Under the pieces are notes generated by a model. That model saw only the letters and a list, made by a program, of their open reading frames with translations, was not told the DNA's origin and made no database searches. Source: Bacteriovorax sp. Seq25_V (lineage in GTDB: Bacteria; Bdellovibrionota; Bacteriovoracia; Bacteriovoracales; Bacteriovoracaceae). From it: a stretch of 64,000 bases of DNA. Each line of letters opens with the position of its first letter. Position 1 is the stretch's first letter. Positions 1 through 64,000 of this stretch are shown here, one piece after another. The translations under genes were made by a program, and so were the position numbers. The stretch covers positions 1-64,000 of the forward strand of contig NZ_AUNI01000021.1 in the NCBI RefSeq assembly GCF_000447795.1. The letters are read 5' to 3'.

Positions 1-20
1 TCAAAAGATTCTTTTGCCAT
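1..20 (-). CDS. tuf: Elongation factor Tu (5' end only)
   Basis: Only the first six codons, reading MAKESF, lie in the window; the gene runs off the left edge. EF-Tu proteins commonly begin MAKEKF or similar, and a strong AAGGAG Shine-Dalgarno sequence sits 9 bases before the ATG. The upstream tRNA order Thr-Tyr-Gly-Thr is the one that precedes tufB in many proteobacteria, which is the main reason for the call. A possible promoter, TTGAAA-N17-GATACT on the minus strand, lies between the last tRNA and this start. Identity is inferred from context plus six residues. Confidence 0.7.
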
Positions 21-182
21 GACTAAAGTCTCCTTAAAAAATCATATTAGGCTTATGCCCTTTATCTTATTATCACTACCATTAATAGCGTTGTAAGTAT
101 CATCGAAAAACCGCATTGTTTCAAGTTTAAAAACTTTCCTACAAAGAAAAAAAGTTGATAAAACTGAACAATATCTATCTTC

Positions 183-257
183 TGGAGCTTGCGACGGGAA
201 TTGAACCCGCGACCTCTTCCTTACCAAGGAAGTACTCTACCACTGAGCCACACAAGC
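183..257 (-). tRNA. tRNA-Thr (GGT)
   Basis: The minus strand folds into a full cloverleaf. The acceptor stem pairs GCTTGTG with CGCAAGC, the anticodon loop reads CTTGGTAAG with GGT central, and CCA is encoded at the 3' end. It is the last tRNA of the four-tRNA cluster before tuf and has its own upstream TTGCCA box. Confidence 0.95.
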
Positions 258-265
258 TTTTTACC

Positions 266-296
266 ATTATTACTTAAAAGTTAAGTTTCTTGGCAA
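266..296 (-). promoter_or_regulatory. Putative promoter of tRNA-Thr(GGT)
   Basis: On the minus strand a TTGCCA -35 box (291-296) is followed after 18-19 bases by TAATAAT as a -10 region. The -35 lies in the partial palindrome CTTGCCAAG. It resembles the boxes before the other tRNAs here, but the -10 spacing is less regular. Confidence 0.4.
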
Positions 297-338
297 GTTA
301 TTTTTGGGTTAAATATATGATTGAATTTGGTTTGAGAG

Positions 339-414
339 TGGAGCGGGCGACAAGGTTCGAACTTGCGACATTCAGCTTGGAAGGCTGACACTCTACCAAC
401 TGAGTTACGCCCGC
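339..414 (-). tRNA. tRNA-Gly (TCC)
   Basis: Minus-strand cloverleaf with acceptor GCGGGCG paired to CGCCCGC. The anticodon loop CTTCCAA has TCC central, the T-loop is GTTCGAAC, and the 3' CCA is encoded. It reads GGA and GGG glycine codons and is separately promoted from the Thr-Tyr pair upstream. Confidence 0.95.
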
Positions 415-426
415 TTATTTTTAAAT

Positions 427-455
427 TTTATAAACTCTAAATCTTGCTTTGGCAA
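427..455 (-). promoter_or_regulatory. Promoter of tRNA-Gly
   Basis: TTGCCA (450-455) and TATAAA (427-432) are separated by exactly 17 bases on the minus strand, 12 bases before the mature tRNA 5' end. The -35 box lies inside the inverted repeat CTTGC-CAAA-GCAAG. Confidence 0.65.
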
Positions 456-470
456 GTAGCTTTTTTAGAG

Positions 471-556
471 TGGTGGCGAGAGATGGATTCGAACCATCGA
501 AGGGATACCCCGACAGATTTACAGTCTGTTGCCTTTGGCCACTCGGCAATCTCGCC
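471..556 (-). tRNA. tRNA-Tyr (GTA)
   Basis: An 86-base class II tRNA with the expected long variable arm. The acceptor GGCGAGA pairs with TCTCGCC, the anticodon loop CTGTAAA gives GTA, and CCA is encoded. It follows tRNA-Thr(TGT) by only 9 bases, so both are probably processed from one transcript. Confidence 0.95.
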
Positions 557-565
557 AAAATATCA

Positions 566-641
566 TGGAGCTGATTATAGGAGTCGAACCTACGACCTAC
601 GGTTTACAAAACCGTTGCTCTACCAACTGAGCTAAATCAGC
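566..641 (-). tRNA. tRNA-Thr (TGT)
   Basis: Minus-strand cloverleaf with acceptor GCTGATT paired to the 3' strand, anticodon TGT in the loop TTTGTAA, T-loop GTTCGACTC and encoded CCA. It is the first tRNA of the cluster and has a good promoter upstream. Confidence 0.95.
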
Positions 642-665
642 TTATTACCAATGATATGAAGATAA

Positions 666-694
666 TTTATAATGACTTTTCTTCTTGCTGGCAA
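666..694 (-). promoter_or_regulatory. Promoter of the tRNA-Thr(TGT)-Tyr transcript
   Basis: TTGCCA (689-694), a 17-base spacer and TATAAA (666-671) stand 24 bases upstream of the tRNA on the minus strand. The -35 overlaps the inverted repeat CTTGC-CA-GCAAG, the same arrangement as at the tRNA-Gly promoter. Confidence 0.7.
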
Positions 695-720
695 GTATTT
701 TTTTTAATTTTTTTCAATTT

Positions 721-1479
721 TTAATTAAAAACTCTCTCCATCGCAATCGCAGCTGCTACAGAGACGTTCAACGATTGAATTTTACCTTTTGGACTCAAAC
801 GAATTTTGTTTTTAAGAAGTCTTAATGTAGCATTAGATAGTCCTTTATCTTCCGCACCTAGAATTAAACAGCGCGAGCCTTGAATCGCCGGCAGATGCTC
901 TACTTCAGCATGTTCAGACAATCCAATTGGATGAATGTCGCGCTTTTCCAGTGCTTGGATAAATTTTGGCAAAGAACTACATTTAACTATTTTGACGTAC
1001 TCAAGTGCCCCAGATGCAATTCTCGCTACTGATGGCCCGAGACCAAAATTATTTTTCGTAGCAACAACTATACAATCAACGTCATAAAAGGCGGCTGTTC
1101 TCATAATTGCCGATGCGTTTTGCACATCAGTTACACCATCAAGGCAAACTATCTTGAGATGTCTTCCTGAAGAAAGTTGTTCAAAAATCCAATTCGGATC
1201 GTAAACTTCTACTGGACTTGTAACAAGGAATACTCCAGAAGGAATCCTGTTATAAGTAAAGCCAAGCTCGTCGTAATGATTTTTAGCCAATTCCTGTAAA
1301 AGATGTGAGGACACCATTTTCACTGGAAGCTTAGCAATTTCTTCACGAGACATACCACCCATTTTTGTAAGGTTATCAATCCCTTCATCTGTTGCAACAA
1401 CTTCGTAAACAGGCCTTTGCGTATTTCTCACAGCGTGTACAATTGAGTGCACGCCAACAACGATATCTTTCGAATCCAT
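721..1479 (-). CDS. rlmB: 23S rRNA (guanosine-2'-O)-methyltransferase RlmB, SPOUT family
   Basis: This 252-residue protein matches TrmH/RlmB methyltransferases, which use SAM to 2'-O-methylate a guanosine of 23S rRNA (G2251 in E. coli). The N-terminal region (about 1-75) fits the L30e-like substrate-binding domain, with VVGVHSIVHAV near the start. The C-terminal SPOUT knot has the expected motifs: NASAIMRTAAF, the SAM-loop motif LILGAEDKGLS, and SLNVSVA near the C terminus. Length is typical. It lies 46 bases downstream of lpxC on the same strand and may share its transcript. Specificity for G2251 rather than another position is family-based inference. Confidence 0.88.
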   Translation of the reverse strand: MDSKDIVVGVHSIVHAVRNTQRPVYEVVATDEGIDNLTKMGGMSREEIAKLPVKMVSSHLLQELAKNHYDELGFTYNRIPSGVFLVTSPVEVYDPNWIFEQLSSGRHLKIVCLDGVTDVQNASAIMRTAAFYDVDCIVVATKNNFGLGPSVARIASGALEYVKIVKCSSLPKFIQALEKRDIHPIGLSEHAEVEHLPAIQGSRCLILGAEDKGLSNATLRLLKNKIRLSPKGKIQSLNVSVAAAIAMERVFN

Positions 1480-1525
1480 TATAGTTCCTTATAAAATTTT
1501 TTTTGATTTTATCAAAGAGTTTTAA

Positions 1526-2446
1526 TTAAGTGAATAGTGGTGCAAGTGCTCTTGGTAACTCAAATGCTTCTAGAGCTTCTTTTCTTAAAGAAGTAGCAGA
1601 AACGATCTCATAAGCATCTGGAGTTGCTAGAAGTTGTCTACACAATAGATTATGTAAGTTATGCCCCGATTTAAAAGTTGTAACTTTTCCAGCAATTTCA
1701 TGCCCGAGAAGGCTAATATCACCAACTGTATCTAAAATTTTATGACGTACGAATTCATCAACAAATCTAAGACCTTCTGGATTCATTACTTTAAAATCGT
1801 CCAATACGATGGCATTATCAAGAGAACCACCTTTTACAAGGCCTTTTCTCTTTAACATATCTACGTCTCTCAAAAGTCCAAATGTTCTCGCTCTTCCGAT
1901 TTCGCGAATATAGTTCTCACAAGAGAATTCAAATTGCTTTCTTTGTTTTTTAATTAGTGGGTGTGTAAAAACAATTGTTGAATCAATAATTAGACGCTCA
2001 GCTGGCTCTATTTTAGCCCACTTGTCTCCTACTTGAACTTCAACTGGTTTTAATACCACTAGAAACTTTTTCGACTTGTTAAGAGTTTGGATTCCTGTTT
2101 CTTTCATTACGAAAACAAAAGAAGCACCAGAACCGTCCATAATAGGAACTTCTGGACCGTCAATTTCTACAAATACATTATTAATACCTAGGCCATAAAG
2201 AACTGATAGTAAGTGTTCTACAGTGTGAACAGAGTTTAAACCTTGACCTAGAGAAGTGTTATTTTCAGTAGTACCTACTGTTTCAGCAGTAGCCTTGAGA
2301 ATTTCCGCGCCCTTAATATCAGTACGACGAAATTGAATACCAAAGTCCGCCTCTGCTGGATGAAGTGTCATTGTCACTTTTCTCCCAGAGTGGATCCCGA
2401 TTCCGGTAATAGATACTTTTTTAGCAATCGTTCTTTGATTTAACAT
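1526..2446 (-). CDS. lpxC: UDP-3-O-acyl-N-acetylglucosamine deacetylase
   Basis: LpxC removes the acetyl group from UDP-3-O-acyl-GlcNAc, the committed step of lipid A synthesis, using zinc in the cytoplasm. The 306-residue length fits the family. Visible residues match the E. coli active site: HTVEH (74-78) supplies the catalytic Glu77 and zinc ligand His78. RHKILD supplies zinc ligands His235 and Asp239, and SGHN places the general-acid histidine at His262. The start is ATG, and a promoter is visible upstream. Its presence indicates a lipid A-containing outer membrane. Confidence is very high. Confidence 0.97.
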   Translation of the reverse strand: MLNQRTIAKKVSITGIGIHSGRKVTMTLHPAEADFGIQFRRTDIKGAEILKATAETVGTTENNTSLGQGLNSVHTVEHLLSVLYGLGINNVFVEIDGPEVPIMDGSGASFVFVMKETGIQTLNKSKKFLVVLKPVEVQVGDKWAKIEPAERLIIDSTIVFTHPLIKKQRKQFEFSCENYIREIGRARTFGLLRDVDMLKRKGLVKGGSLDNAIVLDDFKVMNPEGLRFVDEFVRHKILDTVGDISLLGHEIAGKVTTFKSGHNLHNLLCRQLLATPDAYEIVSATSLRKEALEAFELPRALAPLFT

Positions 2447-2481
2447 TCAATAAAATCCAATTAATTCTCACTACTTGTAGT

Positions 2482-2511
2482 ATTTTAGTCTCTTAATACC
2501 TAAGTTGGCAA
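2482..2511 (-). promoter_or_regulatory. Putative lpxC promoter
   Basis: On the minus strand TTGCCA (2506-2511) is followed after 18 bases by TAAAAT (2482-2487), 35 bases upstream of the lpxC start. The -35 is the same hexamer used before the tRNA genes. Confidence 0.5.
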
Positions 2512-2758
2512 CCGTCGTCATTTTTTCACGGTTCTTTGGTATATTTTTCCTACACAAGTATTTTTCAATACTCTTACATAGCAAAGATTACTCCTATTTT
2601 CTAGATTTTAAGGGCTTCTGTGAAAAAATTCCCATGATTTCAACAGTTTTTATCGTTATTTTAAGGCCCATCACATTTCCTATTCGAAAAAAATCGCCCA
2701 TAATCTAAGGGGTTAAGAAAGAATTAACTAAAATTCACCTATTTTTAAGGATGGCTAT
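2512..2758. other. Intergenic region between divergent lpxC and thioesterase genes
   Basis: The 312-base gap between lpxC and the thioesterase gene holds the lpxC promoter and, at its right end, the AAGGA ribosome site of the thioesterase gene. A 67-codon plus-strand open frame (2505-2708) is phenylalanine- and isoleucine-rich, lacks a ribosome site and looks non-coding. A weak plus-strand candidate promoter, TTTCCT-N17-CATAAT, ends near 2703. I see no hairpin terminator or RNA gene. Confidence 0.5.
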
Positions 2759-3187
2759 ATGAATATTTGGTTCAAAGAGAACTTAGATCTGGATGCTATA
2801 AACAAATTCAACAAAAACACTCTGGTTGAGCATCTTGAAATAAGCATCACCGCTATTGATGAAAACTCACTAACGGGAACGATGCCTGTAAAGCCGACTA
2901 CTCATCAACCTTTTGGTGTTCTTCATGGTGGGGCAAGCTGCGTCCTAGCTGAAAGCTTAGGCAGTATTGCCTCCAACCTCTGTGTTGATAATAAAACACA
3001 TTTCTGTGTTGGCCTAGAAATCAACGCTAATCATGTTCGCCCAGTCTCAAGCGGTCTTGTTACGGGAAAGGCTTCAATAATTCACCTAGGGAAAACAACT
3101 CATATATGGGATATTAAAATTACAAATGAAGAAGGAAAGCTTGTTTGTATATCAAGGCTAACGATGGCCGTAGTCGAGAAGAAGTAA
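2759..3187 (+). CDS. Hotdog-fold acyl-CoA thioesterase (MenI/YdiI type)
   Basis: This 142-residue single hotdog domain closely follows E. coli YdiI (MenI) in pattern. It has the helix motif QPFGVLHGGASCVLAES, with the catalytic glutamate of LAESLGS, then VGLEINANHVRP and a C-terminal SRLTM strand. YdiI-type enzymes hydrolyse 1,4-dihydroxy-2-naphthoyl-CoA in menaquinone synthesis but are promiscuous. No other men genes are nearby, so the substrate is open. The start has a clear AAGGA site. Its stop overlaps the next gene's start by one base (TAATG), suggesting translational coupling with the truncated haemoglobin. Confidence 0.85.
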   Translation: MNIWFKENLDLDAINKFNKNTLVEHLEISITAIDENSLTGTMPVKPTTHQPFGVLHGGASCVLAESLGSIASNLCVDNKTHFCVGLEINANHVRPVSSGLVTGKASIIHLGKTTHIWDIKITNEEGKLVCISRLTMAVVEKK

Positions 3188-3615
3188 TGAACTCCGGCTA
3201 CAATCGTGTCTATTCTGTTATCGTCAATCTCTATGAAGAACTTTGTGATCACCCTGAAATTGCGGTTCACTTCATTGGAATCGATATAGATCGCTTGATA
3301 AAACTACAAACTCAGTTTGTTTCTCGTGCACTCGGGTACGATGTTGAATATACAGGAAGGCCTCTCTATCGTGCACATCATCCACTTAAGATTACAGATT
3401 TTCAGTATGAAGAAGTTGATAAGATTTTTGCACGTTTATTTTTAAAGCATGGCTTCTCAGAAGACGATGCAAAAAAAATTAAGGAATGCTTAATTCAAGT
3501 GAGACCAGCAATTGTTAGTTCTAAATGGTCGCTGATAGATCAGATTGTTAAGCCTTTCTATTCCGTCATTAACTACTTTGAAAATATCCTACGAAAAAGA
3601 AAGGCGATTGATTAA
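3187..3615 (+). CDS. Truncated haemoglobin, group I-like
   Basis: The gene encodes 142 residues read from the ATG that overlaps the preceding stop codon; an in-frame ATG at 3145 would sit inside the thioesterase gene and was not chosen. The sequence fits the truncated globin family: an early aromatic-rich helix (YNRVYSVIVNLYEELCDHP), then LYRAHHPLKIT, where the AH pair is the usual proximal-histidine region. The conserved F/Y of later helices is visible. Such proteins bind O2 or NO through haem. Coupling to a thioesterase is not a pairing I recognise. Group assignment is tentative. Confidence 0.75.
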   Translation: MNSGYNRVYSVIVNLYEELCDHPEIAVHFIGIDIDRLIKLQTQFVSRALGYDVEYTGRPLYRAHHPLKITDFQYEEVDKIFARLFLKHGFSEDDAKKIKECLIQVRPAIVSSKWSLIDQIVKPFYSVINYFENILRKRKAID

Positions 3616-4836
3616 TTATAATCCTTTCGGGTAGTGAAATGCCTCTAAACCAAGCTTTTGACCTGTTTTAGGATGCTTTACAGTTCTTAGTGCTACAAAG
3701 TGGAAAAGAAGAGGGTTGTAACCATAAATCTCATTTAAGAGCTCTCTTTCTTTTTCGTTAATATATCCCATGTCTTCCATTACATTGGTTCTATAGATCC
3801 AATTAATTCCAGGAAGTGGGTAGTCACTCCCGTATCCAATTCTGTGGTGAACATCTGTTCTTTCGATTACTTCATTTAATGGCTCACCTATTCTTTCATA
3901 AATTAAAAGTGATGAAGTCTCAGAGAATAAATTCTTTTCATATTTCTTATTATCAAACATTCGCCAAAACAATTTTGAGCAATCGATCATTGCATTATTG
4001 TTATCATAATCTAAACATGGACCACGACTTGCCATGTGTGCGATAACAACCTTCAGACCGAGATCAAGAGGAAGTCTCAGCTTTAGTGGATTTCCTAGCT
4101 CTTGATACTTATCACCCTCAACAGCCTTTTCTTCACCTGCGTGCGAGATTAAAGTCATTCCATATTTTTTCATCATCTTATAAAATCGAATATTACTCTC
4201 TTTTGCGGGGTCCATTCCCATGGCATTTGGAAGCCACTTTACAAATTTAACTCCTTGCTTTCCCCACTTCTCAAGTTCAACAAGCGCATCCTTCCTATAC
4301 GGGTGTACTGATACTACAGGAGAGAAATATTTTGGGAATTCTTTTGCAACTTTTACTACATATTCGTTTGGTACATAGAATTCAGTGTGCTCTTCATTAG
4401 GTGTCCCATCTTCATTGTAATGACGATCAAATGCAAAAATATATGAGTGAATCTTAACAGGAAAATATTTAACTAGAGACACAAGTCTTTCAACATACTC
4501 ACGGTCTGCATTCTCTTCGTGTTTAATGCCTGAGGCTGATTTATATACATTAAAACGGTTATACTTACCAAGATGCTTCCACCACATTCTCATGCGTTTA
4601 TTAACTTCTATTCCCGTGCCACCTTTACCGAGTCCTACCAGATGAACATGCTGATCAATAAGCTTAGATGGATCAATTCCTTTGAATGAATCTTCCACAA
4701 GTTTCTTTGCTTCAGGTGAAAGCGTTGATTCAACCTCTTGTGGCCCATGAGTATAGTCACCACCAAGTTTACCATAAAGAAGTGAACACGAGCTCAATGT
4801 CGCTACGACTGATAAAATAAATAATATCCTTTTCAT
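3616..4836 (-). CDS. Amidohydrolase-family lipoprotein
   Basis: A 406-residue protein with a lipoprotein signal (lipobox LSSC, Cys17) and an amidohydrolase TIM barrel. The metal-binding HxH motif is DQHVHLVG (His63, His65). Further barrel ligands appear in LISHAGEE, VVIAHMASRG and the C-terminal IGYGSDYPLP aspartate. Members of this superfamily hydrolyse C-N, C-O or C-C bonds; the substrate cannot be read from sequence. Being lipidated, it acts in the periplasm or at the outer membrane. Its start overlaps the stop of the upstream gene by one base. Its stop abuts the convergent globin gene with no spacer. Confidence 0.82.
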   Translation of the reverse strand: MKRILFILSVVATLSSCSLLYGKLGGDYTHGPQEVESTLSPEAKKLVEDSFKGIDPSKLIDQHVHLVGLGKGGTGIEVNKRMRMWWKHLGKYNRFNVYKSASGIKHEENADREYVERLVSLVKYFPVKIHSYIFAFDRHYNEDGTPNEEHTEFYVPNEYVVKVAKEFPKYFSPVVSVHPYRKDALVELEKWGKQGVKFVKWLPNAMGMDPAKESNIRFYKMMKKYGMTLISHAGEEKAVEGDKYQELGNPLKLRLPLDLGLKVVIAHMASRGPCLDYDNNNAMIDCSKLFWRMFDNKKYEKNLFSETSSLLIYERIGEPLNEVIERTDVHHRIGYGSDYPLPGINWIYRTNVMEDMGYINEKERELLNEIYGYNPLLFHFVALRTVKHPKTGQKLGLEAFHYPKGL

Positions 4837-5576
4837 TAGAATAACCTAACTCCTTTTTCTAAATCCCACTTAAACATCAAAAGAACTGAAAACAGCTCAC
4901 TACCGTGTCTATTTTCAAAAATACCCATTGCCGCCTGATAAGCAATATTTTTTGGCTTATACTGATAGAGCATCATTTTCATTTGCGATGTTTGACCTGT
5001 ATTTTTCATTTTATTATTAATATAAAGTGCCGCTAGAAAATTTTCTGGGTTTAGATCATAACCAAGCACCCCTGTATAGGCCGATAATCTGTCTTTATCT
5101 AGTCCTATCAGATTAGAAAACTCCTCCCCAAAATATCCCTGATGATTATCAAGATCCATTGTGGTACGACGGTAGTTTGATACAAACTTAACTCCTTTAT
5201 AGGCAAGAGCTAGACTTGTTCCAATATATGACTTCGACACGCCTCCATCACACTTGATCGTATCACAATCAAAACCTTGTAATTTCTTTGTGCTCTTTGC
5301 ACCGATTGTTTTTCCTGCGTAAAATCCAAAGAACGATACCGGAAAGAAATCAACTTGAGCAGAGGCTTGGTTAATTAGTGCGCTTGTCTGCAGGTTAATT
5401 GCTGGTCTGACATATCCGTATAAGATTTTATTTTTCTCATAAACTTTCTTTCCGTAGCCGACCTCTCCAGTCAGCGCTGAACCAATTGGATATGAACGAA
5501 AATTTCCTACTAAAAAATAATCTAAATTTGCAAATGTATTAAAAGTAATTAGTAATAAAAGTGTAATTTTATGCAT
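4836..5576 (-). CDS. Predicted secreted outer-membrane-like protein, unknown function
   Basis: A 246-residue protein with an N-terminal signal peptide (MHKITLLLLITFNTFANL) and alternating polar and aromatic stretches typical of a small beta-barrel. It has two cysteines in FDCDTIKCDGG that could form a disulfide. I do not recognise a named family. It overlaps ruvB by eight bases and the amidohydrolase lipoprotein by one, so it sits in the middle of a ruvCAB-envelope transcript. Its function cannot be assigned; an envelope protein is the most one can say. Confidence 0.6.
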   Translation of the reverse strand: MHKITLLLLITFNTFANLDYFLVGNFRSYPIGSALTGEVGYGKKVYEKNKILYGYVRPAINLQTSALINQASAQVDFFPVSFFGFYAGKTIGAKSTKKLQGFDCDTIKCDGGVSKSYIGTSLALAYKGVKFVSNYRRTTMDLDNHQGYFGEEFSNLIGLDKDRLSAYTGVLGYDLNPENFLAALYINNKMKNTGQTSQMKMMLYQYKPKNIAYQAAMGIFENRHGSELFSVLLMFKWDLEKGVRLF

Positions 5577-6555
5577 TTAAAATTTCTCTCGCCTTTTCAG
5601 AGATCTCACGTCCTCTTGGTGTTCTTATTAAAAAACCTTCTTTCAAAAGATACGGTTCGTAAACATCTTCAATCGTTGTTCTATCTTCAGATAAAGTCGC
5701 ACATAGTGCTTCGATACCAACAGGACCCCCGCTATAGTAATCCCTAATAACTTCAAGGATTTTTCTATCCATTCGATCAAGGCCGTTTGGATCGATTTCC
5801 ATCATCTCCAAACTCTTACTAACATCTTCTTCTGTCACAAGATCAGATTCGCGAACAACAGCAAAATCTCTCACTCGTCTAAGAATTCTATTTGCGATAC
5901 GAGGCGTTCCTCTCGCACACTTTGCCATTTTTAGCGTTGCGTGCTCTTCAACTGTTATTTTCAATTTCTTCGCATTATTTGTTATGATCTGAGCAAGTTC
6001 GTCACTTTGATAAAAATCAAAATGAAGGTGTGCCATGAATCGGTCACGAAGTGGATTTGATAAAAGACCAGATCTTGTGGTTGCACCAATTAGCGTAAAT
6101 GGTGCTATATCAATTTGCATGGTACGAGCCGCTGCTCCGTCACCAATAACAATATCAAGACGATAATCCTCCATCGCGGAATAAAGAATTTCTTCAACAG
6201 ATACATGCATACGATGTATCTCATCAATAAATAGAACATCTCTTGGCCCGAGATTTGTGAGGATAGCCGCAAGGTCACCCTTCTTTTCAATTGCTGGTCC
6301 AGATATTACATGTAATTCACTTTCTAATGCTTTTGAGATGATCATCGCAAGTGATGTCTTCCCAAGTCCAGGGGGACCAGAAAGAAGAACATGGTCCATC
6401 GATTGATTTCTCATCTTGGCCGAAGTTACCATTACATCAATATTTTGAACGATTCTCTTTTGTCCGATATATTCTTTAAAGTTTTCAGGACGTAAAAGAA
6501 TTTCTTTTTTTACTTCGTTATCATCTTCAAAATCAGCATCAAATAATCTCGACAC
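5569..6555 (-). CDS. ruvB: Holliday junction branch migration helicase RuvB
   Basis: RuvB is the AAA+ motor that drives branch migration of Holliday junctions with RuvA. The 328 residues show the family layout: RPENFKEYIGQ near the N terminus, Walker A GPPGLGKTS, Walker B LFIDEIHR, sensor 1 IGATTRSG, arginine-finger region LRDRF, and the winged-helix C-terminal domain with the motif EDVYEPYLLKEGF. It follows ruvA by one base. Downstream it overlaps an envelope gene by eight bases. Complete and ordinary. Confidence 0.98.
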   Translation of the reverse strand: MSRLFDADFEDDNEVKKEILLRPENFKEYIGQKRIVQNIDVMVTSAKMRNQSMDHVLLSGPPGLGKTSLAMIISKALESELHVISGPAIEKKGDLAAILTNLGPRDVLFIDEIHRMHVSVEEILYSAMEDYRLDIVIGDGAAARTMQIDIAPFTLIGATTRSGLLSNPLRDRFMAHLHFDFYQSDELAQIITNNAKKLKITVEEHATLKMAKCARGTPRIANRILRRVRDFAVVRESDLVTEEDVSKSLEMMEIDPNGLDRMDRKILEVIRDYYSGGPVGIEALCATLSEDRTTIEDVYEPYLLKEGFLIRTPRGREISEKAREILNA

Positions 6556-6556
6556 A

Positions 6557-7225
6557 TTAAACCTCTTTTAATACAAGATGAACCAACTGCTCCGCTCTTG
6601 TTATCTGATTTTCAGATAAAATTCTTTGCGCAAGAGGCGTAATCTTATCTTCCTTAAACCCTAATTCCTTACATGCAAGTAAGGTATCTTTTAAAATCAC
6701 TTCATCATAAACTGCGACAACAGCTGGCTCCTCAGTCTCCGACTCATCATACTCAAAAGAGATTTTTGCACCTTCTTCAATTCCAATAGTGGTCATGGCC
6801 TTCGCTGTAAAGATTTTCGGTGAGTACATTTTTATTTTTGAGACTTTTCCACTGAGGTCAAGAATCATCTGGCTTGCAGCTTTTGCTCCAACACCGGGCG
6901 CTTTTTGCAGTGTCTTTTTATTATCGAACAGAACCGCATCAACAATAGATGCAACTCCCAAACATGAAACTAGAGAAAACGCTGACTTTGGACCAACTCC
7001 TTTTACTGTCGTTAGTAACTCAAACATTTTCTTTTCTCTAAGTGATCTAAAACCAAAAAGCTCTTCACTTGCTTCTCTCACAATGTGTGAAATGAAGATA
7101 GCTGCACGTGATCCCTCAGGTAGAACATGCTGAAAGTATATCTGATGTCCAATTCCTGAATTTGTTAACAATATTATTTCGTTTCCATCACTAAATATGA
7201 CTTCACCTTGTATTAAACCAATCAT
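6557..7225 (-). CDS. ruvA: Holliday junction DNA-binding protein RuvA
   Basis: RuvA tetramers bind four-way junctions and load RuvB. The 222-residue protein starts MIGLIQGEV, the usual OB-fold beginning. It has the two helix-hairpin-helix motifs VKGVGPKSA and APGVGAKAA and a C-terminal domain III that contacts RuvB. An acidic linker (DESETEEP) separates domains II and III. It sits exactly between ruvC (adjacent) and ruvB (one base), an operon order common in proteobacteria. Confidence 0.96.
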   Translation of the reverse strand: MIGLIQGEVIFSDGNEIILLTNSGIGHQIYFQHVLPEGSRAAIFISHIVREASEELFGFRSLREKKMFELLTTVKGVGPKSAFSLVSCLGVASIVDAVLFDNKKTLQKAPGVGAKAASQMILDLSGKVSKIKMYSPKIFTAKAMTTIGIEEGAKISFEYDESETEEPAVVAVYDEVILKDTLLACKELGFKEDKITPLAQRILSENQITRAEQLVHLVLKEV

Positions 7226-7771
7226 TTATTTTACCTTTTTAAATACGTCTTTAAGGGATCTTCCTTTTGAATAATGCTTTTTTCCAGTATTAAGAATTGA
7301 TTGACCGATATTCATTCCGTGACAAATCGCAATTGCTAAAGCATCAGATTCGTCATTCGTCGTAAATTTAATATCACCAAACATCATCTTTAAAACCTTA
7401 TCAAGACTCTCTTTGTTGGCATGCCCGTGACCAGCTACAGTTGACTTGATCTTATTTGGCGCATATTCAAAAATTTTACCTTGATACTTTTCGCTTACAC
7501 CTGCAATGGCCGCTCCCCTTGCCTGCGCAAGTTTTGCAAGAGATGTCACATTCTTTACATAGATAAGCGACTCAAGAGCTATTTCATTTGGTGCGTGAAT
7601 ACTTATAAGCTCCTTGAGAGATTTAGAAATCACGGGTAGACGATCCATTAGCTCTTCGATCTTATCAAAGCGAAGAACTCCAGAATCAATATATTTGAAT
7701 TTCTTACCTACGACTTCCACAACTGCCCAACCGAGCTTGCGAGAACCAGGATCAATACCTAAAACTTTCAT
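7226..7771 (-). CDS. ruvC: Holliday junction resolvase RuvC
   Basis: RuvC is the RNase H-fold endonuclease that cuts Holliday junctions symmetrically. The four acidic catalytic residues are visible: Asp7 in LGIDPGS, Glu67 in ALES, and Asp140 and Asp143 in the NDESDALA helix, matching E. coli D7, E66, D138 and D141. The protein has 181 residues. It is the first gene of ruvC-ruvA-ruvB; the stop codon abuts ruvA. No promoter was identified with confidence in the 40 bases before it. Confidence 0.97.
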   Translation of the reverse strand: MKVLGIDPGSRKLGWAVVEVVGKKFKYIDSGVLRFDKIEELMDRLPVISKSLKELISIHAPNEIALESLIYVKNVTSLAKLAQARGAAIAGVSEKYQGKIFEYAPNKIKSTVAGHGHANKESLDKVLKMMFGDIKFTTNDESDALAIAICHGMNIGQSILNTGKKHYSKGRSLKDVFKKVK

Positions 7772-7810
7772 CTAGTTATTGTAATACTGTAAATGCGAGA
7801 GTACCAGATT

Positions 7811-7975
7811 TTATCGGGATCTAAGGGCCGTACCAATATAAAATAATCCTGAACCACCGATGAATTGTATAAGTTCAAGTTGTCCGTAATCGCCAACTGT
7901 TAATCCAGAATAAAGACATAATCCAACAGATGAAAATCCAATGAGTTGTAATGCTAAACCTATGTAAAATTTCAT
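7811..7975 (-). CDS. Small two-helix membrane protein, unknown
   Basis: A 54-residue protein with two hydrophobic segments (KFYIGLALQLIGFSSVGLCL and LIQFIGGSGLFYIGTAL). I chose the ATG at 7975 instead of one 33 bases earlier because a TATAAT -10 box lies at 8007-8012 on this strand, which puts the longer start upstream of the predicted transcript start. The ribosome site is weak (TAGG). No family is recognised. It precedes ruvC on the same strand with a 39-base gap and might be part of that operon. Confidence 0.5.
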   Translation of the reverse strand: MKFYIGLALQLIGFSSVGLCLYSGLTVGDYGQLELIQFIGGSGLFYIGTALRSR

Positions 7976-7995
7976 ATATAACCTATCAAGCCTAA

Positions 7996-8024
7996 TTGCC
8001 AAATGCATTATAGATATATATTAT
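7996..8024 (+). promoter_or_regulatory. Putative folD promoter overlapping a divergent -10 box
   Basis: TTGCCA (7996-8001), a 17-base spacer and TATTAT (8019-8024) read toward folD. The opposite strand carries TATAAT at 8007-8012 inside the spacer, pointing at the small membrane gene. The predicted folD transcript would begin about 5 bases before its ATG, so it would be almost leaderless. Confidence 0.45.
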
Positions 8025-8035
8025 CGAAGACAATT

Positions 8036-8899
8036 ATGACAGAAATACTTTACGCAAAACCAGCAATTGACGCCGAGCTAGAAGCTCTTAAATCTCGCAC
8101 GGCCAAAATTAAACAAGAACACGGTGTGATTCCAACACTGAGGGTTATTCTTGTTGGTAATGATCCGGGAAGTATCATCTACACCAATAGCAAAAAGAAA
8201 TTCTGTGAAAAGATTGGTGCCGACTGCGAAATCATTAAACTCGATGAGTCCGTTGAAGAAAAAGTTTTCCTTTCAGAAGTAGACAAACTAAATAAAGATA
8301 TGAACGTTCATGCGGTATTAATTCAGCTACCACTTCCAAAACATCTTTCACATATCGACACAACAAATTTAGTTTTACCGTCAAAAGATGTCGATGGTTT
8401 TCATAGTGAGAATATTTCTCGTTTATACAGAAATGATAAAAGTGAAACAGGGCTCGTCCCATGTACACCAAAAGGAATTCTCACCCTCGCAAAGCACTAC
8501 AATTTCAACTTTGCTTCTAAGAATGTTGTAATTATTGGTAGAAGCCTTATTGTTGGCAAACCTCTTTCTTTGCTCCTTACAAATCTCGACGCAACAGTAA
8601 CTCTAGCACACTCTAAAACACATAATCTCAAAGACTTATGTTTGAGGGCAGATATCATCATCTCTGCTTGTGGCAAGCCTAAGTTTCTAACTTCTGATTA
8701 TTTTAGAACTGACCAGTCACAGATTGTGATCGATGTTGGAATTAATCGACTACCAAATGGCACAGTGTGTGGAGATTGCGACTTTGACAGTATCAAGGAT
8801 CAGCTATCTGCGATAACTCCAGTACCAAAGGGAGTTGGGCCAATGACCATTTTCTCAGTTGCTCAAAATCTTTTACATGCTTTAGAAAATAGCCTATAA
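8036..8899 (+). CDS. folD: Methylenetetrahydrofolate dehydrogenase / cyclohydrolase
   Basis: FolD interconverts 5,10-methylene-THF, methenyl-THF and 10-formyl-THF in the cytoplasm. The 287-residue form begins at the ATG at 8036; a longer frame from 8003 would start inside the promoter. Key residues are present: the catalytic Tyr and Lys of YTNSK, the substrate motif DVDGFH, the NADP-binding segment IIGRSLIVGKPLS, and the C-terminal TPVPKGVGPMT. It leads an operon with gcvT and gcvH, 34 bases and then one base apart, which makes biochemical sense because glycine cleavage feeds methylene-THF to FolD. Confidence 0.96.
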   Translation: MTEILYAKPAIDAELEALKSRTAKIKQEHGVIPTLRVILVGNDPGSIIYTNSKKKFCEKIGADCEIIKLDESVEEKVFLSEVDKLNKDMNVHAVLIQLPLPKHLSHIDTTNLVLPSKDVDGFHSENISRLYRNDKSETGLVPCTPKGILTLAKHYNFNFASKNVVIIGRSLIVGKPLSLLLTNLDATVTLAHSKTHNLKDLCLRADIIISACGKPKFLTSDYFRTDQSQIVIDVGINRLPNGTVCGDCDFDSIKDQLSAITPVPKGVGPMTIFSVAQNLLHALENSL

Positions 8900-8933
8900 A
8901 TCTCTTATAAATTTATAAGTTTAGGAGAAGCGT

Positions 8934-10004
8934 ATGCTTAAGACATCACTACATGATGAACACTTAGCTCTTGGTGCAAAGATGGCTGAATTCGCCGGAT
9001 TTGACATGCCAATTCAATACAGTAGCGTGAAAAACGAAGTACTTGCAGTTAGAAATAACGTTGGTGTTTTTGATGTTTCACACATGGGTGAATTTTTTGT
9101 TACCGGAAGTGATGCTGTAAAGTTTGTTGATTATATTATGACAAACGATTTTGCTGGCGCTGAAATTGGGAAGGCCGTTTATTCTCCTCTATGTCGCGAC
9201 AACGGCACAGTAATTGATGATTTAATCGCATACAAGCTTGTAGCTAATAAAGTTCTCATTTGCGTAAATGCTTCAAACATCCAAAAAGATTGGGCGTGGA
9301 TCAGCTCTAAGACAGAAGGTTTTGATATAAATTTAGAGAATCATTCTGAAAACTATTCATTAATAGCTGTGCAAGGGCCAAAGACAGAGGAAGCCCTATC
9401 TAAGCTTGGACTAGCTTCAGTTTCTAAAGCAAGCTATTACAGCGCATACGAAGACACTCTAAATGGAGACGCCCTTATCCTAGCTCGTACCGGTTACACG
9501 GGTGAAGATGGTTTCGAAATTTTTGGAAGTCACGATGCAATCAAGAGAATCTGGAAGTCTTTGTTAGCAAATGGAGTTGAACCATGTGGCCTTGCCTCTC
9601 GTGATGTTCTAAGACTTGAAGTTTGCTATCCTCTCTATGGGCATGAGTTAAGTGACGAAATAACTCCTCTTGATGCTGCTCTTAAGTGGACGACTAAGTT
9701 AAATAAAGAAAGCTTTATTGCTAAAGCTGCATTAACTACTTATGAACCAAAATTTCAACTTGTAAAACTTTCACTTGATAAGGGAATACCAAGAGAAGGT
9801 TACGAAGTATTAGATGACACTAATACAGTTATTGGAAAAGTAACTTCAGGGACAATGTCTGTTGTTCTTGAAAAAGGAATCTGTCTTGCTCTTATTGAAA
9901 AGAACAAGGTGCCTGCTGATAAAAAATTTAAAATTCAAATCAGAAAAAATATTCTCGAAGCAAATTATCATACAAAACCATTCATAAGCGGAGGGCACAA
10001 GTAA
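8934..10004 (+). CDS. gcvT: Glycine cleavage system T protein (aminomethyltransferase)
   Basis: GcvT transfers the methylene group from the lipoyl-bound aminomethyl intermediate on GcvH to tetrahydrofolate, releasing ammonia. The 356 residues start with LHDEHLALGAKMAEFAGFDM and include the conserved GVFDVSHMGE, the DDLIAYK loop carrying the catalytic aspartate, RTGYTGEDGFEI and the C-terminal GTMS segment. A GGAG ribosome site precedes the ATG. The stop overlaps the gcvH start (TAATG). The glycine decarboxylase gene gcvP is not within the window on this side, so it must lie elsewhere. Confidence 0.96.
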   Translation: MLKTSLHDEHLALGAKMAEFAGFDMPIQYSSVKNEVLAVRNNVGVFDVSHMGEFFVTGSDAVKFVDYIMTNDFAGAEIGKAVYSPLCRDNGTVIDDLIAYKLVANKVLICVNASNIQKDWAWISSKTEGFDINLENHSENYSLIAVQGPKTEEALSKLGLASVSKASYYSAYEDTLNGDALILARTGYTGEDGFEIFGSHDAIKRIWKSLLANGVEPCGLASRDVLRLEVCYPLYGHELSDEITPLDAALKWTTKLNKESFIAKAALTTYEPKFQLVKLSLDKGIPREGYEVLDDTNTVIGKVTSGTMSVVLEKGICLALIEKNKVPADKKFKIQIRKNILEANYHTKPFISGGHK

Positions 10005-10384
10005 TGGCAAATATTCCTTCAAATCTAAAGTACACGAAAGAGCACGAGTGGGCATCGTTAAACGATGGAATCGTAACTGTAGGTATTACTGATTTCGCAC
10101 AATCTTCTTTAGGAGACATCGTATTCGTTGAATTACCAGCTGTTGGTGATGATCTCGATAAAGATGCTACTTTTGGTGTAGTTGAATCAATTAAATCTGC
10201 AAGTGATTTATATTCTCCAGTAAGTGGTGAAGTTGTTGAAATCAACGAAGCACTTGTTGATTCACCAGATATGCTAAACGCAACTCCATATGACTCATGG
10301 ATGGTAAAAATTAAAGTTAGTTCTTCAAGTGAATTTGATGAATTATTAAGTGATCAGGACTATGCTCCTCTTTGCGAAGAATAA
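10004..10384 (+). CDS. gcvH: Glycine cleavage system H protein
   Basis: GcvH carries the aminomethyl group on a lipoylated lysine between the P, T and L proteins. The 126-residue sequence shows KYTKEHEWA near the N terminus, ITDFAQSSLGDIVFVELP, and the lipoylation site in VVESIKSASDLYSPVSGEV, where the lysine of IKS is modified. It ends with the expected DYAPLCEE region. It is translationally coupled to gcvT and followed by a clear terminator, closing the folD-gcvT-gcvH operon. Confidence 0.97.
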   Translation: MANIPSNLKYTKEHEWASLNDGIVTVGITDFAQSSLGDIVFVELPAVGDDLDKDATFGVVESIKSASDLYSPVSGEVVEINEALVDSPDMLNATPYDSWMVKIKVSSSSEFDELLSDQDYAPLCEE

Positions 10385-10390
10385 AAATAT

Positions 10391-10416
10391 AAACCTCCAC
10401 TAGGAGGTTTTTTTTT
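10391..10416 (+). terminator. Rho-independent terminator of folD-gcvTH
   Basis: AAACCTCC and GGAGGTTT form an 8-bp stem around the loop ACTA, followed by a run of nine T residues. It begins 7 bases after the gcvH stop codon. Confidence 0.9.
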
Positions 10417-10609
10417 ACCCAAAAAGTCTTTTATTATTGCAAATTCTTACACTATGAATAACGAAAGCCAGTGCACTACGCGTCGAATGCAATTCATCAT
10501 GAAAAATATTTATTCTTTCTAATTTTTTCCTTTACGAAGTTTTTTAAAAAGCTCATACTGCAAACCTCCGACGGGGACATAAAGTAATTTTCTTTTAATA
10601 AGGTTAGCG
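10417..10609. other. Intergenic region after gcvH
   Basis: This stretch between the gcvH terminator and the 99-residue gene carries no open frame of note. It contains AT-rich DNA with a possible TATGAAT -10 near 10452 and a weak AAGG ribosome site just before 10610. No RNA gene or clear inverted repeat was found. Confidence 0.4.
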
Positions 10610-10909
10610 ATGATCGAAAATCAAGAATCTATTCAATTAATCAACACTGCAATAATCAAAGGCAAAGAGAAAAGAATAGATACAACATATGAAGAAAGAC
10701 TGAATCAAGCATGTAATAGCTCAGCGATTAAATCAATAAGTACAGCTATCTCTCTTCTTGCAGAACAAGAAAAAATTTCATACGATCAAGCCGCTATTCA
10801 AATTGTAGAGACTATTAAAGAGCTTGATAAAATTTGGTCTGATTACGTTCTTATGGAAGGAATAAATAATATCAAAAAAATGCTTAAAGAGTCTAAGACT
10901 CACCACTAA
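10610..10909 (+). CDS. Small helical cytoplasmic protein, unknown
   Basis: A 99-residue charged protein predicted to be almost entirely alpha-helical, with no signal peptide, cysteine motif or recognised domain. It has a start ATG with a weak AAGG ribosome site and its own terminator immediately downstream, so it is likely a real single-gene transcript. The segment EKISYDQAAIQIVETIKELDKIW could form a short helical bundle. No function can be proposed. Confidence 0.6.
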   Translation: MIENQESIQLINTAIIKGKEKRIDTTYEERLNQACNSSAIKSISTAISLLAEQEKISYDQAAIQIVETIKELDKIWSDYVLMEGINNIKKMLKESKTHH

Positions 10910-10913
10910 TAAC

Positions 10914-10942
10914 AAAGCCATCATACGATGGCTTTTTTTTTT
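10914..10942. terminator. Bidirectional terminator between convergent genes
   Basis: AAAGCCATC and GATGGCTTT pair around the 4-base loop ATAC, with ten T residues on the plus strand and A residues on the other flank. It serves the 99-residue gene and overlaps the stop region of the convergent TonB-like gene. Confidence 0.85.
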
Positions 10943-11843
10943 ATGAATTTGTAACTGCAAATCCCCACTCAATTGAAGCACGACCATTTTTAATCATACC
11001 TTTTGGAGGATTAGGGAATGGTCCGGCCTTATTAAATGACTCAATAGCTGCACTATCAAGCTCTTCAACTCCACTTGAACCTTTTACACGAATATTTATG
11101 ATCTGCCCCATTTGATCGAGCTCAACCTTGATGCTTGTAATATACTTATCAGAAGCCGGAAATCTTCCCTTACGCTTATAAAGGCTTTCCATCTTTGCTT
11201 GAAGAGTAGATCCCCAATGCTGCTCTAACTTCAATTTGATTCTGTAATAAAATCCATAGTAAACATGTTCTTTAGTATTTAGTGCTGTCATATCTCCCAG
11301 AGGAACTTCTTCGAGATAGTCATTTGACTGCGCAACACCTCGTGAGTTGATATCTCCATTTTCGATACCTTTAACTCTCTCCATATTTTTATATGACTTC
11401 TTCTTAGATGGTGAGAATGAGAAATCTTTAAAAGAGACCTTCCCGTTTTTCTTCTTTTTCAAACTTTTAGAAATTTTTTTATCGATGCTCTCTTTCTGGG
11501 CCTGGGCTTGTTTTGAATCAATCTCAGAATTCCCTTTACCGGCCTTATTCATCTTGCCGACATTCTTTGCCTTCATTTGTTTTACAAATGAATTATTAGA
11601 GTCACTAAAATACTGCGCGTCCTTTTCAATCTGAGAATTACTCTTTTGCGTCTCGACCATTTGCTTGATCTTATTTTTGGAGTCTCTAAATACCAGCTTA
11701 ATGCGCTCAGGCTCTTTATCCTTCGTAAACTCTACAATTTTCTTTAAATCTAGCTTGAAGGGCATTAGTGAAATATGAAATAAGAAAGAAAGTAGACCAC
11801 TTAATATTATAACTTTCTTTAAATTTCTTTTGTGATTTATCAC
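10941..11843 (-). CDS. TonB-family energy transducer / periplasmic TonB C-domain protein
   Basis: A 301-residue protein with one N-terminal transmembrane helix (VIILSGLLSFLFHISLMPF), a long lysine- and serine-rich periplasmic linker, and a C-terminal TonB-like domain with YYRIKLKLEQHW, the LDQMGQI strand and SSGVEELDSAAIESFNKAGPF. This fold normally contacts outer-membrane transporters and transmits energy from ExbB-ExbD, none of which are here. I chose the GTG at 11843 because an AAAGGGG site lies 5 bases before it; a GTG six codons upstream overlaps an inverted repeat. TolA or a gliding-motility role are alternatives. Confidence 0.72.
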   Translation of the reverse strand: MINHKRNLKKVIILSGLLSFLFHISLMPFKLDLKKIVEFTKDKEPERIKLVFRDSKNKIKQMVETQKSNSQIEKDAQYFSDSNNSFVKQMKAKNVGKMNKAGKGNSEIDSKQAQAQKESIDKKISKSLKKKKNGKVSFKDFSFSPSKKKSYKNMERVKGIENGDINSRGVAQSNDYLEEVPLGDMTALNTKEHVYYGFYYRIKLKLEQHWGSTLQAKMESLYKRKGRFPASDKYITSIKVELDQMGQIINIRVKGSSGVEELDSAAIESFNKAGPFPNPPKGMIKNGRASIEWGFAVTNS

Positions 11844-11852
11844 AAGGTCCCC

Positions 11853-11883
11853 TTTGTACACTCACTTAAGATAAGTGTACAAA
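11853..11883. repeat. Perfect 10-bp inverted repeat before the TonB-like gene
   Basis: TTTGTACACT (11853-11862) and AGTGTACAAA (11874-11883) are exact reverse complements around an 11-base spacer. On the minus strand the downstream arm runs into the AAAGGGG ribosome site of the TonB-like gene. There is no T-run, so it is not a simple terminator; an operator or an RNA hairpin limiting translation are both possible. Confidence 0.6.
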
Positions 11884-11921
11884 AGGATTATCGGCAAAAT
11901 ATTCAGGAAGTTTAAAGAATT

Positions 11922-14660
11922 TTACTGATTATTAAAGTACTCATCATCTTCGAAAATTTCAGTACTTGGCCCAGTTGCCTGCTGTTTTTTGAAGAATGAG
12001 TTTTCCTGCTTTGAGCCTGGCTCTGTCCCTTCGACAAAAGACTCAAGGAAACCATTTCTCTCATCATTAATGGCCTTTCCAGTTTTCTTATCAACATAGA
12101 CATTGATGATTCCAAGTGGAACTTTGAAGTCACTTTCCCCATATTTACGAATACTATCTTTCATATATGCGGCCCATATTGGTAGAGCAGACTTCGATCC
12201 AGTCTCCCCCCAGCCCATTGTCTTGTTATCATCGAATCCAGTCCATACACCAGTAACGATATTTTGTGAAAATCCCAAAAACCATGCATCAACATAACTA
12301 TTAGTTGTTCCAGTTTTTCCACCAATAAAGTTACTTACCCATTTACCGCCACGACCTGTTCCATTTTGAATAACACCCTTTAACAAGTTCGTCATAAGAT
12401 AACTTAGACGAACATCGTAAAGCTGCTGCTCATTGAGATGCTCTTGATATGGATTTTTCTCTTCCTGGAGTTCAGAAGGTATTTCTATTTGTGCTGATAC
12501 TTCTTCTTTTACAACTTCTTGCTTTTCTTCTTCTTTAGCTACACCTTCTGTGTTCGGTTCTGCTGTCTTGTTTAATTCATAGACATACTCTTTTCCATCT
12601 CTATCAATTATAGATGTAATAAATTTTGGAGTAATCTTCTTTCCACCATTGGGAAAAATTGAATATGACTCAACCATCTCAAGTAACGTAACTCCAAAAG
12701 ATCCAAGTGCAATAGATAAGTCTTTCGGCATTTCCGCATCGAAACCAATACGATTTAAGAAGTCAAAAACTTTTGTCATTCCTAAATCAAGAGTCATCTT
12801 AATTGTCGGAATATTTCTACTATGTTCCAAAGATTCTCTAAACGTCATTGGACCTTTGAAACCACCATCGTAATTTCTAGGCTTCCAGTTCAAACTTTCA
12901 TCATTTCCACCTAGAGCTTCAGGTGTGTCTAAAATAATTGTTGATGGGGTGTAACCATTTTCTAAACCGGCAGCAAAAAGTAGTGGTTTAAATGATGACC
13001 CTGGCTGTCTTTTTGATTGAAGTGCACGATTGAATTTACTCTTTTCAAAGTCTGTACCTCCAACGAGAGAAACAATCTCTCCATTATGTGGATTAACAGA
13101 TAAAAGTGCGGCCTGAACCTCTGGCTCCTGCTCTAACGAACACTGAACATATGACTGCTCACTAATTGTTTTATAATCTTTTGACTTTTGAATATTGTCT
13201 TTGAAAGCGCTCCATGATTCTTCTAGTAACGTAGTTTTCATTTTCTTAATTTTAACTAACACCACGTCACCTTTACTCAATATTGAAGAAGGCTTTGTTA
13301 CGTATGGAAAAAATTGTCTTTCTTCTTGGATGACTCTTTCGTGGGCCCAACGAAATTCAGAGTAAGGAATAATTCCCGTCACTCCAGCAATTGAGACATA
13401 AATAACGCGTGCTGAATCGTCAACACCGACAACAACAGCTTCATAAAGACTTTGTTTATCTAAATTTGAAAGAAGTTGATCATCCTCGATATAGCCTGGT
13501 TGATAGCGAGAACTATAAAACTTTGCCCTCACCTCTTTTTGTGCATCGATAATTTGTTTTGCCTCATCGACTTTATAAGTAATTTCGTACTCTCTTTGAT
13601 TATCTTCGCTTAAAGTAAAATAGAGAGACTTACTTTCATATAGTTCCTTTCTGAATTTTTCGAAGCCTTCTTCAAACGTTGCAAGGTCAACCTTACGAAG
13701 TGGTCCTTTATAACCTTGTCTCTGATCAATTTCACGTGCGCCTTCAGCGATTTCTTTCTCAGCTCTTTCTTGGAGCTCATAATCCAAAGTTGTTGTAACT
13801 TTAAAACCATTTTGTAAAAATTCATCATTCCCAACCATGTCAACGACGACCTGGCGAACATGTTCTGTAAAGTATCCAGCCTTAAATGGTGCCGGCTTTC
13901 TTAGACGGTATTTAATTTTTTCTTTGAGGGCATCCTCATATTCTTGCTTCGTTATTTTCTCATTCGCATACATACGGCCAAGAACATATGATTGACGCTT
14001 TTTTGCATAGATTGGATTAACATATGGTGAATATTTTCCAGGAGCAACAAGAAGACCTGCGACTAAAGCAGACTCTGCAACTGTTGCTTCGCTTAAATCT
14101 TTTTCAAAGTATCCCCTAAAAGCTGCTTTAACTCCATAGTATCCGCCACCGAGATAAACTTGATTAAGATATAAGAATAAAATTTCTTCTTTCGTAAATC
14201 TCTTTTCAATTTTTTGAGCAAGTAAGAAGTCTTTAATTTTTCTTGTAATAGACCTTTCGCGCGAGAGTAAAAGTGATTTTGCAACCTGTTGTGTAATCGT
14301 AGACCCACCTTGAACTACACGGCCAGCTTTTAGATTGGCGATCATAGCTCTCATTACCCCAAGATAATCAACACCTGTGTGCTCATAGAAACCAGAATCC
14401 TCTGCTGAAAGGAATGCGTCTGTAATAGACTTTGGAATATCCTTAAACTCGACAATGTCTCTATCCTCAAGTCCAATTTCCGCAAGAACTACACCATCCT
14501 TAGATAATATTTGCGACTTTATCGGTGGCCTATAATCTGCAAGATTTGCGATCTTTGGTAAACTTAATGAAAAGTAAGTAATAACAAGAAATACGGCTAA
14601 TCCGCCAACAAGGGTTACAAACGAAGAAAGTATTAAAATTCTTCCAAGTATTTTTTTCAT
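11922..14660 (-). CDS. mrcA: Bifunctional penicillin-binding protein 1A
   Basis: A class A PBP of 912 residues, anchored by an N-terminal helix (about 9-31). The GT51 glycosyltransferase domain has the catalytic Glu87 in SAEDSGFYEH, then QGGSTITQQ and the RKIKD segment. An OB-like region follows (about 400-475). The transpeptidase domain has the SxxK motif (Ser555 and Lys558 in GSSFKPL), SRN at 614-616 and GKTGTT. It polymerises and cross-links peptidoglycan in the periplasm. It sits in a row with a lipoprotein gene and xseB, all on the minus strand. Complete, of normal length. Confidence 0.95.
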   Translation of the reverse strand: MKKILGRILILSSFVTLVGGLAVFLVITYFSLSLPKIANLADYRPPIKSQILSKDGVVLAEIGLEDRDIVEFKDIPKSITDAFLSAEDSGFYEHTGVDYLGVMRAMIANLKAGRVVQGGSTITQQVAKSLLLSRERSITRKIKDFLLAQKIEKRFTKEEILFLYLNQVYLGGGYYGVKAAFRGYFEKDLSEATVAESALVAGLLVAPGKYSPYVNPIYAKKRQSYVLGRMYANEKITKQEYEDALKEKIKYRLRKPAPFKAGYFTEHVRQVVVDMVGNDEFLQNGFKVTTTLDYELQERAEKEIAEGAREIDQRQGYKGPLRKVDLATFEEGFEKFRKELYESKSLYFTLSEDNQREYEITYKVDEAKQIIDAQKEVRAKFYSSRYQPGYIEDDQLLSNLDKQSLYEAVVVGVDDSARVIYVSIAGVTGIIPYSEFRWAHERVIQEERQFFPYVTKPSSILSKGDVVLVKIKKMKTTLLEESWSAFKDNIQKSKDYKTISEQSYVQCSLEQEPEVQAALLSVNPHNGEIVSLVGGTDFEKSKFNRALQSKRQPGSSFKPLLFAAGLENGYTPSTIILDTPEALGGNDESLNWKPRNYDGGFKGPMTFRESLEHSRNIPTIKMTLDLGMTKVFDFLNRIGFDAEMPKDLSIALGSFGVTLLEMVESYSIFPNGGKKITPKFITSIIDRDGKEYVYELNKTAEPNTEGVAKEEEKQEVVKEEVSAQIEIPSELQEEKNPYQEHLNEQQLYDVRLSYLMTNLLKGVIQNGTGRGGKWVSNFIGGKTGTTNSYVDAWFLGFSQNIVTGVWTGFDDNKTMGWGETGSKSALPIWAAYMKDSIRKYGESDFKVPLGIINVYVDKKTGKAINDERNGFLESFVEGTEPGSKQENSFFKKQQATGPSTEIFEDDEYFNNQ

Positions 14661-14667
14661 TCAATTC

Positions 14668-15558
14668 CTAATCTAGTACTTTTAAAACTTGGGAACAATA
14701 AGCCTTAAGCTGGTTGATCTCTAGTCTTGTGAGTGGATCGTCTATTGCTCCAGTACTATTTATATTTATAACTTTAATTTTCTCATTCGCTATTTCTTCT
14801 CTATAAAGAAACGAATAAATTTTACCATACTGTCCAATTAAGAATTCAGTAGGTTGCTTAAAATTTAAAACCTTAGGTAAGGTATTAATAATGATAACAT
14901 TATCTGTCGGAAATTTCTTTAATTCTTCGGCCGTAAAAAAGTTCTCATCAAGAACAAACTCACTACTATTAGCATTGATATTATTTTTAACATCCTTAAC
15001 TATTGTTCTACTCGTTTGGTAGTTAATAGTTCTATCATTTTTCTTCGGTAGCCATAGAGTTATATTCGATGACTTAATTTTGTTCTCATTAATATGTTTA
15101 TCTAGAAAATTTTCCCAAGACTTAAACCATTCCTTAGTAAAAGGCTCAAGATTTTCTGATCTAATTTTATTGAAGATTTTCCAACGAATTTCCTCAGGGC
15201 TATTTCCTTCGGCATAGAGCGCCGCGAGAACCGATGCAAAGCCTACTCCGGCGACAAGATTTATTTTGATATCATTCATTTCAAAACACTTGAGAGTGTC
15301 CACGCCAACTAAACTCATATAGAGGCTTGGTGTAATAATGACCGAGATCGATTTTTTTGAACGGGCCTGATTCAAGTACTGTACATTTTCAGTATCAGGA
15401 CCATAAGCACCAATATTACTCTTTAATTCTAAGTCAACTTTGTCTGTACGCTCGTTTGTCAAATCTAAACTAACCGCAGAGATTGTTGACTCACTTTCCA
15501 CACCTTGCCTTGAACAAGAAAATAAAAAAAGGAGTGAAACTATAAGAACTCTAATCAT
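14668..15558 (-). CDS. Patatin-like lipoprotein lacking the catalytic serine
   Basis: A 296-residue lipoprotein (lipobox LFSC). Its middle region resembles patatin-like phospholipases: a glycine-containing strand, SLVGVDTLKCFEMNDI in the place of the 'GVLkaLee.gi' segment, then LVAGVGFASVLAALYAEG followed by NSPEEIRWKIF. In active patatins the second block reads G-x-S-x-G followed by a similar helix; here it is G-V-G-F-A, so the nucleophile is missing. If related, it would be a pseudoenzyme displayed in the periplasm or outer membrane. It overlaps xseB by eight bases. The fold assignment rests on pattern reading and should be tested by structure comparison. Confidence 0.6.
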   Translation of the reverse strand: MIRVLIVSLLFLFSCSRQGVESESTISAVSLDLTNERTDKVDLELKSNIGAYGPDTENVQYLNQARSKKSISVIITPSLYMSLVGVDTLKCFEMNDIKINLVAGVGFASVLAALYAEGNSPEEIRWKIFNKIRSENLEPFTKEWFKSWENFLDKHINENKIKSSNITLWLPKKNDRTINYQTSRTIVKDVKNNINANSSEFVLDENFFTAEELKKFPTDNVIIINTLPKVLNFKQPTEFLIGQYGKIYSFLYREEIANEKIKVININSTGAIDDPLTRLEINQLKAYCSQVLKVLD

Positions 15559-15760
15559 CAAGTGCTGACTCTTCTAAACTATCTGTTAGCACTTGAACTT
15601 TTTTCTCAACTTCACCAAGATACTTCTTACAATCTTTGTAAATCTTAGCACCCTGTTCAAAGTTTTTGATACTCTCATCAAGAGAAAGCTCACCTGTTTC
15701 TAAACCTTTCACAATATTTTCAAGTGACTCCATAGATGCTTCGAAATTAAACTTTGCCAT
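15551..15760 (-). CDS. xseB: Exodeoxyribonuclease VII small subunit
   Basis: XseB binds XseA to form the single-strand-specific exonuclease VII. At 69 residues it fits the family length. It has the expected helical motifs FEASMESLENIVKGLETGELSL split over the first half, then DESIKNFEQGAKIYKDC and LGEVEKKVQVL. An AGGGTC-type ribosome site precedes the ATG. The large subunit xseA is not in the window. It is the first gene of the xseB-lipoprotein-PBP1A group. Confidence 0.93.
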   Translation of the reverse strand: MAKFNFEASMESLENIVKGLETGELSLDESIKNFEQGAKIYKDCKKYLGEVEKKVQVLTDSLEESALDD

Positions 15761-15842
15761 GAGACCCTCCGTGTCATTATCTCGACAGTTGCTCTTGCAG
15801 TTAAGGATATATTTTCCCTCAATTTACCTAATTATGTAAGAG

Positions 15843-15930
15843 TATGACAACTACATACAGTCATATCAATATGTTACATGGCGGGTCATTTTTACCTATG
15901 TAGGTTTATTGTCATAAAACTAGCTATAAT
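15843..15930 (+). promoter_or_regulatory. flgF operon promoter with two palindromes
   Basis: TATAAT (15925-15930) is a perfect -10 box, but the hexamer 17 bases upstream (AGGTTT) is a poor -35. The palindrome ACCTA-TG-TAGGT (15894-15905) overlaps that -35, and TATGAC-N11-GTCATA lies at 15843-15865. This layout suggests an activated or repressed sigma-70-type promoter for flgF-flgG-flgA-flgH-flgI. Confidence 0.5.
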
Positions 15931-15944
15931 AGGAAGGTAAAGTT

Positions 15945-15957
15945 TGCCAGGAGGGCA
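15945..15957 (+). promoter_or_regulatory. GGA-loop hairpin over the flgF ribosome site (candidate CsrA site)
   Basis: TGCC and GGCA form a 4-bp stem with the pentaloop AGGAG, which is the Shine-Dalgarno sequence of flgF; the ATG follows one base after the stem. GGA displayed in a hairpin loop is the hallmark of CsrA-binding sites. Binding is inferred. Confidence 0.45.
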
Positions 15958-15958
15958 G

Positions 15959-16765
15959 ATGAAAGAACTTTGGGTTCCGCTTTCAGGGGCAATTGCACAA
16001 CAAAGAAAGGTTGATACGATTGCCAACAATGTTGCTAACGCTAACACACCTGGTTTCAAGAAGGATCAACTAACATTTAAAGAATACATTACGACCCTTG
16101 AAAAAGGTTATGATGATATTGATATGCCCAACAAAGAGTGGGCGCCATCTGACTTTTATAAAAGTTATGGTGCTGAACATGCTAAAGTTAAAGTTGATGC
16201 AAGTTATACAGACTTTCAACAAGGACAACTTGCACCGACAGGAAATTCTCTCGACATTGGGCTTAGAGGAAAAGGATTTCTTGAAGTTCTCACTCCCAAT
16301 GGTCCAAGACTTACACGAAGAGGGATTCTTTCAATAAATAGCGAGGGTACTCTCGTGACTGAAAATGGTTATCCAGTTCTTTCAAAGTCAGGAGCCCCTG
16401 ACGAAGATGCTAATAATCGCTTCATTAAAATTCCTAATGGAACTAAGTCTGTATCCTTCACTCTTCAAGGTGATATGTATGCTGATAACCAACAAGTTGC
16501 AAAACTCAATATTATCGAACTTAAAGACATTAATGCTTTACGAAAAGAAGGTAACTCACTTTATATAAATCCTTCACTAGATAATGTTAAACAAGAGACA
16601 TCAACCTCTATTCATCAAGGATTCGTTGAGCAATCAAACGTTAATGCTGTTGCAGAGATGTCTGAATTAATTAAAGCACACAGACATTTTGAAGCAATTC
16701 AGAATGTGATTAAGACATATGACCAAATAAGCCAGAAAGGCGTTAATGAAATTTCAAAATTCTAG
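15959..16765 (+). CDS. flgF: Flagellar basal-body rod protein FlgF
   Basis: FlgF forms part of the proximal flagellar rod. The 268-residue form starts at the ATG at 15959 behind AGGAGG; an in-frame TTG at 15944 falls upstream of that site. The N terminus IANNVANANTPGFKKDQ is the rod/hook ANTPGFK signature, the middle has GKGFLEVLTPNG and TRRGILSINSEG, and the C terminus reads QGFVEQSNVNAVAEMSELI followed by HFEAIQNVIKTYD, the conserved coiled-coil end. It heads a five-gene block with flgG, flgA, flgH and flgI, and has a promoter and leader hairpin upstream. Confidence 0.95.
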   Translation: MKELWVPLSGAIAQQRKVDTIANNVANANTPGFKKDQLTFKEYITTLEKGYDDIDMPNKEWAPSDFYKSYGAEHAKVKVDASYTDFQQGQLAPTGNSLDIGLRGKGFLEVLTPNGPRLTRRGILSINSEGTLVTENGYPVLSKSGAPDEDANNRFIKIPNGTKSVSFTLQGDMYADNQQVAKLNIIELKDINALRKEGNSLYINPSLDNVKQETSTSIHQGFVEQSNVNAVAEMSELIKAHRHFEAIQNVIKTYDQISQKGVNEISKF

Positions 16766-16773
16766 GATGGATT

Positions 16774-17613
16774 ATGTATAAACTAATGACTATTGCGGCA
16801 CTTTTATTTTCTACTGACTCTCATTCAATGATGAGAGCTCTAAATACTGCAGCAACGGGTATGGCCACACAAGAGACTCACGTTTCAACAATTTCAAATA
16901 ACGTAGCTAACTTAAATACAACTGCTTATAAGAAGCAAAGAGCAGAAATGGAAGACTTACTTTACGAAACAGTGACAGAAGCAGGTGCTCGCTCAGCAGA
17001 AAATAGTCAGTACAACGTAGGGCTTCAAATTGGTTCTGGTTCAAGAGTTAGTGCTGTTCGAAAAGAGTTCGAGCAAGGGGCACCACAGTTAACAAATAAT
17101 CCGTTTGACCTGATGATTAACGGAGATGGTTTTTTTGGAGTAATCTCCCCAAATGGAGAGATTATGTATACGAGAGATGGTTCTCTTAATGTTGATAGCA
17201 CAGGAAACCTTGTGACAAAACAAGGCTATAGAATCTTTCCTGGTGTGACTTTTGCTCCAGGAACAAAGAGTGTAAATATCACTGAAGATGGAACAATCGA
17301 AGTTTATCTTGAGGGTCAAATACAACCTAATGTCCTAGGACAGATTCCAGTATTCACATTCATTAACCAGGTTGGTCTTAAATCTTATGGTGGGAACCTT
17401 TTAAGACAAACAAATTCATCTGGGCAGCCAATCCAAATGGTTGCTGGGCAATCAAATGCGGGAAGAATTCAACAAGGAGCACTAGAATCGTCGAACGTAA
17501 GTATTATGAACGAAATGACGAATCTAATTCGTGCACAAAGAGCATATGAAATGAATAGTAAAGTTATGGGCGTTGCAGACCAAATGCTACAAACTGTTAA
17601 CAATATCAGATAA
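16774..17613 (+). CDS. flgG: Flagellar distal rod protein FlgG with N-terminal extension
   Basis: FlgG builds the distal rod. Standard features are MMRALNTAATGM, the ISNNVANLNTTAYKKQRAE signature, GDGFFGV, TRDGSLNVDSTGNLV and the C-terminal ESSNVSIMNEMTNLIRAQRAYE. Unusually, the best start (ATG at 16774 with AGGA before it) adds 18 residues, MYKLMTIAALLFSTDSHS, that look like a Sec signal peptide. The usual FlgG start would be the MMR pair at 16828, which has no ribosome site. FlgG is normally exported by the flagellar type III system, so the extension deserves checking. Total 279 residues. Confidence 0.93.
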   Translation: MYKLMTIAALLFSTDSHSMMRALNTAATGMATQETHVSTISNNVANLNTTAYKKQRAEMEDLLYETVTEAGARSAENSQYNVGLQIGSGSRVSAVRKEFEQGAPQLTNNPFDLMINGDGFFGVISPNGEIMYTRDGSLNVDSTGNLVTKQGYRIFPGVTFAPGTKSVNITEDGTIEVYLEGQIQPNVLGQIPVFTFINQVGLKSYGGNLLRQTNSSGQPIQMVAGQSNAGRIQQGALESSNVSIMNEMTNLIRAQRAYEMNSKVMGVADQMLQTVNNIR

Positions 17614-17625
17614 GGAATTAGCTGA

Positions 17626-18489
17626 GTGAGAAAATTATTTGCTACTTTTGCAATTTTACTTTCAACAACTAGTATTGCCTGCACCATTAATGGTGCTGAT
17701 ACTATTTTTACATATGGTGAAACAAAGAATGCAACAATCACAACTACAGGGTGTGATCAATCTCAAGTTGAGGCAATCAACGAGCTTATAAAAGAGTCCA
17801 GTGGTACGCTCGAAGCTGGCTTCATCACACGCTACCCTGACTTAAAGAATGTTAAGCTTTCTCCATCAAGTATCAGAGTAAGAAATTTAGAAGAACTTGT
17901 TACTTCAAGATTGAATATTGAATCGAATAAGAAAATAGAGATCATTGACCAGTCAATTCAATCAGACTTTTTGAATCTCACAGGAGAACAATATCTTCAA
18001 GTTTACTGTGATGAATGTACAACAAATGGTCTTAAAACACTTCGTCTAGTAAAAACAAATGGGACAAACCACGAAACTCACTGGGTAAAGGCAAGACTTC
18101 TTTCTGCTGTTAAAACTGTTGTTGCTGCACAAGATCTCCACCTTCAATTCACAGCTACTCCACTAGATCAGTTTTCATATGAAGTTCACTATGTTCTTAA
18201 ACCTGAAGAATACATCACAGATAAGCGTGACCTGACTTTCTACCGTTTAAACAAATCTGTATCTCGTGGAGCACTTATCAAGAGATCTGACTTAACTCCA
18301 GTACAGATCGTAAAGTATGGAACACCTGTTAAAGTAATGCTAAATCAAAGCAACATCAAATTAACTTCGACGGCCACACCAATTGGAAGCGGTCATTTTG
18401 GCGACACGATCAAACTTCGCAATTTAAAAACAAATAAAATATTTACTGCCACGGTTAGTGGAATAAATGAAGTAAGGATCGATTTATGA
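17626..18489 (+). CDS. flgA: Flagellar P-ring assembly chaperone FlgA
   Basis: FlgA is a periplasmic chaperone needed to assemble the FlgI P-ring. The 287-residue protein starts at GTG with AAGGA upstream and has a signal peptide (MRKLFATFAILLSTTSIA). The C-terminal SAF-type domain is recognisable: LNKSVSRGALIKRSDLTPVQ, then GTPVKVML, and the GHFGDTIKLRNLKTNKI segment found at the end of FlgA proteins. It overlaps flgH by four bases (ATGA) and is flanked by flgG and flgH-flgI, as expected. Confidence 0.9.
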   Translation: MRKLFATFAILLSTTSIACTINGADTIFTYGETKNATITTTGCDQSQVEAINELIKESSGTLEAGFITRYPDLKNVKLSPSSIRVRNLEELVTSRLNIESNKKIEIIDQSIQSDFLNLTGEQYLQVYCDECTTNGLKTLRLVKTNGTNHETHWVKARLLSAVKTVVAAQDLHLQFTATPLDQFSYEVHYVLKPEEYITDKRDLTFYRLNKSVSRGALIKRSDLTPVQIVKYGTPVKVMLNQSNIKLTSTATPIGSGHFGDTIKLRNLKTNKIFTATVSGINEVRIDL

Positions 18490-19226
18490 AAAATATTTCA
18501 CTCATATTAACTTTTTTTCTACTGAGTTCTTGTGCGAACTATATCAATAAAATCCACAATGATTTAGACCGAGCTCAAGGTCGTGAACAAGTGGCGAGAA
18601 AAAAACATGACTCTACTTTCAATCAATTTAGAAAGTCTTCTCACCCTAGTATCACAACTTCAAATAGCCCAAACATGATTCCTTCAGTTAAGCGAAATTA
18701 TGTTCCACAAAATCAAGTTCAACGTCGTTACACAGCGAATGATTTAACAGATAACTCTTCAGATGGAAGTTTATGGGCAGGTTCTGGAAACGAGAATTAT
18801 CTTTTCACCAAGAATAAGTGGAAGCGTAACGGAGACATTATTTTAATCAATGTACAGTCTCGCTTGAAGAATATGATTACAATGGAGCTCAAAAGAGCTT
18901 TCCCATCAATGCCTAGAAAACCTAAAAAAGCTGACTCAGCCGCGGGGGCAGGAGGAGCAACAAGTGTAGTTGCCTCGCCAGAATCTGATCCTGTCGAAGA
19001 ATCAGATGTTCCTGATGACGACAAAGTACATGATAAGATTTCATCAGTTGTTATCGAGGAGATAAGTAAAGATCACTTACTTGTAAGAGGTCAGAAGTAT
19101 CTTCTTTTCAGGAATCAAAAACATTTAATTGAAGTTCAAGCACTAATTGGACGCAAAGATATTATGGATGATGACAGTGTAGACTCGAAGAACTTTTTAG
19201 AATCTTCTATTGTGGTATTGAGGTAA
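18486..19226 (+). CDS. flgH: Flagellar L-ring lipoprotein FlgH
   Basis: FlgH forms the outer-membrane L-ring. The protein has a lipoprotein signal with lipobox LSSC (MKNISLILTFFLLSSC) and the family motif DGSLWAGSGNENYLFT followed by RNGDIILINVQSRL, matching the usual GSLW and GDI-V-I blocks. The C terminus ends in SSIVVLR, similar to FlgH ends. An alanine- and glycine-rich insert (AGAGGATSVVASPE) followed by acidic residues in the middle is less usual. At 246 residues it is within range. It overlaps flgA and is followed directly by flgI. Confidence 0.88.
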   Translation: MKNISLILTFFLLSSCANYINKIHNDLDRAQGREQVARKKHDSTFNQFRKSSHPSITTSNSPNMIPSVKRNYVPQNQVQRRYTANDLTDNSSDGSLWAGSGNENYLFTKNKWKRNGDIILINVQSRLKNMITMELKRAFPSMPRKPKKADSAAGAGGATSVVASPESDPVEESDVPDDDKVHDKISSVVIEEISKDHLLVRGQKYLLFRNQKHLIEVQALIGRKDIMDDDSVDSKNFLESSIVVLR

Positions 19227-19229
19227 TTG

Positions 19230-20228
19230 ATGAAGTTATTTTTAGCGCTTTCTCTTTTAGTATTTAGTTTTGCTTCTTCAGCAAAGATGACGAGATTAAA
19301 AGAAGTTGTTGATGTTAAAGGTGTACGAGATAACCCTCTCGTTGGTTATGGTTTAGTTATTGGTCTTAATGGAACTGGTGATGGTGGTGGTGAAATTACA
19401 AACACGTCACTTAAGCGTATGTTTCAAAAACTTGGTCTAAATCCTCAGTCTGAAGTCACTTCTAAAAACGTAGCCGCTGTTATTGTTACCGCAAAGCTTC
19501 CTCCATTTGGAAGGTTAGGTCAAAAGTTAGACATCACAGTTTCATCAATTGGCGACGCTTCCTCGCTTGCTGGAGGTACTTTACTTGTCACTCCTTTGAA
19601 AGGTGGCGATGGTAATGTTTACGGTGTTGCAAGTGGTCCGCTATCTATTGGTGGATTAAAGCGTGGCTCTAAATTTGCTACTACTGGTTCTATTCCTGGT
19701 GGAGCAACTATTGAACGTGAACTTGAAGTAAACTTCGATAAAAAAGATTCTTTAAGATTAAGTCTTAAAAATCCAGATTTTACAACTGCTGCTCGAGTTG
19801 AACGTACAATCAATCAAGAGCTTGGTGGAAAGTATGCAATAGCGAAAGATGCAACAACTGTTGATCTGATTATCCCAGTTCAATATAAGAGAAAAGTTGT
19901 TCAGTTAATGGCAATTGTAGAGAACTTCCAAGTTACAACTGATCGAATTGCTAAAATTGTTATCAATGAAAAAACTGGAACTATAGTAGCAGGTGGTGAT
20001 GTTGAACTTAAACCTGTAGCGATTAGCCATGGTGATCTCTCCATCGAGATTAAAGGTGATGCGGGTGAAGCAAAACCTGGAAATGTCTACTTTGTTGATA
20101 AAAAGAGTACACTAAATGACCTCGTAAAAAGTCTTAACGCTTTTGGGGCAACACCTGAAGATCTAATTTCGATCTTCCAGACACTTAAGAGAAATGGTGC
20201 CCTAATTGGTGAAATAGAACTAATTTAG
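19230..20228 (+). CDS. flgI: Flagellar P-ring protein FlgI
   Basis: FlgI forms the periplasmic P-ring around the rod. I chose the ATG at 19230 with GAGGT upstream; a TTG one codon earlier is possible. The signal peptide MKLFLALSLLVFSFASSA is followed by the diagnostic LKEVVDVKGVRDNPLVGYG, LVIGLNGTGDGG, the TAKLPPFGRLGQKLDITVSS segment, and the C-terminal TLNDLVKSLNAFGATPEDL. Length 332 residues is typical. It closes the flgF-flgI block; a second promoter follows. Confidence 0.97.
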   Translation: MKLFLALSLLVFSFASSAKMTRLKEVVDVKGVRDNPLVGYGLVIGLNGTGDGGGEITNTSLKRMFQKLGLNPQSEVTSKNVAAVIVTAKLPPFGRLGQKLDITVSSIGDASSLAGGTLLVTPLKGGDGNVYGVASGPLSIGGLKRGSKFATTGSIPGGATIERELEVNFDKKDSLRLSLKNPDFTTAARVERTINQELGGKYAIAKDATTVDLIIPVQYKRKVVQLMAIVENFQVTTDRIAKIVINEKTGTIVAGGDVELKPVAISHGDLSIEIKGDAGEAKPGNVYFVDKKSTLNDLVKSLNAFGATPEDLISIFQTLKRNGALIGEIELI

Positions 20229-20258
20229 GCTATGTAAAAATTATATGAATTTGGAGAT

Positions 20259-20286
20259 TTGATTTTTTCTCTAAAGATGCTAGAAT
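20259..20286 (+). promoter_or_regulatory. Promoter of the flgJ-like/flgM/flgN/flgK/flgL operon
   Basis: TTGATT (20259-20264), a 16-base spacer and an extended -10 TGC-TAGAAT (20281-20286). The same nine bases TGCTAGAAT form the -10 region of fliW at 24535-24543. Transcription would start near 20293, just before the leader hairpins. Confidence 0.55.
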
Positions 20287-20298
20287 TATAGTTATAAA

Positions 20299-20338
20299 GG
20301 GCTCTTCAAGGATTGAAGACCCAATTACTCAGGATGAG
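20299..20338 (+). promoter_or_regulatory. Two tandem hairpins with AGGAT loops before the flgJ-like gene (candidate CsrA sites)
   Basis: The first hairpin is TCTTCA-AGGAT-TGAAGA (20303-20319), extended by GGG/CCC around a bulged C. The second is ACTC-AGGAT-GAGT, with its loop forming the Shine-Dalgarno site just before the GTG start. Both loops are identical and contain GGA; the first reads CAAGGAT, a close match to the CsrA consensus core. One upstream site plus one on the ribosome site is the arrangement known for CsrA control of B. subtilis hag. Binding is inferred. Confidence 0.6.
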
Positions 20339-20340
20339 TT

Positions 20341-20790
20341 GTGACAGATATTAAAATACACAGACCACAAATTCAATCAGCCAAGGCTAAGGTAAATAAC
20401 CTTCCAGGCAATCCTGTTGACTCAAGAAAATATATACCTAAAGAAGTTATGGATTTTGCATCGTCGATGGAATCTCAATTCTCCGAACTAATGCTTAAAG
20501 AAATGCAGAAGACTTCTCAGGGCTCTTCAACGAATTCAGCTGAGGAATTCTATAATGGAATGCTCTTACAAGAACGTGCAAAGTCGATGACTGCACAGAG
20601 TAACAGAGGTCTTAAGGATCTGATTTTAGACGAAGTTTACCCGCAGTATAAGCGTACAGCAGCTAACTTTGAAATATATGAAAACCAAAAACAGCAATTC
20701 AACAAACAAAAAATTCAGATGCATGAAGGTCCGACTCAACCAAGTGTAACTAAACACGAGTCTGCCAACACTGGAGTAATTTATGAATAA
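20341..20790 (+). CDS. FlgJ-type rod-binding protein without muramidase domain
   Basis: A 149-residue protein beginning at GTG behind AGGA. Residues 35-100 match the N-terminal rod-binding domain of FlgJ: FASSMESQFSELMLKEMQKT, an SAEEFYNGMLLQERAKSM block, and the SNRGLKDLILDEVY end. The C-terminal peptidoglycan hydrolase domain of enterobacterial FlgJ is absent, as in many bacteria where a separate enzyme is used. The remaining tail is glutamine- and lysine-rich. It acts as the rod cap or scaffold. It overlaps flgM by eight bases. Confidence 0.85.
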   Translation: MTDIKIHRPQIQSAKAKVNNLPGNPVDSRKYIPKEVMDFASSMESQFSELMLKEMQKTSQGSSTNSAEEFYNGMLLQERAKSMTAQSNRGLKDLILDEVYPQYKRTAANFEIYENQKQQFNKQKIQMHEGPTQPSVTKHESANTGVIYE

Positions 20791-21124
20791 TATCGACAGC
20801 AGTAGATCAAATTTCTTCCCACACACAAAGGCCAATGATTCTAAGACATCTCAGAAAATTGGTGGGGCTGCTCTAAAACAGAATAGTTATGAGAAGCAAC
20901 AGTTCATCGATAACTATACTAAACGAGATGCGAAAGTTGATATACCTGACGCAATTAAGGATTTCTCAAGGATAAAAAAAGCGGCTGATAGTGCTCCTTC
21001 TATTGATAACACGGAAAAAATTGCCGCACTTAAGGCGCAAATCAAAGAGGGTAGCTACAAGGTTGATTATGATGCATTAGCAGACAAAATCTTAGGAGAA
21101 GAGTTCGGTGTTGAATCAAGATAA
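20783..21124 (+). CDS. flgM: Anti-sigma-28 factor FlgM
   Basis: FlgM holds the flagellar sigma factor FliA inactive until the hook is complete and FlgM is exported. The 113-residue protein has a long, polar, probably disordered N-terminal half and the characteristic C-terminal sigma-binding helices KIAALKAQIKEGSYKVDYD followed by ADKILGEE. It lies between the flgJ-like gene and flgN with overlaps at both ends, a position seen in many flagellar clusters. The N-terminal half is longer than in enteric FlgM. Confidence 0.88.
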   Translation: MNNIDSSRSNFFPHTKANDSKTSQKIGGAALKQNSYEKQQFIDNYTKRDAKVDIPDAIKDFSRIKKAADSAPSIDNTEKIAALKAQIKEGSYKVDYDALADKILGEEFGVESR

Positions 21125-21617
21125 GATAAAAATCTATTATTTTCAGATTACTGATATTTGGAAACTCCATTGCGAGCTCCACTCTGAGTTATTTGACTTA
21201 ACATGTGATGAATACATGCACCTTCTAAGCAGTAATCTTGATGAGCTTGAGAGAACTGTTTCAGATAAAAATCATAAGATTGAGCAGATCAGGCTTAACG
21301 ATCTTGAGCGTGAAGAGCTTTTGAAAAAGCTTTCAAATGATTATCCAAATCAAAAAATTGAATCAATCAGTAACATTATCGAGTTTTTTAAAGATTTTGC
21401 TCCAGAGAAAGAGAGTAAACACCTTTTTCGTTTTAATGAGCTACTAATCGATATTGTTACAAAAATTCAAGATCAGAATAAAAAGAATCAGTTATTTATT
21501 AATAAAGCATTATCTTCTCTTAGACAGATCAGAGAAGAAGCGACAGGAAAGAAGTCGATAACAACTTATAACAGCAAAGGCATGAGCAGTAATCGCTTAA
21601 TGACCAATAACCCGTAG
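21108..21617 (+). CDS. flgN: Flagellar export chaperone FlgN
   Basis: A 169-residue, helix-rich protein of the FlgN type, the cytosolic chaperone for the hook-filament junction proteins FlgK and FlgL. It starts at GTG (21108) with AGGAG upstream and overlaps flgM by 17 bases. The heptad-like N-terminal helices (HCELHSELFDLTCDEYMHLL, then LDELERTVSDKNHKIEQI) and the C-terminal serine/asparagine-rich tail fit the family. Identity relies partly on position directly before flgK and flgL, its clients. Confidence 0.82.
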   Translation: MLNQDKIKIYYFQITDIWKLHCELHSELFDLTCDEYMHLLSSNLDELERTVSDKNHKIEQIRLNDLEREELLKKLSNDYPNQKIESISNIIEFFKDFAPEKESKHLFRFNELLIDIVTKIQDQNKKNQLFINKALSSLRQIREEATGKKSITTYNSKGMSSNRLMTNNP

Positions 21618-21626
21618 GAACGAACT

Positions 21627-23090
21627 TTGTCTAATATTCTTAATATTGGTAGAACAGGTTTACAAGCTTCTAAGAAATCACTAGAAGTTACGGGGCATAA
21701 TATTTCAAATGCCAACACAGACGGCTACTCAAGACAAAAAGTTAATCAAACGACAAACGTTCCGATTACAAAAGATGGTTTAATTGCTGGAACTGGGACG
21801 AGAATTAAATCTGTAACACGTGTGCATGATCAATTCGTAGAGAAAAGACTGCGTGATGCAACTGCGGAACACAAATATTTCGAAAATCGTTCAGACTCTC
21901 TTAGACAAGTTGAAGAAATTTTCAATGAAATCGATAATGATGGTCTGAATAAAGTTTTAAATAAATTTTTTAACTCTTTCAGAGATTTAGCTAACCAACC
22001 AGAGAACGAGACTGTTCGCTCGGTGGTTCGTGATAACGCGTCTCTTGTAATGAAAGACTTTAAGCGTATCAGTGATACTCTTGAATCTCTTTCAAGAAAT
22101 ATTGATGGAAAGATCGAAAGAGATATTGAGGACATTAATCAAGGTATAGAAACTGTAGCAAAGCTCAATGGTAAAATTCGTCAACTTGAAGCAATTCATG
22201 AAGAGACTGGTGATCTTCGCGATCAACGAGATATGGCGATTAAGGGGTTGAGTGAGAAAGTTAAAATACATACTTACCAAGATGAGAGAGGAAACTATGT
22301 AGTTTCATCTCCTGGTTTAGGAACATTAGTAACAGCTGCACAATTTCAACCTCTAAGAGCACACTCTTTTAGCAAGGGAGACAGCAGTAATGGTATCGAT
22401 GGTTCAATGGAAGTTTTCTATGCGGATCGTCCTGGCCAAAAAGTTACACAGAAAATTCAGCAGGGTTCTCTTTCTGGTGTAATTAAAGTACGTAATAACG
22501 AGATCAAAGATCTTCGCGACAGAATTGATGGAATTGCCTACAACTTTGTAAACTTCGTAAATGCTATCCACCGTCGTGGGTATGTTAACCGCGAAATTAA
22601 ATCAGATGAAATGGGTAACCCAATGCAAATGGATGGTAAAGGACCAACAACAGGACTTGATTTTTTCAAGACTCCACTAAGCGTAAAAGGGGCTGCAGGG
22701 CAAATGGATTTGTCCGATGCTGTTAAATCTGACCTAACAAATATTGCAACTGCCCTTTCACCAAACAGCCCAGCTGACAACAGAGTTGCTATTGCCATTT
22801 CAAAACTTCAACACGAAAGAGTTATGGATGAAGGGAACGCAACAATGGAAGAATATTTTCTCCAAACTGTTGGCCGCATAGGATTAGAGTCAGGAAAGGC
22901 ACAGCTTGATGCTGAACAATCCGAAGGTTTACTTGCGCAAGCAAACTCTATTAGAGAAAGAATTAGTGGTGTTTCTATTGATGAAGAAACAGCCAATTTA
23001 GTTAAGTTTCAACACGCATACGAGGCTTCTGCCAAAGTTATGCAAACAGCAAATGAAATGTTCGATACAGTGATATCGATTAAGAGATAG
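21627..23090 (+). CDS. flgK: Flagellar hook-associated protein 1
   Basis: FlgK joins hook to filament. The 487-residue protein starts at TTG (21627) with TAGGA upstream. The N terminus has ASKKSLEVTGHNISNANTDG and YSRQKVNQ, the FlgK/FlgE signature. The conserved RDQRDM equivalent is LRDQRDMAIKGLSEKV, and the C terminus ends SIDEETANLVKFQHAYEASA followed by KVMQTANEMFDTVIS, the terminal helix that forms the filament-type coiled coil. Length is toward the short end of the family. flgL follows after six bases. Confidence 0.95.
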   Translation: MSNILNIGRTGLQASKKSLEVTGHNISNANTDGYSRQKVNQTTNVPITKDGLIAGTGTRIKSVTRVHDQFVEKRLRDATAEHKYFENRSDSLRQVEEIFNEIDNDGLNKVLNKFFNSFRDLANQPENETVRSVVRDNASLVMKDFKRISDTLESLSRNIDGKIERDIEDINQGIETVAKLNGKIRQLEAIHEETGDLRDQRDMAIKGLSEKVKIHTYQDERGNYVVSSPGLGTLVTAAQFQPLRAHSFSKGDSSNGIDGSMEVFYADRPGQKVTQKIQQGSLSGVIKVRNNEIKDLRDRIDGIAYNFVNFVNAIHRRGYVNREIKSDEMGNPMQMDGKGPTTGLDFFKTPLSVKGAAGQMDLSDAVKSDLTNIATALSPNSPADNRVAIAISKLQHERVMDEGNATMEEYFLQTVGRIGLESGKAQLDAEQSEGLLAQANSIRERISGVSIDEETANLVKFQHAYEASAKVMQTANEMFDTVISIKR

Positions 23091-23096
23091 GAATAA

Positions 23097-24143
23097 ATGA
23101 CAAGAGTATCTGAAGGTAGCACTAGCGCTTCCATAAAATATTCAATAAATAAGGCTAAGCAGAAGATGGAAGATCTTCAGCTTAAAGGTTCTACTTTAAG
23201 GAGTATGACGAAGCCTTCTGATAATCCTGTTTCAAATGTCGAAGCAATGCAACTTGATAGCATGTCAGATGATAATAAGCAGTTTCTAAGAAATGCTGAT
23301 TTCGCACTGATGCAGCTTAATGTTACAGAAAAGGCCGTCGAAAACTTATCTGAACTAATGAATAAGGCGAAAGAGATCGCAATCGCACAATCTTCTGATA
23401 TCTATAATCCTGATGTAAGAAAAAACGTCGCCAACGAAGTAAAACAACTTAAAAACATGGCGCTTTCTATTGCAAACAAACGTATTGGACAAAGATATAT
23501 TTTTGGCGGTTTTAAATCCCTAGAGACGCCTTTTGATAAAGACGGGAATTACAAGGGCGATAAAGGGCATATTACCCTAGAAGTTTCTAAGGACTTCTTT
23601 GTTCAGACCAATCTTCACGGTGCGGAGGTATTTTTCGCTGACGATGGTTTTGACAGTGCTTCTGAACACCCACTAAATGATTTCCCAAAAATGGATTCCT
23701 CTCCAGAGAATCCTGACAATAAAATTAAATATGATGACGAGCATGATTTAAAATCTGCACCAAGTAGAGATCTTGCATCTGTTTCAGAAAATAAGAAATT
23801 TGAAAAGAGAGAGAACTTATTTTCTCTACTTGAGAATTTAGGTAATGCATTAGAAAATAATGATCCAACGACAATTCAGAACTTACTTGAAAAGTTTGAT
23901 TCTGCTGTGTCGCGTCTGATTACAATGAGAACTCGAATTGGCTCTATTGCTAATTCTGTTATGAATTCTCAAAATACAATAGAATCGGACAATATTGACA
24001 ACGCATCAAGACGAAGCAAACTCGTTGATGCAGACATCGCGGAATTATTCGCGGACATACAAAAACAACAAGATGTTTTAAAAACAACATATAAGTCTTC
24101 TCAAGGGTTAATGAATCAGAAGTTATTAGATTTTCTGAGATAG
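23097..24143 (+). CDS. flgL: Flagellar hook-associated protein 3
   Basis: FlgL is the second junction protein, exported with FlgN help. The 348-residue protein has a flagellin-like N terminus with MTKPSDNPVSNVEAMQLDS and AEKAVENLSELMNKAKEIAI-type helices, KRIGQRYIFGGFKS in the D1 region, and the C-terminal flagellin-like DADIAELFADIQKQQDVLKT. The middle region is acidic and variable. ATG start with GGAATAA upstream. It ends the flgJ-flgL operon; csrA follows behind its own promoter. Confidence 0.93.
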   Translation: MTRVSEGSTSASIKYSINKAKQKMEDLQLKGSTLRSMTKPSDNPVSNVEAMQLDSMSDDNKQFLRNADFALMQLNVTEKAVENLSELMNKAKEIAIAQSSDIYNPDVRKNVANEVKQLKNMALSIANKRIGQRYIFGGFKSLETPFDKDGNYKGDKGHITLEVSKDFFVQTNLHGAEVFFADDGFDSASEHPLNDFPKMDSSPENPDNKIKYDDEHDLKSAPSRDLASVSENKKFEKRENLFSLLENLGNALENNDPTTIQNLLEKFDSAVSRLITMRTRIGSIANSVMNSQNTIESDNIDNASRRSKLVDADIAELFADIQKQQDVLKTTYKSSQGLMNQKLLDFLR

Positions 24144-24192
24144 TTAAGACGGGATGCGAAAAAAGTTAATTTATTTGCTAAAAAATAACTTT

Positions 24193-24222
24193 TTGCTTGC
24201 CTTTCTATTTTGAGAGTAATAT
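24193..24222 (+). promoter_or_regulatory. Putative csrA promoter
   Basis: TTGCTT (24193-24198) and TAATAT (24217-24222) are 18 bases apart. A structured leader follows (GAACC at 24225-24229 pairing with GGTTC at 24250-24254 and an inner CTGG/CCAG pair), with a GGA next to the inner stem. Confidence 0.45.
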
Positions 24223-24272
24223 ATGAACCATGCTGGCCGAATCCAGGAAGGTTCAGAAAGAGGTTATTTAAT

Positions 24273-24506
24273 ATGCTAGTGTTAACAAGGAAGCTTGGCG
24301 AGAGTATCGCAATCGATGACAATATTAAAATTGTTGTCGTACAAATAAAAGGTAAACAGGTAAGACTCGGTATCAAGGCTCCTAAAGAGACTAAAATCCA
24401 CCGTGAAGAAGTTTACCAAGCAATCCACGATCAAAATATAGAAGCATCAAAAGCTGATCCAAATAGTCTCTCAGACTTAGCGGACGCCCTGCGCAACAAG
24501 AAATAA
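24273..24506 (+). CDS. csrA: Carbon storage regulator CsrA
   Basis: CsrA is a dimeric RNA-binding protein that blocks translation by binding GGA motifs in mRNA leaders. The start is the ATG at 24273, giving the canonical MLVLTRKLGESI; the longer open frame adds residues CsrA lacks. The core continues VVVQIKGKQVRLGIKAPKET and HREEVYQAI, with the conserved R of VRLGI and the R in HREE that contacts RNA. It has 77 residues with an acidic, polar tail. It lies between flgL and fliW, encoding its protein antagonist. Confidence 0.97.
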   Translation: MLVLTRKLGESIAIDDNIKIVVVQIKGKQVRLGIKAPKETKIHREEVYQAIHDQNIEASKADPNSLSDLADALRNKK

Positions 24507-24513
24507 ATTCCTC

Positions 24514-24564
24514 TTGCTCTTTTGCCCCTACGACTGCTAGAATCTATCAACGGGCGGAGGCTCG
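24514..24564 (+). promoter_or_regulatory. fliW promoter and GGAG-tetraloop leader hairpin
   Basis: TTGCTC (24514-24519), 18 bases, then extended -10 TGC-TAGAAT (24538-24543). Transcription would begin near 24550, exactly where the hairpin CGGGC-GGAG-GCTCG (24551-24564, one G-U pair) starts. A second GGA follows at 24567 and a third is the ribosome site at 24574. Candidate CsrA target. Confidence 0.5.
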
Positions 24565-24583
24565 ACGGAATTTGGAGGCACAC

Positions 24584-25150
24584 GTGAAAATTAACACAAC
24601 AAGATTCGGTGAACTAGAAGTTGATAAAAAAGATATAATTACTTTTGAAGAAGGTATTTTAGGTTTTGAAAACTTAAGAGATTTCTTTGTTGTTGATCCA
24701 GGCGATCAAACACTTATCCTTTGGCTACAATCTTGTGAAAGTGGAGAAACCGCATTTCCAATTATCGAACCAAAAATCTTCAAAGCAGATTATACAATTA
24801 GTTTACTACCATCAGAGCTAAATAGTTTATCATTAGAGAATCTTTCTAATGCAAGCGTATACGCTATACTAACTATTCCTCAAGATGTAACAACAATGTC
24901 TGCAAACCTTAAAGCGCCAGTTATCATTAACAATGCAACTAAGAAAGCAAGACAAATTGTTTTACAAGATAGCAAACTTGAAGTTAAGCATCCAATGTAT
25001 GCTGACCTTAAAAAGTCTATTGTATCTTATCACTCTGACGATTCTGTTAGAACAAGAGTTTCACAGACTCAACCAACAGTTATTGCTCAAGCTGAGACAA
25101 CAGACACAGCAACTCCAAATACTCATAAAGAAAATTTACAAGAACTATAA
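24584..25150 (+). CDS. fliW: Flagellar assembly factor FliW
   Basis: FliW binds CsrA allosterically and relieves its repression of flagellin or other flagellar mRNAs; free FliW is titrated by flagellin. The protein starts at GTG (24584) behind GGAGG; the TTG at 24572 lies within the ribosome site. Family motifs are FGELEVDKKDIITFEEGILG, then FFVVDPGDQTLILWLQS, FPIIEP, and KAPVIINNATKKARQIVL. The 188-residue protein carries a 40-residue C-terminal tail rich in Gln and Thr beyond the usual end. A terminator follows. Confidence 0.95.
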   Translation: MKINTTRFGELEVDKKDIITFEEGILGFENLRDFFVVDPGDQTLILWLQSCESGETAFPIIEPKIFKADYTISLLPSELNSLSLENLSNASVYAILTIPQDVTTMSANLKAPVIINNATKKARQIVLQDSKLEVKHPMYADLKKSIVSYHSDDSVRTRVSQTQPTVIAQAETTDTATPNTHKENLQEL

Positions 25151-25151
25151 A

Positions 25152-25184
25152 AAAGAAAACCACCGAGAGGTGGTTTTCTTTTTA
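25152..25184 (+). terminator. Rho-independent terminator after fliW
   Basis: GAAAACCACC pairs with GGTGGTTTTC around the loop GAGA and is followed by CTTTTTAT. The A-rich left flank could also serve the convergent TPR gene. Confidence 0.9.
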
Positions 25185-25215
25185 TCTAAATTTTAAGATT
25201 CAATTTCAAATTTAA

Positions 25216-25947
25216 TTAAATACGCGTTTCTGTAGCTGTACGAGAAAGGTTCATATACATATGTGCTTCAGAGTTCATTGGGTCTAATGAACTAACCTTC
25301 TCCCACTCCTTCTGCGCGCTTAAAACATCACCCTTGCCATAGTAGAGAACGCCAAGAGCAATACGCCCTGGTAAGAAGTTAGGCTGCTCATTCTTAAGTC
25401 TAATGAGTTCGTCGAATGCTTTGTTCACAAAGCCCTTCTTAGCATAAACTTTTGCTACCTTAATTCTTGCTTCAAGGTTTAATGGGTCTAACTTAATGGC
25501 CTTATTATATTCATACATCGCTTCGTCATAACGATTGTATGTTAAATATAATTCAGCCATTTCATAATGCTTCAGCGAAAATTTCTTATTAATATGATTA
25601 TCATTCAATGAATCATCTTCGTTATTAAGCTTCACTCTATCGCTTGCCGTTGTGAAGATCTTTCTTGCCTCTTCATACTGACCGATATCATTCAATAGTA
25701 CCGACAAGCTGATTGCTGCGTCCGTGTGAGATGGCTCAACTTCAAGTACTCGCTTGAAAGCTTTAATGGCCTTCGAGATCTCACCTTTAATGTGAAAAAT
25801 ATTGGCCATTAAAAATAATGACTGAGAATGATTAGGTTCTTCTTCGATAATATTTGAAAGAATATTTAGCGCAGGAGAAAATTCTTTAGCTTCAAAATGA
25901 GCTTTTGCTTTTACTAATGCTTCATCAATCTGGCGATTTTTTAACAT
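25216..25947 (-). CDS. TPR-repeat protein
   Basis: A soluble 243-residue protein made of about six tetratricopeptide repeats; canonical repeat cores include NHSQSLFLMANIFHIKGEIS, then AIKAFKRVLEVEPSHTDA, YNRYDEAMYEYNKAIKLDP and GDVLSAQKEWEKVSSLDPMN. There is no signal peptide, so it is probably cytoplasmic and acts as a protein-interaction scaffold. It lies just downstream of bamD on the same strand (16-base gap) with an AAGGATATAT ribosome site. The partner is unknown. Confidence 0.8.
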   Translation of the reverse strand: MLKNRQIDEALVKAKAHFEAKEFSPALNILSNIIEEEPNHSQSLFLMANIFHIKGEISKAIKAFKRVLEVEPSHTDAAISLSVLLNDIGQYEEARKIFTTASDRVKLNNEDDSLNDNHINKKFSLKHYEMAELYLTYNRYDEAMYEYNKAIKLDPLNLEARIKVAKVYAKKGFVNKAFDELIRLKNEQPNFLPGRIALGVLYYGKGDVLSAQKEWEKVSSLDPMNSEAHMYMNLSRTATETRI

Positions 25948-25963
25948 ATATATCCTTACAAAA

Positions 25964-26701
25964 TTATTTTAAGCAGCTTAAATATACAGAGTTGGCTTCT
26001 TTACTTTGTTTCTCTAGTAAGTCGCTTTTGTATCTACTGTAAACGTCTCTACAAATAACAGAATCGTCTAGCTTTTCGCCAATCAATAGCATCCTAAGGA
26101 CAGCATGTGACCTTAGTTCTTTATTGCTAATTTCTTTTAATATATTTCCATATCTAAATTTTGCTGACTCATAGTCCTCAGTTTTATAGTAGAAATCTGC
26201 AATATATTTCTCTTTATCAACCAGCATCTTCTCGCAAAGGTTTATCTTCTCATTTGCATCTTTTAATAGTTCTGAATTAGGGAATAAACTTCTAAGCTCA
26301 TTATAGTAATTGATAGCTTTTACTGCTGGTTGCAGATCACGGTCAAATGTCGGAGGCACTTGCTGATAGTATGACTCTGCAATCTTATACATTACATAGT
26401 CCATCTTATTACTTTTTGGATGAAAATCCTTGAATAAGATATAAGCGGCAGCAGCCTCTTCATAGTTCTCTTGAATAAACAGAATATCTGCTTGAAGTAA
26501 CTCAGCTGACGTTGCGTAATATGAGTATGGATACTGAGAACGTAGTGTGTTTAACTTTTCCGTAGCTAGGATATATCTCTTATCCGCCATCAATTCTTGA
26601 GCTTCCTTAAAAAGAACTTCAGCTTCAGTTGTCCCTGAAGGCCTCTCAATGGCACATGAAAAAAGAGTTAATAGTAATAATAGGGATATGTATTTTTGCA
26701 C
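25964..26701 (-). CDS. bamD: Outer membrane assembly lipoprotein BamD
   Basis: BamD is the essential TPR lipoprotein of the BAM complex that inserts beta-barrels into the outer membrane. I chose the GTG at 26701 behind CAGGAAG, giving a signal peptide MQKYISLLLLLTLFSC with lipobox LFSC; the longer frame has no ribosome site. TPR-like repeats include AEVLFKEAQELMADKRYILA, then LRSQYPYSYYATSAELLQAD and AYILFKDFHPKSNKMDYVMY, the classic BamD/YfiO series. Length 245 fits. Confidence 0.88.
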   Translation of the reverse strand: MQKYISLLLLLTLFSCAIERPSGTTEAEVLFKEAQELMADKRYILATEKLNTLRSQYPYSYYATSAELLQADILFIQENYEEAAAAYILFKDFHPKSNKMDYVMYKIAESYYQQVPPTFDRDLQPAVKAINYYNELRSLFPNSELLKDANEKINLCEKMLVDKEKYIADFYYKTEDYESAKFRYGNILKEISNKELRSHAVLRMLLIGEKLDDSVICRDVYSRYKSDLLEKQSKEANSVYLSCLK

Positions 26702-26777
26702 TGTAACTTCCTGAAATATATTATAAAAAGAATAACATTTTCTGAGCAATTACGTCAAAATTCAAGTTCTATTAATC

Positions 26778-27824
26778 TCAGCTATTTGAGGAATATAAGT
26801 CACCTAGGACATCTGTAAAAATCAACTTACACGCCGCAGCTAAAGGAATTGAGATAATCATTCCGCCGATTCCCATAAATTGAGAACCAAGAATAACACT
26901 TCCAACTACAACCACTGGATGAAGATCTACAATTTTTGATACAAGGATTGGGAATACAATCGCCATATCTATGGCATTGGCAATGAGATATAGCATTGTG
27001 AGCGCACCAAATGTAGTACCATATCCGTACTCTACTACTCCAAAAATTAAAGCAGGAACAGTTCCCAGTACTGGACCAAGGTAAGGAATAACATTAGTTG
27101 CAAATGCAATGATTCCAAAAATTAATGCAAAACGGACGTCTAAAATAAAGAGTCCAGTTGTAATGATAATCCCCAAAATACTTGCTTCGATAAATTTTGC
27201 GAAAATATAATCACCTAACTGCTTATTAAATTGGTGACTAAGAATATAGAATTTTTCAAAAACACTATTAGGAGCAAAACCAAGAAACTTTTTTCTAAAT
27301 GAGCCAAAATCTTTCAACAGAAAGAATACAAATAATGGAATAACAAATATCCACTCTAGCGCTCGTGAGAGAAGATTTGGTACCGCGATTAATAGTGAAC
27401 TTACACCATTTTTAATGTAAGCAAAACCATCCGTTACATAGCTATCCTGAAGCTCAAACCCTGTTTTTTCTTGTACTTTGGTTTTAACTTTAAAATATTC
27501 TTTTTTTACATAGGATTCAATTTTCGGAGTGTAGTATTGAATATTATTTGCTTCACTCGAAATAATAGGAACAATTTTTACAATCGGGTATGTAGAAAAG
27601 AACAAGAGCCCTACAAGTATCAATAGAGCACTTAGTGTTCTCGAAATACCAATCTTAATTAACTTCTGCATAAAAGGATTTAATACCAGATATATAATAT
27701 AGGAAATAATCAACGGTACTGTTATACGCGGGAGAAACACAAGTATTGATATCGTTACCAGTGTCATCAAAATAAAGAGTATTAATTTGACAGTATCTTT
27801 CGGATTATTGGTTTTTATCAGCAT
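26778..27824 (-). CDS. AI-2E family transporter (PerM/YdiK type)
   Basis: A 348-residue inner-membrane protein with about seven to eight hydrophobic helices. It follows the AI-2E exporter (UPF0118) family: an N-terminal pair of helices with SYIIYLVLNPFMQKL, a soluble middle segment, then LLSRALEWIFVIPLFVFFLL and the C-terminal AFATNVIPYLGPVLGTVPAL and IVDLHPVVVVGSVILGSQFM motifs. Substrates in the family range from autoinducer-2 to ions, so none is claimed. The start overlaps the upstream cyclic-nucleotide-binding gene by 20 bases, indicating one transcript. Confidence 0.88.
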   Translation of the reverse strand: MLIKTNNPKDTVKLILFILMTLVTISILVFLPRITVPLIISYIIYLVLNPFMQKLIKIGISRTLSALLILVGLLFFSTYPIVKIVPIISSEANNIQYYTPKIESYVKKEYFKVKTKVQEKTGFELQDSYVTDGFAYIKNGVSSLLIAVPNLLSRALEWIFVIPLFVFFLLKDFGSFRKKFLGFAPNSVFEKFYILSHQFNKQLGDYIFAKFIEASILGIIITTGLFILDVRFALIFGIIAFATNVIPYLGPVLGTVPALIFGVVEYGYGTTFGALTMLYLIANAIDMAIVFPILVSKIVDLHPVVVVGSVILGSQFMGIGGMIISIPLAAACKLIFTDVLGDLYSSNS

Positions 27825-28425
27825 TTTCTTCTTCCAGTACTTTTACTCTATCTTTTAATTTTCTTACTTCTTGTGTTACAGAATAAAGCCTGTTTGAAAT
27901 AATTAGTGAAATTGATTGCAGTAGCTTTGATGCAATTACTGGTCTCTCATTGATTATAATATCAAGGTCAGGCTTAAAGATTCCAAGCAGCTCACATGGC
28001 TCCTTCGCAACTGCAGTAGCATTTCTAAGATGTCTTTCTTGCAAAAGTGCAAGCTCGCCAAAGTAGTCATTTTTTTCTAAGCTTACAACGACTTTACTAT
28101 GGAGCTCTGTTGTCTCACCTGTTACGGAGTGATCATTTTCGATCACAATATCGACATTACCTCTGACAATAAAATAAAATCCCACCCCAAGGTCATTTTC
28201 TCTAAAAATAATATCACCTTTCTCAAAAGTACGACTATGAAGAGCTTTCGAGAGCTCCCAAAGTTCGTAATCAGAAAAGTTTTTAAATACTTCAAGGTTT
28301 CTTAGAAATTTTGGAATTTTATTTTTAGCAGTTTTCAACAAAGGGTTTATTTGCCAAAAAAATTTAAGAAGACTGATATCAACTCTATCTATTTTTCTAT
28401 CTTCAATATTTTTTTCGTATGACAT
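27805..28425 (-). CDS. Cyclic nucleotide-binding domain protein
   Basis: A 206-residue protein with one cNMP-binding (CAP effector) domain: FSDYELWELSKAL, then FEKGDIIFRENDLGVGFYFI, VRGNVDIVI, NDYFGELALLQERHLRNATA, the phosphate-binding cassette with FGELALL and R. There is no helix-turn-helix after it; instead a short coiled coil (VRKLKDRVKVLEEENADKN) ends the protein. It could be a sensor or adaptor working with the overlapping AI-2E transporter rather than a DNA-binding regulator. The cassette keeps the Glu and Arg usual for cAMP or cGMP binding. Confidence 0.83.
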   Translation of the reverse strand: MSYEKNIEDRKIDRVDISLLKFFWQINPLLKTAKNKIPKFLRNLEVFKNFSDYELWELSKALHSRTFEKGDIIFRENDLGVGFYFIVRGNVDIVIENDHSVTGETTELHSKVVVSLEKNDYFGELALLQERHLRNATAVAKEPCELLGIFKPDLDIIINERPVIASKLLQSISLIISNRLYSVTQEVRKLKDRVKVLEEENADKNQ

Positions 28426-28437
28426 ATATATCCTTAA

Positions 28438-29094
28438 TTAAAGTACGCCTAACTCAGTTCTCTTTACCCAACCAGCATATTCTATGGGCGAAGAAATTAA
28501 CATCCAATCTTCGTATGATTTTTCTATTATTAGCTTTTGCCCTTCAGTCATTTCTTTCAATACTGGATAAATATCAGAAGGACCTTCGTATACGTCAGTC
28601 TTCTTAATATTAATTGCGACCTTATATTTCGAGTCAATATATGTCACTTTTCCAATCACAGGAAGAAATGATATTAGAACAGCAATTGCAAAGTATAAGT
28701 TCTTCTCTATCACTCTCGACTTTCTTAACAATGTTGCAACCAAGCAAAAAACTAGTGAAATGAAGAGAAATAACCCAACTGATGAAGTAACAGCAAAATC
28801 AAGGACGTTACCACTTGTCTTGCTACTTCCAGCACTAACAACCTTAACAACACTGTCTAGATTTTTATCAAGGCCTGGGTAATTGAAGCCTATCTTCTTC
28901 GCTTTCTCAAGATTATATCGCGCGGCACCAAACTCATTACTGCGTGCTAATACTGTTCCCAAATTATAATGAAATTGACCTAAATCTACGTCATTTTTGA
29001 TCGTGATTAGACCATCTTTTACTTTGTCATATTTGCCATTTAAATAGGCTTGTTCTAATTCTTTTAATGTTTTATTTGTGTTACTATCTGCCAT
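28438..29094 (-). CDS. TPR-membrane-SH3-like protein (BatE-like)
   Basis: A 218-residue protein with an N-terminal TPR-like region (LEQAYLNGKYDKV, FHYNLGTVLARSNEFGAARY), two transmembrane helices (about 98-120 and 132-150) and a C-terminal SH3b-like domain (TDVYEGPSDIYPVLKEMTEG, then WMLISSPIEYAGWVKRTELG). The layout resembles BatE proteins of Bat aerotolerance operons, but the other bat genes are absent. The SH3b domain may bind cell-wall peptide. It leads a minus-strand group with the cNMP-binding and AI-2E genes. Confidence 0.65.
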   Translation of the reverse strand: MADSNTNKTLKELEQAYLNGKYDKVKDGLITIKNDVDLGQFHYNLGTVLARSNEFGAARYNLEKAKKIGFNYPGLDKNLDSVVKVVSAGSSKTSGNVLDFAVTSSVGLFLFISLVFCLVATLLRKSRVIEKNLYFAIAVLISFLPVIGKVTYIDSKYKVAINIKKTDVYEGPSDIYPVLKEMTEGQKLIIEKSYEDWMLISSPIEYAGWVKRTELGVL

Positions 29095-29100
29095 GAAAGT

Positions 29101-29129
29101 ATTATCCTTTTACAATAATAAGTTTGCAA
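29101..29129 (-). promoter_or_regulatory. Promoter of the BatE-like gene with palindromic -35
   Basis: On the minus strand TTGCAA (29124-29129) is 17 bases from GATAAT (29101-29106). TTGCAA is its own reverse complement, so the same hexamer could act as the -35 for astC on the plus strand, where TATAGA lies 19 bases further on (29149-29154). Confidence 0.4.
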
Positions 29130-29168
29130 GTTGGTGATAATTCTACCCTATAGATAAAGGAATAACAT

Positions 29169-30536
29169 ATGATTAACGGAGTAAATTCTGAAGAAATTCA
29201 ATCAAATATAAATAAACTCTTTTCTTCTATTCTCAAAGAACAACAAAAATATACAGCAATAAAAGCAGCCGATGAGGATAAGAAACATCTTACTGAAGAA
29301 AAGTTAGCTGAATACACAAAAAACAGAGGAAAAGGTTTCTTTTATAATTATCTTTCAAGTGGAAGGGGGCATGGTCCATTCACTGAACTCATTGATGGAT
29401 CAGTTAAACTTGACTTAATTGGTGGGATTGGACCAAATATTCTTGGTCACTCTCACCCACTTTATATTAAAGCTCACCTTGAAGCTGCATGCTCTGACAC
29501 AATCATGTGTGGAAACTTGCAACCATATCAAGAGGCGGCAAACTTAACAAATCTTCTGATTTCCAAAGTTCAAAAAAGTAAACTTAGAAACTTTTGGTAC
29601 ACAGGTTCTGGATCTTTTGCGAATGATTTAGCGCTTAAACTAATTTGGCAAAAGAAAGACCCGGCTTATCGCCTTATTGCTTTCACAAAAGCTTTTGCAG
29701 GAAGAAGTGTTGCAACTCAAGATATCACTTACAATGCTAGCTACCGTGAAGGCATGCAAACAGCTGTTAACGTTGATCACGTTCCACACTTTGACCAAAC
29801 TAATCCAGAAGGCTCTGCTCAAAGAACAATCGATGCTCTCAATGAAGTTGTTAAACAACATCCAGGACAGCATTGTGCGATTATGCTTGAATTAGTTCAA
29901 GGAGAAGGTGGATTCATCTTTGGAGAAAAAGATTATTATGTTCAAATTTTTGAATGGGCTAAAGCACACGGCTTATATATTTGGATTGATGAAGTTCAAA
30001 CTTTTGCAAGAACAAAAGAACTTTTTGCATTTCAAACTTTAGGCCTAGATGAATATGTTGATATCGTAACTGTTGGTAAGGCCCTTCAGTGTTGTGGTAC
30101 TCTCTACTCAGATGAGCTTAATCCAAAGCCAGGTCTTATCGCAGGAACATTCAATGGTTCACTGACTGCACTAAATGCTGGAGAGAAAATTGTCCGTTAT
30201 TTGACAGAAGGTAACTTCTATGGAGAAAAAGGGCGCATGGCCGAGCTTGAGCATACTTTCATCTCTCGCTTAAAACATCTTGGAGCAACATCATGTAAGG
30301 GAAAAATCACTTATGCTGGTGGTATTGGAACGATGATTGCTTTTGAAGTTGGTGACTCATCAGGTCCTGTTACAACTAAGTTTGTTAAGGATCTCTTTGA
30401 TCGCGGACTTCTTGTTTTCACTGCAGGTAGCGCACCAACAAGAGTTAGAATGCTATTACCTGTTTGCCTCACAGATGAACAAATTGATATCGCACTTAAA
30501 ATTATTGAAGAAACAGTAATTGAAACTATAAACTAG
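29169..30536 (+). CDS. astC: Class III PLP aminotransferase, probable succinylornithine transaminase
   Basis: A fold-type I, class III aminotransferase of 455 residues. Visible parts are IGPNILGHSHPLYIKAHL, the PLP-binding SGSFANDLALK region (equivalent to SGTEAVE.A.K), IWIDEVQTFAR with the pyridine-contacting aspartate, and the Schiff-base lysine in TVGKALQ. Alone it would be called only an aminotransferase; astA and astD directly downstream (7 and 9 bases) make N2-succinylornithine the likely substrate, giving succinylglutamate semialdehyde for AstD. It is about 50 residues longer than E. coli AstC and has an unusual cysteine pair (LQCCG) beside the lysine. AstC function is inferred from context. 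Confidence 0.75.
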   Translation: MINGVNSEEIQSNINKLFSSILKEQQKYTAIKAADEDKKHLTEEKLAEYTKNRGKGFFYNYLSSGRGHGPFTELIDGSVKLDLIGGIGPNILGHSHPLYIKAHLEAACSDTIMCGNLQPYQEAANLTNLLISKVQKSKLRNFWYTGSGSFANDLALKLIWQKKDPAYRLIAFTKAFAGRSVATQDITYNASYREGMQTAVNVDHVPHFDQTNPEGSAQRTIDALNEVVKQHPGQHCAIMLELVQGEGGFIFGEKDYYVQIFEWAKAHGLYIWIDEVQTFARTKELFAFQTLGLDEYVDIVTVGKALQCCGTLYSDELNPKPGLIAGTFNGSLTALNAGEKIVRYLTEGNFYGEKGRMAELEHTFISRLKHLGATSCKGKITYAGGIGTMIAFEVGDSSGPVTTKFVKDLFDRGLLVFTAGSAPTRVRMLLPVCLTDEQIDIALKIIEETVIETIN

Positions 30537-30543
30537 GATTTCC

Positions 30544-31560
30544 ATGTTTAGATTAAGATCAGTAGCACTAGAAGATTTAAACGACTTATACGAACTCAGT
30601 TTGCTTTATACTTTTATCAATCTTCCTGCAGACAAGGAACTGATAGAAAATAAGATTAAAAGCTCACTTCAAAGTTTTTTAGATCCCGATGATGATTTCT
30701 CTGAAAATCATTACATCTTTGTTCTTGAAGACCTAGCGACTAATAAAGTAATCGGTTGTTCCATGATTCATTCACAACATGGAACTGAGGATGAGCCGCA
30801 TTTCTTTTTAAAAGTTTCTCAAGAAAATAAATTTTCACAATCAATCAATACGGGTTTCATTCATGGTACGTTAAAGTTAGGAATCGATACAGATGGACCA
30901 ACTGAGATTGGTGGTCTTATTTTAAATCCTGACTACCGTGGCAATCCAATGAAACTTGGTAAGCAATTATCTTTCGTTCGATTTCTCTACATGGCGATTT
31001 TCCCTGAGCGTTTCAAATCAACTATCCACTCGGAACTTATGCCTCCATTTGATCGCGATGGGAAGTCTCCTCTTTGGGAGGCAATTGGTAGACGTTTTCT
31101 CAATATGGAATATCATGATGCTGACATCCTAAGTAGAAAAAACAAAGAATTTATTCTTAGTCTTTTTCCAACCGGTACAATATATGAGACTTTACTTCCA
31201 ATCGAAGCAAGAAATGCAGTTGGGAAAGTAGGAAAAGATACTCTACCTGTTAAGAATATGCTTGAATCTATAGGCTTTGAGTATAATCACGAAGTCGATC
31301 CATTTGACGGAGGCCCACACTACCGTTGTGAACTTAAAGATTTAAAACCAGTTAAAGAATTATTTAAGGCAACTATCAGCTTCGCTGACTCACCAAAATC
31401 TTCTTGGTTCCTTGTCCACCTGAATAAGAGTCCCTACAGCTTTGAAGCCGTTTGTGTTAAAGGAAATCGTGATGGTGAGAACTTGATCATCAATTCAAAG
31501 TTCAAGTCTCTTTTCAAGGACGTTGATGGTGCTCAAACTTTTACAACTATTCCAATCTAG
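30544..31560 (+). CDS. astA: Arginine N-succinyltransferase
   Basis: AstA transfers succinyl from succinyl-CoA to the alpha-amino group of arginine, the first step of the AST catabolic pathway. The 338 residues, near E. coli AstA length, contain the family signature blocks TEIGGLILNPDYRGNPMKLG, KQLSFVRFLYMA, ELMPPFDRDGKSPLWEAIGR, MEYHDADILSRKNKEFI, LFPTGTIYETLLP and VDPFDGGPHYRC. It starts 7 bases after astC with an AGGA-containing site. This is the strongest evidence that the three-gene unit is for arginine breakdown; a GNAT-like fold is known for the family. Confidence 0.95.
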   Translation: MFRLRSVALEDLNDLYELSLLYTFINLPADKELIENKIKSSLQSFLDPDDDFSENHYIFVLEDLATNKVIGCSMIHSQHGTEDEPHFFLKVSQENKFSQSINTGFIHGTLKLGIDTDGPTEIGGLILNPDYRGNPMKLGKQLSFVRFLYMAIFPERFKSTIHSELMPPFDRDGKSPLWEAIGRRFLNMEYHDADILSRKNKEFILSLFPTGTIYETLLPIEARNAVGKVGKDTLPVKNMLESIGFEYNHEVDPFDGGPHYRCELKDLKPVKELFKATISFADSPKSSWFLVHLNKSPYSFEAVCVKGNRDGENLIINSKFKSLFKDVDGAQTFTTIPI

Positions 31561-31569
31561 AGAGGTTAT

Positions 31570-33084
31570 ATGTTTAAACTATTAGGTAACTATTACTACG
31601 GAAAATATACTCAACCAATTACGACAGGTGCAGGTGCTACTGAAATATTTATAAAAAGAGAATGTCCTAGTGACACAGATATTACACTTTGGACACTTCC
31701 TGTTGATTATTCGCATGTTGATGATGTGATTGAGTCGTCAGTTAAAGGTTTTAAAACTTGGAGAAACACTTCCCTAGAAGAAAGGATTCAAATTTTAAGA
31801 AACTACCAAAGTATTTTAAAAGACAAATTTGACGATATCGCAAAGTCTATTGCACTCGAAGTTGGTAAACCACTTTGGGAAGCAAAAACAGAAGCAAACT
31901 CACTTATTGCAAAAGTTGACGTTACAATTTCTGACTCTTTGCCACGAATTGAGTCTAAGACTTTTAATAACATCATGCCTGATACAAATGGGTACGTGCA
32001 CTTTAAGCCGATCGGTCCATCACTGATTATCGGCCCCTTCAATTTCCCATGCCATTTAGCTAACGGACAAATTCTAAGTGCTCTAATCTCTGGTAACTCA
32101 ATCATCTTTAAGCCCTCAGAAAAGACTTGCTACAGTTCTCAACTCATGTTTGATTGCCTAGCAAAAGCAGGTTTTCCAGAAGGTGTAGTTAACTTGATTC
32201 AAGGCGATGGTGAAACAGCTAGACGTCTTTTAAAGTCAAAAGAGATTAAAGGTGTCTTCTTCACTGGCTCAAAAGATGTTGGTCTCAAGATCCTAGAAGC
32301 AACACATTCGGACTTATCAAAACTTGTATCCCTTGAACTGGGTGGTAAAAATACTGCAATTGTTGATGAAACAGCTGATCTTGACTTTGCTCTTGAAGAA
32401 CTAATTAAAGGTGCTTTTTTAACTGCTGGTCAACGTTGCACTTCTACCGCCATTGTCGCTATTCACGAATCAATTGCAGATGATTTTATTAATCGTTTTC
32501 ATGATTTAGCGAAGAGACTAATTGTTGATCACCCTCTCGATAGTGAAGTAGAACCATTTATGGGTCCTCTAATCGACCAACGTTCTGTTGATCAGTATTT
32601 GCTCTTTATGGGAATGGCAAAGCGTGAAGGAATTCAAGAAATAATGCGTGGAAAGCACCTTGAAAAAGCGAAACATGGTTACTATGTAACACCATCGATT
32701 CATCGTACTGATAAGTTTGATCCAAAATCACATTTCTTAACAAGTGAAATTTTTGGGCCTAATTGTACATTTATCACTTACAAAAACTTCGAAGATGCTA
32801 TTGATATTGCAAATAGTACAGAATATGGTCTTGCGGCTTCTGTCTTTACTAAAGACCCAGAACGCTTCAAGTATGCTGTTCAAAATATAGATAGTGGTCT
32901 TATTAACTTAAATAGATCAACAGTTGGAGCTAGTGCAAAACTTCCATTTGGTGGGGTTAAAAACTCTGGAAACTACCATCCGGCAGCTGTAACGACTATA
33001 GATTCATGTGTATACCAAATGGCGACACTCGAAATTTATAATACTCAGGCAACAGGTAATATTCCTGGACTAATGAATAGTTAA
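31570..33084 (+). CDS. astD: Succinylglutamate semialdehyde dehydrogenase
   Basis: An NAD-dependent aldehyde dehydrogenase of 504 residues that would oxidise N-succinylglutamate semialdehyde to succinylglutamate. Diagnostic motifs are IGPFNFPCHLANGQILSALI, KPSEKT, FTGSKDVG, the general-base glutamate in LVSLELGGKN, and the catalytic cysteine in AGQRCTSTA. Context in an astC-astA-astD operon supports AstD rather than another ALDH. AstB (dihydrolase) and AstE (desuccinylase) are not in the window. Its last bases overlap the convergent gene's stop. Confidence 0.93.
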   Translation: MFKLLGNYYYGKYTQPITTGAGATEIFIKRECPSDTDITLWTLPVDYSHVDDVIESSVKGFKTWRNTSLEERIQILRNYQSILKDKFDDIAKSIALEVGKPLWEAKTEANSLIAKVDVTISDSLPRIESKTFNNIMPDTNGYVHFKPIGPSLIIGPFNFPCHLANGQILSALISGNSIIFKPSEKTCYSSQLMFDCLAKAGFPEGVVNLIQGDGETARRLLKSKEIKGVFFTGSKDVGLKILEATHSDLSKLVSLELGGKNTAIVDETADLDFALEELIKGAFLTAGQRCTSTAIVAIHESIADDFINRFHDLAKRLIVDHPLDSEVEPFMGPLIDQRSVDQYLLFMGMAKREGIQEIMRGKHLEKAKHGYYVTPSIHRTDKFDPKSHFLTSEIFGPNCTFITYKNFEDAIDIANSTEYGLAASVFTKDPERFKYAVQNIDSGLINLNRSTVGASAKLPFGGVKNSGNYHPAAVTTIDSCVYQMATLEIYNTQATGNIPGLMNS

Positions 33085-33590
33085 TATTGTTTTTTATCGA
33101 TAAGAACACCGGCTCGGGAAGATTTTGTTAGATCATCTTTCAAAATCTTCTCCTGCTCAATGTCTACATTGGCATTTTTCATATATAAGCCCATGACTTC
33201 TTTCTTTTTAAGCTTGGACTGAACATATTTAAATCTTTCTTTTTCGTTTAAGATGAAAAGTGAAGTTACTACAGACTCACCTTTTTTATTAACAGCCGTA
33301 TTTTCGAATTCTTTTTTATGAAAGAAGTGCTCAATATATTCGCACACCTCAGAACCAGCAACTTCATACACCCTTTCAACTTCAGCAACATCTTCTTGCT
33401 TCTTATTAAAAGGTAGAATCTTTGCACCCTCACCATTTTCTGCAAAGCTTGGTAGAGCATCATCCTCGTAAAGGTCCATAAGGTCCGTCAAGGCCCTTCT
33501 CGAACTTCCAGTAGAGGCATTCGTCAGCTCAGCAATTTCTTCTGGCGTCAGAATTCTAAGAATGTCGGTCAAAAATGATAATGCTGCCAT
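33081..33590 (-). CDS. Unknown cytoplasmic protein
   Basis: A 169-residue, charged, lysine- and glutamate-rich protein with no signal peptide or membrane segment and no domain I recognise. The N-terminal segment ILTPEEIAELTNASTGSSRR looks like a helix-turn-helix-sized helix pair but lacks a clear DNA-binding signature. It is convergent with and overlaps astD by four bases; its promoter side faces the tRNA-Asn gene 165 bases away. No operon partner. Confidence 0.55.
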   Translation of the reverse strand: MAALSFLTDILRILTPEEIAELTNASTGSSRRALTDLMDLYEDDALPSFAENGEGAKILPFNKKQEDVAEVERVYEVAGSEVCEYIEHFFHKKEFENTAVNKKGESVVTSLFILNEKERFKYVQSKLKKKEVMGLYMKNANVDIEQEKILKDDLTKSSRAGVLIDKKQY

Positions 33591-33755
33591 TATTTTTCCT
33601 ATAGTACCCGACTATACATATCGGTCTTTTCCTAATTTATTTTAATATATTTTCACCTTTGTCGTGATTTCAGGAGCTTATTTGCAAAAAACTATATTTG
33701 ACCACTAGACAAAGAGGGAAAATATCATTATAAATTAGGATACTTAGATCAATGT
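33591..33755. other. Intergenic region before tRNA-Asn
   Basis: This 165-base AT-rich stretch between two divergent units contains TTGACC at 33698-33703, a plausible -35 for tRNA-Asn, with AATATC or TATCAT 17-19 bases downstream. No open frame or hairpin stands out, and I found no small gene that could encode a substrate peptide for the HExxH protein downstream. Confidence 0.4.
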
Positions 33756-33830
33756 TGGGATGTGGCGCAGCGGTAGCGCAGTAGACTGTTAATCTATTGG
33801 TCCGGGGTTCGAATCCCCGCATCCCAGCCA
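33756..33830 (+). tRNA. tRNA-Asn (GTT)
   Basis: A full cloverleaf: acceptor TGGGATG paired with CATCCCA, anticodon loop CTGTTAA with GTT, T-arm CGGGGTTCGAATCCCCG, discriminator G and encoded CCA, as expected for asparagine tRNA. The 3' end is only 13 bases from the GTG of the downstream HExxH protein gene. Confidence 0.97.
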
Positions 33831-33843
33831 TTTTTAAATCATC

Positions 33844-35208
33844 GTGAAAAAAATCAATCTTCTATCTACTAAATACCATCAATCTCTTTTTAAGAGTTTA
33901 CGTAGACAATATTCTGATAATATCGATATGTATCGTGATGATGTCGAAGAAGATTATGAGAATACTCACCTCACTGATTCGTTTCAAAATTTTTTCAAAG
34001 AAGCTATTTTCAACTCCAACCTTGATGAGTATTGCGCTCTTAATTGGTATTGGTTCCAGCTAATTGAAAAGATGGTCCATGTCATTGGTCTGCATGAAGA
34101 ATTAGTTGTTTCTGATGATTTTAATTTGTCAGATTCTGAAGATGAGCTTTTTAATTTTTGGAATGAAAGTGATTATGCAAAGAGCTTCCTTACGCAGCTA
34201 AATGATACAAAAGACTTACTTCTTGTATCAAAGTCACACTTGTTACTACTCGAGCAGCAAATAATTGGCTTCTATTTATTACATATTGGCTTTATTCCTA
34301 ATCAAGAAGCTACATACTATAATATTCCAGAGATTGGCGATGGCGAGAATAGGGTTTATAGCTATCGTTTAAACGCATTCTTCTCAGATGTCGGAACTCG
34401 AGAAGGACATATTGTTTCTTTAACAACAGATGTAGATACACTTTATGTTAATGGCAAGAAAGAAACAAACTCAATCAATCTCTTTAGTGATGAGCTTCTT
34501 TTACTTTCTTCGTCTTCAGATATTGATAGTGAGCTTCAGACAATTACATCCTCTGTAAATAAGGCTTTAACTGTACTCAAAGAGATCGCTCCAGATCTTC
34601 ATGAGACTTTCACAAGCTTTACGAAGTATATAATTCCAATTAATGAAAAAGGAATCGTTAGCTATTCAATGCAAATGCTTCCAGGTTATTCATGCATCAA
34701 TATGTTTGAGCGCGATTTTGTTGATCTAATTGATGATCTTCTTCATGAAAATGGTCACCATTTCATGAATGCTATTTTAAATCTTGAAGAATTGATTCAT
34801 GAAGATGATGAGAAGATCTATTATAGCCCATGGAGGCGTGCTCTAAGACCTATCCGTGGCATCTATCACGCATATTTTACATTCTATTGGGCCTATGAAC
34901 TTTTCTACCGCCTGGCGCTTTTCATTGAGCAGAATCCTGATCAACAACACTTTAATGAATCTGAAGTACTTAAAATTCAGACTCGTTTCATTGAAGAATA
35001 TTACATGTTAACTTTCTGCGAATCTGATATGAAGAAAGCCAATAAAGACGGGAAGCTAACAATTGAAGGTTTCGAAGTTTTCAAGATTATTCATACACGT
35101 ATTGAAAGTCATCACCAAAGTGTTGAGGCTATTGAGAACAGAATTCAATCAGCAGAAATTAAAGAACTGAAAGAACATTTAGCTCAAACAAAATCACATT
35201 ATTTATAA
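33844..35208 (+). CDS. HExxH-motif protein of the peptide-modification (mod_HExxH) type
   Basis: A 454-residue cytoplasmic protein. The metal-binding motif is LLHENGHH, with His301, Glu302 and His305, followed after about 23 residues by YYSPWRRALRPIRGIYHAYF (Ser328, Trp330, Arg331, Arg335, Pro336, His342). HE..H followed by an 'xPWR..xRP..g..H..YA' block is the signature I associate with the mod_HExxH family found in RiPP (modified peptide) clusters; His342 would be the third ligand. The N-terminal 280 residues are acidic and unfamiliar. The GTG start has no visible ribosome site and lies 13 bases after tRNA-Asn. No precursor peptide, radical SAM or exporter gene is nearby. A classical zinc protease is an alternative. 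Confidence 0.68.
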   Translation: MKKINLLSTKYHQSLFKSLRRQYSDNIDMYRDDVEEDYENTHLTDSFQNFFKEAIFNSNLDEYCALNWYWFQLIEKMVHVIGLHEELVVSDDFNLSDSEDELFNFWNESDYAKSFLTQLNDTKDLLLVSKSHLLLLEQQIIGFYLLHIGFIPNQEATYYNIPEIGDGENRVYSYRLNAFFSDVGTREGHIVSLTTDVDTLYVNGKKETNSINLFSDELLLLSSSSDIDSELQTITSSVNKALTVLKEIAPDLHETFTSFTKYIIPINEKGIVSYSMQMLPGYSCINMFERDFVDLIDDLLHENGHHFMNAILNLEELIHEDDEKIYYSPWRRALRPIRGIYHAYFTFYWAYELFYRLALFIEQNPDQQHFNESEVLKIQTRFIEEYYMLTFCESDMKKANKDGKLTIEGFEVFKIIHTRIESHHQSVEAIENRIQSAEIKELKEHLAQTKSHYL

Positions 35209-36729
35209 TATGTTTTTTAAAGAATTCATTCGAGACTGCATTTCATTTGCAGGCATCATCTCACCTTGAGTCGAAGCTATTTCTATCCCTGCCTTATAAA
35301 CATCAATTGCAACATGATAATCTTTTAACGCCTCAAGAATTTTACCTTTTAAAAGATAAGCCTGTGAATATTTTGGTTTTACATTTAAAACCACTTCTAC
35401 TTTGGCTAGAGCATTCTCATAATCATCACGTTTATAGAAAATATCTGCTAGACCAAAGTTTGCAATATCATCCTCCGGATCTATCTCAAGGACTTGATAG
35501 AACATTCCTTCTCTGCGCTTCAGGTCTTCTAATTCCTGCTGCTTCTTAGCCTCTATCTCTTTTTTTAACTTCGCCTCATCTCCAAATTTTTTAAAACTTG
35601 CCACTGTTGCTAAAGATTTTTCTTCCTCTGCCTCTTCAATTTTGCCAAGCTTCATTAGGTATAAAGACTTATTTGTATGGGCCATTACCGAATCTGGATC
35701 GACTTCTAGAAGCTCATCCATTACGTCGATTGCTTCTTGAAATTTATTCTGCTGCCCTAAGATTGCACCTTTAACTTCATAAGCATCGGCGAACTTAGGA
35801 TTTAACATTTGAACAGACTGAATCAGCTCAAGTGCATGGGCTTCATCCCCATAATGAAATATTTCAATTGCTCTATGATAGAGATCATCTGCTAATTGGG
35901 TATGATCAAGTCCGCCGAGTGGAGCACTTGTATGAATAATTAGTTTTTTTCCATCAAAGAAGTATTCCTTGCCGTTCACACGGTGTTTTCTTTGAAGGTT
36001 AACTTCCTTATAAAACTTGTCATTAAACTTAACAGACTTAGTACCTGAAATAGTGTCTTCTTCTAATTGGAATTCATTTGAAAAATCAGTTTCACAACTT
36101 ACCCAACAAGGATATTTCGCCGCCCCACGACGAGTCTCAATCTTAGAAACTGTTTCTTGTCCTAGAAAGCACCCTTTTTTATAATCAACTGCGAGCTCAT
36201 TAAGACGAGTATCATTAATTAAAGTTCCAAGAGTAATTGTATGACCAAGAGATGGCCATGCAGAAAGAAGATAAAGCTCTTCTAAATCATTATCAGAAAC
36301 TCCTTCACTTTCTATTTCAACAAAAGAAATAAGAGCAGGAAGATTAAGATAATTTCCTCTACTCACATCTTCAAAAGTTTTATCTAGAGCCTTAAAACCG
36401 AAATAAAATTTTGGTTCACGTTCATCATGCACAATCTCAACTTCTTCCATAATAAGAAATTTATCTAACTCTGAGATAATTGAATCTTGTAGCTCAGGCT
36501 GTGAAATAATAAGAAATTGATCCTCATTTTTTACAAGGTAGAAGAAACTATGAATTCTTCCGTTACGGTCAAGTCTTGCATTAAGCTGAAAAGAACCGAC
36601 TGCTAACTTATTCAGGTCGTTAGTTAATTGCCGCTGTAAAAACTCTTGAGCATCAACTCCTCTAACTATGACAGAAGAGAATTTTTGTGCACTTTTATAT
36701 AATTTTTTAGAATTGTAGATATTTCGCAT
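35203..36729 (-). CDS. YgfZ/GcvT-like folate-binding domain fused to TPR repeats
   Basis: A 508-residue fusion. Residues 1-250 form a YgfZ/IBA57-type folate-binding domain, shown by LQRQLTNDLNKL, ARLDRNGRI and the diagnostic KKGCFLGQETVSKIETRRGA, whose Cys is the conserved KGCxxGQE residue. Residues 290-500 carry at least four TPR units (for example GDEAHALELIQSVQMLNPKF and QNKFQEAIDVMDELLEVDPD). YgfZ supports maturation or repair of certain Fe-S proteins. It follows iscA-type gene by two bases. The TPR fusion is not something I know for this family. Its stop overlaps the convergent HExxH gene by six bases. Confidence 0.85.
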   Translation of the reverse strand: MRNIYNSKKLYKSAQKFSSVIVRGVDAQEFLQRQLTNDLNKLAVGSFQLNARLDRNGRIHSFFYLVKNEDQFLIISQPELQDSIISELDKFLIMEEVEIVHDEREPKFYFGFKALDKTFEDVSRGNYLNLPALISFVEIESEGVSDNDLEELYLLSAWPSLGHTITLGTLINDTRLNELAVDYKKGCFLGQETVSKIETRRGAAKYPCWVSCETDFSNEFQLEEDTISGTKSVKFNDKFYKEVNLQRKHRVNGKEYFFDGKKLIIHTSAPLGGLDHTQLADDLYHRAIEIFHYGDEAHALELIQSVQMLNPKFADAYEVKGAILGQQNKFQEAIDVMDELLEVDPDSVMAHTNKSLYLMKLGKIEEAEEEKSLATVASFKKFGDEAKLKKEIEAKKQQELEDLKRREGMFYQVLEIDPEDDIANFGLADIFYKRDDYENALAKVEVVLNVKPKYSQAYLLKGKILEALKDYHVAIDVYKAGIEIASTQGEMMPANEMQSRMNSLKNIL

Positions 36730-36731
36730 TT

Positions 36732-37067
36732 TTATACTGTGAACGATTCACCACATCCACACGTATTTGTTGCGTTTGGATTAACAAAAACAAATCCCTT
36801 ACCATTAAGACCATCTTTATAATCTAGTTCAACGCCCTTTAGGTAAATTGAAGATTTTGGATCAATAAATACTCTCAGTTTTCCAAACTTCATTTCGTTG
36901 TCTTTATCTTTTTTCTCAGAGAAATCAATTTTATAAGATAAACCTGAACAGCCACCCCCGACAACGCCAAGTCTTAGACCAATAGTCTCAAATGACTTGC
37001 TCTCTTTTTCAAAGATTTCAGTAATATGTGCGATTGCTTTTTCTGATATATTTACTATGTTTTCCAC
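36732..37067 (-). CDS. A-type iron-sulfur carrier (IscA/ErpA family)
   Basis: A 111-residue A-type carrier that accepts and delivers Fe-S clusters. It has the three conserved cysteines: GGGCSGLSYKI and the terminal TCGCGESF pair, with the typical FVNPNATNTCGCG ending. The beta-rich core LRLGVVGG is present. IBA57/YgfZ and ISCA proteins act together in late Fe-S assembly, so its place directly upstream of the YgfZ-TPR gene suggests a joint role. IscA, ErpA and SufA cannot be told apart reliably here. Confidence 0.92.
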   Translation of the reverse strand: MENIVNISEKAIAHITEIFEKESKSFETIGLRLGVVGGGCSGLSYKIDFSEKKDKDNEMKFGKLRVFIDPKSSIYLKGVELDYKDGLNGKGFVFVNPNATNTCGCGESFTV

Positions 37068-37175
37068 TTTTTACCTCTAAAGTATGATCTACTTTCTTAT
37101 TATAACATTTCTTACAATATTTTCCTACTTTCAGCAACTTCTCCACATGCTATACTTAAATACAAGGATTTAGCC

Positions 37176-38045
37176 ATGGCGATTAAACTTTTAATAGAGG
37201 TTGATGACAGTACATCTGTAGTGGAGTTAACCAACCGCGCTTATAAGCTTGGACGTTCAAGCAAGGCTGACCTGCGTCTCAATGATAGTCTTATTTCCGG
37301 TATTCACTGCGAAATTTCAATGACTAGAAATGCAGTCATCAATGTTCGAGACCTTGAGTCAACAAATGGCACCTTTATTAACGGTTCAAAAATTGTTTCC
37401 CAGAAATTTTTCATTGGGGATACTCTCACTATCGGTAAGTATTCGATCTCTATCGACATTAAGTCACTTACCCAGAAGGAATATAAATCATTTTATAATG
37501 CTGAACGAACAAGTATCCGATTTATCGATGCTGGACTCAAAACAAAATCTATTCAACACAATATTTATGAAGAGACCAAGAAGAACGTTGTTAAAGATGA
37601 AAGTCAAAATATTAAAGATATAAATTTAAATTTTGAAACTGCATCACACAGCCAACTTGCGGCGCCAGAAAAGCCCCATGCGGCCTCAAAACTGGACCCA
37701 GTCCCTAGTGAAAACAATGAGCCAGAAGACATCGAACAGAAAACAGATGTTGCTCCTAATGACTGTGAATTTGGTTTTCAAAATCCTACAATTTCTCAAA
37801 TGAAGATAATTCATGACCCTAAGGAAGCGGTAGAAGAAGATGAAAGCTTATCCTTATTAGCAAGTAGCACTAAGAACGGCTATAAATCATCGGGCCAAAC
37901 ACAGTTTTTGCAATTGTCTGACAAAACAGGAACTAGAAATAAAATTAATAAGAAAAAACTTTCAGAGCCACGTCCAAAGAAAACTAAAAAAAAGGAAAAG
38001 AAGAAATCTCTTCTTGAGAAAATACTCGGAATATTTAAAGGTTAA
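37176..38045 (+). CDS. FHA-domain protein
   Basis: A 289-residue protein with an N-terminal forkhead-associated domain (about 18-95): KLGRSSKADLRLNDSLISG then IHCEIS, and LESTNGTFINGSKI, containing the GR, S..H and NGT phosphothreonine-binding motifs. The rest is a hydrophilic linker rich in Pro, Glu and Asn, ending in a strongly basic tail (many KK and KKEKKK). It would bind phosphorylated partners, so a Ser/Thr kinase is expected, but none is in the window. The stop codon directly abuts the convergent adenosyltransferase gene. Confidence 0.85.
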   Translation: MAIKLLIEVDDSTSVVELTNRAYKLGRSSKADLRLNDSLISGIHCEISMTRNAVINVRDLESTNGTFINGSKIVSQKFFIGDTLTIGKYSISIDIKSLTQKEYKSFYNAERTSIRFIDAGLKTKSIQHNIYEETKKNVVKDESQNIKDINLNFETASHSQLAAPEKPHAASKLDPVPSENNEPEDIEQKTDVAPNDCEFGFQNPTISQMKIIHDPKEAVEEDESLSLLASSTKNGYKSSGQTQFLQLSDKTGTRNKINKKKLSEPRPKKTKKKEKKKSLLEKILGIFKG

Positions 38046-38630
38046 CTAAGATTTACTTTTCTTTCCCTGCCAAATCGTTTCTGCAATACCCTCTTGAAAA
38101 TTTGCATATCTCGCGACAACAAAAAAGTAATCTGAGAGTCTATTAAAAAACTGCAGCACAACCTCGGGAACTTCATCAACATTATCTGCAGCGAAGTGAA
38201 CTGCATTTCTTTCAATCTGCCTTGCTAAGGTTCTACAGACATGAAGTTGCGAGGCCATTAGGCAACCGCCTGGCATAATAAAATTCTTAAGCGCAGGTAG
38301 CTGTGCCTCAAGTTGATCGATAAGACTTTCTAATTCAGTAATATCACTTTTAGAAATTGTCGGTAATTGAAACTTATCGCGTTCTTTTGCAAGACATGCA
38401 ATATTACTTCCAATATCAAATAGACGACTCTGTAGTTCGCCAAGGTAGTCAAAAGCTTGATGTTGCTGTTTTGCTGATTTAAAACTTAGAGCTAAACCAA
38501 CATGAGAATTCAAAGAGTCAATATCCCCGTACAAGTGAATACGAGCATTTGATTTTTGAACTCTTTCTCCTCCAACAAGAGAAGTTGTTCCATCATCACC
38601 AGTCTTTGTATAAACCTTGGCCTTCTTCAT
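38046..38630 (-). CDS. Cob(I)alamin adenosyltransferase, PduO type
   Basis: A 194-residue ATP:cob(I)alamin adenosyltransferase that makes coenzyme B12 (AdoCbl). It has the PduO-type N-terminal ATP-binding motif KVYTKTGDDGTTSLVGGERV, the GDIDSLNSHVGLA block, LFDIGSNIA and the C-terminal motif CRTLARQIERNAV followed by FFNRLSDYFFVVARY, with the RxxxR and NRLSD signatures. It sits two bases downstream of the icmF gene, whose mutase needs AdoCbl, so supply and use are co-expressed. Confidence 0.95.
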   Translation of the reverse strand: MKKAKVYTKTGDDGTTSLVGGERVQKSNARIHLYGDIDSLNSHVGLALSFKSAKQQHQAFDYLGELQSRLFDIGSNIACLAKERDKFQLPTISKSDITELESLIDQLEAQLPALKNFIMPGGCLMASQLHVCRTLARQIERNAVHFAADNVDEVPEVVLQFFNRLSDYFFVVARYANFQEGIAETIWQGKKSKS

Positions 38631-38632
38631 TA

Positions 38633-41600
38633 CTACATATTCCTTCTATACTTCCCACCAACTTCATAAAGAACATTAGTAATTTCACCTAATGAACAGT
38701 ACTTCGTTGTATAGAGAAGTTCTTCAAAAATATTTCCATTTCTTAGAGCTACTTCTTTAAGTCTTGATAATGCCTCTATAGATTTTGAAGCATTTCTTTC
38801 TTTGAAAGAATTAAGTCTATTAATCTGATCATTTTTTTCTTCATCTGAGCATCGAGAAATTTCAATTTCTTGATTTAGCTGCTCTTCAATATTATCTGCG
38901 ATATATGTATTTACACCGATAATTGGGAATTCCCCTGAGTCTTTAAGAGTTTCATAATGAAGTGATTCTTCTTGAATCTTACTTCTTTGATACATACTTT
39001 CCATTGCTCCAAGAACTCCACCTTTGTCAGAAATTCTCTCAAACTCTGCCAGAATTGATTCTTCAACAAGATCTGAAAGCTCTTCTATAATATAAGCTCC
39101 CTGCATTGGATTATCTGTTTTATTCAGACCAAACTCTCTATTGATGATCATCTGAATTGCCATTGCTCTTCTTACTGATTCTTCCGTAGGTGTCGTGATC
39201 GCTTCATCATAGGCGTTCGTATGAAGTGAATTACAGTTATCACTTAGTGCGAGATATGCTTGAAGAGTAGTTCTAATATCATTGAAATCTATCTCCTGTG
39301 CATGTAATGACCTACCAGAAGTTTGAATGTGGTATTTGAACATCTGCGATTTTGTACTCGCACCATATTTATCTCTTAATGTTACGGCCCAGATCTTACG
39401 AGCAACTCTACCAATTACAGAATATTCAGGGTCTAGACCATTAGAGAAAAAGAATGAAAGGTTCTGGCAGAAGTCATCAATATTCATTCCACGAGATAAA
39501 TAATACTCCACAAATGTGAAACCATTAGAAAGTGTAAAAGCTACCTGCGTGATTGGATTAGCTCCTGCTTCAGCAATATGGTAACCACTAATAGACACTG
39601 TGTAGTAGTTTCTAATGGCATTCTTACAGAAGTACTCCTGTACATCTCCCATCATTTTTAATGCAAAATCAAGAGAGAAGATGCATGTATTCTGCGCCTG
39701 GTCTTCTTTAAGAATATCAGCCTGAACAGTCCCTCTGACATTTCTCATGATTTCAATATATTTATCATGATCAAAAACATCGTCCCCAGTTAGTTTCTGC
39801 GAAATTGCAGTGTTCATAAACAGGGCTAAGATTACTGGCGCTGGTCCATTAATAGTCATTGATACCGATGTATATGGGTCAGAGAGATCAAAGCCATCAA
39901 ATAGTAACTTCATATCATCAAGAGTCGCGATCGATACACCCGCCTCACCGATTTTCCCAAAGATATCTGGTCTTGTGTCTGGGTCTTCTCCATACAACGT
40001 CACAGAGTCAAAAGCAGTCGATAACCTTTTCGCTTTATCGTTTTTAGAAAGATAATGAAATCTCTTATTTGTTCTACCTGGTCCACCTTCTCCAGCAAAC
40101 ATTCTTTTTGGATCTTCATCAGCTCTCTTAAATGGGAAAATCCCAGAAGCATATGGAAACGAACCAGGAAGGTTCGACTTACGAATGAAGTTATATGTAT
40201 CAACTAATGATAAGAATTTCGGATAACCAACTTTTGAAATTTCACTTCCACTTAAGCTTGTATACTTTGTTGGAACTTTAATTTCTTTACCTCTAACCGT
40301 GTACGTAAACACACCTGCTTTATATTGATCAGTTGTTGATTTAAATTGTTCTAGCTCAGCAAACACGTCTTCTGGTATTTGTTCTTTGATTTCGTTAAAT
40401 TTCGCCACAAGTTCTTTTGACTCAACTAACTCAATACATTTCTGAAGAGCATCATAATCTTTAAGAAGCTCCACTCTTCTATTGGTCTCTTGATTATAAT
40501 CGCGACAAGTTTTCGCAATATCTCTTAAATATAAGCTTCTTTCTGCTGGGATAATTTTAGTTTTATCACTTGGCTCTTTTTGCTTAGACATATCTGCAAG
40601 ATCTGCAACTTGAAATTCAAATGCAGACGCGATATCAAAGAATAGTGCGTTTACACCAAGATCGTTAAACTTCGAAGCCATCGTTCCATAAATTGGAAGT
40701 CCATCATCTTCAGGAGATCCTGGGTGACCTGCAAATAATTGATGATTACGTCTATACTGCTTTCTAATGTCACGAAGTGCATCTTCTGAGCGTGGTTTTT
40801 CAAATTTATTTAAAACAATGAAATCAGCCTGTTCTAACATTTCAATTTTTTCAAGCTGAGTTGCAGCTCCATAGTCGGGAGTCATTACATAAATACACTT
40901 ATCGGCAACAGTTGTAATTTCATCAGATGCTTGCCCAATCCCCGAAGTCTCAACAATGATCAGGTCAAACTCTTGTGACTTTAAGAAATCAATCGTTTTA
41001 GAAATTTGCGGTGAAAGTTCAGTCTTAGAATCTCTTGTCGCTAAAGAGCGGATATAAAAGTTTTCAAACGAAGCTGAACCAAGCCTAATTCTATCCCCAA
41101 GGAGTGCACCTTGTGTCTTTTTCTTTGTTGGGTCAACAGAAACTAGAGCAACTTTTTTATCTTTATAATATTGATGAAACCTTAGTAGTAACTCGTCAAT
41201 TAGTGATGATTTACCAGCTCCACCAGTACCTGTGATACCAAGCACAGGTGTATTTTTTGAATTAACATCAAATGGTAACTCACCTTTATCTTCAATATAT
41301 GTAATTACTTTTGAAACTTCTGTTCTGGAAAGGTTCTTACCTTGAAGTGACTTGAAATCAACTCCTTCAATTGTTGAGTAGGTTGCCTTTTCAATCATGT
41401 CGTCAATAATTCCCTCAAGACCTAATTTCATACCATCTTCAGGAGAATAGATTTTTGTAATACCAATTTCATGTAGTGCTTTAATTTCCTTTGGAGTGAT
41501 TACTCCACCACCACCGCCAAAAATCTTAACGTGTTTTGCACCTGCTAGATCAAGCAACTCGCGAATATACGCGAAGTACTCATTATGCCCTCCTTGATAA

Positions 41601-41785
41601 GAGCTTAATGCTACTGCATGGACATCTTCATATAGAGCAGCATCCACAACTTCCTGTGCAGATCTATTGTGCCCAAGGTGAATTACCTCTACACCCTTGG
41701 CCTGTAAAAGCCTTCTCATAATATTTATTGATACATCGTGACCATCAAATAAGCTGGCGGCCGTAACAAATCTTAATCGTTTCAT
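38633..41785 (-). CDS. icmF: Fused isobutyryl-CoA mutase IcmF
   Basis: A 1050-residue single-chain acyl-CoA mutase. Residues 1-135 are the cobalamin-binding domain with DGHDVSIN (His16 is the lower ligand). Residues about 180-400 are the MeaB-like G-protein chaperone with Walker A TGTGGAGKSS, and residues about 520-1050 are the mutase barrel, with GIFPFKRADEDPKRMFAGEG and NKRFHYLS. This order identifies IcmF rather than methylmalonyl-CoA mutase; the phenylalanine of GIFPFKR is an IcmF-type substrate residue. IcmF interconverts isobutyryl-CoA and n-butyryl-CoA and, in some species, isovaleryl/pivalyl-CoA. The adenosyltransferase gene follows directly. Confidence 0.96.
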   Translation of the reverse strand: MKRLRFVTAASLFDGHDVSINIMRRLLQAKGVEVIHLGHNRSAQEVVDAALYEDVHAVALSSYQGGHNEYFAYIRELLDLAGAKHVKIFGGGGGVITPKEIKALHEIGITKIYSPEDGMKLGLEGIIDDMIEKATYSTIEGVDFKSLQGKNLSRTEVSKVITYIEDKGELPFDVNSKNTPVLGITGTGGAGKSSLIDELLLRFHQYYKDKKVALVSVDPTKKKTQGALLGDRIRLGSASFENFYIRSLATRDSKTELSPQISKTIDFLKSQEFDLIIVETSGIGQASDEITTVADKCIYVMTPDYGAATQLEKIEMLEQADFIVLNKFEKPRSEDALRDIRKQYRRNHQLFAGHPGSPEDDGLPIYGTMASKFNDLGVNALFFDIASAFEFQVADLADMSKQKEPSDKTKIIPAERSLYLRDIAKTCRDYNQETNRRVELLKDYDALQKCIELVESKELVAKFNEIKEQIPEDVFAELEQFKSTTDQYKAGVFTYTVRGKEIKVPTKYTSLSGSEISKVGYPKFLSLVDTYNFIRKSNLPGSFPYASGIFPFKRADEDPKRMFAGEGGPGRTNKRFHYLSKNDKAKRLSTAFDSVTLYGEDPDTRPDIFGKIGEAGVSIATLDDMKLLFDGFDLSDPYTSVSMTINGPAPVILALFMNTAISQKLTGDDVFDHDKYIEIMRNVRGTVQADILKEDQAQNTCIFSLDFALKMMGDVQEYFCKNAIRNYYTVSISGYHIAEAGANPITQVAFTLSNGFTFVEYYLSRGMNIDDFCQNLSFFFSNGLDPEYSVIGRVARKIWAVTLRDKYGASTKSQMFKYHIQTSGRSLHAQEIDFNDIRTTLQAYLALSDNCNSLHTNAYDEAITTPTEESVRRAMAIQMIINREFGLNKTDNPMQGAYIIEELSDLVEESILAEFERISDKGGVLGAMESMYQRSKIQEESLHYETLKDSGEFPIIGVNTYIADNIEEQLNQEIEISRCSDEEKNDQINRLNSFKERNASKSIEALSRLKEVALRNGNIFEELLYTTKYCSLGEITNVLYEVGGKYRRNM

Positions 41786-41898
41786 CGATAAACCCTTGAA
41801 ATTCTGTATATTTAAATGTTAATAACTTATTGATAAGCGACTATACCTCATGTATTTTATACAGGCAAAAACAGCTTTAATCTAATACCTATTTGAGG

Positions 41899-41919
41899 TA
41901 AAATTCTATTTGTAGAATT
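41899..41919 (+). promoter_or_regulatory. Inverted repeat at the ferredoxin promoter
   Basis: TAAAAT (41899-41904) is a plausible -10 box with TTTAAT 17 bases upstream. AATTCTA (41902-41908) and TAGAATT (41913-41919) form a perfect 7-bp inverted repeat around TTTG, covering the end of the -10 and the predicted start site. It looks like an operator for the ferredoxin gene. Confidence 0.4.
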
Positions 41920-41935
41920 ACAGAGGAATAATATT

Positions 41936-42364
41936 ATGAGTGACGAATCAGTACTAGTAGAAAATCCATATCACCCAGCGCGTCTAAAGCCGGCTCGTAA
42001 AGGTAAGAAGGGTCCAAAGCTATTAGCTGTTGTTCATCAGTCAGGTTGTACTGGATGTGAAGTTTGTATCCAAGGTTGTCCGGTTGATTCAATCGAACTT
42101 GTACCTGGACCAAATCCGTCAAACCCAGGCTTTAACCAGACAGTAGAAATTGATCTTGCAAGATGTATCGGTTGCCAAAACTGTTCTCAAGATTGCCCAT
42201 GGGAAACAATCACAATGTATGAGCAGCAAGATGCTTATATTGCGTGGGGAATGGAAACTTTAAAATCAGAACTTTATATTCCAGAAACTCAACTTGAAAA
42301 AATCAATTCTGAGTATGGAATTTCATTAGATAAAGAAGAAGCTCCAGCAGAAGAGAGTGTTTAA
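41936..42364 (+). CDS. Two-cluster 4Fe-4S ferredoxin
   Basis: A 142-residue ferredoxin-like protein with two CxxCxxCxxxCP-type motifs: SGCTGCEVCIQGCPVDSI and ARCIGCQNCSQDCPWETI. The second motif's four cysteines are followed by Pro-Trp. The N-terminal 35 residues are proline- and lysine-rich, and a 50-residue C-terminal tail is acidic. Such proteins pass electrons between redox partners; none is adjacent. It is divergent from icmF (150-base gap), has AGAGGA upstream of the ATG, and its stop region forms the terminator hairpin. Confidence 0.88.
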   Translation: MSDESVLVENPYHPARLKPARKGKKGPKLLAVVHQSGCTGCEVCIQGCPVDSIELVPGPNPSNPGFNQTVEIDLARCIGCQNCSQDCPWETITMYEQQDAYIAWGMETLKSELYIPETQLEKINSEYGISLDKEEAPAEESV

Positions 42365-42388
42365 GCAACACTCTCATTTTTCTTTTTT
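42353..42388. terminator. Bidirectional terminator overlapping two coding ends
   Basis: GAGAGTGTT (42353-42361) and AACACTCTC (42367-42375) form a 9-bp stem around TAAGC, with a T-rich tract to 42388 on the plus strand. The hairpin contains the stop codons of both the ferredoxin gene and convergent lspA. Confidence 0.85.
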
Positions 42389-42858
42389 CTCTCTTCCAAA
42401 AAATAGTCAATTAAATAAATTCCGGCAGCAATTGAAATAGACGCATCAGCTACGTTGAAAGTAGCAAAGTGGTACGTCTTAAAATAAAAATCAAACATAT
42501 CGACAACGAAGTCCATTGAAATTCTATCAATTAAATTACCAACAGCCCCCGCAAATATCATACTGAATGAAAGACATTGAAGAAGTGACTTCTTTCTAGT
42601 GTCCCATATTAGATAAAGGAACCAAAAACAAGCTCCAACAGGAACAACTTTGAATAAAATAAGTCTTATCCAATCAGGGAATGCTCCACCCATGCCAAAA
42701 GCGACACCAGGATTTCTCACGTATGTAAGGTTAAAAAAACCAGGTATCACATTTACCGATTCACCCAAGTTAAAGTTTGATTGAATTGCACCTTTAGAAA
42801 ATTGATCAGCAAGGATGATACCTACAATCAGTAGGCTCATCTTCCATATTCTATCCAT
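42361..42858 (-). CDS. lspA: Lipoprotein signal peptidase (signal peptidase II)
   Basis: LspA cleaves the signal peptide of prolipoproteins after diacylglyceryl attachment. The 165-residue protein has four transmembrane helices and the two catalytic aspartates in GNLIDRI and NVADASIS, plus the conserved RNPGVAFGM and DQFSK motifs. It is the last gene of a minus-strand run beginning with the sensor kinase genes, nine bases after the response-regulator gene. The many lipoproteins encoded in this window are its expected substrates. Confidence 0.96.
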   Translation of the reverse strand: MDRIWKMSLLIVGIILADQFSKGAIQSNFNLGESVNVIPGFFNLTYVRNPGVAFGMGGAFPDWIRLILFKVVPVGACFWFLYLIWDTRKKSLLQCLSFSMIFAGAVGNLIDRISMDFVVDMFDFYFKTYHFATFNVADASISIAAGIYLIDYFLEERKKKNESVA

Positions 42859-42867
42859 TATATATTC

Positions 42868-44367
42868 CTAATAAAAATCTTTTGGATTAATCTCGTATTT
42901 TTCTATCTTTCTAAGAAGTGTCTTCTTAGGGATATTTGCCTTAAGGGCTGTCTGATTAATCTTTCCTTTAAATAATCTCAATGCCTGAATAATAAACTCT
43001 TTTTCAAACATATCTTTCGCTTCTTGGAAATCAAGACTAACATCTCCAGCATCCCCAAAATTTGCAAATGTAAACGAGTATGCACCGTTACTTGTACCTT
43101 TCTCACGACTTGATGACTCAGAAAGAACAGAGTCTTTAATCTCATTGTAATCAATGATTGATTCTTCTCTATGATCTTCCTGAACTGTATTTCCTGCACT
43201 TCTTCTTACAACTTCAGGTAGAGAAGAAACATCGATCTTATCACCCGACTCGATAATAAAGGCGTGCTCTATTACGTTTCGAAGCTCTCTAATATTTCCT
43301 GGCCATGCATAACCCTTAAGTACAACTTCTGCCGCATCTGTTAACCCTGAGATATTAAGGTTATGAACATTATTAAAGTAAGCAACATAATAGTTAATCA
43401 AATATGGAATATCTGATGTTCTATCTCTAAGAGGTGGGAGATAAACAGGCAGAACATTCAAACGATAGAATAAATCTTCTCTGAATGTTCCTTCTTTAAT
43501 CATTTCTTCAAATGGCTTATGTGAAGCAGCGATTACTCTTACATCACACTTAACATCTCTATTTGCACCAACTGGTGTAAAAGTCTTTTCTTGAAGTACT
43601 CTGAGAAGTTTTACTTGCATCGTTGGTGAAACATCACCAATTTCATCTAGAAATATTGTCCCACCGTCTGCAAATTGAAATTTACCAATCTTTCTTTCTG
43701 TTGCACCAGTAAATGCACCTTTTTCATGCCCAAAAAGTTCAGATTCGATTAAGTTATCAGGGATTGCTGCTAAGTTAATAGTTACAAACTTCTCATCTTT
43801 TCTTGGCCCATTGAAGTGAATGGCCTTTGCAACAAGTTCCTTACCTGTACCAGACTCACCTCTAATTAATACTGGAGTATTAACTTGTGCAAGCTTGCTG
43901 ATAACATTAAAGACTTTTTGCATTACATCTGATTCACCAACAAACTTATCTTCACCTCTTCCAAGAGAAAGTGTTGGTGCTGAGAACCCAACCGTTTCAA
44001 CAAGTGATCTCGCCTTCAATGCTCTTTTAATTAAAGCAACGAGGTTCTCTGAAGTGATTGGCTTTTCAAGATAGTTATAAGCTCCTTCTTTTACTACTTT
44101 TACAGCATCTGTTACATTCGAGTAAGCCGTTAGAATAATAACAATAATTGAAGGATCATATTTCTTGATCTCCGTTAATGCTTCGATACCATCCATTTCA
44201 GGCATGTTAACGTCCATAACAACAAGATCATATTTTTCTTTATAAACAGCACTGAGTGCTTCTTTTCCGTTATCTGCAACATCAACAGCGAAGTGATGAA
44301 ATTCAAGTGCTTCTTTAACTGAACTTTGTAGAACTTTATCATCATCTACTACTAATACCTTGTGCAT
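42868..44367 (-). CDS. Sigma-54-dependent response regulator (NtrC family)
   Basis: A 499-residue three-domain activator. The receiver domain has the phosphoacceptor Asp52 (MDVNMPEMDG) and acidic pocket VVDDD. The AAA+ domain has Walker A GESGTGKE, the sigma-54 contact loop ELFGHEKGAFTGA and Walker B FLDEIGD. The C-terminal Fis-type helix-turn-helix (LFKGKINQTALKANIPKKTL) is at the end. It would receive phosphate from the adjacent CHASE2 kinase and open sigma-54 promoters. A strong sigma-54 promoter occurs elsewhere in the window at 59770, but whether this protein acts there is unknown. Confidence 0.95.
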   Translation of the reverse strand: MHKVLVVDDDKVLQSSVKEALEFHHFAVDVADNGKEALSAVYKEKYDLVVMDVNMPEMDGIEALTEIKKYDPSIIVIILTAYSNVTDAVKVVKEGAYNYLEKPITSENLVALIKRALKARSLVETVGFSAPTLSLGRGEDKFVGESDVMQKVFNVISKLAQVNTPVLIRGESGTGKELVAKAIHFNGPRKDEKFVTINLAAIPDNLIESELFGHEKGAFTGATERKIGKFQFADGGTIFLDEIGDVSPTMQVKLLRVLQEKTFTPVGANRDVKCDVRVIAASHKPFEEMIKEGTFREDLFYRLNVLPVYLPPLRDRTSDIPYLINYYVAYFNNVHNLNISGLTDAAEVVLKGYAWPGNIRELRNVIEHAFIIESGDKIDVSSLPEVVRRSAGNTVQEDHREESIIDYNEIKDSVLSESSSREKGTSNGAYSFTFANFGDAGDVSLDFQEAKDMFEKEFIIQALRLFKGKINQTALKANIPKKTLLRKIEKYEINPKDFY

Positions 44368-44379
44368 ACTTTACTCCAA

Positions 44380-46266
44380 TTATTTATTCACTAATTTTAC
44401 TAAAAACGTTGTACCTTCGTTGAGTACCGAGCTGGCTTCAATTGTTCCACCATGTAACTCTACGAAATATTTTACCAGATAAAGACCAAGTCCGCTTCCT
44501 TTAATCTTGTGACTCGCATCGTTTTTTACCCGATAAAATTTCTCAAAAATATTCTTAATGTCATCTTCCGGAATTCCTACTCCACTATCTGATATTTCTA
44601 TATAAACCCAGGCCTCGTCATCCCATGTTTTCACAGTAATGCTCGTACCGTGTCCCGAATATTTTATCGCATTCTCAACAAGATTTGAAATAACTCTCTT
44701 AATAAGTACAATGTCGATATCAATTGGATATAACGGACCTAGCTCAACATTCATGATCATCTCTTTCTGCTTAGCTTCGTATTCTAATTCATCAACAATT
44801 GCTTCAATGATAGTGTTAACATCTTTAGACACAAGGTTAATTGAAAGGTTCCTCGACTCTACCTTGGTTAGGTCCAAGATTGATGTTATGAAGTTATTTA
44901 ATTCCTTTGTGGAATCGAAGATAGACTTAAGTGATCCCAATAAATGATCGTCTCCAGAGGCTTTATACCTTTGGATGGCATTATCCGCCACTCCTGCGAT
45001 CTTTGCTACAGGTGTCTTAAGGTCATGGCTCATAAGTGATATGAAGTTTTGCTTTAAGTTTTCAACCTGCTTTAGGAGTTTTGTTTCCTCCTGAATAGCA
45101 TAGCGACGTTGATACTCACCAATGGCCCTGAAAGGTACCCAGATATAATAGACAACAAAAATCGTTAATAAAAGATGAGTCATATAGAGCCAGTAACCCC
45201 ATATCGCGAAGAGCAGATATGACCCAATAATAGTTCCAAGGATTGTAATTATTGTAATAATCAGTCCCATTGCGGGCTGAATACGAGATATTACCATACT
45301 GAGAAATACTGCAACAAGAAAAGATAACACTGCACTAACTGTAAAGGGGACCTGTTTTACAGTCTTACCATTTATTAGTGCATGTATGATATTTGCATGA
45401 AGACTCATTTTTGAAGCAAGCTGCTCTTCTTTATTATGAGGTGTTAGTAGAAAATCACCTGCATTAGAAATATAACTAGGACCAATCAGTACAATCTTAT
45501 CTTTAAAGAATCCACGCGGAACATTTCCAACAACAACACGATGGAATGGAACTTTTTTCAAGTGACCTTTATTTTCAATAGGTGAAGTATAGTAACGAAA
45601 TAATGCAAAACTCGCATCTGCTTCGGGAACGTAATAAACTCCCTTAACGTCATTTAAGCGTAGTCTTCTCTTACCTTTCAGTTTTAAATATTCACTCGCT
45701 GTCCAAAAGTGCAGCGTCTCTTCTCCTGATACATTTAAAACAGCTCTTCGAGAAACATCATCTTTTGAAAATTTACTACTATCAATATTGATAATTGCAG
45801 GTGAATATCCTATTTCCTGCAATCCTTTAGGCGGTACTCTCTCCCCCCAACCATCAATTTCCGTTGCAAATCTAAAGACCCCGCCACTCAATTGATAATC
45901 ATTGATCTTCTTTTTCATCAACAACATACTTGTTTCTTCTGACTCTGTTATTGCGTCATTAAAGACGCCAAAGGCATTAACGATTTTCGGCTCATCTTGG
46001 AAAAGCCTATCGAGTAGTTTTAGATATGTTGTATATGTATATGGATAATTTTCACCTAAAAACTCATCACTTTCTTCGTCAAGAGTAATTACAACAATGT
46101 CATCTGTGAATGTTGTCCCGATGTCGTACTTAACTCTAAAATCATAAAAGACGGATTCAAGAGCGGGGAATTTATATTGTAATAGAACTACAATAAAAAC
46201 GATTGTAAATATAAGAGGGTAATAATTTGTAAGTTCAATTTTTTTTAGTTTTTTAAAGTCTATCAT
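44380..46266 (-). CDS. CHASE2-domain sensor histidine kinase
   Basis: A 628-residue membrane kinase. One N-terminal helix (about 14-28) leads into an extracytoplasmic CHASE2 domain (from YDFRVKYDIG, DDIVVITLDEESDEFLGE to about 290), with three more helices near 305-375. The kinase core has the phosphoacceptor His in FISLMSHDLKTPVAKIAG, an N box VISNLVENAIKYSGHG, and ATP-binding DSGVGIPEDDI and GSGLGLYLVK. It lies 12 bases upstream of the NtrC-type regulator and overlaps the pseudo-protease gene by four bases, so the three form one signalling operon. The ligand of the CHASE2 domain is unknown. Confidence 0.93.
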   Translation of the reverse strand: MIDFKKLKKIELTNYYPLIFTIVFIVVLLQYKFPALESVFYDFRVKYDIGTTFTDDIVVITLDEESDEFLGENYPYTYTTYLKLLDRLFQDEPKIVNAFGVFNDAITESEETSMLLMKKKINDYQLSGGVFRFATEIDGWGERVPPKGLQEIGYSPAIINIDSSKFSKDDVSRRAVLNVSGEETLHFWTASEYLKLKGKRRLRLNDVKGVYYVPEADASFALFRYYTSPIENKGHLKKVPFHRVVVGNVPRGFFKDKIVLIGPSYISNAGDFLLTPHNKEEQLASKMSLHANIIHALINGKTVKQVPFTVSAVLSFLVAVFLSMVISRIQPAMGLIITIITILGTIIGSYLLFAIWGYWLYMTHLLLTIFVVYYIWVPFRAIGEYQRRYAIQEETKLLKQVENLKQNFISLMSHDLKTPVAKIAGVADNAIQRYKASGDDHLLGSLKSIFDSTKELNNFITSILDLTKVESRNLSINLVSKDVNTIIEAIVDELEYEAKQKEMIMNVELGPLYPIDIDIVLIKRVISNLVENAIKYSGHGTSITVKTWDDEAWVYIEISDSGVGIPEDDIKNIFEKFYRVKNDASHKIKGSGLGLYLVKYFVELHGGTIEASSVLNEGTTFLVKLVNK

Positions 46267-47027
46267 CTAACGATCTCATCAAGGTTAAACCTTGTGACAT
46301 CTTTATGAATTCTATTTTCAGCTGAAACCATATGTTCCAAATTATTATAACTATAGCCAAGCAATGGAATTCTTTCATTTGCCACAGTACTTATTTTCGC
46401 CTTAAATACAATTTGTGGCAAAGTCGTGACAAATTTTCCTGTGTATATAAACGAGCTTCGACAATTTTTAATAATCACTCGGTAAAAACCAGTAAATGGA
46501 CTTAAAACATACTTCACTATATGCCCATCCAGTATTTTCCCTAATAACTGATCTAGAGGAAACCAGGTAACAAAGTATATCTTCTGTATTAAAACCTCTA
46601 CCAAGCTTGCTAGTGTTTTAGAGTAAGAAAGCTCCAAATCAATCAATGAAATAATCTCCTCTTTTGAGTAATTCTCTAGCTCTTCTTGATTGATCAAAAT
46701 TTTTGCCCCATTAAGAAGACCGACTCTCATCACTAGCGGGCAAGTTGACGACGAGTAAACAATAACGTCCCTGTCATCATTTCGGTACGAGAAGTTATTT
46801 ATAATCTCCCTAAGGTCTGAGCCAAGTTGAGCAGATTTAACATTGTAAAAGAACAAGAAAATATATTCAGATGCCACAAGGTAGCCTGACCAAGCTATCA
46901 CTGCTACATAGAATGCTGTTGTATAAGAATCTACTGTTGTCGTCAGAACGAGGACTATCATCGCCACTGCAACCATCACAAATTGGACTAACCCTATAAA
47001 AATCAATGACATTATTACTCTAAACAA
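46263..47027 (-). CDS. Membrane protein with degenerate M48 peptidase core
   Basis: A 254-residue protein with two N-terminal transmembrane helices, starting at TTG with AGGGGA 6 bases upstream. The segment AKILINQEELENYSKEEIIS followed by LIDLELSYSKT aligns with HtpX-type M48 peptidases ('ailvn.glL..ls.eEi.avlaHElgHik'). The HExxH positions read L-E-L-S-Y: the glutamate stays, both zinc-binding histidines are lost. It is therefore probably a non-catalytic sensor or regulator. It is the first gene of the operon with the CHASE2 kinase and NtrC-type regulator (four-base overlap). The M48 relation is by pattern and should be tested. Confidence 0.68.
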   Translation of the reverse strand: MFRVIMSLIFIGLVQFVMVAVAMIVLVLTTTVDSYTTAFYVAVIAWSGYLVASEYIFLFFYNVKSAQLGSDLREIINNFSYRNDDRDVIVYSSSTCPLVMRVGLLNGAKILINQEELENYSKEEIISLIDLELSYSKTLASLVEVLIQKIYFVTWFPLDQLLGKILDGHIVKYVLSPFTGFYRVIIKNCRSSFIYTGKFVTTLPQIVFKAKISTVANERIPLLGYSYNNLEHMVSAENRIHKDVTRFNLDEIVR

Positions 47028-47031
47028 AATT

Positions 47032-47110
47032 AATCCCCTATCAATATTACACAGAATCTAGTTCATTATAGACAAAATTTCTGATTCTAGCTATAAGCAC
47101 TCAGGGGATT
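47032..47110. promoter_or_regulatory. Promoter with nested inverted repeats before the signalling operon
   Basis: A perfect TATAAT (47065-47070, minus strand) has no good -35. AGAATC (47053-47058) and GATTCT (47083-47088) flank it symmetrically. AATCCCCT (47032-47039) and AGGGGATT (47103-47110) are a second pair with almost the same centre. The inner-most arm of the outer pair includes the ribosome site. Confidence 0.4.
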
Positions 47111-47235
47111 CCACACGAAACAAAACATGCCATAACCCATTAAAATAATTAATGTTTATGCAGCGCTGCTTATGTCGAATCTTTTTTTATGGTAAGAAGT
47201 CTTACTTGATTTTTATATATTATTGGGAGTTTTGA

Positions 47236-48069
47236 ATGCAAAAGAGATTATTATTCGGTACTGCAGGGGTTCCAAATTCTACAGTTAAAAAGAATAACCC
47301 AATCGAAGGCGTTAAGCGTATTCACGAGCTTGGCCTAGATTGTATGCAGCTTGAATTTGCTCACGGTGTTAGAATGAAGGAAGAAGTATCTTCCGGATTA
47401 AGAAAGATTTCATATGAACTAGGTATTCCATTAACTTCTCATGGTCCATATTACATTAACTTAAATGCAAGAGAACAAGATAAGATTGACTCTTCAGTAG
47501 AAAGAATTATTCAAACAGCTAAGATCTCGGATCTTTGTGGTGCTGAATCAATGACTTTTCACGCTGCTTTCTACATGAAAGATTCTCCATACGATGTATT
47601 CGATTTAGTTGAAAAAAGTATGAACGTAATAGAAGAAAGACTTAGTCGTCTTGATATTGAAATTGAATTACGTCCAGAGCTTACTGGTAAAACTTCACAG
47701 TTTGGTTCTCTAGAAGAGCTTATTACTCTTACTAAGAATGTTGAATCTTGTAGACCATGCATGGACTTTTCTCATCTTCATGCAAGAACTGGTAAATTTA
47801 ACTCAGAAAAAGAGTTTGATGAAGTTCTAGAAGTTTTAAAAACTGAGCTTGGATCACAATCAACAGATAATATGCATATTCATATTTCTGGTATTAGCAC
47901 AAACTCTAAAGGTGATTTGAAGCATCTTAATCTTCAAGAGTCTAAATTTGACTGGAAGGCTCTTCTTAGATCTTTAAAAAAGTACGATGTTGCTGGTTAC
48001 ATGATTTGTAACAGTCCTAATCTTGAGAAGGACGCATTAATGCTAAAAGAATATTACAATTCACTATAA
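47236..48069 (+). CDS. Endonuclease IV-like (AP endonuclease family 2) TIM-barrel protein
   Basis: A 277-residue TIM barrel of the endonuclease IV superfamily. Metal-ligand positions are visible: LTSHGPYYINL, MTFHAAFYM, the glutamates in IEIELRPELTG, CMDFSHLHAR, and MHIHISGIS plus KHLNL. It starts RLLFGTAGVPNS, similar to archaeal-type endonuclease IV proteins. These enzymes cut DNA at abasic sites; sugar isomerases of the same fold are an alternative. It has a good GGGAG site, is a single-gene unit with its own terminator, and no repair gene is adjacent. Confidence 0.82.
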   Translation: MQKRLLFGTAGVPNSTVKKNNPIEGVKRIHELGLDCMQLEFAHGVRMKEEVSSGLRKISYELGIPLTSHGPYYINLNAREQDKIDSSVERIIQTAKISDLCGAESMTFHAAFYMKDSPYDVFDLVEKSMNVIEERLSRLDIEIELRPELTGKTSQFGSLEELITLTKNVESCRPCMDFSHLHARTGKFNSEKEFDEVLEVLKTELGSQSTDNMHIHISGISTNSKGDLKHLNLQESKFDWKALLRSLKKYDVAGYMICNSPNLEKDALMLKEYYNSL

Positions 48070-48072
48070 GAG

Positions 48073-48097
48073 AAAGCGGCTTAGGCCGCTTTTTTTA
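48073..48097 (+). terminator. Rho-independent terminator of the endonuclease IV-like gene
   Basis: AAAGCGGC and GCCGCTTT form an 8-bp stem around TTAG followed by a T-run. It overlaps the end of the convergent 121-residue gene, for which the left A-rich flank could serve as the T-run. Confidence 0.9.
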
Positions 48098-48446
48098 TTT
48101 CAGGCCCCATAAAGAAATATGGACCATTGTCATTAAAGCCGAGATACAATTCAGCTGATATTTTAAAATAACTTTGGATAATATTGACGAAAGTCTCATC
48201 AAGATCTTTTAAATGATAGATTTGTTCTTTATTTTTTTGATCAAACACACCCCAGTTTTGTGGAATTTCCAAACATTTACCACCATACTCAAGGATATAG
48301 CATCCATTAGATTTTTTCTTGAATTCGATGGAGTTTATTTGAAGCTCTTGTTCTTTATAAAAAGAAGAATGTCGCGGAGTGAGCTTATATGTTTCATCCA
48401 CTAGAAGTTTCAAATTTTGACTTTTTAATTTATCCGACAATATCAT
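48081..48446 (-). CDS. Unknown small cytoplasmic protein
   Basis: A 121-residue mixed alpha/beta protein with no signal or membrane segment and no family I recognise. It has two cysteines (NGCYILEYGGKCLEI), aromatic residues clustered in the second half and a C-terminal MGPEIKKAA. It ends inside the terminator of the convergent gene. The lipoprotein gene upstream is 32 bases away on the same strand. Confidence 0.55.
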   Translation of the reverse strand: MILSDKLKSQNLKLLVDETYKLTPRHSSFYKEQELQINSIEFKKKSNGCYILEYGGKCLEIPQNWGVFDQKNKEQIYHLKDLDETFVNIIQSYFKISAELYLGFNDNGPYFFMGPEIKKAA

Positions 48447-48477
48447 GTCAGTATTATCGGACTATCGTGAATAAAAC

Positions 48478-48906
48478 TTAATTAATTGATTCGTAATCGT
48501 AGAAAGTTTTAATATCTGTAATTCCGAAGATCTTCCACTCGTTTTCAAGTCTTCGTAACTCAGCGATTTTCTTGACTTTTACCGTAACTCCAGTTTGACT
48601 TGCATCGGCCTTTGCACTGGCATCATATGATAAAGTATAAGTTATAAAACACTTATCCTCATCACACCTTTTAAAATCTATTGCTAATTTCTTCTTCTTA
48701 GCCTGCTTAACCTCGTTGAGATCACCGATGACTTTTTCATCGAGCCCTTCTAACTCTTGAAGTATTTCACCAGCAAAGTAATCTTTGAAGTCTTCTCTTG
48801 TTAGCTCTTTATTAAAACGATCATTAATGTAGCTTTGTAGAACTTCATCTGGCCCCGACTTTTTCATGCAAGAACATAAGACTAATAGAAGAATTAAATA
48901 TTTCAT
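48478..48906 (-). CDS. Small lipoprotein, unknown
   Basis: A 142-residue predicted lipoprotein with signal MKYLILLLVLCSC and lipobox LCSC; the mature part is charged and includes a possible coiled coil (GLDEKVIGDLNEVKQAKKKK) and two further cysteines (CDEDKCF). The overall shape (NTF2-like with KKIAELRRLENEWKIFGI at the end) recalls DUF4878-type small lipoproteins, but this is only a resemblance. It sits nine bases downstream of the membrane protein gene. Confidence 0.6.
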   Translation of the reverse strand: MKYLILLLVLCSCMKKSGPDEVLQSYINDRFNKELTREDFKDYFAGEILQELEGLDEKVIGDLNEVKQAKKKKLAIDFKRCDEDKCFITYTLSYDASAKADASQTGVTVKVKKIAELRRLENEWKIFGITDIKTFYDYESIN

Positions 48907-48914
48907 AAATACAC

Positions 48915-49619
48915 CTAAACTGAATAGTTTCTTTTGAAAATGATACTATACAATTCCTCCCATCCCAACTTTGAAGAAGAATCTGCCCTTTTCAACACTT
49001 GAATTCCTACACTCTCTTTAAATACAGTCACAATTTCACCTATGCCTGCAAATGTATTCCCTTCAAATATAATAAGAAACTCTAACCTTCCCCTTAAAAT
49101 TTCTAAATTCTGGCATGGCTTTACAACAAAGCCCTCCTCATCAAAATTCGTAATCGCACCCTCAATTTCTTTTCCATTTTGAGTTAGTTTGATACGCATT
49201 TTTTTATAAGCTCCAACATCAAGTGCACCTTCTATATAGTTTTGACTGTAGAGGGCCTTAGATAGTTCATCCCTCATAAGGATGATGATGTTGAACGATG
49301 TAATTAGATAAATAAAGTTTAAAACGAGCTGAAATTTATCGTATGTGATCAAGAATATCGAGAACGTTTTATAAAATATAAATAATGAAAAAATAGAAAG
49401 AACTATTGTCGAACTGCTATTTACCAAGAGAACAGACAAAATTGTCAATCCAGCGATTACCAATAAAAGAGGTAGTCCTGCAACCAGTCCTATGAATCGA
49501 TCTAAGTTTAAAGCTGAAATGTCAGCATCAAGTGAGAAACATACGTGTAAATATACAAATGACAAAATTACATAAAGTACTGTGTTGTAGATAATCAGAT
49601 TTCTCTTATAGATTTTCAT
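48915..49619 (-). CDS. Membrane protein with C-terminal PilZ-like domain
   Basis: A 234-residue protein with four to five hydrophobic helices in the first 125 residues, then a soluble C-terminal region. The tail reads KKMRIKLTQNGKEIEGAITN, FDEEGFVVKP and IGEIVTVFKESVGIQVLK, the strand order of a PilZ-type domain, but the RxxxR c-di-GMP motif is not clearly present. I use the ATG at 49619; a TTG precedes it. The lipoprotein gene downstream is probably co-transcribed. PilZ assignment is tentative. Confidence 0.55.
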   Translation of the reverse strand: MKIYKRNLIIYNTVLYVILSFVYLHVCFSLDADISALNLDRFIGLVAGLPLLLVIAGLTILSVLLVNSSSTIVLSIFSLFIFYKTFSIFLITYDKFQLVLNFIYLITSFNIIILMRDELSKALYSQNYIEGALDVGAYKKMRIKLTQNGKEIEGAITNFDEEGFVVKPCQNLEILRGRLEFLIIFEGNTFAGIGEIVTVFKESVGIQVLKRADSSSKLGWEELYSIIFKRNYSV

Positions 49620-49667
49620 CAATTTTTTCCATCTAGTCTTTTATTGTTAATACGATAATATTACATT

Positions 49668-49859
49668 ATGGAATACTATTTAGAAATAACAAATAGATGT
49701 ATCGGTTGTGACAATTGCCGACTGATTTGCCCTGAGAATGCAATTTTTCAAAATGGCGATAAGTACATTATAGAGACTTGGTCATGTACGTTATGCAATG
49801 CTTGTGTCCTAACTTGTCCTGTTGAATGTATAAAAGAAAAATCTAAATCTGATCAATAA
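49668..49859 (+). CDS. Small 2[4Fe-4S] ferredoxin
   Basis: A 63-residue bacterial-type ferredoxin with two cluster motifs, RCIGCDNCRLICPENAI and WSCTLCNACVLTCPVECI. It serves as a low-potential electron carrier in the cytoplasm. There is no strong ribosome site; the ATG lies in AT-rich DNA. The 3' end overlaps the convergent murU-like gene by 17 bases. It has no redox partner adjacent, so its electron donor is unknown. Confidence 0.88.
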   Translation: MEYYLEITNRCIGCDNCRLICPENAIFQNGDKYIIETWSCTLCNACVLTCPVECIKEKSKSDQ

Positions 49860-50688
49860 TAGATTCAATTTCTATTGTGTGTTTTAATCTATCAATACAT
49901 GTATCATACAGATCAAATCTTAAAATTCCATCGTCTATGTTATAGTTATTCAAATCTATACCAATGTTTTGGATGATACGTTCCATCTCTGTATCTGAAT
50001 TTATAACATTGAAAATATTCTCTACATATTTCTCTTTTGTTCCATAGTCCCAAAACTTCACATCAGATGTCTTGTTAAAGAAATATATCTGACTGTTCTT
50101 TCGATAGTTGCATACACTATCAAAGAAACCACTCGCACCCTCTTTATAATCTAGTCTATCGAGATTAATAATACTCACACCAGAAAAGGTATAATAGTCT
50201 TTATCACCTTTTGGCTTTTCGATTCCAATCAACCGATTATTATCGCAAATTGTTTCATTATATTTTTCATTTTTATTAACAAGCATTCCATAAATTACAG
50301 AGTCGTTCCCCGATCTCACTAAGTCTAGTCCCTCTTCTATTTGTTCTTCACTTAGTAAGAAAAACTGATCTGAATTTACGACTGCAGTTATTGGTCCTAC
50401 GACCTCTGAGCTAGCTTTTAAATTATGAATACAGCCACCACTACCAAGTAAGTCATCCTCAACTAAAACTGTAATATCTTTGTTTTTTGACCATTCTATT
50501 ATCTTTTCACTGTTGTGATAGGCATTCACAAAAATTCTCTTCGCATGAAATCGCTTAACATATTCAAGCTGGAGATCAAGAAGTGTCGTATCAAACACTG
50601 GCCAGAGAGGTTTAGGAAGTTTCTCACCAATAACCCCCATTCTAGTACCAAGACCTGCTGCAGTTATAAGGCAATTATCAATTTGCAT
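49843..50688 (-). CDS. murU: Sugar-1-phosphate nucleotidyltransferase, MurU-like
   Basis: A 281-residue nucleotidyltransferase with the N-terminal signature AAGLGTRMG followed by LPKPLWPVF, the metal-binding VVNSDQFF (D of the xxD motif) and LVEDDLLGSGGCI. It pairs with the kinase gene overlapping upstream by 11 bases. In Pseudomonas, AmgK phosphorylates MurNAc and MurU makes UDP-MurNAc from MurNAc-1-phosphate, bypassing de novo synthesis; the gene pair here matches that arrangement. MurU assignment depends on that context; glucose-1-phosphate transferases look similar. A C-terminal extension of about 55 residues is unfamiliar. Confidence 0.75.
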   Translation of the reverse strand: MQIDNCLITAAGLGTRMGVIGEKLPKPLWPVFDTTLLDLQLEYVKRFHAKRIFVNAYHNSEKIIEWSKNKDITVLVEDDLLGSGGCIHNLKASSEVVGPITAVVNSDQFFLLSEEQIEEGLDLVRSGNDSVIYGMLVNKNEKYNETICDNNRLIGIEKPKGDKDYYTFSGVSIINLDRLDYKEGASGFFDSVCNYRKNSQIYFFNKTSDVKFWDYGTKEKYVENIFNVINSDTEMERIIQNIGIDLNNYNIDDGILRFDLYDTCIDRLKHTIEIESIIDQI

Positions 50689-51637
50689 AATAAGCTCTTC
50701 TTAACTCGGATGTGAATTCTTCGTATGATGATACTTTCTCCAGTTCCCTTCGTAGGTTTTCGAATGTTCGACCAATGTACTTTTCATACCCTAGTTTCTT
50801 CTTCTCAATTTTTAAGTAAGCAAAACTCCCCAGGGCCTTAAATAACCGTTGACACTTTACAAGTGAATATTCTTTTTCGAAGTCTTCATAATTTTTAAAA
50901 TTTGATTTTTTAAAATAGTATTTTTTTAATTCTTCTTTGAGATCTTCACCATAATCAAAATAACAATCCTCTAGGAATGATACGAGGTCATAACATCGCG
51001 GGCCTGTTCGTGCATCCTGATAATCAATATTCAAGATCTCATTGTTTTTAATCATTAAGTTTTTACTATGCATATCTCTATGGCATACAACATTTTTATG
51101 ATCACGAAAGTAACGCAAGAAGTTCTCTCTTATGGCATGCTTTGAATTTTCATTTATTGATCCGTTTAAGTATTCTTTCACAAAAAACTTGTAGGCGAGA
51201 TCGAATTCAAATGCGATTTTCTCATCGTCAAACTCGTAGCTACTATGACGTTTAAATTCGCCTATAGTTATCGATTGATATTTAAGAATTTCATCGATTA
51301 CTTTTTCTAATATTTTTTTTCTGCTTTCTATATTTAACTCTACATAATATTGCTGAAAGAGTACGTCACCTATATCTTCTTGTATTAAGTAAGTAGAGTC
51401 TTCACTTTTAAAATATATTTCTGGTGTGTTAATATGATTCCTGAAAAGCTTAGTCGTTTTGAAAAAGTCTATATTTTGTAACCCACCAACAGGCTCTTTT
51501 GATAATATTGCACTCTTTGTTTCTAGCTCTAAACGATAATATTCCCTAGAAGATGCATCACCAGACAGCTTTGTTATTGATACAATCTTTTCACTATAAC
51601 CATTCTTCTTAAGACCCTCAAGTATTGCATTACTCAT
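50678..51637 (-). CDS. amgK: Cell-wall amino sugar kinase, AmgK-like
   Basis: A 319-residue aminoglycoside-phosphotransferase-fold kinase. The ATG at 51637 is chosen over a TTG four codons upstream. It has the catalytic loop VVCHRDMHSKNLMI, the metal-binding LNIDYQDARTGPRCYDLVS, and LSGDASSREYYRL in the N-terminal lobe. The QDAxxGPxxYDLxSL block is typical of AmgK, which phosphorylates MurNAc and GlcNAc at C1 in peptidoglycan recycling. It is coupled to the MurU-like gene and overlaps the upstream lipoprotein gene by 8 bases. Confidence 0.8.
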   Translation of the reverse strand: MSNAILEGLKKNGYSEKIVSITKLSGDASSREYYRLELETKSAILSKEPVGGLQNIDFFKTTKLFRNHINTPEIYFKSEDSTYLIQEDIGDVLFQQYYVELNIESRKKILEKVIDEILKYQSITIGEFKRHSSYEFDDEKIAFEFDLAYKFFVKEYLNGSINENSKHAIRENFLRYFRDHKNVVCHRDMHSKNLMIKNNEILNIDYQDARTGPRCYDLVSFLEDCYFDYGEDLKEELKKYYFKKSNFKNYEDFEKEYSLVKCQRLFKALGSFAYLKIEKKKLGYEKYIGRTFENLRRELEKVSSYEEFTSELRRAYYAN

Positions 51638-52403
51638 AAGCTTTCTCAATTTTTTGCTTTAAGTTATAAAACATTCTACTGCTATTTCTTTCATAGGTAA
51701 TAGAAGATTCGTCACCCTTACTTACAATATAGTTCTTAAGGTAGAATTCCTCTCTAGCCATCTCTGATGGAACTTCATACATAAACGAGAAGTCTATTGT
51801 GTTTCTATTTTGTGTTTGAAGCCACAATAATTGTGCTGCTGGATCATACCCTGATCTTTTCATCATCTCATATGACAAGTTATTAAGTTTTACTTTTTCA
51901 ATAAAAGGTAGTCTCGCAAACTTAATCATACTTTCTATTTTATAATCTTCTCTTGGTATTAGTATTTGCTTTTGATAAATCCATAGCGTGCTTTTCGCAA
52001 ACTCACTAGTAAAGGCTGAAATGAAGATATCCTCGCTTTTAAAGTACTTTATAAACATCTGTGAAGAAATAAAAATATTACCTTCTGGCATTGAAAAGTA
52101 AAATGGCCGTCTATCTTCAACTATATAGAGATCTACTTTCTTATTTTTCGAGATAACGATTTCATTGTTTTGTGAAATTCTATCAACAAGATATTTAATA
52201 TAAGGATCATTTGCTGAACTAATCTTTCTGATTTTCTTTTTATTTTTATCAACAAACTTTTTAGTGATCGCTTCTAGATGCTTAGCATAATCTTCACTAC
52301 CCATTTCTCGCTTGTAGTTAGTTGCATAAGTTTCATCTTTCCCTTTCAATAGGGCACAGCTACTTAAAGTAATGACTAGTAAAAATAGTAAAATCTTATC
52401 CAT
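51630..52403 (-). CDS. Lipoprotein with degenerate M48 metallopeptidase core
   Basis: A 257-residue lipoprotein (signal MDKILLFLLVITLSSC, lipobox LSSC). The segment RRPFYFSMPEGNIFISSQMF followed by FISAFTSEFAKS aligns with periplasmic M48 proteins of the BepA/YcaL type ('npFAlPGGyIfvt.gll...aelaaVlaHEigHv'). The HExxH site reads S-E-F-A-K: only the glutamate remains. The third-ligand region, LSYEMMKRSGYDPAAQLLWL, keeps the 'aGYDP' helix but lacks the E..D pair. It is thus a likely pseudoprotease, upstream of amgK-murU with an 8-base overlap. The relation is by pattern and needs profile searching. Confidence 0.65.
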   Translation of the reverse strand: MDKILLFLLVITLSSCALLKGKDETYATNYKREMGSEDYAKHLEAITKKFVDKNKKKIRKISSANDPYIKYLVDRISQNNEIVISKNKKVDLYIVEDRRPFYFSMPEGNIFISSQMFIKYFKSEDIFISAFTSEFAKSTLWIYQKQILIPREDYKIESMIKFARLPFIEKVKLNNLSYEMMKRSGYDPAAQLLWLQTQNRNTIDFSFMYEVPSEMAREEFYLKNYIVSKGDESSITYERNSSRMFYNLKQKIEKAYE

Positions 52404-52455
52404 CTAAGAATTATACTTTTTTTTATATATTTTTAAAGGGATTTATCTTGAATAT

Positions 52456-52475
52456 GGCCCTAGCGAAGTAGGGCC
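52456..52475. other. 7-bp GC-rich hairpin between the LysM lipoprotein and the M48-like gene
   Basis: GGCCCTA (52456-52462) pairs with TAGGGCC (52469-52475) around GCGAAG. There is no T-run, so it may be a weak terminator or a processing or stabilising element between the two minus-strand genes. Confidence 0.5.
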
Positions 52476-52488
52476 CAATGAATTTAAA

Positions 52489-53121
52489 TTAGAGTTGTTC
52501 TGATGCAAGTTCTCTTTCTTCTGGTACGTAGTAAAGAGTAAAACCAGCAAAGATAAGATTTGGATCTCTGATCATATCAGAGTTGTTTTCCCAAATACTT
52601 CTCCATTTCTTGAATGTTCCATATTTTTCATTTGAAATTGAAGCTAGAGTGTCACCAGACTTGATTAGGTGTGGTAGTCCCTTTGGATTCCATACAAAAT
52701 TTCCTGGAGTATATCTGATTTTATCACCAACTTGAACACCATCAGCTAGAACATCTTGGTTATTAGCTTGTAGCTCTCTCCACTTTCTATAGTCGCCGTA
52801 AAGTTTAAATGAGATCCACATTAGAGTTTCTCCCTTTTGTACTTCATAAACTTCACTTTCAGTAATTACTGGAGCAGAAGAATCAACCATTTCATCTTTC
52901 AGTGGTTCACTTGTTTCTACACCAACGATTTCAGTATCAGCTGCATCTGTTGCCATTTCGTCTTTTGCGTCGGCATCAACTACGAAATCAGCGTCGTCGA
53001 TCACTAGTTCTTCACTTGTATTATTTGATGCCATCTCATCTTGTTTTACTTTTTTATTCGAACAAGATGCACCACCAAAAGCGATTGATATAAGTAGAAG
53101 CAGTTTAATTATTTTATTCAT
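52489..53121 (-). CDS. LysM-domain lipoprotein
   Basis: A 210-residue lipoprotein with signal MNKIIKLLLLISIAFGGASC (lipobox GASC). An acidic, alanine- and aspartate-rich linker with repeated DEM- and VDAD-type runs (about 28-90) joins two LysM domains: EVQKGETLMWISFKLYGDYR and LIKSGDTLASISNEKYGTFK, each with the KW and N-D-Q or NNSDMI features. LysM binds peptidoglycan, so it likely tethers outer membrane to cell wall. A GGGGGGAG ribosome site precedes the ATG. Confidence 0.85.
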   Translation of the reverse strand: MNKIIKLLLLISIAFGGASCSNKKVKQDEMASNNTSEELVIDDADFVVDADAKDEMATDAADTEIVGVETSEPLKDEMVDSSAPVITESEVYEVQKGETLMWISFKLYGDYRKWRELQANNQDVLADGVQVGDKIRYTPGNFVWNPKGLPHLIKSGDTLASISNEKYGTFKKWRSIWENNSDMIRDPNLIFAGFTLYYVPEERELASEQL

Positions 53122-53207
53122 TTCTCCCCCCTGGGTTTCACTAACTTTTATAGTCTATCGGATTACAATTTTTTTTCATTAATTTTTTGATAAGTAGACT
53201 TAAATTA

Positions 53208-53229
53208 TATAATAAGATAAAATCTTATT
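53208..53229 (+). promoter_or_regulatory. Promoter with 8-bp palindrome next to the 53231 start codon
   Basis: TATAAT (53208-53213) has TTGATA 15 bases upstream. AATAAGAT-AAA-ATCTTATT (53211-53229) is a perfect inverted repeat covering the end of the -10 and the predicted transcription start, ending one base before the ATG. No ribosome site is visible. Confidence 0.45.
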
Positions 53230-53230
53230 T

Positions 53231-54193
53231 ATGCTAAGTAGGATTTTAATTCCGTTATTCATACTAATTTTGTCGACTAATTGTTTTTCACAATCAGTTG
53301 TAGATAGCTTTTCTGATAGCTCTAATGTCGATGAACGCACATATGACTTAGCAGTTGAAACAATCATGAATGTTTCTGAGAGTAGACGTATATTTCTGAT
53401 TACAAATAATCAAGACAGTTATGCAAGAGGAGACTTTATTACAATTCTTCTCGAGCAAAAGCCTATCGCTCGCGGTTTAGTTGCAAAATTAAATGCTCAA
53501 ATTTCTGCTGTTAAGATTACAAAGATTTATTCACTTGAACTTTTCAATTCTCTACGTAGTTCAATGGAAGTACAAATCTTAAGAGGCGATGATAGTTTTT
53601 ATCGTTTGAAGAAAGATGAAAAGAAAGAAGAAGAGTTTCAAATTGAAAGTGAAGAAGATCTTTTTGATGAAGCAACAATTCTCGATGCAGATATGAATGC
53701 AGAACAAAACAATAAGCAAGTTATTAAAAATGACAACTTAGTCTCTTTTGGTCTAGGTCTCGTTGATGGTTATGACGAAGGTCAAAATGAAGCCAAAAAT
53801 CAACAGATCAATTTCAGTTATTCTTATCAAATTGATTCAAATATATGGGCTGAGTTTTATTATGGTCAGCACACAATAAAAGAATACCCTACTTCTGGTA
53901 TTGATACTGCGATTCAAAACTTTGCCTTGAGGGCAAAGTATGCAATCAAGGGTCCATTCTATACCGTTTTTATGCCTTATTTTGGTTATCAAATTATTGT
54001 ACCTGACTCACCAGGTGCGGGATCAAACGAAGATGAAGAGATCGCAGCACTGGAATTAAAAAGATTCGAAGAACTCAAAGAGAGCAAGCCAATTGCTGGG
54101 GTGACAATGCTTAAGCGTCTTGTACCCGGGTGGTTTGTAAAAGCTGAGGTTGGAACTGATATTCTAAACGTAGGACTTACTCTTGAATTTTAA
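53231..54193 (+). CDS. Predicted outer-membrane beta-barrel protein, unknown
   Basis: A 320-residue protein with a signal peptide (MLSRILIPLFILILSTNCFS) and a C-terminal phenylalanine (VGLTLEF), the usual barrel end signal. The first 150 residues form a globular or repetitive acidic region (lysine- and glutamate-rich DEKKEEEFQIESEEDLF), then alternating strands such as QQINFSYSYQIDSNIWAEFY and PFYTVFMPYFGYQIIV. It overlaps the LptM-like gene by 11 bases. The start lacks a ribosome site and the predicted leader is about ten bases. Function unknown. Confidence 0.65.
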   Translation: MLSRILIPLFILILSTNCFSQSVVDSFSDSSNVDERTYDLAVETIMNVSESRRIFLITNNQDSYARGDFITILLEQKPIARGLVAKLNAQISAVKITKIYSLELFNSLRSSMEVQILRGDDSFYRLKKDEKKEEEFQIESEEDLFDEATILDADMNAEQNNKQVIKNDNLVSFGLGLVDGYDEGQNEAKNQQINFSYSYQIDSNIWAEFYYGQHTIKEYPTSGIDTAIQNFALRAKYAIKGPFYTVFMPYFGYQIIVPDSPGAGSNEDEEIAALELKRFEELKESKPIAGVTMLKRLVPGWFVKAEVGTDILNVGLTLEF

Positions 54194-54368
54194 ACAACTC
54201 ATTTTTTTATCTTTTCTTCTCTCCTTTGTATCTTGTGGAGTTAAGGCTCCTCCAATGCCGGAAGAAAGTTCAGTTATTCCTTCTTACTTAGAGTTAAACA
54301 AGACTAAACTCACTCCAACCGAAGTTATTGATGCAGAGGATGAGCAGCAAGCAGAAGATAGTAATTAA
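54183..54368 (+). CDS. LptM/YifL-like small lipoprotein
   Basis: A 61-residue lipoprotein with signal MNFKQLIFLSFLLSFVSC and the short mature motif CGVKAPPMPEE, similar to the CGxKGPL.xP start of YifL (LptM). In E. coli LptM helps the LptD-LptE translocon mature. It starts at TTG overlapping the upstream stop, and its own stop overlaps folK (TAATG), making a three-gene unit. Assignment rests on the ten conserved residues around the lipobox. Confidence 0.7.
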   Translation: MNFKQLIFLSFLLSFVSCGVKAPPMPEESSVIPSYLELNKTKLTPTEVIDAEDEQQAEDSN

Positions 54369-54841
54369 TGTCCAAGCTTGTTTTAGGCCTTGGCTCGAAT
54401 CAGGGTAATTCTCGAGAAATTCTCAAAGACGCCATTTCATCACTTGATAAGAAGTTTGGACCATACAGCGAAATCAGCAAACTTTTCCAATCCGAGTCTT
54501 TTGGACATATCCCTCAGCCTGATTATTTGAATCTGTGTGTTGTTTACGAAGTTAACAATAAGTCACCTCATGACTGCTTACAGTTATGCCAGCAAACAGA
54601 GTTAAGTCTTGGTCGTGTTCGTCTTGAAAAATGGGGACCTCGCACAATTGATATCGATATATTATTCTTTGACGATATTGTTTTAGAGGATACAGATTTA
54701 ATATTACCACATCCACATATCAACGACAGAAGCTTTGTTGTTGAGCCTTTATCTCAGCTATCTATTTTTTCAAATCTTAAATTATTTTATCATTTCAATG
54801 ACACGTTCACGACAAAAAGTACTTGTATCGGTTTTCTCTAA
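54368..54841 (+). CDS. folK: 6-hydroxymethyl-dihydropterin pyrophosphokinase
   Basis: FolK transfers pyrophosphate from ATP to hydroxymethyl-dihydropterin in folate synthesis. The 157-residue sequence has LVLGLGSNQGN, YLNLCVVYEV, the ATP/Mg-binding RLEKWGPRTIDIDILFFDD (the RWGPRxIDLDIL signature) and LPHPHINDRSFVVEPL. It belongs to the barrel-lipoprotein-folK transcript. Other folate genes nearby are limited to folD, 45 kb away. Confidence 0.97.
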   Translation: MSKLVLGLGSNQGNSREILKDAISSLDKKFGPYSEISKLFQSESFGHIPQPDYLNLCVVYEVNNKSPHDCLQLCQQTELSLGRVRLEKWGPRTIDIDILFFDDIVLEDTDLILPHPHINDRSFVVEPLSQLSIFSNLKLFYHFNDTFTTKSTCIGFL

Positions 54842-54911
54842 CTTTTTTCCCGATTTCCTTTTTTACTGTTTGAAGTATTATATATACAATTAATATTCAC
54901 AGGAACTACCT

Positions 54912-56063
54912 ATGCTTAATTTCGATCTTACAGATGAACAAAAAGAAATTCGTGAACTCGCTATGAAATTCGCTCGCAACGAGATGATGCCCAAAGCAAT
55001 GGAATATGATGAGAAGGCTGAGATGCCCATGGATATTCTGACAAAAGCGTGGGAACTTGGTCTAGTGAACACTTGTATTCCTGAGCAATTTGGAGGCAAT
55101 GGTTTTGGCGCAGTTGATTCAATGGTCATTACAGAGGCGCTTGCTTATGGTTGTCTCGGTATGAATACAGCAATCATGGCAAACGATCTTGCACTCTTGC
55201 CGATTGTTATCGGTGGAAGTGATGAACAGAAAGAAAGATTTCTAAGACCATTTACTGAATCATATAAGCTTGCTGCATTCTGCCTTACTGAACCAGGCAA
55301 TGGTTCTGACGCTGCAGGAATTAAAACGACGATTAAAGATGCTGGTGACCATTACGTTGTTAATGGCAATAAGATGTGGATTACAAATGCCGGCTATGCT
55401 GACCTTTTTGTTGTCTATGGTACATATGATTCATCGTTAAAACACAAAGGTATTTCAGCAATTGTTATTGATGGAAAGACAGCCGGTATCGAACTTGGTG
55501 CCAAAGAAAATAAGATGGGGCATCGTTGCTCAGATACTCGTGCTGTAACTTTTAATAACGTTAAAGTTCCTAAAGAAAATTTACTTGGAATGCTTGGTGA
55601 AGGTTGGAAAATTGCAATGGCAACTTTAAATCACTCACGTCCAATGGTTGCTTCAAGCGCTGTTGGAGGTGCTCAAGCATCGCTCGATCATGCTGTAAAA
55701 TACGCCCTTGAGAGAGTTCAGTTTGGCACACCGCTAGCAAAACACCAAGCAATTCAAATAATGATCGCAGATATGGCGATGGAGATTGAAGCATCGAGGT
55801 TACTTGTGCTAAAATCTGCTTGGCATCTTGATCAAGGACATCCAAATCCTGAATTATCTTCATATGCCAAGGCAAAAGCTGCTGACATGTTTATGTCTGT
55901 TGCAACAGATGCTGTGCAAGTTTTTGGTGGTTACGGCTACAGCAAAGAATATCCAGTAGAGAAATTAATGAGAGATGCAAAGCTAATTCAAATCTATGAA
56001 GGCACATCTCAAATACAAAGATTAGTTATAGCAAAAGAAATTTTTTCAAGGAGTCAAAATTGA
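54912..56063 (+). CDS. Acyl-CoA dehydrogenase
   Basis: A 383-residue flavin acyl-CoA dehydrogenase, oxidising acyl-CoA to enoyl-CoA and passing electrons to ETF. It has FCLTEPGNGSDAAGI (FAD contact), KMWITNAGYAD, VQFGTPLAKHQAIQ and the C-terminal VQVFGGYGYSKEYPVEKLMR followed by QIYEGTSQIQRL, where the glutamate of YEGT is the catalytic base. It overlaps etfB by four bases; together they deliver electrons to the respiratory chain. Substrate chain length (short/branched or medium) is not decided by sequence. Confidence 0.95.
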   Translation: MLNFDLTDEQKEIRELAMKFARNEMMPKAMEYDEKAEMPMDILTKAWELGLVNTCIPEQFGGNGFGAVDSMVITEALAYGCLGMNTAIMANDLALLPIVIGGSDEQKERFLRPFTESYKLAAFCLTEPGNGSDAAGIKTTIKDAGDHYVVNGNKMWITNAGYADLFVVYGTYDSSLKHKGISAIVIDGKTAGIELGAKENKMGHRCSDTRAVTFNNVKVPKENLLGMLGEGWKIAMATLNHSRPMVASSAVGGAQASLDHAVKYALERVQFGTPLAKHQAIQIMIADMAMEIEASRLLVLKSAWHLDQGHPNPELSSYAKAKAADMFMSVATDAVQVFGGYGYSKEYPVEKLMRDAKLIQIYEGTSQIQRLVIAKEIFSRSQN

Positions 56064-56848
56064 ACATCTTCGTATGTATTAAACAAGTTCCTGACACTGA
56101 AACTAAGGTTACGCCTAATGGTGACGGGTCTTACATTGAAACAAACTCAATCAAGTGGATTATGAATCCGTATGATGAATTCGCAGTAGAGCAAGCTCTA
56201 TTAACTAAAGCAGCAAATGCTGGAGCAACTGTTACAGTAGTAAGAGTTGGTGGTGTTAAAGACACTGAAGCTCTAAGAACAGCTCTTGCAATGGGTGCTG
56301 ATGAAGCAATTCTTGTTGAAGCTTCTGATAACCTAGATTCTTATGCTACGGCTAAAGCAATTAAAGGTGCTATTGAGAAATCTGGAAAGTCAGCTGATGT
56401 TATCTTCACTGGTAAACAAGCGATCGATGATGACTGTCTTCAAGTTCCACAACTTGTAGCACAAATGCTAGGTCTTCCATCTGTATCTGTTGTTGTTGGT
56501 TGTGAAGAAGCTGGTGGAAAGTATACACTTAAAAGAGAAGTTGAAGGTGGAGCACTAGAAGTTTACGAAGTGACTTCTCCAGCTCTAATTGCTTGTAACA
56601 AAGGATTAAATTCTCCTCGTTACGCATCTCTTCCAGGAATTATGAAAGCAAAGAAAAAGCCACTTGCTCAGTACTCACTTGGTGATGTTGGTGTTTCTGA
56701 TTCTGATGTAAGAGTTAAATACTCTAACTTCCAACTTCCTCCAGAAAAACCAGCTGGGAAAAAGTTTGAAGCAATGGACGAAGCTGTTCAGGCATCTGTT
56801 GTTGCAGATGTTGTTAAGCTTTTAAGAGAAGAAGCAAAAGTAATCTAA
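56060..56848 (+). CDS. etfB: Electron transfer flavoprotein subunit beta
   Basis: The 262-residue beta subunit of ETF. It starts at TTG (56060) with AAGGAG upstream, giving MNIFVCIKQVPDTETKVTP, then NPYDEFAVEQAL, ATVTVVRVGG, FTGKQAIDDDCLQVP and the C-terminal SLPGIMKAKKKPL. These are the AMP-binding and alpha-subunit-contact regions. ETF carries electrons from the acyl-CoA dehydrogenase encoded just upstream to ETF-quinone oxidoreductase, which is not in the window. Confidence 0.96.
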   Translation: MNIFVCIKQVPDTETKVTPNGDGSYIETNSIKWIMNPYDEFAVEQALLTKAANAGATVTVVRVGGVKDTEALRTALAMGADEAILVEASDNLDSYATAKAIKGAIEKSGKSADVIFTGKQAIDDDCLQVPQLVAQMLGLPSVSVVVGCEEAGGKYTLKREVEGGALEVYEVTSPALIACNKGLNSPRYASLPGIMKAKKKPLAQYSLGDVGVSDSDVRVKYSNFQLPPEKPAGKKFEAMDEAVQASVVADVVKLLREEAKVI

Positions 56849-56872
56849 TTAATTTTTTTAGGAGATAATATA

Positions 56873-57826
56873 ATGGCAAAAGTATTAGTATTTGCTGAAG
56901 CAAACGGTGATACAGTTAAGTCTGTAACATTCGAAATTTTAGGAAAACTAGCAGGTCACACAGTTGACGTTGCTCTAGTTGGTAATATGGGAGCGAACGC
57001 TGTTTCTGACCTTGCAAAGTTTGGTGCAGCCAATGTTCATAACCTTAAAGGTGCAAACCTTGATAACTACTCACCAGAAGGTTACGCTAATGCGCTTAAA
57101 GAGTTTATTGGTGATAAGTACGACTATGTATTTGCAGGATCTACTTCTTTGGCAAAAGATTTAATGCCAAGACTTGCTGGTATGTTCGACGCTGGTATGG
57201 CTTCTGAAGTAACAAACTTTGTTATGGACGGTGATGCTTTCGCTGGAACAAGACCACTATTCGCTGGTAAAGTTCTTGCAAAAGTTGAACTAACAGGTCC
57301 TAAGCCACACTTTGTAACAGTTAGACCAAATTCACTTGGACTTCCAGAAAATCCAACTGCTGGTGCTGGTGCAGCTACTGAAGTTGCAGCAAATGCAGGT
57401 GAAATTAGAGCAGCAATTAAAGAAATCATTAAAGGTGCTTCAGAAAAGCTTGACCTTACAGAAGCAAATATTATTGTTTCTGGTGGTAGAGCAATGAAAG
57501 AAGCTGCTAACTTCAAGATTCTTGAAGAGCTTGCTGAAGTTCTTGGTGCAACAGTTGGTGCTTCAAGAGCAGCTGTTGATTCAGGATATGCTCCTCACTC
57601 AATGCAAGTTGGACAAACAGGTAAAACAGTTTCTCCATCACTTTATATTGCTTGTGGTATTTCTGGTGCAATTCAGCACTTAGCTGGTATGAGAACTTCA
57701 AAGGTTATCGTTGCGATTAATACTGATCCAGATGCGCCAATCTTTACAAAAGCTGATTACGGAATCGTTGGGGATCTTTTCCAAATCGTTCCACTTCTTA
57801 AAGAAGAATTCAAAAAAGTTCTATAA
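56873..57826 (+). CDS. etfA: Electron transfer flavoprotein subunit alpha
   Basis: The 317-residue alpha subunit binds FAD. It has VLVFAEANGDTVKSVTFE at the N terminus, the variable middle, and the FAD domain motifs IIVSGGRAMKEAAN, GATVGASRAAVDSGY, QVGQTGKTVSPSLYIACGIS, GAIQHLAGM and VAINTDPDAPIF. An AGGAG site precedes the ATG 24 bases after etfB. A strong terminator follows, closing the ACAD-etfBA operon. Confidence 0.97.
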   Translation: MAKVLVFAEANGDTVKSVTFEILGKLAGHTVDVALVGNMGANAVSDLAKFGAANVHNLKGANLDNYSPEGYANALKEFIGDKYDYVFAGSTSLAKDLMPRLAGMFDAGMASEVTNFVMDGDAFAGTRPLFAGKVLAKVELTGPKPHFVTVRPNSLGLPENPTAGAGAATEVAANAGEIRAAIKEIIKGASEKLDLTEANIIVSGGRAMKEAANFKILEELAEVLGATVGASRAAVDSGYAPHSMQVGQTGKTVSPSLYIACGISGAIQHLAGMRTSKVIVAINTDPDAPIFTKADYGIVGDLFQIVPLLKEEFKKVL

Positions 57827-57832
57827 TAAATC

Positions 57833-57863
57833 GAAGGGGATCTTATTGGTCCCCTTCTTTTTT
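57833..57863 (+). terminator. Rho-independent terminator after etfA
   Basis: GAAGGGGA pairs with TCCCCTTC around a nine-base loop, followed by six T residues. The 3' part overlaps the end of the convergent PilZ gene. Confidence 0.9.
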
Positions 57864-58478
57864 CATCCCAACTATATATGAATTTATTTTTCCATGGCGA
57901 TCTATATCCCCTGGTGAGATATGCACAATTCGATAGTAAATTTTTATTTTAATCTCTTTTCCTTGCATTTTTATTAAACGAAACTTATCTCCCGCAGTGA
58001 GTAGCTTTACATTCAAATCTGACATCTTTAAACCAAGCCCACTGTCAGAAATATCTAATAATTCAAAACTAAATCTTGATTTCCCTAGTGTGTTTGCTTG
58101 TACTTTTTCAAACAATACATTCTGACTATCATCTACTTTTGTTCTCTTGCTTTGTCGATTTTCAATTAGCTTAATTCGATCAGGTAATTCAATTACAACG
58201 AATTCTTTCGTCTCTCTTTTCATCTTCCCTTTAATGAGCATTGATCTCGTCATAAACTTTAAATAGACTGGAAGATGCTCTTTGAATGATTTAAGTTTTT
58301 TGACTTTAGATAGAATAATACTATTTGCATCTTCATTGTGCTCAAGGATGAAACCATTATGTATTATTTTTTGGGCCTCAGTTGCTTGCCATATAATAAT
58401 ATTCTCTAGCTTTATAAGAGCTCTATCTAATACTTCTTTAATCGCTAGCCTGTCTTCTTCCCACTTAAAATTTTCCAT
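57843..58478 (-). CDS. PilZ-domain protein (YcgR-like)
   Basis: A 211-residue cytoplasmic protein. The N-terminal half resembles a YcgR-type flagellar-brake domain, and the C-terminal half is a PilZ domain with the c-di-GMP-binding motif RQSKRTKV (R..xR) followed by LLDISDSGLGLKM (D-x-S-x-x-G). It would bind cyclic di-GMP and act on motility or another effector. It is convergent with the etf operon and overlaps its terminator. No diguanylate cyclase is in the window. Confidence 0.85.
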   Translation of the reverse strand: MENFKWEEDRLAIKEVLDRALIKLENIIIWQATEAQKIIHNGFILEHNEDANSIILSKVKKLKSFKEHLPVYLKFMTRSMLIKGKMKRETKEFVVIELPDRIKLIENRQSKRTKVDDSQNVLFEKVQANTLGKSRFSFELLDISDSGLGLKMSDLNVKLLTAGDKFRLIKMQGKEIKIKIYYRIVHISPGDIDRHGKINSYIVGMKKEGDQ

Positions 58479-58544
58479 GCTGTATTATCACACAGAATTT
58501 ATTTATTGGCCCGAGGTCGTAAATTAATTTTTATTAATTGATAT

Positions 58545-58567
58545 AAGAAAAGCACCCAATGGGTGCT
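58545..58567 (-). terminator. Terminator of the sigma-54-dependent gene
   Basis: On the minus strand AGCACCC and GGGTGCT pair around ATT, then TTTTCTT follows, just after the stop of the gene ending at 58572. The stem is strong; the T-tract is short. Confidence 0.75.
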
Positions 58568-58571
58568 CATA

Positions 58572-59735
58572 TTAGAAACTGAAACCTTGTCTTGATACTT
58601 CTGTTACAAAATTTTCTTCACCTTCTATTGACTCAACTTGGTATTCTTCTTCGATTTGCTCTCTAAGTTCAGCTTCTACTTCTTCTTCAACTTGTGCTTT
58701 GTAGCTTGCATCGATTGAGTTTGCATTCTTTCTTTCGCTAACAGCTGCTTCTTGTTGATTTGTTACTTCTGTTACTTTTACGCTATCTACTTCTGCTTCT
58801 CTTTCTTCTTTCAGTCTTTCTACTTGGTATGCTTCTTCTCTAAGTCTATCCATTTCAGAGTCTGTTACAAAGTTTAGTAGTGCACCTTGAAGTGGACCAG
58901 TTGCAAATCTAATTCTGTAAGAATCTTTACCGTTGTTAGTTACAAGTCCAGTTGACTCTTGCCCATCAACTTCTACTGTAAAGTTTCCAGCATCTTGAAG
59001 TTGGATATCAGAGATTGCAAAAGAAACTTCTTTACCTTCTTTATTTGATACTGAGAATGATAGACCTTGAACAGCCTTGTTTCCAATCGCTACTTCACCG
59101 TTAACAAAATCAGATCCAACAATTACTGTGCTTCCAAGAGTTGGAATCATCGCTCTTTCAAGAGTTAAATCAACAAGACCTTCTTGTTCAGTATATACTT
59201 CTTCCGCTTTTACTTCTTCTGATTCAACAACTTCTGAAGTTGCTACAACTGCTTTATTTACTCTTCTTGCTTCAATTAGTTCATAACCTTTTCCGTATGA
59301 TCTAAAGATAGCGATATTATTTCCAGCTTCGTGTAAAAATGAAATATCAAATAGATACTTATTATTGTCGTTAATTCTAATTTGACTTGTTCTAAAAAGT
59401 TCAAAGTTTACGATTCTTGCTTTATCACCATCATTAATATCTAAAACAGTTTCACCATTCTCATCTTCGATTCTAATGATTTCCCACTTTCCATTAATCG
59501 TTGCAGAGTTAAACTCATTAACTGGAAGGTAGTGAATTGCTTTTTGCTTTTTAACTGCAGAAGCTACAACTCTGTCTTTCGACTCATCTAATCTCTTAGA
59601 AAACTTAATTTCAGAATCCTTCATATATGATGTATCCGTAACTTTCATGCTCTGGTAGATTCCACCAAAAACCATAAATGATCCTGATACGAATGCTGCT
59701 AAAGTTGCTTTTTGAATTAAGTTTGTTGCTTTCAT
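58572..59735 (-). CDS. Exported coiled-coil-ended protein under sigma-54 control, unknown
   Basis: A 387-residue protein, started at the ATG at 59735 because GAGG lies 8 bases before it and the longer frame begins inside the promoter. An N-terminal hydrophobic segment (ATLAAFVSGSFMVFGG) is a signal or anchor. The middle has mixed beta domains (for example SATINGKWEIIRIEDENGET and RAMIPTLGSTVIVGSDFVNG), and the last 100 residues are glutamate-rich and probably helical (EEAYQVERLKEEREAEVDS). A consensus sigma-54 promoter precedes it and a terminator follows, so it is a single-gene, activator-controlled unit. No family is recognised. Confidence 0.7.
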   Translation of the reverse strand: MKATNLIQKATLAAFVSGSFMVFGGIYQSMKVTDTSYMKDSEIKFSKRLDESKDRVVASAVKKQKAIHYLPVNEFNSATINGKWEIIRIEDENGETVLDINDGDKARIVNFELFRTSQIRINDNNKYLFDISFLHEAGNNIAIFRSYGKGYELIEARRVNKAVVATSEVVESEEVKAEEVYTEQEGLVDLTLERAMIPTLGSTVIVGSDFVNGEVAIGNKAVQGLSFSVSNKEGKEVSFAISDIQLQDAGNFTVEVDGQESTGLVTNNGKDSYRIRFATGPLQGALLNFVTDSEMDRLREEAYQVERLKEEREAEVDSVKVTEVTNQQEAAVSERKNANSIDASYKAQVEEEVEAELREQIEEEYQVESIEGEENFVTEVSRQGFSF

Positions 59736-59769
59736 GATCATAACCTCTAAGTGTGTATGTGATATATGT

Positions 59770-59785
59770 TGCAACGCGCGTGCCA
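59770..59785 (-). promoter_or_regulatory. Sigma-54 promoter, near-perfect consensus
   Basis: Minus-strand TGGCACG, four bases (CGCG), then TTGCA matches the RpoN -24/-12 consensus exactly at the conserved positions. The gene starting at 59735 begins about 24 bases beyond the expected start site. An NtrC-family activator is required at such promoters. Confidence 0.8.
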
Positions 59786-59897
59786 AACTGAATCATGCTC
59801 AGCCAGAGGTTTTTTATGTATTTTGTTAACTAAGGCATTGAATTTACGTTGAGGGGTATTCTAAGTACTGTATAAAATATAACACTGTCGAAAAAAT

Positions 59898-60887
59898 CTA
59901 CAGTTTTTGAAGATATGACTTACAGAATTTTTCTTGGCTAACACCGAACATATCCTTAAAGATCTGAGCAACAAGATAATAGTTCGCAGCTCCAACAAGC
60001 CCTGCTACAAGGTCATTAGGGTCAGTAGTTACTGGCTTTTCTTCAATTGGTGGTATGAACGTGTCAGAAAATTTCACTTCGTACATAATATTTGCAGCAA
60101 CATCAACTCCAAGTGTAAGTGCAAGGAATGCTTGATATTTTGCTGGCGCTAGGATGTTTGAACACTGATGGAACGCGGCCATAAAGCCTAAACCTAAAAT
60201 CCAGTTTGATCCGTGCATTTCGTACCAAGATTGGTCGCGCTTATATTCTCGATCCTTGTAAATTGTTGAATATGCGATTAAGCCAGTTGCTGGAATAGTG
60301 CCCATTCCTCCAAAGCACATAGCTGCTGCCTTACCGCGACTCTTGATCGGTGTTTCCTTGATTGTATATTTACTAAATAATTTCTTATATTTAGCTAACG
60401 ATTCCTGGTTAACAGCCTTGATTGAGCTACAATATCCCGCTAGGAACTTATCTTTTTGCAATTTTGGCAGGTCCGGTTTTCTTGAATAATACCTATTCCC
60501 TTGGTGTTCCTTACCTGATGGGTAAACTTTAGTGCTGGTCACCTCTGGATCGATAATATGAAGAGTTCCATTTTCATCTTTAACTTTCAGTACTGAATAA
60601 CCAGTAAATAGCTCTTCATACGAGACTTCCCCATATAGTGAATAACCATCTGTAATTACATATGAGTTTGTCTTATTGTCTAGTGATTTTACATCCACAC
60701 TATCGAATGATTCTTTAATGCGTGCGTCTATATTTTCTGATTTAGTTGGCTTTAGTATGTCTATAACTGAATTATAGCAACTTACGGTCTTATCTTTTAA
60801 GCTCGCAGGTGTACGTTTTGTAGCTGATTCAAAAGTTGAACATGAAGTTAGTAATATAAATAATGTGATCAGTGAGGATTTATACAT
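59898..60887 (-). CDS. Lipoprotein with two or three hydrophobic segments, unknown
   Basis: A 329-residue lipoprotein with signal MYKSSLITLFILLTSC (lipobox LTSC). The mature protein has a soluble first half and, from about 190 on, hydrophobic stretches such as AAMCFGGMGTIPATGLIAYS and YQAFLALTLGVDVAANIMY that could span or lie on a membrane. I do not recognise a family. Its start ATG is at the foot of an 8-bp inverted repeat with no clear ribosome site. Its stop is 112 bases from the sigma-54 promoter. Confidence 0.6.
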   Translation of the reverse strand: MYKSSLITLFILLTSCSTFESATKRTPASLKDKTVSCYNSVIDILKPTKSENIDARIKESFDSVDVKSLDNKTNSYVITDGYSLYGEVSYEELFTGYSVLKVKDENGTLHIIDPEVTSTKVYPSGKEHQGNRYYSRKPDLPKLQKDKFLAGYCSSIKAVNQESLAKYKKLFSKYTIKETPIKSRGKAAAMCFGGMGTIPATGLIAYSTIYKDREYKRDQSWYEMHGSNWILGLGFMAAFHQCSNILAPAKYQAFLALTLGVDVAANIMYEVKFSDTFIPPIEEKPVTTDPNDLVAGLVGAANYYLVAQIFKDMFGVSQEKFCKSYLQKL

Positions 60888-60916
60888 CAGCTAGCTTATC
60901 GGAACAAACTAGCTGA
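60887..60916. repeat. 8-bp inverted repeat at a start codon
   Basis: TCAGCTAG (60887-60894) and CTAGCTGA (60909-60916) are exact reverse complements with a 14-base spacer. In the minus-strand transcript the hairpin ends on the A of the start codon of the lipoprotein gene. It could restrict translation initiation or mark an operator. Confidence 0.55.
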
Positions 60917-60928
60917 TCTAAAATAATA

Positions 60929-61120
60929 TTAGTCTAGAGTTAGTGTTTTTTGCTCGTAATCTGAGTGGCTTGCTCTAAAACGTTTAAGAGCGATAACTAC
61001 TAGTTCATCAAGACTTTGACCTGTTTTTTCTACCATTGTTTCAAATGCAGTAACAACATCTGCTTCGATCTTTACTTTTAGTTCTTTTAATTCACCTTGA
61101 TTGTGCACTTGTCCCTTCAT
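60929..61120 (-). CDS. Small ribbon-helix-helix-like protein
   Basis: A 63-residue protein with a short beta segment (LKVKIEADVVTAFETMV) followed by two helices (EKTGQSLDELVVIALKRFRASH), the size and pattern of ribbon-helix-helix (CopG/Arc) proteins. Such proteins bind DNA as dimers, usually to short palindromes. It starts with AGGAGA before the ATG and is the last gene of the apbC operon (13-base gap). It could regulate the operon, or be an antitoxin, but no toxin gene is adjacent. Confidence 0.6.
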   Translation of the reverse strand: MKGQVHNQGELKELKVKIEADVVTAFETMVEKTGQSLDELVVIALKRFRASHSDYEQKTLTLD

Positions 61121-61133
61121 AATTTCTCCTAAT

Positions 61134-61667
61134 TTATTTCACAACTTTAATCGCACTTTTTTTTCTTAAACCTACAAGGCCTTTTGTTATTTCAAACTCA
61201 AAAAGGTCTGTATGCTTATATACATCTTCTACCTTAGAATATTCAACAAGAGTTTTTAATATAGCAAACTCAGTTGAGTCAGGCTTCTCTCCATCGTTTA
61301 TGTAAGATGGATTAATCATCAACCTTAAAGAGCTCGGTGGACGTAATTTCTTCGCCTCTAAGTGCTCTTGGTAAAGCTGACTTGAACGAGATTTTAGTTC
61401 GTTCACCTTTAAACTAAACTCAATATCACTCTCGTTTACAATTTCAGGTTCAACAACTAAACGATAGTCTACCAAACTTTCGAGATCGGCGATCAACAAT
61501 GAAATTAGTGCTGTAACACCAGTTTTCTTTGCAAATTGAGAACTAACAACGTCGCCATCTTTAAGAAATATAACTCCTAAAAATTGGCCATCACTAGCTT
61601 TTAAAACATTAATCCTTCCAGTAAATCCGAAAGAACTCTGTTCTTCTATCGTTTCTAAAACAGACAT
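61134..61667 (-). CDS. DUF4388-like protein, unknown
   Basis: A 177-residue cytoplasmic protein. Its first half has the pattern SSFGFTGRINVLKASDGQFL followed by GVIFLKDGDVVSSQFAKKTG, reminiscent of DUF4388 ('GrL..G.i.l....G.iyf..G.iv.A') domains of regulatory proteins. The second half has a winged-helix-like stretch (TEFAILKTLVEYSKVEDVYK). It overlaps the start of the apbC gene by one base (TAATG) and is followed by the small RHH-like protein. Function is not assigned. Confidence 0.5.
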   Translation of the reverse strand: MSVLETIEEQSSFGFTGRINVLKASDGQFLGVIFLKDGDVVSSQFAKKTGVTALISLLIADLESLVDYRLVVEPEIVNESDIEFSLKVNELKSRSSQLYQEHLEAKKLRPPSSLRLMINPSYINDGEKPDSTEFAILKTLVEYSKVEDVYKHTDLFEFEITKGLVGLRKKSAIKVVK

Positions 61668-62803
61668 TATTTTCCTAGAATTTTTGAAAAGAACCCTTTC
61701 TTTTCTGGTGAAGTTAGCTCAATAAGCTTCTTCGCAATCGAAGTATAAGCGTTCCATACCGGTCTACCTTCATAGCTATTATTCGCCATATAAGGAGCTC
61801 CATTATCACAACTCTCTCTTAGTGCGATTTCCATTGGAATATCACCTAAGAAGTTTGTTTCTAGTTCTTTTGCAACCTTTGATACCCCACCATTTCCGAA
61901 AATATAGTATTTTTTCTCAGGCATATCATCTGGAACAAAGTAACTCATGTTTTCTATTAATCCTAAAACTGGAACGTTAACTTGGCCAAACATTTTAAAC
62001 CCTTTTCTAGAATCTAAAATTGCAACATCTTGAGGAGTCGAGACTCCAACAACACCTGTGATATCAGTCGCCTGAATCATTGAGAGTTGAACATCTCCAG
62101 TTCCAGGAGGAAGATCAAGAATCAGATAGTCCAGCTCTCCCCAATCGACATCAAATAAGAATTGGTTCAATACTCCACCCAGCATTGGGCCACGCCAAAT
62201 AACAGGGTCACCTTCAGCAATGAAAAGTCCGAAACTCATGAACTTAATCCCATTTGATTCTATAGGGGCAATTTTTTTATCATCTGTAGAAATGGGTTTT
62301 GCATCTCTCATTCCAAGCAACATTGGAATTGATGGCCCATAAATATCTGCATCAAGTAGTCCGACTTTCTTACCTTGATTTTTAAGAGCAAGTGCGAGGT
62401 TCGTTGATACAGTCGACTTTCCTACTCCACCTTTCCCTGAAGAAACAGCGATAATCTGTTTAGCCCCATTAACCTTACGTTTTGAAGGAAGTGGATTACC
62501 GTGTCCAACTTTTAGATTAGCTTTCTCAGGAGCCTTTTCAGGTGCTTTCTTCCCAAGTACATCTTGTGAGTTTGTCGATGTCGTCATGATATAGATATTA
62601 TCTTCGCTAAAGTGTTGTTTTAACTCGTTAATAATTACGCCTTCAAGTACTTTTTTTTGCTCTGGACTAATACCATCTCTCTTATAAGTAATATGAAGTT
62701 GACCATTTTTATTTTCAATTTTTTCAATCCTATTTTCTGCGCCAAACGTTTCACCTGTTGCAGGATTTTTGATTGATTCTAATATCTGTCTAATATGCTC
62801 CAC
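61667..62803 (-). CDS. apbC: Mrp/ApbC-type iron-sulfur carrier ATPase
   Basis: A 378-residue MRP/NBP35 P-loop ATPase that binds and delivers [4Fe-4S] clusters. I chose the GTG at 62803 behind TTGGAG because the longer frame adds 42 residues that do not match the family. The N-terminal MIP18 (DUF59) domain (about 1-85) with VEHIRQILESIKNPATGE precedes the ATPase with Walker A SSGKGGVGKSTVS, LDADIYGPSIPMLLG and LDLPPGTGDVQLS. It lacks the CxxC seen in many eukaryotic members. It heads an operon with two small genes and may have promoter TTGCCT-N17-TAATAT. Confidence 0.92.
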   Translation of the reverse strand: MEHIRQILESIKNPATGETFGAENRIEKIENKNGQLHITYKRDGISPEQKKVLEGVIINELKQHFSEDNIYIMTTSTNSQDVLGKKAPEKAPEKANLKVGHGNPLPSKRKVNGAKQIIAVSSGKGGVGKSTVSTNLALALKNQGKKVGLLDADIYGPSIPMLLGMRDAKPISTDDKKIAPIESNGIKFMSFGLFIAEGDPVIWRGPMLGGVLNQFLFDVDWGELDYLILDLPPGTGDVQLSMIQATDITGVVGVSTPQDVAILDSRKGFKMFGQVNVPVLGLIENMSYFVPDDMPEKKYYIFGNGGVSKVAKELETNFLGDIPMEIALRESCDNGAPYMANNSYEGRPVWNAYTSIAKKLIELTSPEKKGFFSKILGK

Positions 62804-62835
62804 TAATAGTCTCCAATTTATATTTAGTTCATTGG

Positions 62836-62864
62836 ATATTATTAAATTAAGCACATTCAGGCAA
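62836..62864 (-). promoter_or_regulatory. Putative apbC promoter
   Basis: Minus strand TTGCCT (62859-62864), 17-base spacer and TAATAT (62836-62841), 33 bases before the GTG start. The -35 is a one-base variant of the TTGCCA used at other promoters here. Confidence 0.5.
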
Positions 62865-62964
62865 TTGGAAGCCTTAAAATTTTGCCTAACTGGATAAATT
62901 TTCGAAGACAATAGATAATATAAGGGCATTCCAATAAGGGATATAAAGAAAATGGAGTTTCATT

Positions 62965-63528
62965 GTGTCCAAACCATACAAAAGGTCAATTTTTATTGTC
63001 GATACCAAGTTTCAGTTGAAATTCAGCATCCTCATGAGTTTAGTAATAATTATTTTCAGTAGTTTTTATCCAATGGTGATTTATCAGGCACTTGGAACAA
63101 TTGGAGAGAAGTTTCCGCAAAGTAAATTGTCTGTGGATGAAATGAAAGACAGCTTACGAATGCTGCTTGTTTTATGGCAGTTAATTTTTGGTCTAGTGAT
63201 CTTCATTGTTTGCATCATCTTTACACATAAAATTGCTGGCCCTCTTTATAAATTAAAAAAATATCTTACAAACCTTAGAAATGGTTATAGCGAAGGCAAA
63301 TTATTTTTTAGAAATGGAGACTATTTCCAAGACGTCGCTGACGAAGTGAATACGACTATTGAAACTTTTCAAGATCACTTTAAAGAAGACACCGTTTACA
63401 TTTCGGAAGCCGCAGCTTACCTAAAAAATCTGAGGCAGACTGTTCCTGATGATAAAAAAGTTGTCATCAATGAAATTGTTAAAAGACTAGAAACGATTGA
63501 AGAACGTTTCGAGGAGTTCATCGGTTGA
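62965..63528 (+). CDS. Two-helix HAMP-type membrane protein
   Basis: A 187-residue inner-membrane protein beginning at GTG behind GGAG. Two transmembrane helices (about 21-43 and 66-88) flank a short periplasmic loop, and the cytoplasmic part starts with HKIAGPLYKLKKYLTNLRNG, resembling a HAMP domain AS1, then FRNGDYFQDVADEVNTTIET, a HAMP-AS2-like and coiled-coil stretch. No kinase or methyl-accepting module follows, so it may be an adaptor. It overlaps the next gene by four bases. Confidence 0.7.
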   Translation: MSKPYKRSIFIVDTKFQLKFSILMSLVIIIFSSFYPMVIYQALGTIGEKFPQSKLSVDEMKDSLRMLLVLWQLIFGLVIFIVCIIFTHKIAGPLYKLKKYLTNLRNGYSEGKLFFRNGDYFQDVADEVNTTIETFQDHFKEDTVYISEAAAYLKNLRQTVPDDKKVVINEIVKRLETIEERFEEFIG

Positions 63529-64000
63529 ATTTACTAAAGGTTGCCCTGTTTTCACTTTCATTCTCTGCTGCTTTTGCACAGCTTAACAACAATGATATTC
63601 AAGCTGCAAAATACATTGCAGAACTTGAACGCAACCTACTACGTAGTAACTTCAAAACTTCTACAATCAATCAAGCTAAACAGTTTGCAAGCAGCTCTAA
63701 AACGTTCAAAAGATATCTACCAGAAATCGAACTTATTCAAGAGATCACAAAAGCTAAAAATTTTGATTGTACAAAACTCAAGAGTAATCAAGATAGACCT
63801 TGGGGAAATAATCTTACTATTAAAACAAGAAGCTACTGCTATCAGATCCAATTATCTAAATTTTCTAAGCTAAAAAATATCAATGCGGATAAAAAGACAT
63901 GGATTGCCAATACAATTAAGTTCTTTCTAGAGAATGACCAGTCAACTTTGGTAGACCTGCTAACAAAGCTTAATAGTAAAAGTGACTTGTTCAACCATTT
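63525..64000 (+). CDS. Secreted protein, unknown (3' end beyond window)
   Basis: A reading frame starting at TTG (63525), with GAGGAG 8 bases before it, stays open to the right edge (158 codons). It starts MNLLKVALFSLSFSAAFAQ, a clear Sec signal peptide, followed by a lysine-, asparagine- and serine-rich mature region with two cysteines in CTKLKSNQDRPW and SYCYQIQ. It overlaps the stop of the HAMP-type gene, so the two are coupled. Another frame in the same DNA lacks these features. The family is not recognised; the end is missing. Confidence 0.75.
   Translation, partial: MNLLKVALFSLSFSAAFAQLNNNDIQAAKYIAELERNLLRSNFKTSTINQAKQFASSSKTFKRYLPEIELIQEITKAKNFDCTKLKSNQDRPWGNNLTIKTRSYCYQIQLSKFSKLKNINADKKTWIANTIKFFLENDQSTLVDLLTKLNSKSDLFNH

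Follow-up and report, generated by a model that had tools for sequence, protein, structure and literature searches.

A stand-alone alpha-KG-HExxH-type peptidyl beta-hydroxylase homologue at a conserved tRNA-Asn locus of the Bacteriovoracaceae

The Bacteriovoracaceae are a family of the Bdellovibrionota with predatory species. The window considered here is a stretch of 64,000 nucleotides from Bacteriovorax sp. Seq25_V, in which a single intact ORF with a GTG start codes for a 454-aa protein, hereafter the HExxH protein (Table 1). It contains LLHENGHH and SPWRRALRPIRGIYH: the motifs LLHENGHH and SPWR...RP...H (residues 328-342), singled out in an earlier sequence-only reading, thus lie in an uninterrupted frame. 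Besides the tRNA-Asn(GTT) gene that precedes it, no further tRNA-Asn was found in this genome; on the other side of the ORF, the gene for a YgfZ-TPR protein meets it tail-to-tail with a 6 nt overlap. The flanks had been described as a tRNA and an Fe-S assembly gene: the former stands, while the latter does not adjoin the ORF, as the YgfZ-TPR gene intervenes and the IscA gene comes next. The neighbors scanned with Pfam are astC, astA, astD, YgfZ-TPR, IscA, FHA, cobalamin adenosyltransferase, SH3 and cNMP-binding proteins; the ten scanned include no gene for a peptide, a radical SAM enzyme or an exporter, as had been stated. The longest gene-free stretch beside the ORF is about 166 nt; hence, the intergenic spaces are too short for a peptide gene. 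No conserved short gene was found near the HExxH gene in about 36 loci, and searches with PHROGs and PADLOC returned nothing useful. A linked precursor, partner enzymes and an exporter, the hallmarks of a RiPP biosynthetic cluster, were all tested for and none was found.

Table 1. Features at and within the HExxH locus (window coordinates).
Feature	Coordinates	Strand	Evidence or context
Gene 3, 169-aa protein, function unassigned	33081..33590	-	Divergent from tRNA-Asn/HExxH; family-wide; no Pfam match
tRNA-Asn(GTT), CCA encoded	33756..33830	+	13 nt upstream of HExxH ORF, same strand
alpha-KG-HExxH-type peptidyl beta-hydroxylase homologue	33844..35208	+	TIGR04267, AF2 model, VIA alignment, leader sequence
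N-terminal 280 residues, helical and beta region, common to ChlBH HExxH domain and SjiH	33844..34683	+	VIA alignments from residue 1
HExxH metal-binding motif His301/Glu302/His305	34744..34758	+	Homologue alignment; aligns with HE..H of ChlH; lost in genus g23
SPWRxxxRPxxGxxH block Ser328-His342	34825..34869	+	Homologue alignment; aligns with SPWREDLRPPSGLLH of ChlH
YgfZ/GcvT-like folate-binding domain and TPR protein	35203..36729	-	Pfam GCV_T and TPR; convergent, syntenic
IscA/ErpA-type Fe-S biosynthesis protein	36732..37067	-	PF01521 E = 1.7e-18

Membership of the HExxH protein in the alpha-KG-HExxH family is secure by both sequence and fold. Residues 238-370 match TIGR04267 (mod_HExxH), a curated NCBIfam domain presently named 'aKG-HExxH-type peptide beta-hydroxylase', with 65.5 bits (E = 5.8e-18) against a cut-off of 40 bits, and the same model is matched by 46/46 aligned homologues. 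No Pfam model matches the protein, and thus no peptidase family. It is the sole TIGR04267 protein encoded by the whole genome, and its named relatives come from Bacteriovorax and other Bacteriovoracaceae. A profile alignment with ChlH (8s5f) using HMMER (E = 1e-13) brings HE..H, SPWR, RP, G and H into register, the aligned ChlH segments being VSFS, SLIHEHRHQ and SPWREDLRPPSGLLHA. The assignment to the mod_HExxH family originally proposed from the motifs is therefore borne out by the curated profile, by this residue-level alignment and by a whole-length structural match.

Across the homologues S328, P329, W330, R331, R335, G339, H342, R381, E384 and E385 are invariant (46/46), and position 320, considered as the third, Glu ligand that a gluzincin would have, is Glu in 45 and Asp in one. 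His301, Glu302 and His305 are likewise invariant in all 46; since the set was picked on HE..H, this is not an independent test, but the conservation of the second block is. By homology, the SPWRxxxRPxxGxxH block is likely to form the alpha-ketoglutarate/metal site. The counterpart of His342 is a His in ChlH and a Gln in SjiH; hence, this residue is not fixed as the third metal ligand.

An AlphaFold (AF2) model built from the alignment of the 46 homologues has a mean pLDDT of 92.8. In Foldseek searches with it, clear relatedness was confined to SjiH (22ob, E 8.5e-10) and to the ChlBH HExxH domain (8s5f, E 1.9e-7). In VIA-align comparisons the latter aligns over 295 residues in the range 1-424 (Z 23.7) and SjiH over 356 residues in the range 1-444 (Z 22.7), whereas M1 peptidases and other zincins score Z about 7, the same level as unrelated rows. 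The comparison to the mod_HExxH family that had been suggested thus returned alpha-KG-HExxH enzymes as the best structural matches; a classical zinc protease, the outcome set against the family assignment, is not what the model matched, and the profile search did support mod_HExxH. At most 98 residues of the protein are unaligned to SjiH, and of the first 280 residues 192 or more align; hence, the N-terminal region belongs to the known alpha-KG-HExxH fold. The earlier statement that these 280 residues have no recognized fold was wrong, their fold being that of ChlBH and SjiH.

The long form with the catalytic motif is present in 73/115 Bacteriovoracaceae genomes; outside the family, only weak, different and shorter proteins were recovered (291 phylum genomes). 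Nearly all catalytic copies lie at one place, with gene 3, then tRNA-Asn and the HExxH gene in one direction, and YgfZ-TPR and IscA converging upon them. The order across about 36 loci is constant: astC-astA-astD, gene 3 (divergent), tRNA-Asn, HExxH, YgfZ-TPR (convergent), IscA, FHA, cobalamin adenosyltransferase and mutase. In 26/30 loci (L040-L069) tRNA-Asn directly precedes the HExxH gene, in the same orientation and no more than about 140 nt away; of the remainder, three have an extra ORF inserted and in one the gene is relocated. In most of the genomes without the HExxH gene that were examined, tRNA-Asn still adjoins gene 3. On a 41-species tree built from neighboring proteins, the presence of the HExxH gene changes three times and its catalytic state four times. 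Pairwise distances correlate to a similar extent for HExxH-MCM (0.59), HExxH-YgfZ (0.62) and MCM-YgfZ (0.58). The few changes in presence, the distance correlations and the retention of tRNA-Asn and gene 3 in place together indicate a vertically inherited resident gene rather than a roaming RiPP cluster. The label 'orphan' given to the gene consequently holds in that no RiPP cluster surrounds it, but not in the wider sense, as it is conserved in synteny within the Bacteriovoracaceae. About a third of the family genomes lack it; hence, it is not essential. The raw co-occurrence of YgfZ and HExxH (71/2 versus 24/18, Fisher p = 8e-8) had pointed to a functional link, which we dropped because no more than 3 independent pairs could be drawn from the tree (sign test p about 1). 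Two atypical copies were also observed: in G004 the gene (L073:1221-2641, minus strand) is split into several frames, either by draft-sequence error or as a recent pseudogene, and G013 encodes in another context a 404-aa HExxH protein (L071:6714-7928, plus strand) with a variant SPW..P....H motif that is not matched by TIGR04267.

In the loci examined, the gap between tRNA-Asn and the HExxH gene is often 5-13 nt, T-rich and devoid of a Shine-Dalgarno site, and no such site is visible in the 13 nt following the tRNA in this genome. This arrangement suggests that tRNA 3' processing might release a nearly leaderless HExxH mRNA. Two loci, L052 and L053, have a terminator-like hairpin between the tRNA and the HExxH gene; hence, co-transcription with tRNA-Asn cannot be general.

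A distinct situation is seen in one genus, g23, whose copies (G027, G102 and G115; L069:7017-8447, L128:7289-8725 and L129:3741-5187) occupy the same chromosomal place. In these His301 is replaced by Gln, Glu302 by Ser or Thr, His305 by Leu and His342 by Arg, and SPWR is lost; YgfZ is also absent from these genomes. The two complete copies, of 476 and 478 aa, share 62% identity and differ at codon positions 1/2/3 by 0.28/0.18/0.55. With dS saturated (NG86 dN 0.26) the argument for selection is made from codon positions: these differences, along with the open frame, indicate that the protein is still under purifying selection. Conservation peaks in the catalytic core in most other homologue pairs, but in these copies the core no longer exceeds the remainder of the protein. 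A model of the g23 protein keeps the fold (Z 21.9 to 8s5f), though its alignment included catalytic homologues. As the protein persists without its catalytic residues, part of the role of the HExxH protein may be non-catalytic.

The protein encoded by gene 3 combines a conserved N-terminal LLRILTPEEIxELT segment and a near-invariant C-terminal tail, G[VI]L[VI][ND]KK[QH]x-COOH (here GVLVNKKQ), with a middle region that is probably disordered. Gene 3 is found in 99/115 Bacteriovoracaceae genomes, including 31/42 of those without a catalytic HExxH copy; hence, it has a purpose of its own. We considered its product as a substrate and rejected it: the tail is unchanged in genomes with HExxH, without it and with a dead copy, and therefore the enzyme does not explain it. 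A search of the genome limited to NHLP leader peptides found none.

Other HExxH proteins were noticed at further loci. Short alpha-KG-HExxH paralogues of about 260-305 aa, with TIGR04267 scores of about 32-44 bits (L106-L113, L115-L117 and L072, e.g. L109:2583-8633), are found in operons with a family-5 solute-binding protein (SBP_bac_5) and a HATPase_c sensor kinase, and sometimes also an MFS protein, a sigma-54 response regulator and a small exported protein. This composition points to a hydroxylase-containing peptide-sensing system of an undescribed kind. At L114:4321-7431 (minus strand) an exported protein in which [V/I]EA[A/S]DLVAKKLRDR recurs three times in near-identical form is followed by a HExxH protein of 356 aa and a protein resembling oligopeptidase A; this looks like a RiPP-type precursor with its modifying enzyme and protease.

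Characterized alpha-KG-HExxH members hydroxylate the beta-carbon of His, Asp, Phe, Gln or Pro in peptides, with Fe and alpha-KG (PMC12636437, PMC13060819), and by analogy with these relatives the HExxH protein would follow the same chemistry. The reading that we hold to be rather probable, if far from assured, is that of a stand-alone Fe/alpha-KG peptidyl beta-hydroxylase, vertically inherited in the Bacteriovoracaceae, acting on a cell protein encoded elsewhere and not on a cluster-encoded RiPP precursor. The gene stands alone at one fixed spot behind the sole tRNA-Asn, which makes an ordinary cell protein the probable target. The sequence-only reading had offered two options, a substrate encoded elsewhere or a housekeeping protein; as far as sequence goes this is supported, with vertical inheritance and fixed synteny strengthening the latter. 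Mechanistically, a mononuclear non-haem Fe(II) would be held by His301 and His305, probably joined by His342 or Glu320, and alpha-ketoglutarate would be bound by Arg residues of the SPWRxxxRP block. O2 would then give rise to an Fe(IV)-oxo species, and this would hydroxylate a side chain within a protein segment docked on the N-terminal part, so that the cellular target would be modified at one residue or a few. The gene would probably be expressed as part of the transcript of the sole tRNA-Asn, from which 3' maturation of the tRNA would leave the nearly leaderless mRNA.

Several other explanations have to be weighed against a hydroxylase of an ordinary cell protein. The enzyme could be a RiPP tailoring enzyme whose precursor and partner enzymes lie at another genome site, for all characterized alpha-KG-HExxH enzymes act on RiPP precursors (PMC12636437, PMC13060819) and pathways with unlinked parts are known. 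Family-wide fixed synteny and vertical inheritance are, however, unlike mobile RiPP clusters; the absence of an NHLP-type leader, in a search that is non-exhaustive given how diverse precursors are, and the lack of a second TIGR04267 protein also count against it, and we regard it as unlikely but deserving of attention. A nearer candidate substrate is the gene 3 protein, which adjoins the enzyme in nearly all loci and has a precursor-like make-up: a leader-like conserved N-terminal segment, a variable middle and a conserved tail, whose Asn/Asp and Gln/His are residue types that the family hydroxylates. Yet the tail is equally conserved without HExxH and alongside a dead copy, and gene 3 persists in most genomes without a catalytic copy, which makes this improbable.

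The g23 copies in three genomes, with all catalytic residues replaced in an open frame under purifying selection and a predicted fold that is kept (in a model whose alignment included catalytic homologues), invite the notion that the protein serves mainly in a non-catalytic capacity, by scaffolding or binding, with hydroxylation secondary. In most other pairs the catalytic core is nevertheless the most conserved part, as expected if catalysis is selected, and we give this notion little credence. That a small molecule or tRNA is hydroxylated instead of a protein might be surmised from the linkage to the genes for tRNA-Asn and arginine succinyltransferase (astC-astA-astD); however, these stay put in genomes without the enzyme and no characterized member acts on such substrates, making it very improbable. 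Least probable of all is a classical zinc metalloprotease: while the HExxH motif, the zincin-like core and the hydrolytic cleavage seen when PflC is given a truncated substrate (PMC12636437) are compatible with it, the structural scores (Z 22.7-23.7 to alpha-KG-HExxH enzymes versus about 7 to peptidases), the lack of a match to any Pfam peptidase family and the invariant SPWRxxxRxxxGxxH block all count against it.

As far as we found, all characterized alpha-KG-HExxH enzymes in the open literature make natural products, acting on RiPP precursors. We tentatively propose, at somewhat short of even chances, a non-RiPP housekeeping branch of the family: a protein hydroxylase of predators that would act on a core cell protein, be expressed nearly leaderless from the sole tRNA-Asn transcript and be retained as a pseudoenzyme in one genus. 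If true, the alpha-KG-HExxH fold would also carry out ordinary bacterial protein hydroxylation, like the canonical 2-oxoglutarate oxygenases. A branch that is precursor-free, vertically inherited and syntenic offers a tractable system for target finding, and the dead but conserved g23 copies a natural experiment separating binding from catalysis; for genome miners, a TIGR04267 match need not mark a RiPP cluster.

The closest known systems resemble the HExxH protein in distinct ways. ChlBH, an alpha-KG-HExxH beta-hydroxylase fused to a radical SAM domain, shares with it the fold of the whole HExxH domain (ChlH, 8s5f) and the aligned HE..H, SPWR, RP and G..H positions; however, the identity is 17%, and the protein reported here has no radical SAM domain and no precursor peptide and lies outside any RiPP cluster. 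SjiH (22nu, 22ob) has the same fold over its whole length and matches in sequence around the HExxH motif and the PWR block, but is 14% identical and has a Gln at the position of the invariant His342. PflC/PosC of Pseudomonas and PesO of Peribacillus are, like the HExxH protein, stand-alone members of the same InterPro/TIGR family; their genes adjoin those for precursor peptides, MNIO enzymes and transporters (PMC12636437, PMC13060819), whereas the HExxH locus has no such neighbors. For the g23 copies, a precedent of a kept but inactivated HExxH domain is the inactivated beta-hydroxylase extension of FxsBH (NF040587, rSAM_lost_HExxH); that model, however, describes a radical SAM fusion, whereas the g23 copy that was tested is a stand-alone protein with no match among the NCBIfam models.
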